Shown here: positions 1-35,419 of the stretch, piece by piece
Layout: each line of letters begins with the position of its first letter
Numbering within the stretch: position 1 is the stretch's first letter
NCBI GenBank assembly: GCA_027489895.1
Contig: JAIXZD010000071.1
Location: 1 to 35,419 of the forward strand
Direction of reading: 5' to 3'
DNA length: 35,419 nucleotides
DNA from: Planctomycetaceae bacterium
GTDB lineage: Bacteria; Planctomycetota; Planctomycetia; Planctomycetales; Planctomycetaceae
Made by a program: the position numbers and the translations under genes
The notes under the pieces: generated by a model
The model's input: the letters and a program-made list of their open reading frames with translations, nothing else
Databases searched by the model: none
What the model was told of the DNA's origin: nothing

Positions 1-20
1 CAATGTCCACATCGTCTTCT

Positions 21-200
21 GATTCGACTGCTGTCTGGGAGTCCGTGACGGTCCAAAGGTAGCGATGCAGGGTGACGGGCTAGTAAACGACGCAGAGATC
101 TCTTCGAGAAGCATGCGTCAGTCCACGGTCTTTTGCGATAGCAGAGGATACGGACGGCCGTAAGGTCTAACGACACCTCTCGGTCCTCCCTCGTCGAATC
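21..200 (+). ncRNA. Candidate Y RNA 1 (Ro-associated, divergent head)
   Basis: A non-coding RNA is inferred from structure. Its ends form an 8-bp stem, GATTCGAC (21-28) with GTCGAATC (193-200), followed by a T-rich TGTTTT (201-206). Its 5' block (21-46) matches the 5' block of the next RNA (262-287) at 20 of 26 positions, including TGGGAGTCCGT. Its 3' block (177-200) matches 375-398 at 16 of 24. Three pairs of the terminal stem differ between the copies but stay paired. A GNRA-capped hairpin, GGCC-GTAA-GGTC (156-167), sits at the same place as one in RNA 2. The interior (47-150) has no recognisable T-arm. It can form GACGCA (89-94) with TGCGTC (114-119), a weak D-arm-like CTTT/AGAG hairpin (130-146) and GTCC (51-54) with GGAC (152-155). 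Position directly upstream of a Ro60 gene supports a Y RNA. Exact ends and promoter are unknown. Confidence 0.62.
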
Positions 201-261
201 TGTTTTAACAATTGAAGGGAAACCAGCGCCGACGGTGTTGTCAGCCTGGTTGTTTGACGTC

Positions 262-398
262 GGCTCGACTGTCGGATGGGAGTCCGTCTTACTCCGAAGG
301 CTGCGGGTTCAAGTCCCGCCTGCGAAAGCAGTAGCTCAACGGGATAGAGCATCGGAATGGCCGCAAGGCCAGTTCTCTCGCCACCCCTTCGTCGGGCC
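262..398 (+). ncRNA. Y RNA 2, YrlA-like, with circularly permuted tRNA domain
   Basis: The terminal stem is GGCTCGAC (262-269) with GTCGGGCC (391-398), followed by CTTTTGTTT. Inside lies a tRNA core in permuted order: anticodon-stem 3' strand TCCGA (293-297), a 5-nt variable loop (298-302), T-stem GCGGG/CCCGC (303-307/315-319) with loop TTCAAGT, acceptor-like CTGC (320-323), a GAAA tetraloop, GCAG (328-331), T-A as positions 8-9, D-stem GCTC/GAGC (334-337/347-350) with a 9-nt loop, A as position 26, then TCGGA (352-356) pairing back to TCCGA. A hairpin TGGCC-GCAA-GGCCA (358-371) follows. GGGAG (278-282) can pair with CTCTC (375-379). Bacterial YrlA RNAs are known to bind the Ro60 orthologue Rsr and to mimic tRNA. 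The order and the neighbouring TROVE gene fit that family. It cannot be an ordinary tRNA: it has no 7-bp acceptor stem and no free 3' end at the acceptor. Ends are approximate. Confidence 0.82.
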
Positions 399-420
399 AC
401 TTTTGTTTGGAGGTCGGATC

Positions 421-2085
421 ATGGCCAACAAGTCCTTGTTTTCGCGCATGAAGGCGCTGTTTCCACGAGCCCCGGCGCGGAACGAAGCCGGTGGACCGGC
501 CTATGCGCTGGACCCGAAGCACGCGCTCGCTCAGTTCGCGGCGACGGGTTGCTTCAATGGAACGTTCTACGCCGATGCCGAGACGCAGTTCGACACGCTG
601 AAGTCGCTTATCGCTCAGGTGAACGACAACGTCTTCCTGGCGAAGCTGGCGGTCTACTCGCGCGAGCGCGCGTACCTGAAGGACATGCCGGCTGCGGTGA
701 CGGCGACGCTCGCCGCGCGGGACACGGTCCTGTTCCAGCAGGTATTCGACCGCGTGATCGACAACGGCCGCGTGCTGCGGACACTGTTCCAGATGATTCG
801 CTCGGGTCAGTTCGGCAAGAAGAGCCTCTCGAGTTCGCTGCAGCGGGCGTTCCAGCGGTGGTTGAACACGGCATCGCCGGAGAAGCTGCTGTCAGCGTCG
901 ATCGGTCACGATCCGTCGCTGCGGGACATCCTGCGGCTGGCGCGGCCGACGCCATCGGACAACAGCCGGCGGGCGCTGTTCGGTTGGTTGACGAACAAGG
1001 ACGTTGCGAAGTGGACGCCGGCGGGTGAGGTCGACTTGCCGGAGCAGGTCCGGCTGTTGGTCGCGTTCCGCACGGCGGAAACGGCTGAACAGCAGATCGC
1101 GCTGTTGCAGAGTTCGAGTGGCGACGAAGGTCGTCGGGGCCTGAACGCGCGGTGGGACTTGCTGGCCGACACGGCCAAGGGACCGAAGGTTTGGGCGGCG
1201 ATCGCGCAGACGATGGGTCCACAGGCCTTGCGCATGAACCTCAACACGCTGCAACGGCATGGCGTCTTCAACGATGGGGAAACCGTGAAGGCGGTCGCGG
1301 CTCGGCTGACGGATGAAAACGAAATCCGTCGGTCGCGTCAGTTTCCGTACCAGTTCTTTGCGGCGTACTTGAACGCAGCAGATGAAGTGCCACAGGCGAT
1401 CAAGACCGCACTGCACAAGGCGGCGGAGATCGCGTGCGGCAACGTGCCGGAACTGCCGGGACCGATTGTGATCGGTCTCGACGTGTCGGGGTCAATGCAG
1501 TCGCCGGTTACGGGAAGCCGTGGCCGCGGCGCAACGACGAAGATGCGGTGCGTGGATGTCGCGGCCCTCGTGGCGGCGGCCCTCCTGCGGCGCAACCCGG
1601 AGAGCGTGGTCGTGCCGTTCGACACGCAGGCGTACGATGTGAAGATCGATCCGTCCGACTCGATCCTGAGTCTGGCGGACCGACTGGCGAAGTACGGTGG
1701 AGGTGGAACCGACTGCTCGTTGCCGATCAAGAAGGCAAACGCGGCTTACGCGAAGCGGAAGTTCGCGGGTGTCGTCCTGGTCAGCGACAACGAGAGCTGG
1801 GTCTACCAGGGTCGTCCGTACTTCTACGGTGCGAATGGCTCGACCGGCGTGATGACGGAATGGCAGCAGTTCGTGCGGAATCAGGTGCGGTTGCACGGAG
1901 GCGACTTCGCGGGGCCGAAGCTGATCTGCATCGACCTGCAGCCGAACCAGACGACGCAGGCCCCGGAACGCAGCGATATCCTGAACGTCGGCGGCTTCAG
2001 TGACGCCGTGTTCGAGGTGATGAGCGCGTTCCTGACCAGCGACGCCGGTCGGTTCGTGACGGAAATTGAAGGGATCGAACTCTAA
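421..2085 (+). CDS. rsr: TROVE-domain Ro60/Rsr RNA-binding protein
   Basis: A 554-residue orthologue of Ro60 (bacterial Rsr), a ring-shaped protein that binds Y RNAs on its outer surface and RNA ends in its central hole. It acts in RNA quality control and, in some bacteria, tethers exonuclease PNPase. The N-terminal two thirds is the helical TROVE region. The C-terminal third is a von Willebrand A-like fold with a complete MIDAS set: D354-V-S-G-S358, T430 in GGGGTD, and D456 in VSDNES. The ATG at 421 is preceded by GGAGG (409-413) at 7-nt spacing. An upstream in-frame start would translate through the Y RNA and is rejected. Length fits the family (about 530-540). The gene starts 22 nt after the Y RNA 2 terminal stem, so RNA and mRNA may share a transcript that is processed, or the T-tract may terminate most transcription. 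No RtcB ligase or PNPase gene lies in the window. Confidence 0.93.
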
Positions 2086-2103
2086 GTCGTTCGATTCCTG
2101 ACG

Positions 2104-2151
2104 CAAGGCCCTCCTGGTGTGAGTAATCACCCCAGGGGGGCTTTTGTTTTT
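2104..2151 (+). terminator. Rho-independent terminator after rsr
   Basis: A GC-rich hairpin (arms around 2108-2117 and 2131-2142, CCTCCTGG against CCAGGGGGG) is followed by CTTTTGTTTTT. It starts 19 nt after the rsr stop and closes the Y-RNA/Ro unit before the degraded region. Confidence 0.8.
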
Positions 2152-2157
2152 GACGCC

Positions 2158-2720
2158 TCAGGCCGCCCGCTGCTCATAGTGTTTCAGCAGCCCCCCAACC
2201 GCGACGAATAGACAACGTCGTTCAGCCGAACGCTTTTGCTGGCCTCCGGCGGCTTCTCCATTCCCTGCGGCAGATGACTGCGGGCCTCGTGCGGCCGTTC
2301 CCGGTTGTAGTGCAGCCGCCCTTCCCGGTTGACGTAGTTCAGGCGCCGTTCAGCAACGATCACGAATTTGTCGAGGCATTCCTGCTTCAGACTTTCGATG
2401 AACCGCTCAACGTGCGCCTTCGGGTTGGGTAAGACCCGCGGGTTGCGATTGAGTTTCGCCCCGATCGATTCGACCTCCGCATCGAACTCCGCCGTGAAAT
2501 TCGTGTCGTTGTCCCGCATCACGTACTGCGGTGCCAAGTTCAGGTCTTCGGCCTCCATGACGAAGTTACTGGCCTGCTGACTGACCCACGCCGAATCGGG
2601 GCTGAGCGTACACGGCGACGTGTTTGATGCTCGATGTGTTTGTGAGAATTGGCGACATCGCGAGTTCGCAGGCCAGCAGGTACAACGCTCTCAGTCGAGT
2701 CAGTTGTTGTACTTGCGATC
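2158..2720 (-). pseudogene. Decayed DDE transposase (integrase-core C-terminal part)
   Basis: The readable part (2184-2600) encodes the C-terminal half of an rve-type integrase core like those of IS3-family-related planctomycete transposases. The middle Asp is visible in MRDNDTNF and the Glu in KAHVERFIESLKQECLD, followed by the family's NYVNREGRLHYNRERPHE region. The end is broken by one extra base in a run of six C (2191-2196). Removing one base extends the frame to RLGGLLKHYEQRAA and a stop at 2158-2160. Upstream of about 2600 the frame is interrupted and the first catalytic Asp is not recognisable. The homopolymer lesion alone could be a sequencing error, but the loss of the N-terminal half is real decay. 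A shorter fragment of the same family lies at 5738-5862. Confidence 0.8.
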
Positions 2721-2803
2721 ATTCATTCCTTCCGCGAGGAAGCCCCCAGGTTCTTCGTTGACAACTGGGATCAAGTGATTTCACAGCGGAAGGAAGCTCT
2801 TCA

Positions 2804-5597
2804 ATGCGTTCGCGATTCAGGTTGTCTGTTTTCCTCGTCGTCATCGGTTCGATGTTCGGTTGGCTCCTGGCTTCCGGTCGGATGACCGATGCGCTCGGCC
2901 AGGACAAGAAGGCCCCGCATGTAGCGGCAGACGGCGAGCAACTTCCCAAACCCGATCCAGAGTTCAAGGGGAAGATTGGCGATACGTACAGGGATTCGAC
3001 TCCAGACAATCCGCAGCCAGAGCAGGCTCCGAAAGGCGCGCCAAACGTGCTGCTCGTCCTGCTCGACGATGTCGGCTTCGGAATGTGTTCGACGTTCGGT
3101 GGACCGGTCCCCACGCCGCATCTCGATAAGCTCGCGAAGAACGGGCTGATTCATAACCAGTTCCACACGACCGCGCTTTGCAGTCCGACGCGGGCGGCTC
3201 TCCTGACTGGCCGCAACCATCACAGTTGCGGCACGGGCGTCATCATCGATGATGGGGACCGGTTATCCCGGCTACACGGGAATCATCCCGAAGAGCGCGT
3301 CCGTTGTGGCTCAAACACTGCGCGACAACGGCTACGCGACGGCCATGTTCGGCAAGGCACACAACACGCCTGAGCCGGAGATCAGCCCGGCCGGTCCGTT
3401 CCACAATTGGCCCACAGGTCAGGGGTTCGAGTACTTCTATGGCTTCAACCAAGGCGAAACGTAGCAGTTCTACCCCACGCTCTACCGCGACACCCGGCCC
3501 GTCGCCCAGCCCAGGTCCTCTGAACAGGGCTATCACTTCATGGCCGACATGACGGACGAGGCCATCGCCTGGACTCACAACGTCCGCGCCGCGAACCCCG
3601 GCAAGCCGTGGTTCAACTTCTTCAGCACGTCCAGGGTTCACGCCCCACACCAGCCGCCGAAGGAATACCGCGACAAGTACACGGGGAATTCTGATTATGG
3701 CTGGGACCGGCAACGCGAGTTGACCCACGCCAGGCAACTGGAAATCGGCATGATTCCCAAGGGGACCAGGCTGACTCCGCGGGACCCCGGCATCCCCACG
3801 TGGGACTCCCGTTCGGCGGATGAAAAGAAGGTCTATGCCCGCTTGGTATGGGGTTCGCGAAGTACTACGGCTTCCTCGGCGGAGAGACCGACCAGTGGGC
3901 ACCGTTGCTGGTACAGGACAACCACTTCATCGATACCCCCACGCGTCCTAGCTACCACCTGACCGAAGACCTGTGTGACCGCGCTCTTGCTGACATTCGC
4001 GACCAGCAGCAGGCGAATACCGGCCGACCGTTCTTCACCTATATTGCCCTGGGCGCGGCCCATGCCCCACTGCACGCCCCGAAGGAATTCATCGCAAAGT
4101 ACAAAGGCAAATTCGACCAGGGCTGGGACAAGGTGCAGGGAGACTTTCGAACGGCAAAAGAAGCTCGGCATTGTCCCTCAGGGGGCCGTCTAGCCACCGG
4201 CCAACCTCGGTGTGCAGGCATGGGCCAACCTGACTGCCGAGCAGAAGCAGGTCTACTGTCGGCTCCAGGAAGTCTTCGCGGGCTTCGTCGATCACGCAGA
4301 CCATCACCTCGGTCGTGTGTTCTCCGCGCTCGATGAAATGGGTATCCGCGACAACACTGTCATTGTGCTCGTTTCGGATAACGGGGCTTCCCAGAAAGGG
4401 TTGCAGAACGGCACCTTGAATACCGACCGCTATCGGAACTACTTCCCGGACACAGTCGAAGAAATGCTCAAGAACCTCGACGAGGCGGGCGGCCCGTCCA
4501 CGGACCCGCACTACCCGATGGGCTGGGCGATGGCGGGGAATGCACCGCTTAAGCGTTGGAAGCAGGACACGCATTCGGGCGGCAACACGGACCCATTCAT
4601 CATCTCATGGCCCGGGAAAATCAAAGATGGCGGCGCGATCCGCAATCAGTATCACCACGTCACCGATGTCGTCCCCACCATTCTGGAAGTGGCGGGGCTA
4701 CCCGCACCCACGTCCGTGAACGGGGTGAAGCAGATGCCGATGCATGGCGTCAGCATGGCCTACTCATTCACGGATAGCGCTGCCAGGACACGCAAGAGAG
4801 TACTGTATTTTGAGACGCTCGGAAGTCGGGCGATCTGGGCCGATGGCTGGACAGCGGTGACGTGGCACAAGACGGACACGCCGTGGGAAAACGACCAGTG
4901 GGAGCTGTATCACACGGACGTGGACTTCACCGAGGCCGACGACCTCGCCGCAAAGAACCCCGAGAAGTTGAAGGATTTGATCACGCTCTGGGAGGTCGAG
5001 GCGAAGAAGTACAATGTCTTTCCGCTCGATGACCGTCGGTACGAGCGCGTCGCCGACCCAACCCGAGCGGGCGCGGCGATCCCGAAGAAGCTATACACCT
5101 ATTACCCTGGCACGTCGATCCTGCACCCATTGGCCGCACCGCAGATTCTGGGCGTCGAACACACCATCACAGCACACGTCACGATCCCGGAAACTGGAGC
5201 CGATGGAGTACTCGCCTGCAGTGGCGGCGAGTTGGGCGGCTGGACACTGTTCCTCAAGGACGGAACGTTCCATTACGTCCACAATTACCTGAAGCTGGAT
5301 CAGTTCGCGGTGTCGTCCGCCGAGGTGGTACCGACTGGGCAACACACTCTGAGCGTGCATTTCACGCCAATCGAAAAGCACCTGAAGCCGGACTATTTCA
5401 TCGGCAACGTCACATTGTCAGTGGACGGCAAGCAAGTCGGGGAAATGAAGGGAAACAAGGTCGCCGGGCAGTACAGCGCGGTGACCGGTTACGGCTTACT
5501 CATCGGCCGAAACACCGGCACCCCAGTCAGCCACGAGTACAAGGCGCCGTTCGCGTTCACAGGAAAACTCGATAAGGTCACGATGGATCTGAAGTGA
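2804..5597 (+). pseudogene. Arylsulfatase pseudogene, probable fusion of two paralogues
   Basis: The relic of a secreted formylglycine-dependent sulfatase. The 5' end has an ATG after GGAAGGA (2788-2794), a signal peptide, the metal-binding [11 protein letters not shown] and the cysteine signature [13 protein letters not shown], whose Cys becomes formylglycine. Lesions are a frameshift near 3245, an in-frame TAG at 3462-3464, a junction with frameshift near 3840-3848, a frameshift near 4150, and TAG at 4191-4193. After the junction the homology jumps back: YGF-GET and HAP-PKE motifs occur twice (about 3437-3720 and 3857-4120). This fits deletion between two tandem sulfatase genes. The 3' part (4212-5597) is a long clean frame with the C-terminal sulfatase region and a beta-sandwich-like tail. 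With five lesions it is very unlikely to yield active enzyme. An internal start in the last frame could give a protein lacking the catalytic Cys. Confidence 0.88.
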
Positions 5598-5737
5598 CGG
5601 CATGTATACGGAAGCCTCCACAACTTATGTCCCGGTGGAGCGAAGAACGAGACCGTCTGCGAATGACGCTGCTTTCAACAACAGGTGGCGGGGACCGAAT
5701 CGGATCGGCGGTTGCAGGGAAACCGAATCGGCACACT

Positions 5738-5862
5738 GCCCGTCGCTGATAGTGCCTCAACAGCACGCCCAACTGTGTGGAGTACACGACATCGTTCAGC
5801 AGAACGATGTCGTTGCCCTCCGACGACTTCTTTAGTGCCGGCGGCAAATGTGCTCTTCGCGT
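5738..5862 (-). pseudogene. Transposase 3'-end fragment (second copy)
   Basis: About 41 codons read RAHLPPALKKSSEG, LLNDVVYSTQLG and LLRHYQRRAV. They align with the C-terminus of the transposase remnant at 2158-2300 (RSHLPQGMEKPPEAS, RLNDVVYSSRLGG, LLKHYEQRAA) and lie on the same strand. Upstream coding sequence is lost. Together the two fragments bracket the sulfatase pseudogene in direct orientation. Confidence 0.7.
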
Positions 5863-5907
5863 TCTGGCGCCGCATGACGCCGAGTGACCCGATGGCGGGG
5901 TCTGCGG

Positions 5908-6414
5908 CTGAAGAGACCAAACCCCACCGTTCAACCGGTCTGGTCACGGGCAGAGGCAGACCAAACGCTGGCCAATGCTCCCGACACATATAAGCCGTAC
6001 CTCACGTTTCTGCGTGAGACGGGCGGCCGCGCCGGAGAAGCGAAGTCAATGACCTGGGATGACTTCATTCTCCATCGAGGGATCGCCCACATCCGCGAGA
6101 AAGACAACTGGCGACCGAAATCAGGCGATCAGCGCGTCGTGCCCCTGCCCCCTCGGCTCAAACAGCTCCTGGGTTCACGACCGTGGGGCGGCCGCCCTCC
6201 GGCCGTACACCCAGATCAGCGATGCCAAGTCGAAGTCCTACCTCGAAAAATTCACGGGAGATTGACGGACCTGAACCCGTTTCGCCCACAACCACGCCGA
6301 CGGCCACGGGCAAGAAGACCGTTCGTCAACCCTCGTCTGCCCCGAAGTGCTGCGGATCACGTTCAGCACAGTTTTCAGCACACCCAGGAGAACTCAATAG
6401 ATCGCAACACATAG
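5908..6414 (+). pseudogene. Tyrosine recombinase (phage-type integrase) remnant
   Basis: The first part (to about 6175) reads as the start of a tyrosine-recombinase catalytic domain: YKPYLTFLRETGGRAGEAKSMTWDDF, where the Arg of GGRAGE matches the first catalytic Arg, followed by the beta-hairpin segment KSGDQRVVPLPPRLKQLL. Beyond that the frame shifts. Pieces such as TQISDAKSKSYLEKFTGD appear in another frame, and the HxxR and Tyr motifs cannot be found. The N-terminal SAM-like domain is also missing. It is non-functional and marks past insertion activity. Confidence 0.65.
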
Positions 6415-6834
6415 GCCCCAGCGGGTTACACTGAGTGCCTCAGTTGAATTCCGAGAAGCTGTGAATAAAAAAGTGGGATAGGCTTCCAGCCTGTCGTTTC
6501 CTACCTTGAAAGCCTCGAATCTTGACAGGCTGGAAGTCTATCCCGGAAAAAATCACGGCCGCGTAGCGACCTGCTCACCATCCCCTGACAGCGTTTGACT
6601 CGCCAGTTGGTCCTTTGGCTGCGGCGCACGAAATCGCCTCCGGGCGAAAAATCGTGTGGCGAATTGGCAACATGGACCGTGCGGCGAACCGGTTGTAGGG
6701 AGCATGGCGGTTCCAAGGACCGAAATCTGTCCAGGTTTTCGTGAAAGCGACGGGCAATTCCCGTAGTCAGACGCGGACGTGACCTAGCGTTGAGTGTTGG
6801 CCATTGGTCGCATCACTTCGCTGAGGTTCACATC
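6415..6834. other. Intergenic 420 nt
   Basis: It separates the degraded region from the DUF4114 gene. It contains one copy of the dispersed inverted repeat (6475-6544). In the remainder no convincing ORF, promoter or terminator is seen. Confidence 0.6.
6475..6544. repeat. Dispersed inverted repeat, copy 1 (21-bp arms, 28-nt loop)
   Basis: The left arm is 6475-6495 and starts GGGATAGGCTTCCAGCC. The right arm is 6524-6544 and reads GACAGGCTGGAAGTCTATCCC with its last base, differing from perfect pairing by one G-T wobble. The loop is 28 nt. The same arms and the same loop length, with a different loop sequence, occur at 16802-16875, so this is a dispersed element and not a local hairpin. Confidence 0.85.
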
Positions 6835-7590
6835 ATGTTGCGTGCCCGACTCACCACTCTGCTCTCCGCCGCGGCACTCGCCGCGACCTCCCTGTCGTTG
6901 AATGCTGGAACGGTGGCGAACCCACAGGCCAGCCAGCGTCCGTTTGGCCTGCAGCCGATCTCGAGCGTGCAGGTGTCCGGATCGGACGCCCGTGCGGCCG
7001 AGTTCAACAGCACGATGCTGCCGCAGTTTCTGCAGATCTGCGAAGACAACCTGCAGGAGTCGGTCGTCTTCCAGCAGCGCTCGGGCTTCAAGCTCGACGC
7101 CTCGAAGCTGTTCCTGCGACAGAACGCCGACAAGCCGATTCGGATCTACTACATCATGGAAGGGGCGGGTTACTGGAACAGCCTCGGATTTACGATCACC
7201 TCGGCCGGGGCTTCCAACAACTCGGGCAGTCCGTTTCTCATCTACCCGAACGCCTCTCAGGGCAGTTCGCGAACGTCGAATGAGCCGCTGCAGACGGGCG
7301 ACTTCGTGGAGATCGGCACGGGGTCCGCGGGCTTTCAGCTCGACTTCTTCCTGATCTCCGATGGGGCCCGCAACGGCCAGACCTGGTTGTACAACGACAA
7401 ATCCCGCAACTCCGACGGCCTCCAGCACGTCGTCGCGTTCCTGATACCCGGATCGCGGTATGTGATGATCGGCTTCGAGGACATCGTGGGTGGGGGCGAC
7501 CTCGACTATAACGACCTTGTCTTCGTCGTTGACATCGGTGCCGAAAACGCCCTCTGTCTCGACGCGGAAACCGACTGCCTCCCGCACTAA
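6835..7590 (+). CDS. Secreted DUF4114-domain protein
   Basis: 251 residues from ATG 6835, chosen because GAGG (6822-6825) precedes it at 9 nt and because the next residues form a clean signal peptide (basic MLRAR, hydrophobic LTTLLSAAALAATSLSL, then NAG). The C-terminal half carries the DUF4114 signature: a hydrophobic strand, then IGFEDIVGGGDLDYNDLVFVV, whose acidic residues resemble a calcium-binding loop. The domain is common in extracellular planctomycete and cyanobacterial proteins, and its molecular role is not known. The last residues contain two Cys (LCLDAETDCLPH) that could form a disulfide. There is no PEP-CTERM or other anchor, so it is probably released to the periplasm or outside. 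It lies 131 nt upstream of three Tad-like pseudopilins on the same strand and may be transcribed with them. Confidence 0.8.
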   Translation: MLRARLTTLLSAAALAATSLSLNAGTVANPQASQRPFGLQPISSVQVSGSDARAAEFNSTMLPQFLQICEDNLQESVVFQQRSGFKLDASKLFLRQNADKPIRIYYIMEGAGYWNSLGFTITSAGASNNSGSPFLIYPNASQGSSRTSNEPLQTGDFVEIGTGSAGFQLDFFLISDGARNGQTWLYNDKSRNSDGLQHVVAFLIPGSRYVMIGFEDIVGGGDLDYNDLVFVVDIGAENALCLDAETDCLPH

Positions 7591-7721
7591 GCCCCTTCCA
7601 ATCAGGAAGGTAGCGGAATTCGTGAGAGTTCTTCCGGCGTTAGCCGGATCGCTTCCGTCAAAACCGGACCGTCTCCACCTGTTCGCCCTGAACTCCGCCT
7701 GAACTTCGCCTGGTAGCCATC

Positions 7722-8132
7722 GTGATCCACCTGCGGAACAGATCCCGCCCCGAACGCCGCAAGGGGGCAGCCCTCACCGAGTTCGCGATTTGCGTGCCGG
7801 TTTTGGCGATCTTTCTGTACGGCACGATGGAAGTCTGCGAGATGATCTATCTGCGGAACGCGCTGACCCTCTCGGCGTACGAAGGGGCTCGACTGGCCTG
7901 CCGCCGGGACGCGACCGCGACCATGGCGACTCAGCGAGCCCAGCAGATTTGCACGGCCCAGCAGGTCAACTCACCGACCATCACGATCAGCCCGACCAAC
8001 ATCACCAATGCCGCGGTGGGCACAAGAATTACCGTCACCGTGGCCGCCGGGTGGAACGCCAACAGTATCACCCGGTTCGTCCTGAGTTCGAACTACACCT
8101 TCTCCGTCTCCTCAACCATGGTGCGTGAATAG
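7722..8132 (+). CDS. TadE-like pseudopilin
   Basis: 136 residues with a GTG start at 7722. A short basic leader ends in RRKG, followed by AALTEFAICVPVLAIFLYGTMEV. This has the prepilin-peptidase form: cleavage after Gly, Glu at +5, then a hydrophobic helix. A Thr/Asn-rich beta segment follows (TITISPTNITNAAVGTRITVTV). TadE-family proteins are minor pseudopilins of tight-adherence pili, assembled through the inner membrane. No ATG lies near the leader and no strong ribosome-binding site precedes the GTG, so the start rests on the leader. It is followed 43 nt later by a TadG-like gene. The pilus ATPase and secretin genes are not in the window. Confidence 0.82.
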   Translation: MIHLRNRSRPERRKGAALTEFAICVPVLAIFLYGTMEVCEMIYLRNALTLSAYEGARLACRRDATATMATQRAQQICTAQQVNSPTITISPTNITNAAVGTRITVTVAAGWNANSITRFVLSSNYTFSVSSTMVRE

Positions 8133-8175
8133 CAGGGGGTAACCCCCACGATCGCATCCCGGAGGCAGGCCCATC

Positions 8176-9396
8176 ATGCACAGCATCGCGTACACACGCT
8201 CGAAGCCGGTCACTTCACACAACCGAAGCGACCGTCGGCCGGCCTGTCATCCAAAAACACACGAGCACCGCAAGGGGGCAATTCTCGTCATCGTCGCCGC
8301 GCTGATTGTGATGCTTGCCACGATTGGCTCGATGACGATCGGCATCGCCCAGATTCAATTGGTCCGCGCCGAACTCCGGATGGCGACCGATGCTGCGGCC
8401 AAAGCCGCTGTCACCACTCTGGGAAGGACGCAATCGCTGTCCAGTGCCCGCCAGGCGGCCCGAGAAATCGCGGCCTTGCACCAGGTGGCAGGCGTTCCCT
8501 TCCAGATCACGGATGCCAACATCGAGTTCGGGTCGGCTGTCCGGCAGACCAACGGAACGTTCAGTTTCACCCTGAATGGCAACCCGATCAATGCCGCGCG
8601 GATCACGGCGAACCGGACCAACGGTTCGCCGCTGGGCAGTGTCCCGCTCATGTTTCCCGGCTTCCTGAGCGCCACAAACTTTCAGGCAGTCCAGGAAGCA
8701 ACCGCCGCGCGGGCCGACCACGATATCTGCCTCGTCCTCGATCGCTCGGGGTCGATGGCCTGGGACCTCACCAGCAAGAAATTTTCTTATCCAGGTGACC
8801 TCAATGGCAAATCGACCATTCAGAACTATTTCCTGCCGCCGCACGCCACGCTCAGTCGCTGGGCCAACCTGAAGAACGCGGTGTCGCTGTTCATCACTGA
8901 AGTCGATTCCCAGTCGTACGACGCGAAGATTGGCCTCGTCACCTATTCCAGCACCTTCAACTTCGGGACCTTCTCCTCCGTCGCCTCGACGACCGAGCAG
9001 TGGCTCGGCACGAACTACGCCGCCATCAACACACGGCTCACAGCGATTGGTACGAAGCCGCTCATTGGCGATACGAACATTGGTCAGGGCATGACCGATG
9101 GACAGACGGTCCTGCTCGACACGACGCGGAACCGGATGACCGCGATCAAGACGATGATTCTCATCACGGATGGAATCGTCACTCAGGGGACCGACCCCGC
9201 CATGGTTGCCCAGTCGCTCAAGACGAACCGGATCGTCTGCCACACGATCAGCTTCGGAGCCAACGCCGACAAAGCGCTGATGGCCAACATCGCCGCGATT
9301 ACGGGCGGTCGCTACTACGATGCTCCGAACTCCACCGCGCTGCAGGCCGCCTTTCAGGACATCGCATTGTCTCTGCCGTCCATTCTGACTCGCTAA
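8176..9396 (+). CDS. TadG-like membrane protein with vWA domain
   Basis: 406 residues. ATG 8176 is preceded by GGAGG (8160-8164). After a long basic N-terminus (about 33 residues ending HRKG) comes one hydrophobic helix (AILVIVAALIVMLATIGSMTI) and a Tad_N-like helix rich in Ala (LRMATDAAAKAAVTTLG). A von Willebrand factor A domain occupies roughly residues 183-400 with a good MIDAS start, D189-R-S-G-S193, and a later ILITDGIV strand. In Tad loci the vWA of TadG is extracytoplasmic, metal-binding and thought to aid adhesion or assembly. It sits between two TadE-like genes and forms a minor-pilin cassette with them. Confidence 0.85.
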   Translation: MHSIAYTRSKPVTSHNRSDRRPACHPKTHEHRKGAILVIVAALIVMLATIGSMTIGIAQIQLVRAELRMATDAAAKAAVTTLGRTQSLSSARQAAREIAALHQVAGVPFQITDANIEFGSAVRQTNGTFSFTLNGNPINAARITANRTNGSPLGSVPLMFPGFLSATNFQAVQEATAARADHDICLVLDRSGSMAWDLTSKKFSYPGDLNGKSTIQNYFLPPHATLSRWANLKNAVSLFITEVDSQSYDAKIGLVTYSSTFNFGTFSSVASTTEQWLGTNYAAINTRLTAIGTKPLIGDTNIGQGMTDGQTVLLDTTRNRMTAIKTMILITDGIVTQGTDPAMVAQSLKTNRIVCHTISFGANADKALMANIAAITGGRYYDAPNSTALQAAFQDIALSLPSILTR

Positions 9397-9447
9397 CCTG
9401 GTTCATGTTCCGCTTGTCTTGAATCGCTTCCGATCAGGTCCACTGTC

Positions 9448-9879
9448 ATGTTCGTACGTCGCCGCACCCGACAATCCAGACCGCATCCCGATCGCGTCGG
9501 GGCGACGATCGTCGAGTTTGCGATCGCGGCCAACGTGCTGTTCGTGTTCGTGATGGGAATGCTGGAGTTCTCGCGGGCGTACGGTATCCGCCACGCCATT
9601 CGCCAGGCCTGTTACGAAGGCTGCCGAACCGGCGTGACTCCCGGCGCCACCGTCGCCCAGGTTCGAAGTTCGGCCCAGACCTATCTCGATCTGATGGGCA
9701 TCGTCAATCCGACGATCACCGTGACGCCGACCGTCATCGACAGCACCACGACCCAGGTCACCGTCAATGTGTCGGCCACATTCCGGGAAAGCAGTTGGTT
9801 CACGCCGATGTTTCTCGGCAATTCGGTTATCCGCTCGACGACCACACTGCAACACGAGAACGCCCTGTTCCCCGACTGA
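9448..9879 (+). CDS. TadE-like pseudopilin (second)
   Basis: 143 residues. A basic leader ends RVG, followed by ATIVEFAIAANVLFVFVMGMLEFSRAYGI, again Gly with Glu at +5 and a hydrophobic helix. The body has the same layout as the protein from 7722 (RHAIRQACYEGCRTG resembles RNALTLSAYEGARLA), so the two are paralogues. Two Cys in QACYEGCR replace the single Cys of the first. Its stop lies 36 nt from the convergent membrane-protein gene. The ATG at 9448 is accepted from the leader; the ribosome-binding site is weak. Confidence 0.82.
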   Translation: MFVRRRTRQSRPHPDRVGATIVEFAIAANVLFVFVMGMLEFSRAYGIRHAIRQACYEGCRTGVTPGATVAQVRSSAQTYLDLMGIVNPTITVTPTVIDSTTTQVTVNVSATFRESSWFTPMFLGNSVIRSTTTLQHENALFPD

Positions 9880-9915
9880 GAGGCGTTCCCTACGGGCAAG
9901 GTTTTCCGCGGGCCG

Positions 9916-11463
9916 CTAGCGCCGCTTGGATGTCCGATCCCGTTCGCGCTGCTGGGCCAGCAGTTTGCGACGTTGCTTCTTGCTCAGCCCGCTCAGGTCG
10001 GCAGAATCGACCTCGTCACCGGCTGCATCCGCATCGTCTTCGTCGGTTTCGCCTCGATCGTCGTCAGGTGGAGTGTCGAAACGCTTTGATGAGTTCGCAC
10101 CGGCGGAATCCCGTTCGGTCGAATGGAGCGGGGATCGTCCTTGAGAGCCCCATGCCGGTGTGCTGTCGTCTTCCTCGTCGCCATCCACCTCGTCTTCGCG
10201 AGCAGACTGTCGTAGCCCAGTCGGTTCAATCTTTGGGGACGTCGGTCGACTTGGCTCGGCAACAGTTCGATCCGCGTCCTTCGATGACGCGTCACTCGAT
10301 ATCACAGGAGTGACGGCGATCGCATCCAGACGCAGTTTGGACCGCGAAACGGGGCGAGTGGTGTCAACGGTCGAAGTGTCTCCGTTCCCATCCGTTTCAT
10401 CCACCACGCGGCTGGAATTGGATTCTGGCGTCGCCGCCGGCTTTCGCGTACGGCTCGGCTTCCCGCGAGCAGCCCGGCGACCGGTCGAATTCGACTCGAC
10501 GTCGTCAGCTTGGCCGTCCTTCTCCCCAACCGCGACCGAGTCATCGTGGCTGACCGAATCGGTCAACACCGATCGTCTCCATCCGAGCCGACCCCAATGC
10601 GGCCGTGGCAGCCGAAATGTCCAGCGCCGAACTGGTACTGGTTCCGCGCTGAGATGAATCACGTACCGGGCATGAATCAGGAAACTGATACAGACTAGCC
10701 AGATGCCCGACATCGTCAAACCGTCGAGGATCAATCCGCGGGCTGCATTCCAGCTGCCGGGCAGTATTGTCCGATTGAGTGCGACGACCGCATAAATCGC
10801 TCCGGTGACGCCCGCCAGCCAGAGCGCGAGATCGCTCCCGCGACAGGCCGCCATCTCGCGATGCAGACTCCAGATAAGCAACGCTGCCAACCCGGCGCCG
10901 GGCAGTATCCAACCGGCACTGCTGCTCAATCCCAATGTCCCGCCAAGAGCGCGAGATAGCACCTCTCCCGCCAGCACATGGGCCGAGGTCGACGCGCAAA
11001 AACTCCACAGGAGGGCCGCGGCCGCGACCCGTGTCCACAAATGGTACCGGCCCTCAAAGTCGCGCAGGCTTTGGGATCGGACCCAGAAGATCACGAGAGC
11101 CAGTTGTGCCTGAAAGAGCAGCGAGATCGTAATCCACCATCCGCGGACCGTTCCCGTTTCGGCGGCGAGCAGGCGGGTCAGGTTCACGCCCAGAGACCGG
11201 CTGAGTTCCTCGGTGTGAATCGAAGCGGTAAGGACACCGGCTGTCGCGACAAACCCCGTCAGGCAGAGAACAAGGTGCCGCCACCAACTGGTGGGAACCA
11301 GCCCCGCCAGACTCAGGTCGGAGGTCGGATTGGGCGACTCGTCCCGCAGGGGGCGGTCGGCCGGTTGGGAACGCCCAGCGGTGACAGACGGTTCTTCGAC
11401 CGTCGCCAGACGCCGCCTGCGGCGCTCGTCCACCCGCTGAGAACCCGCGAACCCGCCCGACAT
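9916..11463 (-). CDS. Multi-spanning membrane protein with acidic tail (unknown)
   Basis: 515 residues from the ATG at 11461-11463; a start 16 codons upstream (11511) is also possible. I do not recognise the family. After a basic N-terminus (DERRRRRLATVEE) there are about six hydrophobic segments, including RHLVLCLTGFVATAGVLT, WWITISLLFQAQLALVIFW, LWTRVAAAALLWSF, AGWILPGAGLAALLIW and LTMSGIWLVCISFLI. From about residue 310 the protein is low-complexity, rich in Ser, Arg, Asp and Glu, with a strongly acidic run (EDEVDGDEEDDS). It ends in the basic helix SGLSKKQRRKLLAQQRERDR. The tail is probably cytoplasmic and disordered. It is transcribed towards the Tad-like genes, and no shared function can be claimed. 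Confidence 0.7.
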   Translation of the reverse strand: MSGGFAGSQRVDERRRRRLATVEEPSVTAGRSQPADRPLRDESPNPTSDLSLAGLVPTSWWRHLVLCLTGFVATAGVLTASIHTEELSRSLGVNLTRLLAAETGTVRGWWITISLLFQAQLALVIFWVRSQSLRDFEGRYHLWTRVAAAALLWSFCASTSAHVLAGEVLSRALGGTLGLSSSAGWILPGAGLAALLIWSLHREMAACRGSDLALWLAGVTGAIYAVVALNRTILPGSWNAARGLILDGLTMSGIWLVCISFLIHARYVIHLSAEPVPVRRWTFRLPRPHWGRLGWRRSVLTDSVSHDDSVAVGEKDGQADDVESNSTGRRAARGKPSRTRKPAATPESNSSRVVDETDGNGDTSTVDTTRPVSRSKLRLDAIAVTPVISSDASSKDADRTVAEPSRPTSPKIEPTGLRQSAREDEVDGDEEDDSTPAWGSQGRSPLHSTERDSAGANSSKRFDTPPDDDRGETDEDDADAAGDEVDSADLSGLSKKQRRKLLAQQRERDRTSKRR

Positions 11464-12010
11464 TGCGCCGCCCCAAAGAAGGGTGTCCCGCTCGGCGCGG
11501 ATCGCGGCCACGAGCGCGGGATCACCCCGCCTTGGGGTTCATCGTCTGTGGTGACCAGTGAGCACGCTCGAATCTCGCTCGCGCGCCCCGCCCGCTTCAA
11601 CCCGCACGGTTTCACCCGCTCGAGAGCTCGCCCGCTAAAGGCGTCGTTTGACAAAAATGGCAGTCTCTGGATTGGTTGTCGAAACAGATTCTTCGGTGCT
11701 GCCATAATGGCGCTTTTCCGACGGGTCACTGACGTGCTGATATGGCAGTCTGCCCATGGATGCCACTGAGTCGAGGTCTCTAGATTATTCTGTAAGTCAT
11801 TTTAATTAAACAATATAGGTATCTTTTGTTGGGCGAGGAGTGTCTTTGGTGTGAGGACAAGAGTGAAATGGTACGGAACGTGCTTTGGGTTGGTTCGACA
11901 GGACGATTTCTGTCGGTCTGGCAGGAAGTGGCAGTCCAGAAGGCCTGGGTTGCGGCGTGATGTCGAATATGTCAAAAAGGCAGTGTCCCCCAGTTTCAGG
12001 AGTGTTTGTC
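11464..12010. other. Divergent intergenic region, 547 nt, with AT-rich core
   Basis: It lies between the membrane-protein gene (minus) and the first Hsp20 gene (plus). The part 11781-11830 is markedly AT-rich compared with the rest of the window (TTTTAATTAAACAATATAGG) and contains a weak promoter-like pair, TGTAAG (11791-11796) and TATAGG (11814-11819), 17 nt apart. No CIRCE inverted repeat is seen. The overlapping long frame on the plus strand is an antisense shadow. Confidence 0.4.
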
Positions 12011-12523
12011 ATGCGGGTGCTCAATCGTTTGTCCTCTCGGCAGTTCGATCCCTGGCGGGAGATGGTTCAGATGCAATCGGATGTCGAGCGGTTGCTGGGT
12101 GGGATCAGTCTCTTCTCGGGACGGGCTTCCACGGCGCCAGCCGGAACACGTCCTGCCGTGAATCTGTATGAGAATGCGAACGGCCTGATCGCGACGGCCG
12201 AACTCCCGGGGGTCGATCCGGCGAGCCTTGAGGTGGTCGTTGAAGGCGACATCCTCAGTCTCAAGGGGTCCTTCGGCGGCGGGGCAAACTCCGAAGCGGA
12301 TGGTTACCGTCGCCGGGAGCGGCCGCGAGGCGAGTTTTCCCGATCGGTGACTCTCCCCTATGCGGTCGAGTCCGATTCGACACAAGCCGAGTTCGCGGAT
12401 GGGGTTCTCACGATCCGACTCACCAAGCCGGTCGCCGCTCGTCCACGGCGGATTGATGTTCGTGTGACGCCACCCGTGACGCCTTCCGTGGCGACTCCAT
12501 CCAGTGTGGACACGGGGAACTGA
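12011..12523 (+). CDS. Hsp20 small heat-shock protein (alpha-crystallin domain)
   Basis: 170 residues. The start ATG 12011 follows AGGAG (11998-12002) at 8 nt. An earlier in-frame ATG would add an unconserved leader. The alpha-crystallin domain covers about residues 45-145: PAVNLYENANGLIATAELPGVD, ILSLKGSF, a basic loop YRRRERPRGEFSRSVTLPY, then FADGVLTIRLTKP with the usual G-V-L-T core. The protein is an ATP-independent holdase that binds unfolding proteins in the cytoplasm. The C-terminal I-x-I-type anchor is not obvious; the tail is Pro/Thr/Val-rich. A second Hsp20 gene begins 109 nt downstream, and the pair ends at a strong terminator. Confidence 0.92.
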   Translation: MRVLNRLSSRQFDPWREMVQMQSDVERLLGGISLFSGRASTAPAGTRPAVNLYENANGLIATAELPGVDPASLEVVVEGDILSLKGSFGGGANSEADGYRRRERPRGEFSRSVTLPYAVESDSTQAEFADGVLTIRLTKPVAARPRRIDVRVTPPVTPSVATPSSVDTGN

Positions 12524-12632
12524 TCCCGCCGCTGACAGCGTGGGTTCGTGAAGAGAATGACATTCAAGGCCAGCACATCCCGTTTTTTTGCGCTGGTTCT
12601 ATCGCATAACCACCTGAATCAGGAGACGCGTC

Positions 12633-13103
12633 ATGTCCTCATGTCCGTGCAATTCCACTGAACCGTCCGTCGCTTCGGCGCAGGTGCAGTCGCAATCCGC
12701 TGCGCCTTCAACGTGTTGTTCCCCGGCGGCCCCTGCAAACGCGGCCCAGACAAACGCCGGGACCGGTCGGCGTTTCGCCCCCCAGGTTGATCTCCGCGAA
12801 GTGCCCGATGGCATCGAACTCGTGGCGAATCTTCCGGGGGTGAGTGAAGACCGCCTCGAGATTCTGCTCGACAAACATGTCCTCACGATTCGAGGCCAGG
12901 TCTCGGGCAGCGCACTCGAGGGAGCCACCCCCGTGTATTGTGAGTACGGAGTGGGCGACTACGAGCGCGTGTTCACGCTCCCGACCGATATCGACCAGGA
13001 CCGCATTCAGGCCCATTTCGCCAATGGCGTGCTGACGCTGTCTTTGCCGCGGCAGACCCCACCCGCTGTGAGGCGGATCGCGGTCGCCACGACAACCCGG
13101 TAA
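12633..13103 (+). CDS. Hsp20 small heat-shock protein with Cys-bearing N-terminus
   Basis: 156 residues, start ATG 12633 after AGGAG (12621-12625). The alpha-crystallin domain runs from about residue 47 (FAPQVDLREVPDGIELVANLPGV) to FANGVLTLSLPRQ. The N-terminal arm of about 45 residues is Ser/Ala/Gln-rich and holds four Cys as C4-x-C6 and C28-C29, with one more (C102) in the domain; this is unusual for a small heat-shock protein. It could allow redox or metal sensing, but that is a guess. It is more diverged from the preceding Hsp20 than a recent duplicate would be. Confidence 0.9.
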   Translation: MSSCPCNSTEPSVASAQVQSQSAAPSTCCSPAAPANAAQTNAGTGRRFAPQVDLREVPDGIELVANLPGVSEDRLEILLDKHVLTIRGQVSGSALEGATPVYCEYGVGDYERVFTLPTDIDQDRIQAHFANGVLTLSLPRQTPPAVRRIAVATTTR

Positions 13104-13158
13104 CAGACGTTGGACCGTGAGCGCACGGGTCAAAACGCGTTGGCTTTCGTCACCGCAA

Positions 13159-13204
13159 AAAACGACAGGGAGACGTGAGTGAGAACTCACGTCTCCCTGT
13201 TTCT
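13159..13204. terminator. Bidirectional terminator between hsp20 and dehydrogenase genes
   Basis: A perfect 16-bp stem, ACAGGGAGACGTGAGT (13165-13180) with its complement at 13185-13200, and a GAGA loop. An A-run lies on the left side and TTT on the right, so it can end transcription from both convergent genes. Confidence 0.88.
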
Positions 13205-13242
13205 TGCGCTGAGCGTTGGCGTCTGCACATTCGCGCGAGCGA

Positions 13243-14826
13243 TCAGGCTCCGACATTCCCAGTCGTCCAGACTCCATCGATCGACCGCCAGACGCCTCCG
13301 GGATTCTCATTCCGAAGCGCCGGCGGTAGGCGGTTCTCGCGGACGGCGTCGTAACAGTCCAGCTTGGTGAATCGCAGAATCGCGGCGGGTAGCCCCACCG
13401 CCGTAAAACCGGGGTGTCCCGTGGCCGGGAATGGCCCACCATGGTTCATGGCCGGCGAAACGGCAACGCCCGTCGGCATCTTGTCGTTGAGCAACCGGCC
13501 CACACATTGGCGGAGTGCCGGTTCGATCCGGCCGTACGCATCGTCGTCGCTGCCATCGGCGGCACTGTAAATCGTGCCGGTCAGGTTCCCTTCGAGGCTC
13601 GCGAGGATGCGAGCCATCGTCTCGTCGTCTTCGACCAGAACGACGAGGGCGACGTTGCCAAAGGCTTCGGTCTGCAATTCCTGCGGCCGAGTCAGAAAGG
13701 TCTTGCCGTCCGCCAGAAACAGAGTGTTCGCGTGTGAAGTCGCACTGCCACTGGCCCGCGTTCCCCCGCAGAGCGGTCGCGCTCCCGCGGACTGGATCGT
13801 TGCGACGCTTGATTCGAGGTGCCGCAGCACACCCGCCGAAAGGAGCGTCCCCACCGGTGCCGCGGCAAACTTCTCAGCAAGCGTGGTGACAAACGTCCGC
13901 GAGGCATCGCTGGCGTACATCAGCAGCAGGCCGGGGTTGGTGCAGAACTGACCAGTCCCCATCAACACGCTCGACACGTACTCGTCTGCCAGCGCCACCC
14001 TACGCTCGGCCAGCGCGCCCGGCAGAATCACCACCGGGTTAATGCTCGACAGCTCGACATAGATCGGTTTGCCCACGCGGTCCGCTGCCGCCTTGAGGAC
14101 CAGCCCCGTTTCGCGTGCCCCGGTGTAGCCAATCGCTCCCACCAGCGGGTGCGAGACGAGCTTTTCTCCGTCGGCGTGGTCGAGCCGGTAGACCACCTGG
14201 ACGAATCCCGGGGGCATGCCTGTCGCCACGCTGGCAGCCAGGGCCAATTCGGCGAACAGGCGAGTCGTCCCCGGATGCGACGAATGCCCCTTGGCAATCA
14301 CGGGGCAACCCGCGGCGACTGCGGCGGCAAAGTCGCCACCGGCCATTCCGTTGAAGGCAAACGGAAAGTTGTTGGGACCAAACACCACGACCGGGCCCAG
14401 CGGCGCATGGACTGACCGGATATTCGCGGCCGTATCGATCACCGGACGAAGCCAACTGCCTTCCCGCGCGGCACGCGCCGCCTGGCGCAGTTGATTCGTC
14501 GTCCGCGGCAATTCGGCTTTGGACAACCGCGGTTCGACGGGTAGCCCCGTTTCCGCATGCGCCATCGCGACCAGTTCCGGCGCCGCCGCTTCGATTCGCG
14601 TGGCGTAGTCCTCAAGGAAGGCCGCAAACCGGCTGCCAGGCCAGGCTCGCACAAGCTCAAACGCCTGCGCGGCCGCCTGAATCATCGCCTGCACCTCGCT
14701 CCAGGGACTGAGCGGATAGACTCCCGGAAGCGACTCTCCCGTTCGGGGATTCACGGCCTGAAACGTGGTCGACCCGGCGGACGCCCGCCATTCACCATTC
14801 AACAACACCAGCGGCTGACTGCTCAT
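13243..14826 (-). CDS. Aldehyde dehydrogenase, ketoglutarate-semialdehyde type
   Basis: 527 residues from the ATG at 14824-14826 (MSSQPLVLLNGEW). A start 23 codons upstream is possible and no clear ribosome-binding site decides. The protein has the full aldehyde dehydrogenase fold: the NAD(P)-binding segment with FGPNNFPFAFN, the general-base Glu in VELSSINPV (about residue 258) and the catalytic Cys in GTGQFCTNPG (about residue 295). The FCTNPGL context and the GGPFPATGHPGFTAVG end are typical of 2,5-dioxovalerate (alpha-ketoglutaric semialdehyde) dehydrogenases, which finish non-phosphorylative breakdown of pentoses and uronic acids or hydroxyproline breakdown to 2-oxoglutarate. No neighbouring sugar-acid gene confirms the substrate, so another aldehyde is possible. 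Confidence 0.85.
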   Translation of the reverse strand: MSSQPLVLLNGEWRASAGSTTFQAVNPRTGESLPGVYPLSPWSEVQAMIQAAAQAFELVRAWPGSRFAAFLEDYATRIEAAAPELVAMAHAETGLPVEPRLSKAELPRTTNQLRQAARAAREGSWLRPVIDTAANIRSVHAPLGPVVVFGPNNFPFAFNGMAGGDFAAAVAAGCPVIAKGHSSHPGTTRLFAELALAASVATGMPPGFVQVVYRLDHADGEKLVSHPLVGAIGYTGARETGLVLKAAADRVGKPIYVELSSINPVVILPGALAERRVALADEYVSSVLMGTGQFCTNPGLLLMYASDASRTFVTTLAEKFAAAPVGTLLSAGVLRHLESSVATIQSAGARPLCGGTRASGSATSHANTLFLADGKTFLTRPQELQTEAFGNVALVVLVEDDETMARILASLEGNLTGTIYSAADGSDDDAYGRIEPALRQCVGRLLNDKMPTGVAVSPAMNHGGPFPATGHPGFTAVGLPAAILRFTKLDCYDAVRENRLPPALRNENPGGVWRSIDGVWTTGNVGA

Positions 14827-15084
14827 CGGAATCCCGTCGGGAGGAGCGTGGAACATTCGCGTGGCACCCGGCCACAATCGAAACATCGTCGCCAAACCCG
14901 TCGCCCGACGCCAGCGATCCTCCGCTCCCCGCGCCTCTTGAACTCCCCGTCTTGCCTGGCCTTTCCGGTAGCGGAAGATTCGAAAAACTGACAGCTAAGC
15001 AGTGCCTGCCGCAGTAGTTCGGTTATTCTGCGATTGGGGGGCGAGTTCCATCGGCCCGCCTCGTACGTCCCATTTGAGTCTGGC

Positions 15085-16785
15085 ATGGCTGATTCTCCTC
15101 CTCCATCTGATGGTCCCACCCGGGTCTCGGAACCGGCGCGGATTGGCCCGTACACGATCGCTCAGAAAATCGGTGCGGGTGGCATGGGGACGGTCTATCT
15201 CGGGCATCACGCCGAGACGGCCAAGCCGGCGGCGATCAAAGTGCTTCCCGCTTCGCTCGCCCGCGAAGATGGGTTTGTCGAACGGTTCAATCGCGAGATC
15301 GATGCGATGCGCCGTCTCGACAACGCCCACACCGTCAAACTGTTTGAAAGTGGACTCGACGGAGAGACCTACTTCTACGCGATGGAGTACGTTCCCGGCG
15401 AAACGCTGATGTCCCTGCTCCGGCGCGAACGCAAGCTGTCTTGGCCACGCGCGGTCGAGATCACCATCGAGATCTGTCAGGCGCTGAAAGCCGCGCACGA
15501 CTGTGGAATCATCCATCGCGATCTGAAGCCCTCCAACCTGCTTCTCACCGAAGATGGGCATGTCAAGCTGACCGACTTTGGCGTGGCTCAGGTCTTCGCG
15601 GCCAACCGCTTAACGGTGACCGGCGGGATCATCGGCACGGCCGAGTTCATGTCGCCCGAGCAGGCGCAAGGAAAGCGGGCAACAAAACAGAGCGACCTCT
15701 ATTCGCTCGGCGCCGTGCTCTACTGCATGGTGACAGGGCGTCCCCCGTTTTCTGGCTCGACCGCCGTCGACATCATCCAGAAGCACAAGTTCGGTCAATT
15801 CGACCGGGCCCGAACCTACGTGCCCGATTTGCCGTACTGGCTCGATGAGATCATCACCCAACTCCTCGATAAAGACCCCGCCAAGCGCTACCCCGATGCC
15901 TACGTCCTGGCACGCAAGCTCGATTCTCACGCCCATCGACTGATTCACTCCGCCGGAAACACCTCGGTCGACGGCGATGCCATGACCTTCCTGACGGAGG
16001 GCGATGGCGCAGAGACACGGGTGGATTCCGGGTCGATTGGCGGCCCAGGAGTTGGCCCAGCCACCCTGGCCCGTGATCTCGTTCGCGAGCACTTTGCCGA
16101 GAAACCCGCAGGCTGGGTGCACGATCTGTTCGAGCACACCGGTTTTTTGGTCGCCTTGCTAGCCGCGGTGGTCGGGCTGATTGTCTGGTTCTCCTGGCCC
16201 CGTCGACCCGACCCGGAACTCCTCTGGCGACGCGCGGACGAGTTGCTCTCGCAGCCGGCCGGACCAGGCTGGATTGCCGCGCGAGACGAGTATCTCTCTC
16301 CGCTGCGCGCACTCGGCACGGGCGACTGGGCCGAGCGTGTCGAGCCGCTCTGGCAGCGCGTGGCGCTGTATGAAGCCTCGACACGCAAGGGGCTCAAGCG
16401 GCGGCTCTCATCCAGCGATCAGTCGACGGGCGAACCGATGCGACTCATCCAGCAGGCCCTCAACCTGCAAGCGTCCGGAGACTTTGAAGGGGCCGAGAAG
16501 CATCTGACCGCGATGGCCGATCTGCTGATTGGGGATCCCGAATCCGACAATCTGGAAGCGCTGGTTCGCACGCTCGCCAGTCAGGCCCGCGATGAGCGAC
16601 AGGGACAATCGGCGCGGCGGGCCGAGTGGGCACAGGCCCAACTGAGTCGAGCAGACAGTCTGGTTAAGGCTGGCCAGATGGAGGACGCCCGCCGCGTGTG
16701 GAAGGCGTTTTTGGCTCTCTACGAATCGGAAAGCAGCCTCGCAGGCGAAGTCGAAGCCGTCCGCAAACGCCTCGCCAATCCGTAG
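15085..16785 (+). CDS. Membrane Ser/Thr protein kinase (Hanks/PknB type)
   Basis: 566 residues from ATG 15085. An upstream in-frame start at 15034 is less likely, because the homology starts later. The kinase domain spans about residues 21-290, with glycine loop IGAGGMGTVYLG, catalytic Lys52 (AAIKVL), HRDLKPSN (144-151), DFG (164-166) and FMSPEQ. All catalytic residues are present. One membrane helix follows at about 353-372 (GFLVALLAAVVGLIVWFSW). The outer part is a helical region that may hold degenerate TPR-like repeats (LLWRRADELL, LIQQALNLQASGDFEGAEKHL, RADSLVKAGQMEDARRVWKAFL). It is likely a signalling kinase with an extracytoplasmic protein-interaction domain. Upstream lies the divergent dehydrogenase. 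Downstream an inverted repeat separates it from the convergent EboE-like gene. Confidence 0.93.
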   Translation: MADSPPPSDGPTRVSEPARIGPYTIAQKIGAGGMGTVYLGHHAETAKPAAIKVLPASLAREDGFVERFNREIDAMRRLDNAHTVKLFESGLDGETYFYAMEYVPGETLMSLLRRERKLSWPRAVEITIEICQALKAAHDCGIIHRDLKPSNLLLTEDGHVKLTDFGVAQVFAANRLTVTGGIIGTAEFMSPEQAQGKRATKQSDLYSLGAVLYCMVTGRPPFSGSTAVDIIQKHKFGQFDRARTYVPDLPYWLDEIITQLLDKDPAKRYPDAYVLARKLDSHAHRLIHSAGNTSVDGDAMTFLTEGDGAETRVDSGSIGGPGVGPATLARDLVREHFAEKPAGWVHDLFEHTGFLVALLAAVVGLIVWFSWPRRPDPELLWRRADELLSQPAGPGWIAARDEYLSPLRALGTGDWAERVEPLWQRVALYEASTRKGLKRRLSSSDQSTGEPMRLIQQALNLQASGDFEGAEKHLTAMADLLIGDPESDNLEALVRTLASQARDERQGQSARRAEWAQAQLSRADSLVKAGQMEDARRVWKAFLALYESESSLAGEVEAVRKRLANP

Positions 16786-16801
16786 GGACTGTGAAAACCA
16801 G

Positions 16802-16875
16802 GTGGGATAGGCTTCCAGCCTGTCATTCCGTCTTCGGACAGCCGGCGAACGCGACAGGCTGGAAGCCTATCCCAC
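16802..16875. repeat. Dispersed inverted repeat, copy 2 (23-bp arms, 28-nt loop)
   Basis: The left arm is 16802-16824 and the right arm 16853-16875, perfectly complementary, starting GTGGGATAGGCTTCC. The loop is 28 nt, the same length as copy 1 at 6475-6544 but unrelated in sequence. It fills the space between two convergent genes and could act as a transcription stop for both, though it has no T-run. Confidence 0.88.
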
Positions 16876-16906
16876 GAGAAATCAAACCCGACACGACGCC
16901 GTCCGG

Positions 16907-18094
16907 TTAGACGGCACCGAGCTCATCCAGCAACGCTCGCGTCGACAGCATCTCGGCCGTCAGACCATCCACCAACGGCAGGCTGGTCGCCTCGGCCCCA
17001 TCCTGCGGAAAGACCGTCCACGTATAGGTCTCGACTTCCAGATGCGGCGCATAGTCGAGCAGCCGGACGGTTGCCAGCGCGCGGCGTAAATCGCTGCGGG
17101 TCGTTTCCAGTTCTCCAACGCGTTCGGCATGGACCGGAACATGGAAGTGAATTCGCCAGCGGTCGGCGGTGAGCCAGTCTGCAGTGGGCGCTGTCGCCAG
17201 CTCTGGTGATAGATCGAGATGCGACGCCACACGACCATCGGCCCATTGCGCGAACGTCTGGTGCAGGTAGCGAGGCTCGGCATAGCGCCCCAGGGCCGCC
17301 CGGGCGGCCACGTTTCGCCCAGGGTTCGGCAGGTCGATCGCGCAGGTGATATGCACTTTGTTGATGCGAATCTGCTCGTCGGCCAGTTGGCGGATCGACG
17401 CGGCGACATCTTCAAACTCAACTGACTGATGGCAGACGTCGTAGCAGACGCCCAGATGCCGCTGAACCGCATCCAGCAGCCCGAATTCCTCGGCCCGACC
17501 ATGCAGCAATCGGAAAAACGCGACGGTCTCGGCCGTGGTTTCCAGCACGCAGAGCGGTTCCGGTTCAATCGCCAGCCGAATCGTCTTCCCGGTACGGCGT
17601 TCAAGTTCCGCCAGTCCACGTGCCACCACGAGCAGCTGCTCAATCGCCGCCTCCAAAAATCCCAGCGCGGGCACGAGCGACTTAAATCCCAGTGGCACGG
17701 TCGACAAGCTGCCTTCACCGGCGGAGGGCAACAGTTCGGCCAGAACCCGTGCGCAACCGAGCGTGTACTGGGTCCGCGCAGGATCAGACCAGTCGGGTAG
17801 ATAGACCTGCTCCTTCACCCGCGCTGAGTGAAAGTCCCCGTAGGGAAACGCGTTGAGCGTATGGCAACTGAGACCGAGTTTCTCGACGGCTTCCGCAAAG
17901 CGGCGCGGCCCCTCCGCCTCGGCAAGCAAATCCTTGATAACGGGAGCTGCCAGCCACAGGCCAGCCGCAATCGGGCCACCACAATTCGCCTGGAGTGGGA
18001 CAGTGAATTGCCGTAACCCATCCAGAACCGCATCGCGGGTCAAGCCGGGGTGGACGTTTGTGCAATAACTGAGAGGCAACTGGGAGAACGACAT
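16907..18094 (-). CDS. eboE: EboE-like sugar isomerase-type TIM barrel protein
   Basis: 395 residues, ATG at 18092-18094. The sequence opens LSYCTNVHPGLTRDAVLDGL and continues with TLNAFPYGDFHSARVKEQVYLPDW and GSLSTVPLGFKSL. These match the EboE branch of xylose-isomerase-like TIM barrels. Likely metal ligands are visible: Glu in LAIEPEPLCVLE, Asp and His in GVCYDVCHQSVEF, and His in INKVHI and RIHFHVPVH. Ebo proteins are linked to transport or export of scytonemin precursors in cyanobacteria and of other metabolites elsewhere; the reaction of EboE itself is not established. The usual partners (eboA-D, eboF) are absent from the window, so this is either a stand-alone homologue or a relative with another substrate. 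Confidence 0.7.
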   Translation of the reverse strand: MSFSQLPLSYCTNVHPGLTRDAVLDGLRQFTVPLQANCGGPIAAGLWLAAPVIKDLLAEAEGPRRFAEAVEKLGLSCHTLNAFPYGDFHSARVKEQVYLPDWSDPARTQYTLGCARVLAELLPSAGEGSLSTVPLGFKSLVPALGFLEAAIEQLLVVARGLAELERRTGKTIRLAIEPEPLCVLETTAETVAFFRLLHGRAEEFGLLDAVQRHLGVCYDVCHQSVEFEDVAASIRQLADEQIRINKVHITCAIDLPNPGRNVAARAALGRYAEPRYLHQTFAQWADGRVASHLDLSPELATAPTADWLTADRWRIHFHVPVHAERVGELETTRSDLRRALATVRLLDYAPHLEVETYTWTVFPQDGAEATSLPLVDGLTAEMLSTRALLDELGAV

Positions 18095-18447
18095 CGGGCT
18101 CGAATGGCAGAAACGGGCGATGAAGCATCGAAAAGGTGGGCCGACAGAGGCGACCGTCGGGGGACGGGCGAGATCAGATTCGCGATTCCCGGGAGGACCA
18201 TCGCAGCCGCACGGAACTCATGATTATACTGCCCCCACGGACGGAATGGATGCGTCGCCCGAAACCTTCCGGCGGCTGAAGGGTTGAAACTGGGGGGAGG
18301 CCCGATGCCGATCGAACGGTCGGCTTCTCGGGGAAAATGACCTGGTCGAGTGGACGTGTGTTTTCAGGATAGGCTGCGCGAAACGTGCGGTCTGCATTTC
18401 GAGTCTGAGGTTGTCCGTCTGCTTTCAGACCACTTCGAGTCGGGTTG
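18095..18447. other. Divergent intergenic region, 353 nt
   Basis: It lies between the EboE-like gene (minus) and the ECF sigma gene (plus). A TATACT (18225-18230) resembles a -10 box for the plus strand, but no -35 box stands at the right distance. No repeat or RNA gene is seen. Confidence 0.4.
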
Positions 18448-19122
18448 ATGGAGTCCATGGTATCCCTCTCCGGCTCGACCGACAGCAATCCCGTCCTGCG
18501 TGACCCTGATGTTCGCATCATGCTCAGCGTTCGCGACGGCGATGATGCGGCCTTCAACCAGTTGGTGCTGGGCTATCAGGATCGCCTCGTCGGTCTGTTG
18601 AGGCATCTGGTGCAGGACCAGACAGCTGCCGAGGATCTTGCGCAAGAAGTGTTTCTCCGCGTCTTCCGCGCTCGGCGCGGCTACGAGCCAACGGCCAAGT
18701 TTTCGACCTGGCTGTTTCGAATCGCCAGCAATCTCGCGCTGAACCGCCGCCGCGACCTGGGACGACGCCGCGAAGTCCATTTTGCCGAGGACGAGTCGAG
18801 CGAAGTCGGCGCGCGGCCGGCCGAACGGATGCTGGCCGACAAATCCGCCCTGATGCCAACTCGTCAGGCCGACAAATCAGAAGTGCAACGTGTGGTGCAG
18901 GAAGCGATGGGAACCCTCAACGAGCGGCAACGGATGGCGCTGCTGCTCCACCGGTTTGAGGAGATGAGCTACGCCGATATTGCCGACACGCTGGAACTGA
19001 CAGTGCCGGCCGTGAAGTCTCTGCTCACCCGGGCCCGCGAAAGTCTGCGGGCTCGATTGGAACCGTACCTGCAACAAGGCCGCCGCCCCAAACCTGCGGA
19101 ATCAGATTCCGATGCGGACTAA
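18448..19122 (+). CDS. ECF (sigma-70 family) RNA polymerase sigma factor
   Basis: 224 residues from ATG 18448; a TTG just before it and an ATG at 18457 are alternatives. Region 2 is clear at about residues 33-100: FNQLVLGYQDRLVGLLRHLV, DQTAAEDLAQEVFLRVFRA, then FSTWLFRIASNLALNRRRD. Region 4 lies at about 150-205, with LNERQRMALLLHRFEEMSYADIA and LTVPAVKSLLTRARESLR. Regions 1.1 and 3 are missing, as expected for the ECF group. It directs polymerase to a small stress or envelope regulon. The next two genes form its likely operon: a short one-helix membrane protein and a larger membrane-anchored protein. The C-terminal extension (RRPKPAESDSDAD) is short and acidic. Confidence 0.93.
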   Translation: MESMVSLSGSTDSNPVLRDPDVRIMLSVRDGDDAAFNQLVLGYQDRLVGLLRHLVQDQTAAEDLAQEVFLRVFRARRGYEPTAKFSTWLFRIASNLALNRRRDLGRRREVHFAEDESSEVGARPAERMLADKSALMPTRQADKSEVQRVVQEAMGTLNERQRMALLLHRFEEMSYADIADTLELTVPAVKSLLTRARESLRARLEPYLQQGRRPKPAESDSDAD

Positions 19123-19207
19123 GTCGTCGATTTGAACGAATCCCCCTGAAGATACCCTGAGAAGCAACGCAGAGTCTTTGACTCACCCAATCGGCTCGCT
19201 CGTCACC

Positions 19208-19711
19208 ATGGAAAAAATCCCTCGCCTCACCGAATCGCAACGCGAGAATCTCGTTGCGTACCTCGATGGCGAACTCGAGGACGAGCCCGCCCGCGAGATC
19301 GACGAGGTGCTGGCCAAAAGCCCCGTGGCGCGGCATGAAGTCCAGATGCTGTCGCGGACGATCGAACTGATTGACACGCTCGACCGGCCAGCGGCGTCCG
19401 AAGAGTTCACCAAAAAGACGCTCGCCAGTCTCGACCGCATCGACAACCGGCAGGCGGCAACCGCTTCCGGTGACTGGCTGGCCAAACTGACGCGGCGCAC
19501 CGGCGTGCTTGCGGTCTGGGCGGTGGCGCTGGTGGTCAGCACCTATGCCGGCTATTCGCTCACCAATCGCTGGCTGCCACGCGAGCAAGACCTGCTGCTC
19601 GACGACCTGCCGATCGTCGAATCTTATCATCGCTACAAACGGGTCAAGGATGCCGAGTTTCTTCGCGAACTCCAGAAACAGGGGACCCTGAAAAATGCCT
19701 TCCGCCCCTGA
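19208..19711 (+). CDS. Putative anti-sigma factor, membrane anchored, no zinc motif
   Basis: 167 residues from ATG 19208. The N-terminal cytoplasmic part (LTESQRENLVAYLDGELEDEPAREIDEVLAKSP split around residues 8-39) has the look of an anti-sigma domain (YLDGEL...I...L..SP), but the H-x3-C-x2-C zinc motif of ZAS proteins is absent; the protein has no Cys at all. One membrane helix follows at about 98-118 (GVLAVWAVALVVSTYAGYSL), then a short outer tail. Its place directly after the ECF gene and its single-pass layout support an inhibitor of that sigma factor. The next gene overlaps it by 17 nt, so expression is coupled. Confidence 0.7.
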   Translation: MEKIPRLTESQRENLVAYLDGELEDEPAREIDEVLAKSPVARHEVQMLSRTIELIDTLDRPAASEEFTKKTLASLDRIDNRQAATASGDWLAKLTRRTGVLAVWAVALVVSTYAGYSLTNRWLPREQDLLLDDLPIVESYHRYKRVKDAEFLRELQKQGTLKNAFRP

Positions 19712-20966
19712 AAGCCGGTCGATTCCCGTCTGGCTCTGGCTAGTCGTCTGGACGCTGTGCGTGGGTGTCACCCTCGCGTTCCAGCCGGGCACCTCGGCCG
19801 AGCGACGGATGAACTCCGTTCGCGCCCAGGTGATGAAGCCCGAAGATCGCGCGCAACTCGAACGGAACTGGACCGAATACCAGGCGCTTCCGGCCGGTGA
19901 ACGCGATCAGATCCGTCAGTTGCATGCGGAGTTGCAGCCTCAGGCCGACCTTGCGAGCGTCTTCAAGGACTATCTCGACTGGGTCGAAGATGCGGAACGT
20001 CAGCTCGAACCCGAGGACCTCGCCCGCCTGGAGGCCGAGTCCGCCCCCTCCCGGAAAGCTGGAATCGTCCGAGAACTAATCGGGAAACAAAAAGACGCCT
20101 ATCGGCGGCAGTTCCTGGTCGACGCGGCCGACCCCCGGGCCGCGTTCCAGCGGGGACTCTCTCCGGGCGATCTGGACGCGATTCGCCAGGTGCTCGAACC
20201 GGTGTTGAAAAAGAACCTGCCCCCGGAACAGTGGAAGAAGATTGATGAATCTCAGGGGCTGACACGGCTGGTCCGAGTCCTCAACGTGACGTTTGAAGGT
20301 TTGAAAACCGGGAAGTGGCGCGAGACGGGACTGACAACCGACGATATCGGTCGTTCGGTCATCGACGCGATCAGCGATCCCGCGACGCGCGAAGTGATCG
20401 ATGGGCAGCCCTCGCGCGAGCGGAAACAACATTTGGTTCGCGATCTGCTGATTCAAGCGGTGTCACGACAAATGAGAAACGAGGTCGTGACCAGTGAGGA
20501 AATGACCTCGGCCGAACAACGGATGAATCGGTTTGCATCGGGCTGGTTTCGCTCGCTGCCCGAGGATCAACGCGACTTTGTACTCCGGATGGCCGCTCAC
20601 CGCGAACGCTATCCCGAGTTTGCGAACATGATCGATCAGCAGCTCCGCGAGCGCGGATTTCCGATGTTTGGAGGCGGACCTCCCCGGCCAGGCGAAGGTG
20701 GGCGTCGTCCCCCCTTCGGCGGACCGGGAGGACCAGGTGGCGGGGGACCAGGAGACTTTGGTCCCGAAGGTCGAGGCCCCGGTCGCCGCGGTCCCGATGG
20801 ACGCGGTCCAGATGGACGGGGACCAGAAGGCCGGGGGTTTGACGGACGCGATGGCGACGGTCCGCGCCGCGGTCCCGACGATCGCCCGCCGCCGCCCCGT
20901 GATGGCGACGACCGCGACGAGCCGCGCCGTCCGCCCGAAGGACGCCGGCCACCTCCACCGGAGTGA
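19695..20966 (+). CDS. Membrane-anchored protein with Gly/Pro/Arg/Asp-rich tail
   Basis: 423 residues, overlapping the anti-sigma-like gene by 17 nt. It has an N-terminal membrane anchor (VWLWLVVWTLCVGVTLAF, residues about 12-29) and then a charged helical region of about 290 residues with motifs such as RAQLERNWTEYQALPAGERD and FRSLPEDQRDFVLRMAAHRERYPE. These resemble the LPPEQR-type helices of periplasmic sensor proteins (CpxP/Spy-like or DUF3106-like), but I do not claim a family. The last 100 residues are a low-complexity tail with GPDGR-type repeats. As third gene of the ECF operon it may be the envelope sensor or the target of the sigma factor. The two long antisense frames over the tail are composition shadows. 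Confidence 0.75.
   Translation: MPSAPESRSIPVWLWLVVWTLCVGVTLAFQPGTSAERRMNSVRAQVMKPEDRAQLERNWTEYQALPAGERDQIRQLHAELQPQADLASVFKDYLDWVEDAERQLEPEDLARLEAESAPSRKAGIVRELIGKQKDAYRRQFLVDAADPRAAFQRGLSPGDLDAIRQVLEPVLKKNLPPEQWKKIDESQGLTRLVRVLNVTFEGLKTGKWRETGLTTDDIGRSVIDAISDPATREVIDGQPSRERKQHLVRDLLIQAVSRQMRNEVVTSEEMTSAEQRMNRFASGWFRSLPEDQRDFVLRMAAHRERYPEFANMIDQQLRERGFPMFGGGPPRPGEGGRRPPFGGPGGPGGGGPGDFGPEGRGPGRRGPDGRGPDGRGPEGRGFDGRDGDGPRRGPDDRPPPPRDGDDRDEPRRPPEGRRPPPPE
20760..20849 (+). repeat. 15-nt in-frame tandem repeat (GPDGR)
   Basis: Degenerate 15-nt units (GGT CCC GAT GGA CGC and variants) encode GPEGR, GPGRR, GPDGR, GPDGR, GPEGR, GFDGR within the tail of the membrane-anchored protein. Synonymous third bases differ between units, so the peptide is conserved more than the DNA. 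Confidence 0.75.
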
Positions 20967-20982
20967 AAGACTCGTAAGCCGT

Positions 20983-21001
20983 AGGGTGGGCACTGCCCAC
21001 C
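20983..21001. repeat. Short palindrome GGTGGGCA-C-TGCCCACC
   Basis: Two 8-nt arms (20985-20992 and 20994-21001) stand around one C, 18 nt after the effector gene. The 1-nt loop means it cannot fold as drawn without opening pairs. It looks like a dispersed genomic palindrome or a protein site more than a terminator. Only one copy is in the window. Confidence 0.5.
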
Positions 21002-21129
21002 AATGCTCACCCGTGTACAACCACCAACCCGTACACCCCCGGCTTCAAGTCAACCCGAACGTCAGAGCATCACCTCGGCACGAGCGTGGGGAACTCTCAC
21101 GAGTTCCGCTACTTTCTTCACTCGGACAG

Positions 21130-22236
21130 CTACGCAGGCCACTCCGAGAAGGGCAAACCGAACGTCGCTGCGACGGCGCGGTTGGTCACCCGGCCCGCGT
21201 GCAGGTTGATGGCGTGGGCAATCCCCGGATCCTGGGCACAAGCCCCCGCGATCCCCAATTCCGCCAGCTTAAGCACGTACGGAAACGTGACATTGCACAG
21301 GGCGTACGTGCTCGTTCGGCCGACGGCCCCCGGCATGTTCGTCACGCAGTAATGGACAATCCCGTCGACAATGTAGGTCGGCTGCGAGTGGGTCGTCGCC
21401 CGCGAGGTTTCAATGCAGCCGCCCTGATCGATGGCGACGTCGATAATCACCGCCCCCGGTTTCATGCGGGCGAGGTCGGCGCGGGAGACCAGTCGCGGGG
21501 CGCGGGCGCCTTCAATCAGGACCGCGCCAATCACAAGGTCCGCCTGGGCCAGTCGTTCGCGAATCGAATGGCGGTCACTGAAGACCGTGTTGACGTTGGG
21601 TGGCATGATGTCTTCCAGGTACCGCAACCGGTCGACATTGATATCCAGAATGCTGACATCGGCCTGAAACCCGGCGGCGATGCGGGCGGCGTTGGTCCCG
21701 ACGATCCCACCCCCCAGAATCAGAATGTTAGCCGGCGGCACGCCGGGAACGCCGCTGAGCAGAATGCCCCGGCCTTCCTGAGGCCGTTCGAGATACTTCG
21801 CCCCTTCCTGAATGCTCATGCGACCGGCCACTTCGCTCATCGGAGTGAGAAGCGGCAGATCGCCACGCTTCCCGCGAAGCGTCTCGTACGCGACGGCCGT
21901 GGCCCCCGTGTCGAGGACCGCCCGCGTCAACGTTTCACTCGCGGCGAAGTGGAAAAAGGTGAACAGCGACTGCCCCGGCCTCAGCAGCGGCCATTCCGCC
22001 GGAAGCGGTTCTTTGACTTTGACGACCAGGTCGGCCTCAGCGAACAGGTCGGCCGCCGCTTCGACGATGGTCGCCCCGCAGTCGCGGTACTCGTCGTCGG
22101 CTAGTCCGCTGCCGATCCCCGCTCCCGTCTGAATGAGCACGCGGTGGCCGCGTCGGGTCAGTTCCTCCACGCCAAACGGCAGCATGGCAACGCGGTATTC
22201 ATCGGGCTTTATCTCGCGGGGCACACCGATGATCAT
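21130..22236 (-). CDS. ald: Alanine dehydrogenase
   Basis: 368 residues, the usual length for Ald (about 370). It catalyses reversible NAD-dependent deamination of L-alanine to pyruvate and ammonia in the cytoplasm. Visible marks are the start MIIGVPREIKPDEYRVAMLP (substrate Arg15), VKVKEPLPAEW (Lys74-Lys76 region), the catalytic His in FTFFHFAA, the dinucleotide loop LILGGGIVGTNAA followed by Asp in ILDINVDRL, and DVAIDQGGCIETSRATTHSQP with YCVTNMPGAVGRTST near the active-site Asp. No damage is seen. It is read divergently from the giant kinase gene, 295 nt away, and convergently with the ECF operon. Confidence 0.96.
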   Translation of the reverse strand: MIIGVPREIKPDEYRVAMLPFGVEELTRRGHRVLIQTGAGIGSGLADDEYRDCGATIVEAAADLFAEADLVVKVKEPLPAEWPLLRPGQSLFTFFHFAASETLTRAVLDTGATAVAYETLRGKRGDLPLLTPMSEVAGRMSIQEGAKYLERPQEGRGILLSGVPGVPPANILILGGGIVGTNAARIAAGFQADVSILDINVDRLRYLEDIMPPNVNTVFSDRHSIRERLAQADLVIGAVLIEGARAPRLVSRADLARMKPGAVIIDVAIDQGGCIETSRATTHSQPTYIVDGIVHYCVTNMPGAVGRTSTYALCNVTFPYVLKLAELGIAGACAQDPGIAHAINLHAGRVTNRAVAATFGLPFSEWPA

Positions 22237-22367
22237 CCCAAAACTCCAGTTCGCGCAGAGACGTTTCGTGCAGACAGGTCACGGACTTCAATTCGTGAAA
22301 CTCAGTTCGGCCAGGCCGGTCGGGTAACGTAGGGCGAGCCTGCCGGACGGTATCTTCGCGGGCTGTG

Positions 22368-22390
22368 AAAAACCGGTCCAGTCGGTTTTT
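22368..22390. other. Hairpin AAAAACCG / CGGTTTTT before the kinase promoter
   Basis: An 8-bp stem with a 7-nt loop (GTCCAGT) and A-run/T-run flanks, so it resembles a small bidirectional terminator. Its right end overlaps the -35 box at 22389-22394. It may insulate the kinase promoter from upstream reading. Confidence 0.5.
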
Positions 22391-22418
22391 GACGCTGCCC
22401 CGTCAATCCGGGTATACT
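22389..22418 (+). promoter_or_regulatory. Sigma-70-type promoter for the giant kinase
   Basis: TTGACG (22389-22394) and TATACT (22413-22418) are 18 nt apart, one mismatch each from the standard boxes. Transcription would start near 22425, leaving a leader of about 107 nt before ATG 22532. It is the best promoter match seen in the window. Confidence 0.55.
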
Positions 22419-22531
22419 CAGACGACGCGTCGGGGCGTTCTGCCCCCCGCCTGCAGGACCTTGGCGGCCTGCGTACTCAATGTGTACTTACCCCAATCCT
22501 TGTCGATTTCCCCAGGGCGGACCGTAGCCGG

Positions 22532-25500
22532 ATGTCCGAGACGCAGCCCGCCTCCGACGATGCAAAACCTGCTGGCCAGGCCGGGAGTGGCTTGCCCGCG
22601 CTGAAGCGGCTGGGGAAGTATGAGATCAAAAAACTGTTGGGCAAGGGGGGGATGGGGGCGGTTTACCTTGCGGTCGATACCCAACTGAAGCGCACGGTAG
22701 CGCTCAAGGTGCTCCCCAAGGACAAAGCCAAGAACCCGATTCTCGTGAAGCGGTTTCATGCCGAGGCCCAAACCGCCGCAGCGTTGCGTCACGATAACAT
22801 CATCATGGTGTTCGAAGCCGACCACGCGGACGGCTACGACTACATCGCCATGGAGTATGTCGAAGGGACCGATGCCGCCCGACTGCTGGAGACGCGCGGT
22901 CTGCTCCCCGTCCGCCGCGCGACGGAAATTGTCCGTCAGGTCGCGCTGGCGCTTGAACATGCCTCTCAGCAGGGCGTGGTCCATCGCGACATCAAGCCTG
23001 CCAACCTGATGATCCGCCGCGATGGCGTCGTGAAACTGGCCGATATGGGATTGGCCCGCATCATCGACGACACGATGGATACGAGCATCACCCGCGTGGG
23101 AACGACCGTCGGCACCGTCGACTACATGTCCCCCGAGCAGGCCCGCGACAGCAAGGCGGCCGATGTCCGTAGCGACATCTACTCCCTGGGCTGCACCTGG
23201 TATTTTCTGCTGACGGGCGAACCGCCGTTCCCGGCCGGATCGCTCACGAACAAGCTTCGCGCGCACGCCGAAAAGGCGCCGCCCGATCCCCGTCAGATCA
23301 ACGACAAGATTCCCGAATCGGTCGTGGCGATTCTCAACCGGATGCTGGCCAAGCAGCCCAAGGCCCGCTACCAGACCGCTGCAGATTTGGTCGCCGACCT
23401 TGACCGCGGCGACAACGTCCAGCGCCAGGTGACACGCGTTCTCATGGACGATGAGTCGGCTGAGATGGAGCCGCCCATCGCGGCGATCACCCGCCGGATT
23501 GTCCCGGACGAATCGTCGAGTGACGTCTCCACGACGCCCGACACGCGGTCGACCAATGGGGGACGGAAGCCGGGGCAGACGATTGAAGTGCCCGACGACG
23601 AGGCCGATGATCGACCCGCGCCGCGGAAATCGAAAAAGTCTCGCAAGACGGGTGCCCCCGAGGAACAACCGGACGAGGCCGAAGAGCCCCGACCGCGGCG
23701 CAAGTCCTCGGCCTCCAGTCCCTCCCCCGACGATGAACCGGACTTCGACGAGCCGACGGAACGCCGCAAGTCGCGAAGCCGTCCGGATGACTCAGCCGAA
23801 GCGGACGAGACGACGGGTTCTTCGCGCAAGAATCGGGTCCGGGCTGCTGCCGCTGTCGAAGAGGACTCCGTCGAGTCCTCGGGGCGCTCGCGCAAGGCCC
23901 GCGCTAAAGGCGATGAGGGCGAGTCCGTCCCGTCTGTCAGCAAATCGGGCAAGTCACGCTCCGTGAAGGAAACTCCCACGGAATCCGACGCGGAGAAAGC
24001 GGCCGAGCGACGGTCCGCAATCCTGTTCTATGTGACCTCGGCTCTGGTTGTCAGCGGGATTCTGTCGCTGGGCGTATTTGTCGTCTTGCGAATCAGCAGG
24101 GCCCTGGAAACGCCCCCCGCGATCGTCCCGGTCAATCCGTTTGCCCAGGGTGATCCGCTCGATCCCGCCGCGCCCAACCTGGCCGTTGCCGCGGTCGAAG
24201 GAGATCCGGCCTCCGGCAAACAGCCCGATACGGCCGTGGTGGGCGATGAGACTCCTGCCGACACCGTGGCGCACGTCGTTCCGAACGCAACCCCTTCCCA
24301 GACGGAATGGGAACTCGACGGGTTGCCCGCGTGGCCGGGCGATGTGGCCTCGTTTCCACTGGCGTCGACCGTCCGCCGCCGCGAAATCCTCGTCGATACG
24401 ATCGTCGATGGGGAGCTGCCCTACACCGTGATCAATCCGGCGATCAGTGAGGACGACGAGAGCATGGCTCTGTCGATCAAACTGAAAGGTCCCGGCCCCT
24501 TTGCCCTCCGGCCGATTGACTTGTCCCGCTATGCGGGGGTGTCGCTCGCCGCGGCCTCCGCTCCGATCGCAGGCTCAGGTGCATCGGCCAGTCTGCCGGC
24601 ACCTCCCCTCGTCTATGTTCTCCCTGCATCGGCTCCCTCGGATGGCAAGGATTCTCCCGCCACGACAATTCTCTCCGCAGGCGCTTCCCTCGAAGTCCGC
24701 CACATTGAGTTTGTGGTCGATGCCTCCCGGTTTGCTCCCGATGAAGACCTGACCGTACTTCGGGCCGATGCCGGCCAGGTACGGCTTGAAGACGTCCGAG
24801 TCACCGTGCTCAACCAGCCCACGGGTGGCCCGACGGCGCAGGTGCTGTCGCTGCCGCAGGGGGCAGGCGCTGTGAAAGCGAAATCGGTCGCGCACGTCCT
24901 GTTGCAGCGCTGTGCCTTCCGAGGCGAACGCATCGCCGGAGTCGCCACGACCCTGGCAGGGCTCGACCTGATTGTCCGCGACTCGTTCTTCTGGACTCAG
25001 GATGGTCAACCGTTCCAATTCGCCGGAACCGCACCAGATTCGAACCTTGAACGCCAGGTCCAGATGCGTCGATCGACGCTTGTGTCGGGCCAGGACGCGG
25101 TGCAACTGGCCGATTCACCGGATCGCCCGATCAAGACGCAGTTCGATCTGCGGCGAACACTCGTCGCCTCGACGACGGGGGGTGGAATCGCTCCGGCGAT
25201 TGTTCGCTTGACGGGCTGGAACACCGCCCAAACGCGGGGAGCCTTGGGACGCGTCTATTCCTGGAAATCGGTGGACTGTCAATACAGTGGTTTCACGCAG
25301 TGGCTCTCGATGCACGCCGCACCGAACGAACCGGTGACGGTCGCGGGCGATCTGGCCTCCTGGAACGAACGCTGGCAGTCTCCCGATTCCGGAGCGGTCG
25401 GCGAATTTGATTCCGAGCCCTGGCTGACAACGCCGCGAACGCGCGTGGTCCAGGTCGAGCCGAGCCAGATGCCGCTGCGCGCCGATCTCCCGGAGGACCG

Positions 25501-26809
25501 GCGGGCCGGTGCTCTGTTCGCCGATCCCGTCTTCCAGTCCGCCGAATCGCTGGATCGTCTGGCTCGCGAGGCCAGTCGCCCGCATGTGCCCGAGTTCTTC
25601 GCCACGCCGCCAACCGCACCCAAATCGATCAAGGTGGATCTGGGGCAGGACGACCTTGCCAAAGTGCTCATGGACCCCGGATTGGGGAATTGGGTCGACG
25701 TGGAAGTTCATGGAGGCGGGGTGCGTCAATTAGGGACGGTCATTATTCGTGACCGATATGTCCGGTTGCGGTGCGTCGCGCCCGATGGCCGCCTGACATC
25801 GTTCATTCCCAGGCAAGTCGATGAATCCTGGATCACCGTAATCAATGGCGGCCTCGATGTGAGCGGCGCGGCGTTCGGCGTCGCGGCGATGGACAAATCG
25901 GGGCGAGACAAGCTGACGCTGCCCAAGTGGTTCTTTCGGCTGGATGGGGCCGATCTGGTCCTGCGAAACAGTCGCGTGCAATCCCCCCTCCAGGGTGGTT
26001 TGCGGACGGAGGGGCTGATTCAAGTGGTGCCCGGGGGAGGAGCGCCCGCGCGACCGGTCCCGCTTTCTGGCAAGAGCTATGTCGTCGTCCGTGACAGCTT
26101 CCTGGCGAGTGCCGGCCCGATCCTTCGCGGCGACTGGGCCGGGCGAACTCTGTTTGTCCGGAACTCGGCCCTGGTCTCGCGCGGTGAGTTGCTCTCGCTG
26201 GCTTATACCGCGAACGCGAACGGCCCCGAATCGCTCGTCGACATGCGAGCCGCGACGTTGGTCGGCTCCGGAGCCGTTGTGCGCGTCGATTCCGGTTCCG
26301 TCCCCGCCGGTCCCGTGCGACCGCTTACGCTCTCTTCGCGCGGCTGCCTGTTTGCCAGGCCCCTGGTGAAACTCACCGCCAATCGCCCCGCGCCGGCGCT
26401 GCTGCTCGCCTCTTCCGAATCCGTCTCTGGCAAACAGGTGGTGTGGACAGAGGAATCTTGCGGGTACGCTGCCGAGTGGACGAAAGTCATGCTCCGCGAA
26501 GGCGACTCGAAAGACGCGCTGGACTTTGCAGGCTGGGTTCAACGGTGGGGGTCCGACTCCGTCCGAATGCCCCTTTCAGAGCCTTCCGGCGTCCTCTTGC
26601 CCGATTTTCCTGCCGATCTGTCAAGGCTCGATCTGCCCGCTCTCGAACCGCTCGTCGCCTGCCAGGCCGCCAAATGGCTGCAGGGCAAACCGATCGGCGC
26701 GAACATTCCGGGCCTCGCCGGCCGACTGATGCGCAGCACGGCGACCGCACCCTCAGTTCCGGGCAAGACCGGAACGGGCAAACCCGCCAAAGCTCCGGCC
26801 GGGCTGTAA
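22532..26809 (+). CDS. Giant Ser/Thr kinase with extracytoplasmic beta-helix-like domain
   Basis: 1425 residues. The kinase domain (about residues 29-290) has LGKGGMGAVYLA, Lys59 in VALKVL, HRDIKPAN (151-158) and DYMSPEQ. DFG is replaced by DMG (171-173), a change tolerated in many kinases because the Asp is kept. Residues about 300-490 are a disordered, charged linker of Ser, Arg, Asp and Glu. One membrane helix follows at about 496-518 (YVTSALVVSGILSLGVFVVL). The remaining 900 residues face outside and alternate short hydrophobic strands with phrases such as VLLQRCAFRGERI, LIVRDSFFWTQDG, VVRDSFLASAGPI and LFVRNSALVSRGEL, the pattern of a right-handed parallel beta-helix. It may sense or bind an envelope polymer. 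The gene stands alone behind its own promoter. Confidence 0.9.
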   Translation: MSETQPASDDAKPAGQAGSGLPALKRLGKYEIKKLLGKGGMGAVYLAVDTQLKRTVALKVLPKDKAKNPILVKRFHAEAQTAAALRHDNIIMVFEADHADGYDYIAMEYVEGTDAARLLETRGLLPVRRATEIVRQVALALEHASQQGVVHRDIKPANLMIRRDGVVKLADMGLARIIDDTMDTSITRVGTTVGTVDYMSPEQARDSKAADVRSDIYSLGCTWYFLLTGEPPFPAGSLTNKLRAHAEKAPPDPRQINDKIPESVVAILNRMLAKQPKARYQTAADLVADLDRGDNVQRQVTRVLMDDESAEMEPPIAAITRRIVPDESSSDVSTTPDTRSTNGGRKPGQTIEVPDDEADDRPAPRKSKKSRKTGAPEEQPDEAEEPRPRRKSSASSPSPDDEPDFDEPTERRKSRSRPDDSAEADETTGSSRKNRVRAAAAVEEDSVESSGRSRKARAKGDEGESVPSVSKSGKSRSVKETPTESDAEKAAERRSAILFYVTSALVVSGILSLGVFVVLRISRALETPPAIVPVNPFAQGDPLDPAAPNLAVAAVEGDPASGKQPDTAVVGDETPADTVAHVVPNATPSQTEWELDGLPAWPGDVASFPLASTVRRREILVDTIVDGELPYTVINPAISEDDESMALSIKLKGPGPFALRPIDLSRYAGVSLAAASAPIAGSGASASLPAPPLVYVLPASAPSDGKDSPATTILSAGASLEVRHIEFVVDASRFAPDEDLTVLRADAGQVRLEDVRVTVLNQPTGGPTAQVLSLPQGAGAVKAKSVAHVLLQRCAFRGERIAGVATTLAGLDLIVRDSFFWTQDGQPFQFAGTAPDSNLERQVQMRRSTLVSGQDAVQLADSPDRPIKTQFDLRRTLVASTTGGGIAPAIVRLTGWNTAQTRGALGRVYSWKSVDCQYSGFTQWLSMHAAPNEPVTVAGDLASWNERWQSPDSGAVGEFDSEPWLTTPRTRVVQVEPSQMPLRADLPEDRRAGALFADPVFQSAESLDRLAREASRPHVPEFFATPPTAPKSIKVDLGQDDLAKVLMDPGLGNWVDVEVHGGGVRQLGTVIIRDRYVRLRCVAPDGRLTSFIPRQVDESWITVINGGLDVSGAAFGVAAMDKSGRDKLTLPKWFFRLDGADLVLRNSRVQSPLQGGLRTEGLIQVVPGGGAPARPVPLSGKSYVVVRDSFLASAGPILRGDWAGRTLFVRNSALVSRGELLSLAYTANANGPESLVDMRAATLVGSGAVVRVDSGSVPAGPVRPLTLSSRGCLFARPLVKLTANRPAPALLLASSESVSGKQVVWTEESCGYAAEWTKVMLREGDSKDALDFAGWVQRWGSDSVRMPLSEPSGVLLPDFPADLSRLDLPALEPLVACQAAKWLQGKPIGANIPGLAGRLMRSTATAPSVPGKTGTGKPAKAPAGL

Positions 26810-26861
26810 CGCACGCGCCTCGGTAGACGTCTCTGAACGTTCGCTCCGTGCCTCTGCCCAC

Positions 26862-28250
26862 TCAGGACATCAGTTGGGCTTCAAACTCAATGCCCAGTCG
26901 CTTCATCTTCTTGTACAGCGTGGTCCGGTTGATGCCGAGCATCGTCGCCGTATTCTGACGGTTCCAGCCGTTGGCCTGCAGCGCGTCGATAATGATCTGC
27001 CGTTCCGGGTCGGCCAGAGCCGACTTGAGGGCCGTCATTCCCGGACGCATTGCCGACAGTTCCAACGTCTGCCGTCCGTTGCGCACGCATTCCGGCAGGT
27101 CTTCGGGGGTGATCACCGGCTTCTTGCTGAGGACCACCGCGCGTTCGACGACGTTGATCAACTCCCGCACGTTGCCAGGCCAGTCGTACTGCTGCAGCAT
27201 CTGGACGGCCTGCTCGCTGAAGCCGGTCACCTTTTTGCCCGTCTGCTTGCAGAACTCTTGCAGGTAGTGCTGCAGGAGCAGCGCGATGTCGCCCATCCGT
27301 TCCCGCAGTGGTGGCTGCGTCATCGTGATGACATTAATGCGGTAGTAGAGGTCCTGTCGGAACTGGCCTTTGGCGACCATTTCTTCCAGGTTGTTGTTCG
27401 TGGCCAGAACCAGCCGGACATCGACTTTGTGGGTTTTGTTGCCGCCCACCGGTTCAAACTCGCGATCCTGCAGCACCCGCAGCAGCTTGACCTGCAGGCT
27501 GGGCGAGGCCGTCCCGATTTCATCGAGGAACAGCGTCCCACCGTCTGCCTGCAGAAACTTGCCGACCTTGTCGTGGTTCGCGCCGGTAAACGCCCCGGCA
27601 ACGTGACCGAACAATTCACTTTCGAGCAGGGTATCCGGCAGCGAACCACAGGCGACTTCAACGAACGCCTTGTTACGGCGCGTCGAAAGCTGGTGGATCG
27701 CGCGAGCGGTCATCGTCTTTCCGGTCCCGCTTTCGCCCAGAATCAGCACCGTCGTCCGCGTGTCGGCCACGCTTTCGATCAGGTCGTACATCTTGAGCAT
27801 CTTGTAGTCGCGGCCCACGATATTGCCGAGGCCATACCGCTGGTCGAGCTGGGCCTTCAACTGGCGATTCTCGTGGACCAGTTCCCGCTGCCCGAGGGCG
27901 CGGTTGATCGACAGTTCCAGCTCTTCGTCGATGATCGGTTTGGTGAGGTAATCGAACGCCCCCTGGCGAATCGCCATCACCGCGGCGTCGATCGTGCCGA
28001 ACCCGGTGAACAGAATGACGGAGACATCGGGATGCCGTTCGGTCGCGGTCTCCAGCAACTGGAATCCGTCGGCATCGGGCAGATTCACGTCGCAGAGCAC
28101 CACTTCAAAGGGGTACTCGGCCATTCGCTCCAGTGCTTCCTGGCAGGAACGGGCGGTTTCCGTCCGATGTCCGAGGCCTCGCAGGTAGTCGGCCATCGAC
28201 TCGAGAATGCCTTTGTCGTCATCCACCAGCAGCAGGTTTCCAGGACGCAT
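26862..28250 (-). CDS. NtrC-family sigma-54-dependent response regulator
   Basis: 462 residues from the ATG at 28248-28250. The open frame continues upstream, but homology begins at [12 protein letters not shown]. Domains: receiver (about 1-120) with acidic pocket Asp10-12, phospho-acceptor Asp54 in [11 protein letters not shown] and Lys104; AAA+ (about 142-375) with Walker A GESGTGKT (172-179), GAFTGA loop (219-224) that contacts sigma-54, and FLDEIG (241-246); C-terminal Fis-type helix-turn-helix [26 protein letters not shown]. All key residues are present, so it should activate sigma-54 promoters after phosphorylation. No histidine kinase gene is next to it; the partner must be elsewhere. 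It is read towards the giant kinase gene (52 nt between stops) and away from the GrpE-like gene. Confidence 0.95.
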
Positions 28251-28443
28251 CGTGTTTCGCTCTCGGATGTGGGTTCGAAGATCGCACCTCCGGCCCCAGA
28301 CCAGGCGCCTTCCCGGAACGGACCAAGGGGCCGAACCTGAGAGGGCGATGGCGGAACGACAGGCAGTGCGACGAAATGAACTGGGGAATTCGACCGGCAC
28401 ATCGCGAGGGAGGGGTGCGACGTACGGTGTCCGCGAATTGGAC

Positions 28444-28473
28444 GACCAGTCCCCCATCCGTTGGGGTCTGGTC
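28444..28473. other. Stable hairpin GACCAGTCCCC / GGGGTCTGGTC
   Basis: Ten pairs with one T-T mismatch and an 8-nt loop. There is no T-run on either side, so it is not a classical terminator. It would lie in the long leader of the NtrC-type gene if transcription starts beyond it. Confidence 0.5.
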
Positions 28474-28765
28474 ACTAGGCTGGAAGCCACTTGAGAGGGT
28501 ACGGAAACCTAGACCACAGGTTGCCAATGGTCAACAAGCGCTCCCTCAGATTTGTTGAATTCTGGCATCCTGGCGCGCAACGTGAGTTGGAAACGCCACA
28601 TGGGGGCGGGAAAATCGGGAGCCGGTAGCGTCAGCGCCCAGAGGTCCGCCAATCCCGTTCATGAACGCCGCCGCGGACTGGGCGGCGGGTAGGGTGATCC
28701 GGTTAAATGAGTCTTCTGAAAAGCGTTCATCTCTGGATGACAGTTCTGGATGGCAGGTCAGACTC

Positions 28766-28779
28766 CCTGTGATCACAGG
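28766..28779. promoter_or_regulatory. Palindromic operator candidate CCTGTGATCACAGG
   Basis: A perfect 14-bp palindrome 29 nt before the GrpE-like ATG. The half-site TGTGA is that of CRP/FNR-type regulators, but the usual 6-nt (CRP) or 4-nt (FNR) centre is missing, so the regulator is unknown. The site would overlap the start of the leader or the promoter. Confidence 0.4.
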
Positions 28780-28808
28780 CGGGTTTCACTCCCGGACGAG
28801 GCGATGGC

Positions 28809-29582
28809 ATGGGCTGGCTACTGGGACGCAAAACCGAATCGCCGGAGAGCCAGTCTCCACCAGACGCCTCGTCTGCTAGCCTGCCCCCGAACGGCCTGAC
28901 CGCGCGAGAGTTGCCTGCGCCCAGTCTCCCGGGCGATCTCGCCCCCCCGACTGTCGGTGATGTGCAACCCGAAGCATCGCTCGTCGAGTCCTCTGCCAGC
29001 GACCAGCACCAGGGCGAACCGTCCGCCCCAACACCGTCAGTCCCCACCGCAAACAACCCGGAGTTCGTTCGCCCAGCGCTCGACGAACTGTTCGCGATTC
29101 AGAAACGGCAAGCGGAAGAGTTGGCCCGGTTGAGGGAATTGTTCGAGTCGCGCCTGCGCAGCGACGACGTGCAGAATCGTTCGCTGGACCGCCTGCTGGA
29201 TGAACTGCGCGACTACAAGGCCAACTTCGTCCGGCAGCAGTGGCAGCCCTTGCTGCGCGAGGTGATCGATTGCCACGACTTCGCCGCGAAGGAATCCCAG
29301 CGGCTCTCGGCCGCCGAATCGACAGCCCCGGAATCGAGTTCCTCGCTCGGGGTTTTGCGGCAAATGCTGCTCGACCTGTTGTCCCGGTATGATATTGAAC
29401 CCTACCGTCATGAGAGCGAGCTGTTCGACGCGAAGTGGCAGCAGTGCATCAAGACGGTTCTGTCCAGCAATCCGGAAGACGACAAACGGATCGCCGAACA
29501 GGGCGTCCCCGGCTTTCGGCAGGGCGAGCAACTCGTGCGTCGCGAACAGGTCGTGGTTTACAAATTCAAATCTGGCTCATGA
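28809..29582 (+). CDS. GrpE-like nucleotide exchange factor with long N-terminal arm
   Basis: 257 residues, ATG 28809 after GAGG (28798-28801). Residues 1-85 are Pro/Ser/Glu-rich and probably disordered. A long helix follows (PALDELFAIQKRQAEELARLRELFESRL to RSLDRLLDELRDYKANF), then FVRQQWQPLLREVIDCHDF, which aligns with the four-helix part of GrpE, and a C-terminal beta-domain ending IAEQGVPGFRQGEQLVRREQVVVYKF, matching the GrpE wing (V..G....G..IR.A.V.V). GrpE opens the Hsp70 nucleotide pocket so ADP can leave. The next gene, 93 nt away, is an unusual Hsp70, so this is probably its dedicated exchange factor and not the housekeeping GrpE. Confidence 0.82.
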   Translation: MGWLLGRKTESPESQSPPDASSASLPPNGLTARELPAPSLPGDLAPPTVGDVQPEASLVESSASDQHQGEPSAPTPSVPTANNPEFVRPALDELFAIQKRQAEELARLRELFESRLRSDDVQNRSLDRLLDELRDYKANFVRQQWQPLLREVIDCHDFAAKESQRLSAAESTAPESSSSLGVLRQMLLDLLSRYDIEPYRHESELFDAKWQQCIKTVLSSNPEDDKRIAEQGVPGFRQGEQLVRREQVVVYKFKSGS

Positions 29583-29675
29583 ACTCCGCACAAAAGCACG
29601 GCCCCATGGTTCAATGACCTCGGGGCAGGCGATTGACCGCGAACACTCTCGAATCCATTCACTGGAAAGCCCGTC

Positions 29676-31310
29676 ATGGCGGAATTGACCAAAGTCTTCG
29701 GCATTGACCTCGGGACCACCTACTCCGCGGTCGCCTCGATCGACGAATACGACCGGGCCACGATTGTGCCCAACGACATCAACGAGCCGACCACGCCTTC
29801 GGTGGTCTACTTCGAAAGCCCCGAGCATGTCGTGGTTGGCGTCGAGGCCAAAAACATGGCCGAGATCGAACCCGAGCGCGTGGTCCAGTTCGTGAAACGG
29901 TTCATGGGCCGCAACGACGAGTTTCTCTTCGAATTCGAAGGCAAAGCGTTCCAGCCCGAAGAAGTCTCGGCCATCATTCTGAAGGCGCTCGTCGAGAAGG
30001 CGCAGCAGAATGTCGCTGCCCCGATTCAGGACGTGGTGATCACCGTCCCGGCCTACTTCGACGACGCGCAGCGGACCGCCACGAAAAACGCCGGACGCCT
30101 CGCCGGGCTGAACGTGCTCGACATCGTCAACGAGCCGATCGCCGCCGCCTTGGCGTACGGCGTCCAGGCGGGCGGAAAAGCTGAAACGATTCTCGTGTAC
30201 GACCTGGGCGGCGGGACGTTCGATGTCAGCGTGATCGCCGTCGGTCCCGAGGGTGTCAAAATTCTCGTGACGGGCGGCAACCATGAACTGGGCGGCAAAG
30301 ACTGGGACGACCGCCTGATGGTCTACCTCGCCAGCTCGTTCGAGCAGGAGCATGGCGTCAACCCGCTCACCGATGCGCATGCCCACCAGGAACTCCGCTC
30401 CAAGGCCGAGTCCACCAAGAAACGGCTGACCCAGAAACTGAAAGACCCCTTCACCTTCTCGTTCTCTGGAAAACACAGTCGCATCGAAGTGACACGCGAA
30501 AAGTTCGAGGAACTGACGGCCGACCTCCTCAACCTCAGCATTCAGACCACACGCGACACGCTTCACGAACTGGAACTGAAAACCGGAAAAAAGCAGATCG
30601 ACCGCATCCTGCTGGTTGGGGGCAGCAGTCGCATGCCGATGGTGAAGGCTCGCGTCGACCAGGAATTTGGTCTCGCCAGCGACATTCATGACCCCGACGA
30701 ATGCGTCGCCAAAGGGGCGGCCATCTGGGCCGTCAAACGCAAGATCGACAGCCTCGCCTCGGATGTGGGCTACAACCCGCAAACGGGCGAAGGCAACAAG
30801 GCCGCGTTCACCCAAGCCCTCGAACAGCAGATCGAAACCGTCCGCAACCGCGACTTTTACCTCGCGCTACCGGGCAAGGCCGGCGTCAACGTCTCGTCCC
30901 ACACCTATGGGATTCTCGCGTACGACCAGGGCGTCGAAATCGTCGCGCCGCTCCTGCCGAAGAACACCGAGATTCCGTTCACCTATGAATCGGGCGATTC
31001 CCAGTTCGGCACCGCGCACGCGAACCAGTCGACCATTGAACTGATCCTGATGGAAGCGGACGGCGACTCGCTCGACCCCGCGCAATGCAAGGAGATCGGG
31101 CGCGGTTCGGTCCAGTTGCCGCGCGGTGTCCCGAAAGGCTCGGCCGTCAAGATCCGGTTCAAGTACGACGACGACGGCACAATGTCGCTGGGCGCGAAGG
31201 AACTGTCGACCAACAGCGAGTGCGAGGTGCACATCGTCCGGGCCGGGGTAATGGACGAAGCCGCCGTGGAAGCCGCGGGAAATCAGCTCGCCGTCCTGAC
31301 AACCAGTTGA
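29676..31310 (+). CDS. Short DnaK-like Hsp70 chaperone with altered linker
   Basis: 544 residues against about 640 in DnaK. The ATPase domain is complete (about 1-375): GIDLGTTYSAVASI, VVITVPAYFDDAQRTATKNAGRLAGL, VYDLGGGTFDVSVI and RILLVGGSSRMPMV. Beyond it the conserved hydrophobic linker (VLLLDVTPLSLG in DnaK) is missing. In its place stands a roughly 45-residue segment, partly helical (AFTQALEQQIETVRNRDFYLALPG), then a divergent beta substrate domain (HTYGILAYDQGVEIVAPLLPKNTEIPFTY). The alpha-helical lid and EEVD-like tail are absent; the protein ends soon after VHIVRAG. It resembles HscC-type or other specialised Hsp70s. It follows a GrpE-like gene, and no J-domain gene is in the window. 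Confidence 0.93.
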   Translation: MAELTKVFGIDLGTTYSAVASIDEYDRATIVPNDINEPTTPSVVYFESPEHVVVGVEAKNMAEIEPERVVQFVKRFMGRNDEFLFEFEGKAFQPEEVSAIILKALVEKAQQNVAAPIQDVVITVPAYFDDAQRTATKNAGRLAGLNVLDIVNEPIAAALAYGVQAGGKAETILVYDLGGGTFDVSVIAVGPEGVKILVTGGNHELGGKDWDDRLMVYLASSFEQEHGVNPLTDAHAHQELRSKAESTKKRLTQKLKDPFTFSFSGKHSRIEVTREKFEELTADLLNLSIQTTRDTLHELELKTGKKQIDRILLVGGSSRMPMVKARVDQEFGLASDIHDPDECVAKGAAIWAVKRKIDSLASDVGYNPQTGEGNKAAFTQALEQQIETVRNRDFYLALPGKAGVNVSSHTYGILAYDQGVEIVAPLLPKNTEIPFTYESGDSQFGTAHANQSTIELILMEADGDSLDPAQCKEIGRGSVQLPRGVPKGSAVKIRFKYDDDGTMSLGAKELSTNSECEVHIVRAGVMDEAAVEAAGNQLAVLTTS

Positions 31311-31667
31311 ACCAAGGGAACACAGGCGGGTGGCCCAGCGCACCCCGCTCTGCCATACGCCGTTCCTGAACTTCTCGTCATCTTGAGAGCAGGCACCCCA
31401 GAGTCGTGGGAACGACTTGACCGCTGGGCGCTACCATCCTAAATTCGCGGACCCGGAAAGTTTGCCAGAGCCTGTGGTTCTGTGGGCAATCCGGGGTGGA
31501 GTGAGGACCGGTGAACTGCCGATACTCCTTGCTATCCCAGGACGGCCGGTTTTGACGGATCAACCGGTTGTTCATGTCCGACAGGTGGCGAACCCTCGCT
31601 GGGTTGCTGCGTCTGAGCGAGACAGGCCGGTTTCGATCGGCTCTCCGCAGCGACTTTCCGTCAAGAC
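31311..31667. other. Intergenic 357 nt before tRNA-Cys
   Basis: It contains a small hairpin, AGTCGT-GGGA-ACGACT (31402-31417), of dispersed-repeat appearance. No terminator with a T-run follows the Hsp70 gene. Small frames here have no recognisable protein features. No clear promoter is visible for the tRNA. Confidence 0.5.
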
Positions 31668-31739
31668 GGCGCCGTAGCCAAGTGGTAAGGCAGTGGATTG
31701 CAAATCCACCACCCCCCGGTTCGAATCCGGGCGGCGCCT
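31668..31739 (+). tRNA. tRNA-Cys (GCA)
   Basis: A full cloverleaf: acceptor GGCGCCG (31668-31674) with CGGCGCC (31732-31738), anticodon stem GTGGA/TCCAC (31693-31697/31705-31709), loop TTGCAAA with anticodon GCA at 31700-31702, and T-loop TTCGAAT. The discriminator base is U (31739), as expected for tRNA-Cys. CCA is not encoded. A short T-run (31746-31752) follows. Confidence 0.97.
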
Positions 31740-31798
31740 CTAAGTTGTTTTTCGATCGACTGTTGTGGCGACCATGTCGCCTCAGTTGGGTCTCACTC

Positions 31799-31836
31799 AA
31801 AACCCCTCGCCAATCGACTGGCTGGAGGGGTTTTTG
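31799..31836 (+). terminator. Rho-independent terminator downstream of tRNA-Cys
   Basis: AAAACCCCTC pairs with GAGGGGTTTT around a loop that is itself partly paired (GCCA with TGGC). A run of five T follows (31831-31835). It ends the tRNA transcript and, because of the A-run on its left, could also work in reverse. The remaining 230 nt to the next gene show no other signal. Confidence 0.85.
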
Positions 31837-32069
31837 ATTTTGAATTCTGGTCCGCAGTGCTCTTCTGCCTGCCACACACCAAAGGCCCTTGTCGCGAAAT
31901 CGCGACTGAGGGATTTCCCGACTCTTCCGAACGGGCGGATTCTGCCGATCTTTCCAAGAAGGCCGGTCTCTCGAAGGTGTCACACTGCGCACCTCTGTCC
32001 CCCGGCCCAGAATCTTGTCGCCGCCATGGTCTATGAAACTCCGTCCGTGCTCTTCCGGAACGATCGCGT

Positions 32070-35000
32070 ATGTCGTTGGCTACCACGTTCGAACAGGGGC
32101 TGAAGCTGCATCGCGCAGGCGACCTCGTTCGCGCGGAAGAGAAGTTCCGTAAGGTGCTGCGGATCGATGCCTCGCACGCCGACACCCTGCACCAGATGGG
32201 ATTTCTCGAACAGCAGCGCGGGCGGATTCCTGAAGCGACCGGGTTCCTCGAACGTGCGGTGGCCGCCAAGCCGACCAACGCCATCTTTCGAGGGAACCTG
32301 GGCAGCGCGTACAAACTTCAAGGGCGGGTCGATGACGCGATCACCTGTTACCGGGAAGCGATCCGTCTGCAACCAGGCCTCGCCGACGCGCACTACAACC
32401 TCGGGTTGACGCTCGATCAAGCCGGGGACCGGGCCGGTGCGATTCGCTGTTACCAGCAGGCCCTCGCGATCCAGCCAGGCTCCGTCGAAGCGCTCAACAA
32501 TCTGGGGAACGCGCTCAGTCTGGAACGGCGGTTTGACGAGTCGGCCGACTGCTTCGCCACGGCGCTCCGTCTGCGGCCGGGCCACGCCCAGGCGCACATG
32601 AATCTGGGAATCAACTGGCTCAACGCCGGTCGGTTTGCCGAAGCCGCGAGGGAACTGGCCCGCGCAACGGAACTGGCCCCCCTCGAAGGGACCGCCTGGC
32701 TGCAACTGGGCATCGCTCGTCTGAAACTCGGGGCGAACGACGAGTCGATCGCCGCCCTGACTCGCGCGACCGAACTCCTGCCGACAACGGCCCTCGCCTG
32801 GTCCCGCCTCGGTCTGACACTGATCGTCGCAGGGAAAAATCAAGCTGCAATCGACCCCCTGCGCCGCGCCCTGGCCCTGAACCCGTCAGACGCGGAAGCC
32901 TGGAATCTGCTCGGTCTCGCGGAGTCGGGGCTGGGCCGACCAGCACTCGCCGTCGAGCATTTTCAGCGCTCTGTCGCGCTGGCCCCTCAGGGGGAGGCCG
33001 TCTGGGCCAGCCTGGGCACCTGTCTGCAATCGCTGGCACGGCATACCGAGGCAATTGCCGCCTATGACCGCGCCCTCGTCCTCAATCCGTGCTCTGCCGA
33101 AACACACTACAACCGGGCCAACAGCGTTCGCAGTCTCGGTCGATTCACCGAAGCTCTCGCAGGCTTCGATCGGGCGATCGAACTGCGGCCCGACTTCGCG
33201 ACCGCCCACCTCAACCGCGGAACCATGCTTGAGGCGACGGGCCGTCCGGACGAGGCGCGGGCCGCCTTCGAGCTGGCCAACACCTGCGACCCCAACCTCG
33301 CCGACCCGTTGCCGAATCTGGGACTGATGGCCAAGGCCGCAGGCGACCTGATCGCCGCAACCCGCTACCTCGACGAGTCACTCGCGCGGAAGCCACAACC
33401 GCTCGTCCGTGTGTTTCGCGACACCCTGCTCCCGCCGATCTACGACTCGGCCCAGCAGATCGACTCCACACGCCGAGACTTCTCGCAACGGCTCGACAGC
33501 CTGCTCGCGGCCGACCTGCGACTCGACCCCGATCGCGACCTCTTCCCCAGCACCTTCTACCTGCCCTATCAGGGATACGATGATCGTGGCCTGCACGAAC
33601 AGTTGGCCCGTCTTTACTGCCAATGCACCGGTCGTCCGTTCGCATCGACGGAACTCGACCAAACCACCGGCTCACCGCAGTCACTTGGAACCAGCGAAAA
33701 ACTCCGCGTCGGGTTCATCTCGCGGTTCTTCTACAACCACACGATCGCGCGCCTGTCGGAAGGCCTTGTCCGGAATCTGCCTCGCGACCGCTTCGAAGTC
33801 CACGTCCTGGCGATGGGGGCGGCCGACGATGAAATGAACGCCCGCATGCGGGCCGCGGGCGACCAGTACCACGCCGTCCCGCCCGACCTCGTCGTCGCCC
33901 GCGACCGGATCCGACAACTCGAACTCGATGTCCTGTTTTACACGGACATCGGCATGGACCCGTTCACGTACTCGCTGGCCTTCACCCGGTTGGCACCGGT
34001 GCAGTGCGTCACCTGGGGGCATCCGGTGACTACCGGCATCCCTAACATCGACTGGTTTGTTTCCAGCGAACTGATCGAACCCGACGGCGCCCAGTCGCAC
34101 TACTCCGAACGACTCGCGCTGTTGCCGCACCTCCCCGTCAGCTACGACCGCCCCACGCTTCCGGCCACGCGCCGCACGCGGCAGGAGTTGGGGCTGCTGG
34201 GCGGCGATTCGCCCATCACCGACACGACGACGCTCTATGTCTGCCCCCAGAGCCTGTTCAAATTCCATCCCGACTTCGATTCACTTTTGCGCTCGATTCT
34301 CGAACGCGATCCGAATGGCGTCGTGCTCTGCATCGCCCCCAAGCAACAGGGCTGGGTCGACACTCTGCAACGACGGTTCGCGCAAACGCTGGGATCCGTG
34401 TCCAATCGGATCTGGTTTGCTCCCGGTCGAGGCCAGGCCGAGTTTCTGGAGCTGCTCGCCGCCTGCGATGTGATGCTCGATCCGCTGCACTTTGGCGGCG
34501 GCAACACCTCGTTTGAAGCGCTAGCGCAGGGCTTGCCCATCATCACGCTCCCCTCAGCGTTCATGCGGGGACGGGTGACGCTGGGCTGCTACCGGCAGTT
34601 GGGTCTCACCGACTGCATCGCCGGAACGCGAGACGAGTACGTCGACCTGGCCGTGCGCTTCGGTCGAGATGCCGCTCTGAGAGCTCAATTCCGTGAACGA
34701 CTGCTGGGTGCGGGGAATCGACTGTTTAACACCAACGCGGGAGTCGACGACCTCGCCAGTTTTCTGGAGTGCGCGGCCCGGTCCGCGGGAGACAAGACCA
34801 TGTCGAACCAGACTTCGAACGTTTATCGCACCGCCGTTTCGCCCGAGGCCGCGCCCACGGTCCTCTCGCTGTCCTTGCACGGCAACTCTTCAGCCCATCC
34901 CCCCGCGACAGGAGCCGTCGCGTCCACGCTGGCGGCCCCCCAGGTCGTCGCGCCGACGTTAGGAGACGTTCTCAAAACCTGCACCTGTCCCGCATGCGGG

Positions 35001-35419
35001 CACCACGTCGCGGTTCCCTTCTACGACGGGGGACAGCAGCCCCTTACGACGCTCGCCTGGCCCAAATCGCCCGCTGAAGCGCAGTCGATGAAGCGACTCC
35101 CGCACGACTTCCTTCGTTGCGTCGACTGCGGGCATGTCTACAACGCGCAGTTCCGCTACGACGAAGTGCCCTACTCCGAGAAGCCGAACCTGATGTTCAA
35201 CAAGGGGATCATCTGGCGCGAGCATCTCGCGGCCGTTCGTGATCTCATCGTCTCCAAACTCCCACCCCGCCCCGTCGTCGTCGAGATTGGCTGCGGCGAA
35301 GGTCATCTTCTGCGCGGTGTGGCCGAAAAATGCGGCGCCGGGCGCTTCGTCGGGTTCGACCCGAATGGCGCCATCGACGACGGCAATGGCCTGATCGAGG
35401 CCCGCCGCGAACTGTTCGA
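32070..35419 (+). CDS. TPR / OGT-like glycosyltransferase / methyltransferase fusion (3' end cut by window)
   Basis: The frame is open from ATG 32070 to the window end, at least 1116 codons with no stop. Residues about 1-445 form a row of some 11-13 TPR repeats (for example AHYNLGLTLDQAGDRAGAIRCYQQAL). Residues about 545-905 match the catalytic half of GT41 / SPINDLY-type O-GlcNAc transferases: LRVGFISRFFYNHTIARL, APVQCVTWGHPVTTGIP, YVCPQSLFKFHPDFD, and the donor-site block CDVMLDPLHFGGGNTSFEALAQGLPI. After a Pro/Ala linker come two Cys pairs (CTCPACGHH at about 971 and RCVDCGHVY at about 1018), a zinc-ribbon-like unit found before class-I methyltransferases. VVVEIGCGEGHLLRGVAEK (about 1070) is then the SAM-binding loop. 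Likely work: attaching a sugar to protein Ser/Thr and methylating it or a related glycan (inference). An in-frame ATG at 34801 might allow separate synthesis of the last domain. Confidence 0.9.
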   Translation, partial: MSLATTFEQGLKLHRAGDLVRAEEKFRKVLRIDASHADTLHQMGFLEQQRGRIPEATGFLERAVAAKPTNAIFRGNLGSAYKLQGRVDDAITCYREAIRLQPGLADAHYNLGLTLDQAGDRAGAIRCYQQALAIQPGSVEALNNLGNALSLERRFDESADCFATALRLRPGHAQAHMNLGINWLNAGRFAEAARELARATELAPLEGTAWLQLGIARLKLGANDESIAALTRATELLPTTALAWSRLGLTLIVAGKNQAAIDPLRRALALNPSDAEAWNLLGLAESGLGRPALAVEHFQRSVALAPQGEAVWASLGTCLQSLARHTEAIAAYDRALVLNPCSAETHYNRANSVRSLGRFTEALAGFDRAIELRPDFATAHLNRGTMLEATGRPDEARAAFELANTCDPNLADPLPNLGLMAKAAGDLIAATRYLDESLARKPQPLVRVFRDTLLPPIYDSAQQIDSTRRDFSQRLDSLLAADLRLDPDRDLFPSTFYLPYQGYDDRGLHEQLARLYCQCTGRPFASTELDQTTGSPQSLGTSEKLRVGFISRFFYNHTIARLSEGLVRNLPRDRFEVHVLAMGAADDEMNARMRAAGDQYHAVPPDLVVARDRIRQLELDVLFYTDIGMDPFTYSLAFTRLAPVQCVTWGHPVTTGIPNIDWFVSSELIEPDGAQSHYSERLALLPHLPVSYDRPTLPATRRTRQELGLLGGDSPITDTTTLYVCPQSLFKFHPDFDSLLRSILERDPNGVVLCIAPKQQGWVDTLQRRFAQTLGSVSNRIWFAPGRGQAEFLELLAACDVMLDPLHFGGGNTSFEALAQGLPIITLPSAFMRGRVTLGCYRQLGLTDCIAGTRDEYVDLAVRFGRDAALRAQFRERLLGAGNRLFNTNAGVDDLASFLECAARSAGDKTMSNQTSNVYRTAVSPEAAPTVLSLSLHGNSSAHPPATGAVASTLAAPQVVAPTLGDVLKTCTCPACGHHVAVPFYDGGQQPLTTLAWPKSPAEAQSMKRLPHDFLRCVDCGHVYNAQFRYDEVPYSEKPNLMFNKGIIWREHLAAVRDLIVSKLPPRPVVVEIGCGEGHLLRGVAEKCGAGRFVGFDPNGAIDDGNGLIEARRELF

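Follow-up and report, generated by a model that had tools for sequence, protein, structure and literature searches.

The window, by which we mean the whole 35,419-nt stretch of planctomycete DNA analysed here (contig JAIXZD010000071.1), begins with two stem-forming RNA units which are followed on the same strand by a Ro60 gene. The Ro60 open-reading frame matches two domain families (PF05731, E = 2.5e-11; PF25045, E = 2.5e-16), and the closest solved structure is Rsr of D. radiodurans (2nvo, E = 6e-23). Just 3' of Ro60 lies an integrase-core fragment (PF13683, E = 1e-6) at positions 2184-2558 on the reverse strand, and a scan of the window and of a small number of flanking open-reading frames showed neither RtcB nor RtcA beside Ro60. 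The features at the start of the window are as follows:

20-201, forward strand: unit 1, putative Y RNA with a 23S rRNA H69-H71-like interior, a damaged copy at the contig edge (terminal stem, unit detector, models R1 and R2)
203-206, forward strand: T-tract after unit 1 (sequence; TTTT is enriched after units)
261-399, forward strand: unit 2, YrlA-like Y RNA (Rfam RF02553; R2, E = 7e-6)
401-404, forward strand: T-tract after unit 2 (sequence)
421-2085, forward strand: Ro60/Rsr, 554 amino acids, TROVE plus vWA (PF05731 and PF25045 above cut-off; match to 2nvo)

Recomputation returned the block identities between the two units given in the first-pass annotation (20/26 in the 5' block, 16/24 in the 3' block), as well as its terminal stems, which consist of eight Watson-Crick pairs in unit 1 (21-28/193-200) and eight pairs, one of them T-G, in unit 2 (262-269/391-398). 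Pairs 22-199, 23-198 and 24-197 (A-T, T-A and T-A) become 263-397, 264-396 and 265-395 (G-C, C-G and T-G), both T-rich ends are present, and the TROVE/Ro60 gene lies 3' of both units on the same strand. The proposal that these are Y RNAs with covarying terminal stems 5' of Ro60 is supported by related genomes: the stem is kept there, whereas its loss had been named as grounds for refutation. Folding each sequence by itself gives ordinary energies (z = -1.4 and -1.9) and does not discriminate, so the support for the units rests on comparison.

For this comparison a unit was defined by a 5' motif, a 3' motif and the terminal stem, a detector that recovers both units of the window; it was written after reading these loci, so that shuffled sequence and the reverse strand are a control and not an independent test set. 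Dinucleotide shuffles of window positions 1-420 contained at least one unit in 14 of 3000 cases and two units in 0 of 3000. Applied to the 35.5 kb upstream of 28 related Ro60 genes, the detector found 109 units; shuffled sequence (1.42 Mb) gave 9, the reverse strand a single one and coding sequence none. Consecutive units are separated by a median gap of 14 nt, TTTT occurs no more than 12 nt past the 3' stem in 56 of 116 units (5% at random positions), and the Ro60-adjacent placement seen in the window recurs in most related loci. Units per locus range from none to ten, the named relatives belonging to the Pirellulaceae, Planctomycetaceae, Gemmataceae and Thermoguttaceae (Planctomycetia), with ten units in the complete genome of K23_9. 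Homologous arrays are present in cultured planctomycetes (K23_9, Stieleria sedimenti and Rhodopirellula sp. JC639), which makes the mimicry proposed below testable.

The two units had been taken for a paralogous pair and a dual-Y-RNA particle, an interpretation that did not survive. Base 1 of the window is a contig end, hence two is a contig-edge artefact and not the true number of units. The last 229 nt of a second contig of the same assembly (C135:21072-21300) overlap window positions 1-229, with 213 of 229 nt identical, and this contig bears five further units (read by eye), which brings the source genome to seven; units 1 and 2 are the final two of a seven-unit array and have only their ends in common. 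The 16 differences in the overlap are concentrated where Y RNA bases are conserved, the deviating bases being those of the window; a mixture of strains, a fault in the assembly or decay of one copy could explain them. L042, the closest relative, has a Ro60 that is 93% identical over the first 430 residues and six clear units 5' of it, the last two placed as units 1 and 2 are in the window. Nor is a tandem arrangement new in itself, since the Salmonella rsr-yrlBA-rtcBA locus was already known to have consecutive Y RNA genes next to rsr (PMC7790460).

That the units differ in their interiors was correctly described in the first-pass annotation, which overlooked what those interiors resemble, namely two different mimics: a permuted tRNA in unit 2 and 23S H69-H71 in unit 1. 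The YrlA covariance-model search it had suggested aligned unit 2 over the full length of RF02553 (38.2 bits, E = 3.1e-6), placing a T arm, a closed acceptor-like hairpin and a D arm in permuted order:

303-319, forward strand: T-arm-like hairpin GCGGGTTCAAGTCCCGC (YrlA alignment)
320-331, forward strand: acceptor-like hairpin closed by GAAA (YrlA alignment)
332-351, forward strand: D-arm-like hairpin TAGCTCAACGGGATAGAGCA (YrlA alignment)

At the Rfam gathering score (69 bits) there is no Y RNA match in the window, and with its 38.2 bits unit 2 is to be called YrlA-like rather than a curated member of RF02553. Model R2, trained without unit 2, detects it through the common ends (E = 7e-6, whole genome). 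On this alignment, unit 2 carries a permuted tRNA mimic of the YrlA type. We also observed a second Ro60 clade (~45% identical; L059, L061, L065, L070 and L071) with YrlA-like units downstream, not upstream, of Ro60; the downstream unit of L065 exceeds the Rfam gathering score.

The tight spacing of the units and the position of the last one, which in about one third of loci ends 18-28 nt 5' of the Ro60 start codon, would also suit a structured leader of the Ro60 mRNA that regulates in cis, in place of free Y RNAs. Against such a leader stand the presence of up to ten units, T-tracts after about half of them, the similarity to YrlA, the other loci where the last unit lies 70-300 nt or more from Ro60, and the other Ro60 clade with its downstream YrlA-like units. 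We regard a leader as highly improbable.

The YrlA search fared differently on unit 1 (20-201), for which no YrlA or tRNA match was found even at E = 10. Unit 1 lacks the tRNA-like module and has a 23S-like core instead, and is thus not a YrlA. Its parts are:

34-41/177-184, forward strand: inner helix (helix 2) of the common end, putatively Ro60-binding (two-sided changes at 6 of 8 pairs)
46-65, forward strand: 23S-like core (H69 3' strand plus H70 segment), TGACGGTCCAAAGGTAGCGA (BLAST; R1)
48-53, forward strand: 5' strand (ACGGTC) of the re-formed H69-like stem (covarying helix)
67-80, forward strand: position of the H71-like hairpin, two pairs of which are broken in the window copy (comparison)
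156-161, forward strand: 3' strand (GGCCGT) of the re-formed H69-like stem (covarying helix)

The core is identical to a 23S gene at 19 of 20 positions (BLAST, E = 9e-5) and corresponds to TGACGGTCC(T/A)AAGGTAGCGA, a highly conserved 23S sequence made up of the 3' strand of H69 and a segment of H70; its short form is CUAAGGUAGCGA. Past the core, and in 23S order, come the H71-like hairpin and then GUGAAUGG. The hairpin is intact in the C135 copy (GCCGG GTGA CCGGC), and where the window copy has odd bases at conserved positions (CCAAAGG; GCAGG..CGGGC) the C135 copy has the conserved ones. The 23S-like part amounts to ~55 of 182 nt, the other helices of unit 1 being without a known 23S counterpart.

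A covariance model built from 27 planctomycete 23S genes only (R1) recovered the same site. Over 41 Ro60 loci (301 kb) its ranks 1-16 are all Y units (E = 1e-6 to 0.013), the next match standing at 0.54; these E-values are rough, as are those of R2, because both models were calibrated on little random sequence. The window copy (match at 43-68, E = 0.013) is the weakest of the 16, and the overlapping C135 copy has E = 1e-5. On 74 further loci, mostly named records and some of them from genomes already covered, the top matches were again Y units, in ~15 more genomes; the matches in L161 (E = 0.09) and L143 (E = 0.4) score weakly, yet lie at the same location. R2 gives E = 3e-39 for unit 1 of the window, a copy within its own training set. 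In the complete genome G096, 29 consecutive nucleotides of the unit are identical to the 23S encoded there (E = 6e-7, with 7.8 Mb searched). When 339 units were compared with the G096 23S, the best 25 matches (E = 1e-11 to 1e-4) were all in sense orientation and at this site, the best E in the reversed control being 0.004.

Arrays without a 23S-like unit exist (for example L034, L037 and L053), a search of the window's own assembly with RF02541 found nothing, and unit 1 had no match in phage and viral collections. Other rRNA, SRP and RNase P motifs did not occur in the units beyond chance, aside from a short 5S motif with a few three-mismatch matches (6 vs 0.4), and matches to tmRNA motifs turned out to be ordinary T arms. 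The idea of a 23S intron, raised by relatives without a 23S match, was dropped, since those complete genomes likewise gave no match to a 23S query of 1001 nt, which suggests that rRNA is missing from their searchable sequence. L202 (genome G359, another family of the phylum) is matched by R2 (E = 2e-9) and contains GGACTACATGACGGACCTAAGGTAGCCACG; it may be related to unit 1, from beyond the families covered here.

The fold of unit 1 was assessed in an alignment of 20 homologues (A3). In the consensus structure 93.6% of cells are paired, a share that drops to 31-45% when the partners are slid; the comparison favours the consensus, which was predicted from the same alignment. Two-sided changes occur at 26 of 42 pairs and 0 of 500 shuffles reach any of the measures; relatedness inflates this shuffle control, and the two-sided changes are the best evidence for the fold. 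In the terminal stem they affect 6 of 8 pairs, with 96% of cells paired, and the H69-like stem covaries among homologues (AGGAGC:GCUCCU, AGGGUC:GGCCCU and ACGGGC:GUCCGU). Judged from sequence, the ACGGUC:GGCCGU helix restores the H69 stem but leaves the loop open, the Ro60 stem exiting at the position of the H69 loop; likewise, from the order of arms in YrlA, the Y stem there would replace the anticodon arm. In a minority class (L033, L035, L036, L047 and L171) the H69 hairpin is retained in cis, as CGUAACUAUGACG or a near variant.

A conserved stretch this short, in a window copy that is degraded, might be no mimic but a captured rRNA fragment inserted neutrally in a Y RNA, and the tRNA-like modules could likewise have come from neighbouring tRNA genes. 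However, the core is nearly invariant across families whilst the flanking helices change by compensation, H71 is shortened alike in most copies, and the H69 stem is kept by two-sided changes that lead away from the 23S sequence. This covariation disfavours a neutral captured fragment, which we consider very unlikely.

The surroundings of the arrays are rich in tRNA genes. Upstream of 51 Ro60 genes there are 349 tRNAs (234 kb), compared with 7 downstream (198 kb); a tRNA array lies upstream at 25 of the 51 loci, its final tRNA often being tRNA-Cys. Same-strand arrays of up to 34 tRNA genes were seen directly 5' of the Y arrays (L042:49-3877, L123:1-3758, L137, L140, L144 and others), and in K23_9 the array tRNAs (~25 of 65) mostly score below the other ~40. 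On C135, from the source genome, no recognisable tRNA array was found. An RNA ligase gene (PF09414, E = 2e-13) lies within the tRNA array at L136:2869-3654, and an HNH-like open-reading frame (judged by eye) within that at L042:2780-3442. In short units of 71-91 nt (L033, L034, L036, L041, L042, L043, L050 and others) there are hairpins that resemble, by inspection, anticodon arms with varied anticodons; their stems have 4-5 bp and their loops 7 nt, for example CTGTTAA, TTGGTAA, CTCTTAA and CTGAAAA. One further short unit (L125:4129, at -900 from Ro60) carries AGTACGAGAGGA in a sarcin-ricin-loop-like hairpin, a single example which is not significant alone.

These neighbours bear on the main rival, in which the array would be a panel of decoys imitating tRNA and rRNA sites (the anticodon arm, 23S H70 and possibly the sarcin-ricin loop) that are hit by ribotoxins or phage-induced nucleases; Ro60 would display them to absorb or sense these enzymes, and the adjoining tRNA array would supply replacement tRNAs. 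It would account for the short units with 5-bp, 7-nt-loop anticodon-arm-like hairpins and their varied anticodons, for the tRNA arrays at 25 of 51 loci, including the ~25 lower-scoring tRNAs that K23_9 has besides ~40 others, and for an RNA ligase gene inside one array. The tRNA-like domain of YrlA has been proposed as a possible anticodon nuclease inhibitor (PMC7790460), and jumbo phages carry TROVE proteins together with tRNAs (PMC7824862). Yet these hosts have no known toxin, the likeness to anticodon arms is a judgement by inspection and not a statistical result, the sarcin-ricin resemblance stands on its one example, insignificant by itself, and the source genome is without a recognisable tRNA array on C135; we think a decoy panel rather unlikely. 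A chromosomal translation-protection island, combining a degenerate second tRNA set, Ro60 and Y RNA mimics of the tRNA elbow, the anticodon arm, 23S H69-H71 and perhaps the sarcin-ricin loop, is also an unlikely reading; were it true, these parts would jointly counter attacks on translation RNA by absorbing, sensing or repairing them.

The interpretation we prefer, at a probability of roughly 0.7, is an array of Y RNAs with Ro60-binding ends and interchangeable mimics of translation RNAs, in which unit 1 docks a reader of 23S H69-H71. Its anatomy, an array of units with stem-forming ends and unit-specific interiors, H69-H71-like in unit 1 and tRNA-like in unit 2, is very probably right as far as sequence can establish it. 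Ro60 would be bound through the conserved ends, and the interior would serve as an effector module for a protein whose usual target is the same piece of 23S. Candidates for this protein are factors of late 50S assembly, recycling or rRNA processing, and nucleases that attack rRNA. In unit 1 the mimic comprises the H69 stem, the CCUAAGGUAGCGA segment and a shortened H71 hairpin; it is open at the H69 loop, and the putative Ro60-binding stem stands in place of that loop as it would stand in place of the anticodon arm in YrlA. The reader protein would thereby be brought to Ro60 or held off the ribosome, and this step, that unit 1 docks an H69-H71-reading protein onto the Ro60 particle or keeps it off the ribosome, is a tentative one to which we give a little under even odds.

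The stem of YrlA binds Rsr and its other end binds PNPase, and it is modified by tRNA enzymes (PMC8394870); D. radiodurans Rsr acts in 23S maturation and rRNA decay, according to work cited in PMC4726728. On the strength of this precedent and of the action of Rsr on 23S, we judge docking of a 23S H69-H71 reader to be the most likely role. It is less likely that the mimic is itself modified, since unit 1 has lost the 23S stretch that contains the m5U1939 (RlmD) site. If the 23S piece is indeed an effector, Ro60 would use interchangeable mimics of translation RNAs, and the unit 1 mimic would offer a handle on the older observation that bacterial Ro60 takes part in maturing and degrading 23S rRNA.

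Bacterial Y RNAs that mimic tRNAs have been described before, and so have tandem Y RNAs. A literature search that stopped short of the main Y RNA papers contained no rRNA-mimic Y RNA, no planctomycete Y RNA and no arrays this long, and the same literature has no description of loci in which a tRNA array, a Y array and Ro60 follow one another. With YrlA (RF02553) the units share the place beside Ro60, the 8-bp terminal stem, the conserved ends and, in unit 2, the permuted tRNA-like interior, but unit 2 falls below the gathering score and the interior of unit 1 is 23S-like, not tRNA-like. The Salmonella rsr-yrlBA-rtcBA locus similarly has more than one Y RNA gene adjoining a Ro60 orthologue (PMC7790460), whereas the planctomycete arrays have 7-10 units upstream of Ro60, no RtcB/RtcA was seen in the stretches scanned, and many relatives have a tRNA array alongside. 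In the Deinococcus RYPER complex (Rsr, Y RNA and PNPase), a Y RNA tethers Ro60 to a partner that acts on structured RNA (PMC4726728, PMC8394870); the Ro60 of the window is an Rsr homologue, but the tether here would be rRNA-like, of a kind not described in the literature searched. Jumbo phages have tRNAs and a Ro60-type protein in one genome, tied there to RNA repair (PMC7824862), whilst the planctomycete locus is chromosomal, has many Y RNAs and includes a unit 1 without phage or viral match. Finally, compared with H69-H71 of 23S itself, unit 1 retains the core sequence, the H69 stem, an H71-like hairpin and GUGAAUGG, but in most copies the H69 loop is opened, 6-8 nt are deleted between the core and H71, the H71 loop is shortened to a GNRA-like one, and the whole is embedded between Y RNA ends.

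Follow-up and report, generated by a model that had tools for sequence, protein, structure and literature searches.

A circularly permuted class-I tRNA core in a probable YrlA-type Y RNA beside a planctomycete ro60 gene

The window analysed here (35,419 nucleotides, contig C498 of a Planctomycetaceae genome of 5.93 Mb that is fragmented into 575 contigs) carries a circularly permuted class-I tRNA core at positions 293-356, inside a Y RNA at 262-398. It is likely that 262-398 encodes a Y RNA of the YrlA type, with a Y stem for Ro60 and with 293-356 as an effector module that would tether a tRNA-recognising partner. Bacterial Y RNAs with tRNA-like effector domains have been described, and the tRNA mimicry of the core belongs to the known YrlA type, which it extends to planctomycetes; the array in which the core sits, with a companion resembling a segment of 23S rRNA, appears to be new. 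A sequence-only reading of this DNA had proposed a permuted order of tRNA elements here, and every one of them was found in its place:

293-297, + strand: anticodon-stem 3′ strand TCCGA (tRNA positions 39-43), read directly, pairing with 352-356
298-302, + strand: 5-nt variable loop AGGCT, AGGCU in RNA (tRNA positions 44-48), of which U48 would pair with A15
303-319, + strand: T arm with a 5-bp stem GCGGG/CCCGC (303-307/315-319)
308-314, + strand: T loop TTCAAGT (U54 at 308, U55 at 309)
320-331, + strand: acceptor stub of 4 bp, CTGC/GCAG (320-323/328-331), closed by GAAA (324-327)
332-333, + strand: U8-A9
334-350, + strand: D arm with a 4-bp stem GCTC/GAGC (334-337/347-350); U8-A9 to A26 spans 332-351
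338-346, + strand: 9-nt D loop AACGGGATA (AACGGGAUA in RNA, containing GG)
351, + strand: A26
352-356, + strand: anticodon-stem 5′ strand TCGGA (tRNA positions 27-31), pairing with 293-297

The structure prediction proposed along with that reading bears it out, as the minimum free energy fold of the isolated 64-mer is exactly this permuted-tRNA structure (−23.2 kcal/mol). The likeness was also scored with a covariance model built from real tRNAs only and including no Y RNAs, for which 27 class-I tRNAs of this genome were cut at the anticodon loop and their acceptor ends joined by GAAA. The best match of this model in the whole 5.9-Mb genome is exactly 293-356, end to end (64.8 bits, E = 5.6e-18), and the second-best match falls in another Y RNA, on contig C135 (49.5 bits). 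Because a model free of Y RNAs ranks 293-356 above every other place in the genome, the tRNA likeness is not due to chance. Two tandem real tRNA genes imitate the permuted order and score too, with neighbouring tRNA genes reaching up to about 30 bits in this genome and those near the rRNA operons of other genomes probably about 43 bits, so that the class-wide count of 92 of 198 genomes is only an upper bound.

Readings of the region as an ordinary tRNA were rejected: 293-356 does not form an unpermuted cloverleaf with a 7-bp acceptor and an anticodon loop, the Rfam tRNA model gives 18.2 bits against a cut-off of 29, and ARAGORN calls no tRNA there. A group II intron match at the same place as the core was discarded as well, its score being far under the Rfam cut-off. 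Permuted tRNA genes, in which the 3′ half precedes the 5′ half, occur in some red algae and archaea, and both the order of the halves and the near-tRNA sequence of the core would suit a gene of this kind that yields a working tRNA. The anatomy already contradicts this explanation, which we regard as next to impossible: there is no anticodon loop that could be joined, the 4-bp acceptor is closed by GAAA and offers no ends for processing, a Y stem is present with the Ro60 gene adjacent, and the genome already holds real tRNAs for 20 amino acids.

The core had also been thought to be drawn from a real elongator tRNA, whose gene was to be sought in the same genome. That comparison, made with its 42 tRNAs, identified no donor. 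The best match, tRNA-Arg(ACG), shares 42 of 52 core positions (81%; 22 of 25 in the D half alone) and differs in its T stem and in the order of its elements. On average, a real tRNA of this genome shares 81% identity with its nearest tRNA of another amino acid; since the resemblance to tRNA-Arg(ACG) is at this level, no recent donor is evident. The copy is close, as had been claimed, but not exceptionally so, ranking fourth among 35 homologues that score 37.7-70.9 bits with the permuted-tRNA model. Its oddities are the full 5-bp anticodon stem, where most homologues have 3 bp, and the 4-bp GAAA-capped acceptor, where most have an acceptor-like stem of 6-8 bp and a longer loop.

The four helices covary across the 35 homologues, with 145 double-change cells against 38.7 ± 5.1 in shuffles, and 93.9% of the cells form standard pairs against 35-52% when the partners are slid; as the alignment was fitted to the model, these nested-pair counts lean towards it, whereas the tertiary 15-48 pair is independent of it. 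Pairing is nearly universal in the T, acceptor and D helices (100% in the T stem). The pairing of 293-297 with 352-356, on which the sequence-only reading had staked its case, gave a divided result: the inner three pairs of the anticodon stem are kept by compensatory change, but the outer two are paired in only 54% and 34% of the homologues, the window copy being among the few with all five. The Levitt pair 15-48, which lies outside the model structure, switches between G-C and A-U in 32 of the 35 homologues (18 G-C and 14 A-U, with one A-C, one A-A and one gap; Fisher p = 1.8e-8, or 5.6e-6 without near-duplicates), and it is G-C or A-U only in all 32 class-I tRNAs of this genome. U54, C56 and A58 are invariant (35/35), and U55 and the D-loop GG are each found in 34/35. 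This is good, though indirect, evidence that a tRNA elbow would form through contacts of G18G19 with U55C56 and the 15-48 pair; the 15-48 covariation upholds the earlier expectation of such a fold. Taken together, the helix covariation and the 15-48 switching point to the elbow as a feature under selection.

In the full 137-nt Y RNA, as calculated with ViennaRNA, 293-297 prefers another partner, the anticodon-stem pairs have a mean probability of 0.005, and forcing the tRNA core costs 2.7 kcal/mol (0.3 in locus L114 and 3.0 in L125), in a calculation that excludes Ro60 binding and tertiary contacts. The case for the anticodon stem is carried by conservation rather than by energy.

Judged by the Ro60 protein, the relatives of this genome are MAGs of planctomycetes, among which Planctomyces sp. 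DS3.3.33 and D1_MAG_00055 come nearest (90-91% identity). The orthologues in L114 and L125 have the same 64-nt core, with 2 of the 64 positions differing in each (97%), and the stretch that links the core to the Y stem is variable. The counterpart in L119 has a decayed core, in which compensatory changes nevertheless preserve an anticodon stem of 5 bp. A tRNA gene duplicated recently could also have left a neutral remnant in the array, which would agree with the tRNA arrays that adjoin Y arrays in relatives. We find such an origin barely credible, however, for a core that has no donor and is 81% identical to its nearest tRNA, like any two unrelated tRNAs, that is 97% conserved in two relatives with Ro60 proteins 90-91% identical, and whose compensatory changes and tertiary covariation across the 35 homologues already contradict neutrality.

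The remainder of the Y RNA and the gene that follows it are composed as follows:

262-269, + strand: outer helix of the Y stem, 5′ strand GGCTCGAC, pairing with 391-398 (8 bp, read directly; recovered by the Y-unit census)
274-282, + strand: inner helix of the Y stem, 5′ strand GG[A]TGGGAG with A276 bulged, pairing with 375-382 (paired by eye, not the minimum free energy fold)
358-371, + strand: accessory hairpin UGGCC-GCAA-GGCCA between tRNA core and Y stem (in the predicted fold and also in the core-forced fold)
375-382, + strand: inner helix of the Y stem, 3′ strand CTCTCGCC, read directly
391-398, + strand: outer helix of the Y stem, 3′ strand GTCGGGCC, read directly
421-2085, + strand: ro60/rsr gene, 554 aa, with TROVE (Pfam PF05731, E = 2.5e-11) and Ro60 vWA (PF25045, vWA_Ro60, E = 2.5e-16) domains

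The terminal Y stem thus has an internal loop and an inner helix, a layout that the units of the array share. One pair of the inner helix is C-G in the C135 unit and G-C in the window, and the accessory hairpin is nearly identical in L114 and L125. The Ro60 gene begins 22 nt downstream of the Y stem. The Rfam YrlA model matches 273-390 with 38.2 bits (E = 5.8e-7), in keeping with the earlier assignment to the YrlA kind but below the curated cut-off of 69 bits (RF02553). Because nearly all planctomycete homologues that were scanned also lie below this cut-off, with only one copy, in L018, above it, such scores may reflect the breadth of the model rather than the absence of the fold. A further match of the YrlA model, G000:C11, was set aside as an ordinary tRNA.

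Like Salmonella YrlA (RF02553; PDB 6CU1), the window Y RNA has a Y stem at its ends, followed by T arm, acceptor-like hairpin and D arm; it adjoins a Ro60 (rsr) gene, and its loops are identical to tRNA loops. Unlike YrlA, it has a full 5-bp anticodon stem, a 5-nt variable loop and nucleotide 26, an acceptor cut to 4 bp with GAAA, the extra hairpin at 358-371, and a place in an array with other modules. With the tRNA-like domain of tmRNA it shares the use of a tRNA elbow by a non-tRNA; it differs in having neither a tag ORF nor an acceptor with CCA, and ARAGORN finds no tmRNA in the window. The Y RNA of Deinococcus radiodurans and its RYPER complex (Ro60-Y RNA-PNPase) are matched by the Ro60 neighbour, the Y stem and a PNPase gene.

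We propose the following model for this Y RNA, whose anatomy, conservation and neighbourhood are established by the results above. Its ends form the Y stem, which would be held by the neighbouring Ro60 protein. In the effector module, the class-I tRNA core is open at its anticodon loop to admit the Y stem, and a GAAA tetraloop caps its acceptor end. By analogy with the YrlA system, the Y RNA would tether Ro60 to a tRNA-recognising partner, which in other bacteria is the exonuclease PNPase, with TruB and Dus modifying the mimic; the tRNA-like module would then direct or gate the decay of structured RNA that is linked to Ro60. It would be one of several interchangeable effector modules that this lineage has in the array beside ro60. 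The YrlA/RYPER mechanism has been published (PMC8394870; PMC7790460), and a review covers YrlA tRNA mimicry, the Ro60-Y-PNPase machine and the modification of YrlA by DusA and TruB (PMC8394870). The genome encodes TruB, Dus, PNPase and RtcB, and the core is a plausible substrate of TruB and Dus, as had been suggested, both families being present and YrlA being modified by DusA and TruB (PMC8394870). RNase P, which had been named with them, is an unlikely partner because the 4-bp acceptor is capped and there is neither a leader nor a 3′ end. The tethering of PNPase is taken over from Deinococcus, and planctomycetes may differ in this respect.

The module might instead be a decoy or competitor that, stabilised by Ro60, sequesters tRNA enzymes or an anticodon nuclease when the cell is under stress. 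Since the Y stem replaces the anticodon loop, the mimic cannot be cut there, and many Y arrays are preceded by tRNA gene arrays. Anticodon nucleases, however, usually read the very loop that the core is missing, and a tRNA decoy does not explain the 23S-like and T-arm-only modules of the same arrays. A competitive-inhibitor role has been proposed for YrlA (PMC7790460); for the module described here, we consider such a role improbable.

If the module tethers a partner, as we think likely, that partner may differ from PNPase. The companion Y RNA upstream is built as follows:

22-199, + strand: companion Y RNA 1 with a module resembling H69-H71 of 23S rRNA
48-53, + strand: H69 3′ strand
53-65, + strand: CCAAAGGTAGCGA block
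67-70/77-80, + strand: H71-like helix, with two mismatches in the window copy
156-161, + strand: H69 5′ strand

Y RNAs with this 23S-like module were found at the following places:

window, 22-199
L001 (contig C135), 2179-2356
L097, 2915-3081
L104, 2142-2304
L125, 4602-4779
L177-L181

The module shares H69-like and H71-like helices and up to 28 identical nucleotides with domain IV of 23S rRNA; this longest shared stretch, in L097, includes the H69 loop. Smith-Waterman comparisons of the 23S-like modules with 23S rRNA score 35-57, against maxima of 25-34 in 100 shuffles each. The 19-mer GACGGYCCTAAGGTAGCGA is present in the genomes of 26 of 59 relatives, and a reversed control pattern in none; every locus of the 19-mer that was opened lies inside a 23S gene or a Y RNA array. 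A pattern specific to the 23S-like module occurs in 24 of 397 genomes of the class, in several families. The H69-like helix changes in a compensatory manner, AGGAGC/GCUCCU in L177 and L180 replacing ACGGUC/GGCCGU, and is AGGAGC/GUUCUU in L178, while the CCTAAGGTAGCGA block stays unchanged in all three. The Rfam search of 1-450 reported no ribosomal match despite the 23S-like segment that this interval contains; the large LSU model can miss short fragments of rRNA.

In one form of the module (window, C135, L125 and others), the two strands of H69 have changed places, with GGCCGT (5′ strand) close to the 3′ end and ACGGTC (3′ strand) close to the 5′ end. The helix is therefore opened at its loop, where the Y stem enters, just as the Y stem is grafted into the tRNA mimic. 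Unlike H69-H71 of 23S rRNA, this form has its H69 strands at both ends, and the module lacks the AGUUCCU strand and is embedded in a Y RNA. With its two H71-like mismatches, the window copy of Y RNA 1 looks partly decayed, and the C135 copy is intact. We infer that the 23S-like module may have a role in ribosome or rRNA handling. A non-PNPase partner of the tRNA-like module, such as the ribosome or a ribosome-maturation factor, as the 23S-like companion might recruit, would fit the neighbouring copies of H69-H71 and the action of a Ro60 orthologue in 23S rRNA maturation in Deinococcus, as stated by the title of a paper that a review cites (PMC8394870). Each module could, however, have its own partner, and we hold this alternative to be unlikely, if worth keeping in mind.

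With one genome carrying several Y RNAs of different modules, one of them copying 23S H69-H71, the locus matters more than the core. Our broader proposal is tentative, and we give it somewhat less than even chances: planctomycete Ro60 would use interchangeable, translation-mimicking Y RNAs, whose Y stem is grafted into the loop of the copied hairpin (anticodon or H69), to direct the Ro60 particle to different partners that process RNA or associate with the ribosome, within a cassette to which a tRNA gene array often belongs. If the modules are functional, what the effector domains of Y RNAs recognise could be tested directly through a comparison of the partners that two mimics have on one and the same Ro60. 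The open literature that we searched contained no description of 23S mimicry by Y RNAs or of tRNA arrays with Ro60, and a prior mention is possible.

At planctomycete ro60 loci the Y RNAs stand in arrays, often with tRNA gene arrays at their side; at other ro60 loci such Y RNA arrays reach seven units. More Y RNA units stand at the end of contig C135, and positions 1-229 of the window are 93% identical to C135 21091-21300 over about 210 bases at the contig ends, which represents either tandem duplication of the 23S-like Y RNA or an assembly break at the level of strains. The unit order in L125 (small unit, permuted tRNA, T-arm unit, unknown unit, 23S-like unit, permuted tRNA, ro60) fits C135 and C498 as neighbours, a join that is unproven. 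Arrays of tRNA genes lie directly upstream of the Y array and ro60 at five loci:

L125, 49-3877 (34 tRNA genes upstream of the Y array)
L119, 67-3758 (30 tRNA genes)
L123, 970-4090 (19 tRNA genes)
L122, 798-3799
L114, 1302-3319

Several of these upstream arrays end in tRNA-Cys. At about 1260-1310 of L001, an apparent remnant of a tRNA-Cys-like gene, at which ARAGORN calls no tRNA, precedes the Y array; relatives have an intact tRNA-Cys. Y units with a T arm and a long acceptor-like hairpin but no D arm (L001 1651-1741, L097 3388-3480, L125 4294-4392) are conserved between genomes. A possible fourth type of module, seen by eye, is a series of D-like, anticodon-like and T arms in unpermuted order (L122 4257-4367 and 4541-4669; L097 3099-3204). 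In L114, the stretch ATGGCCAACAAGTCGCTG at 4528-4545 resembles the start of ro60 (ATGGCCAACAAGTCCTTG in the window); it lies 3′ of the permuted-tRNA Y RNA, with another Y unit and the real ro60 downstream of it, and is possibly the trace of a duplication or recombination.
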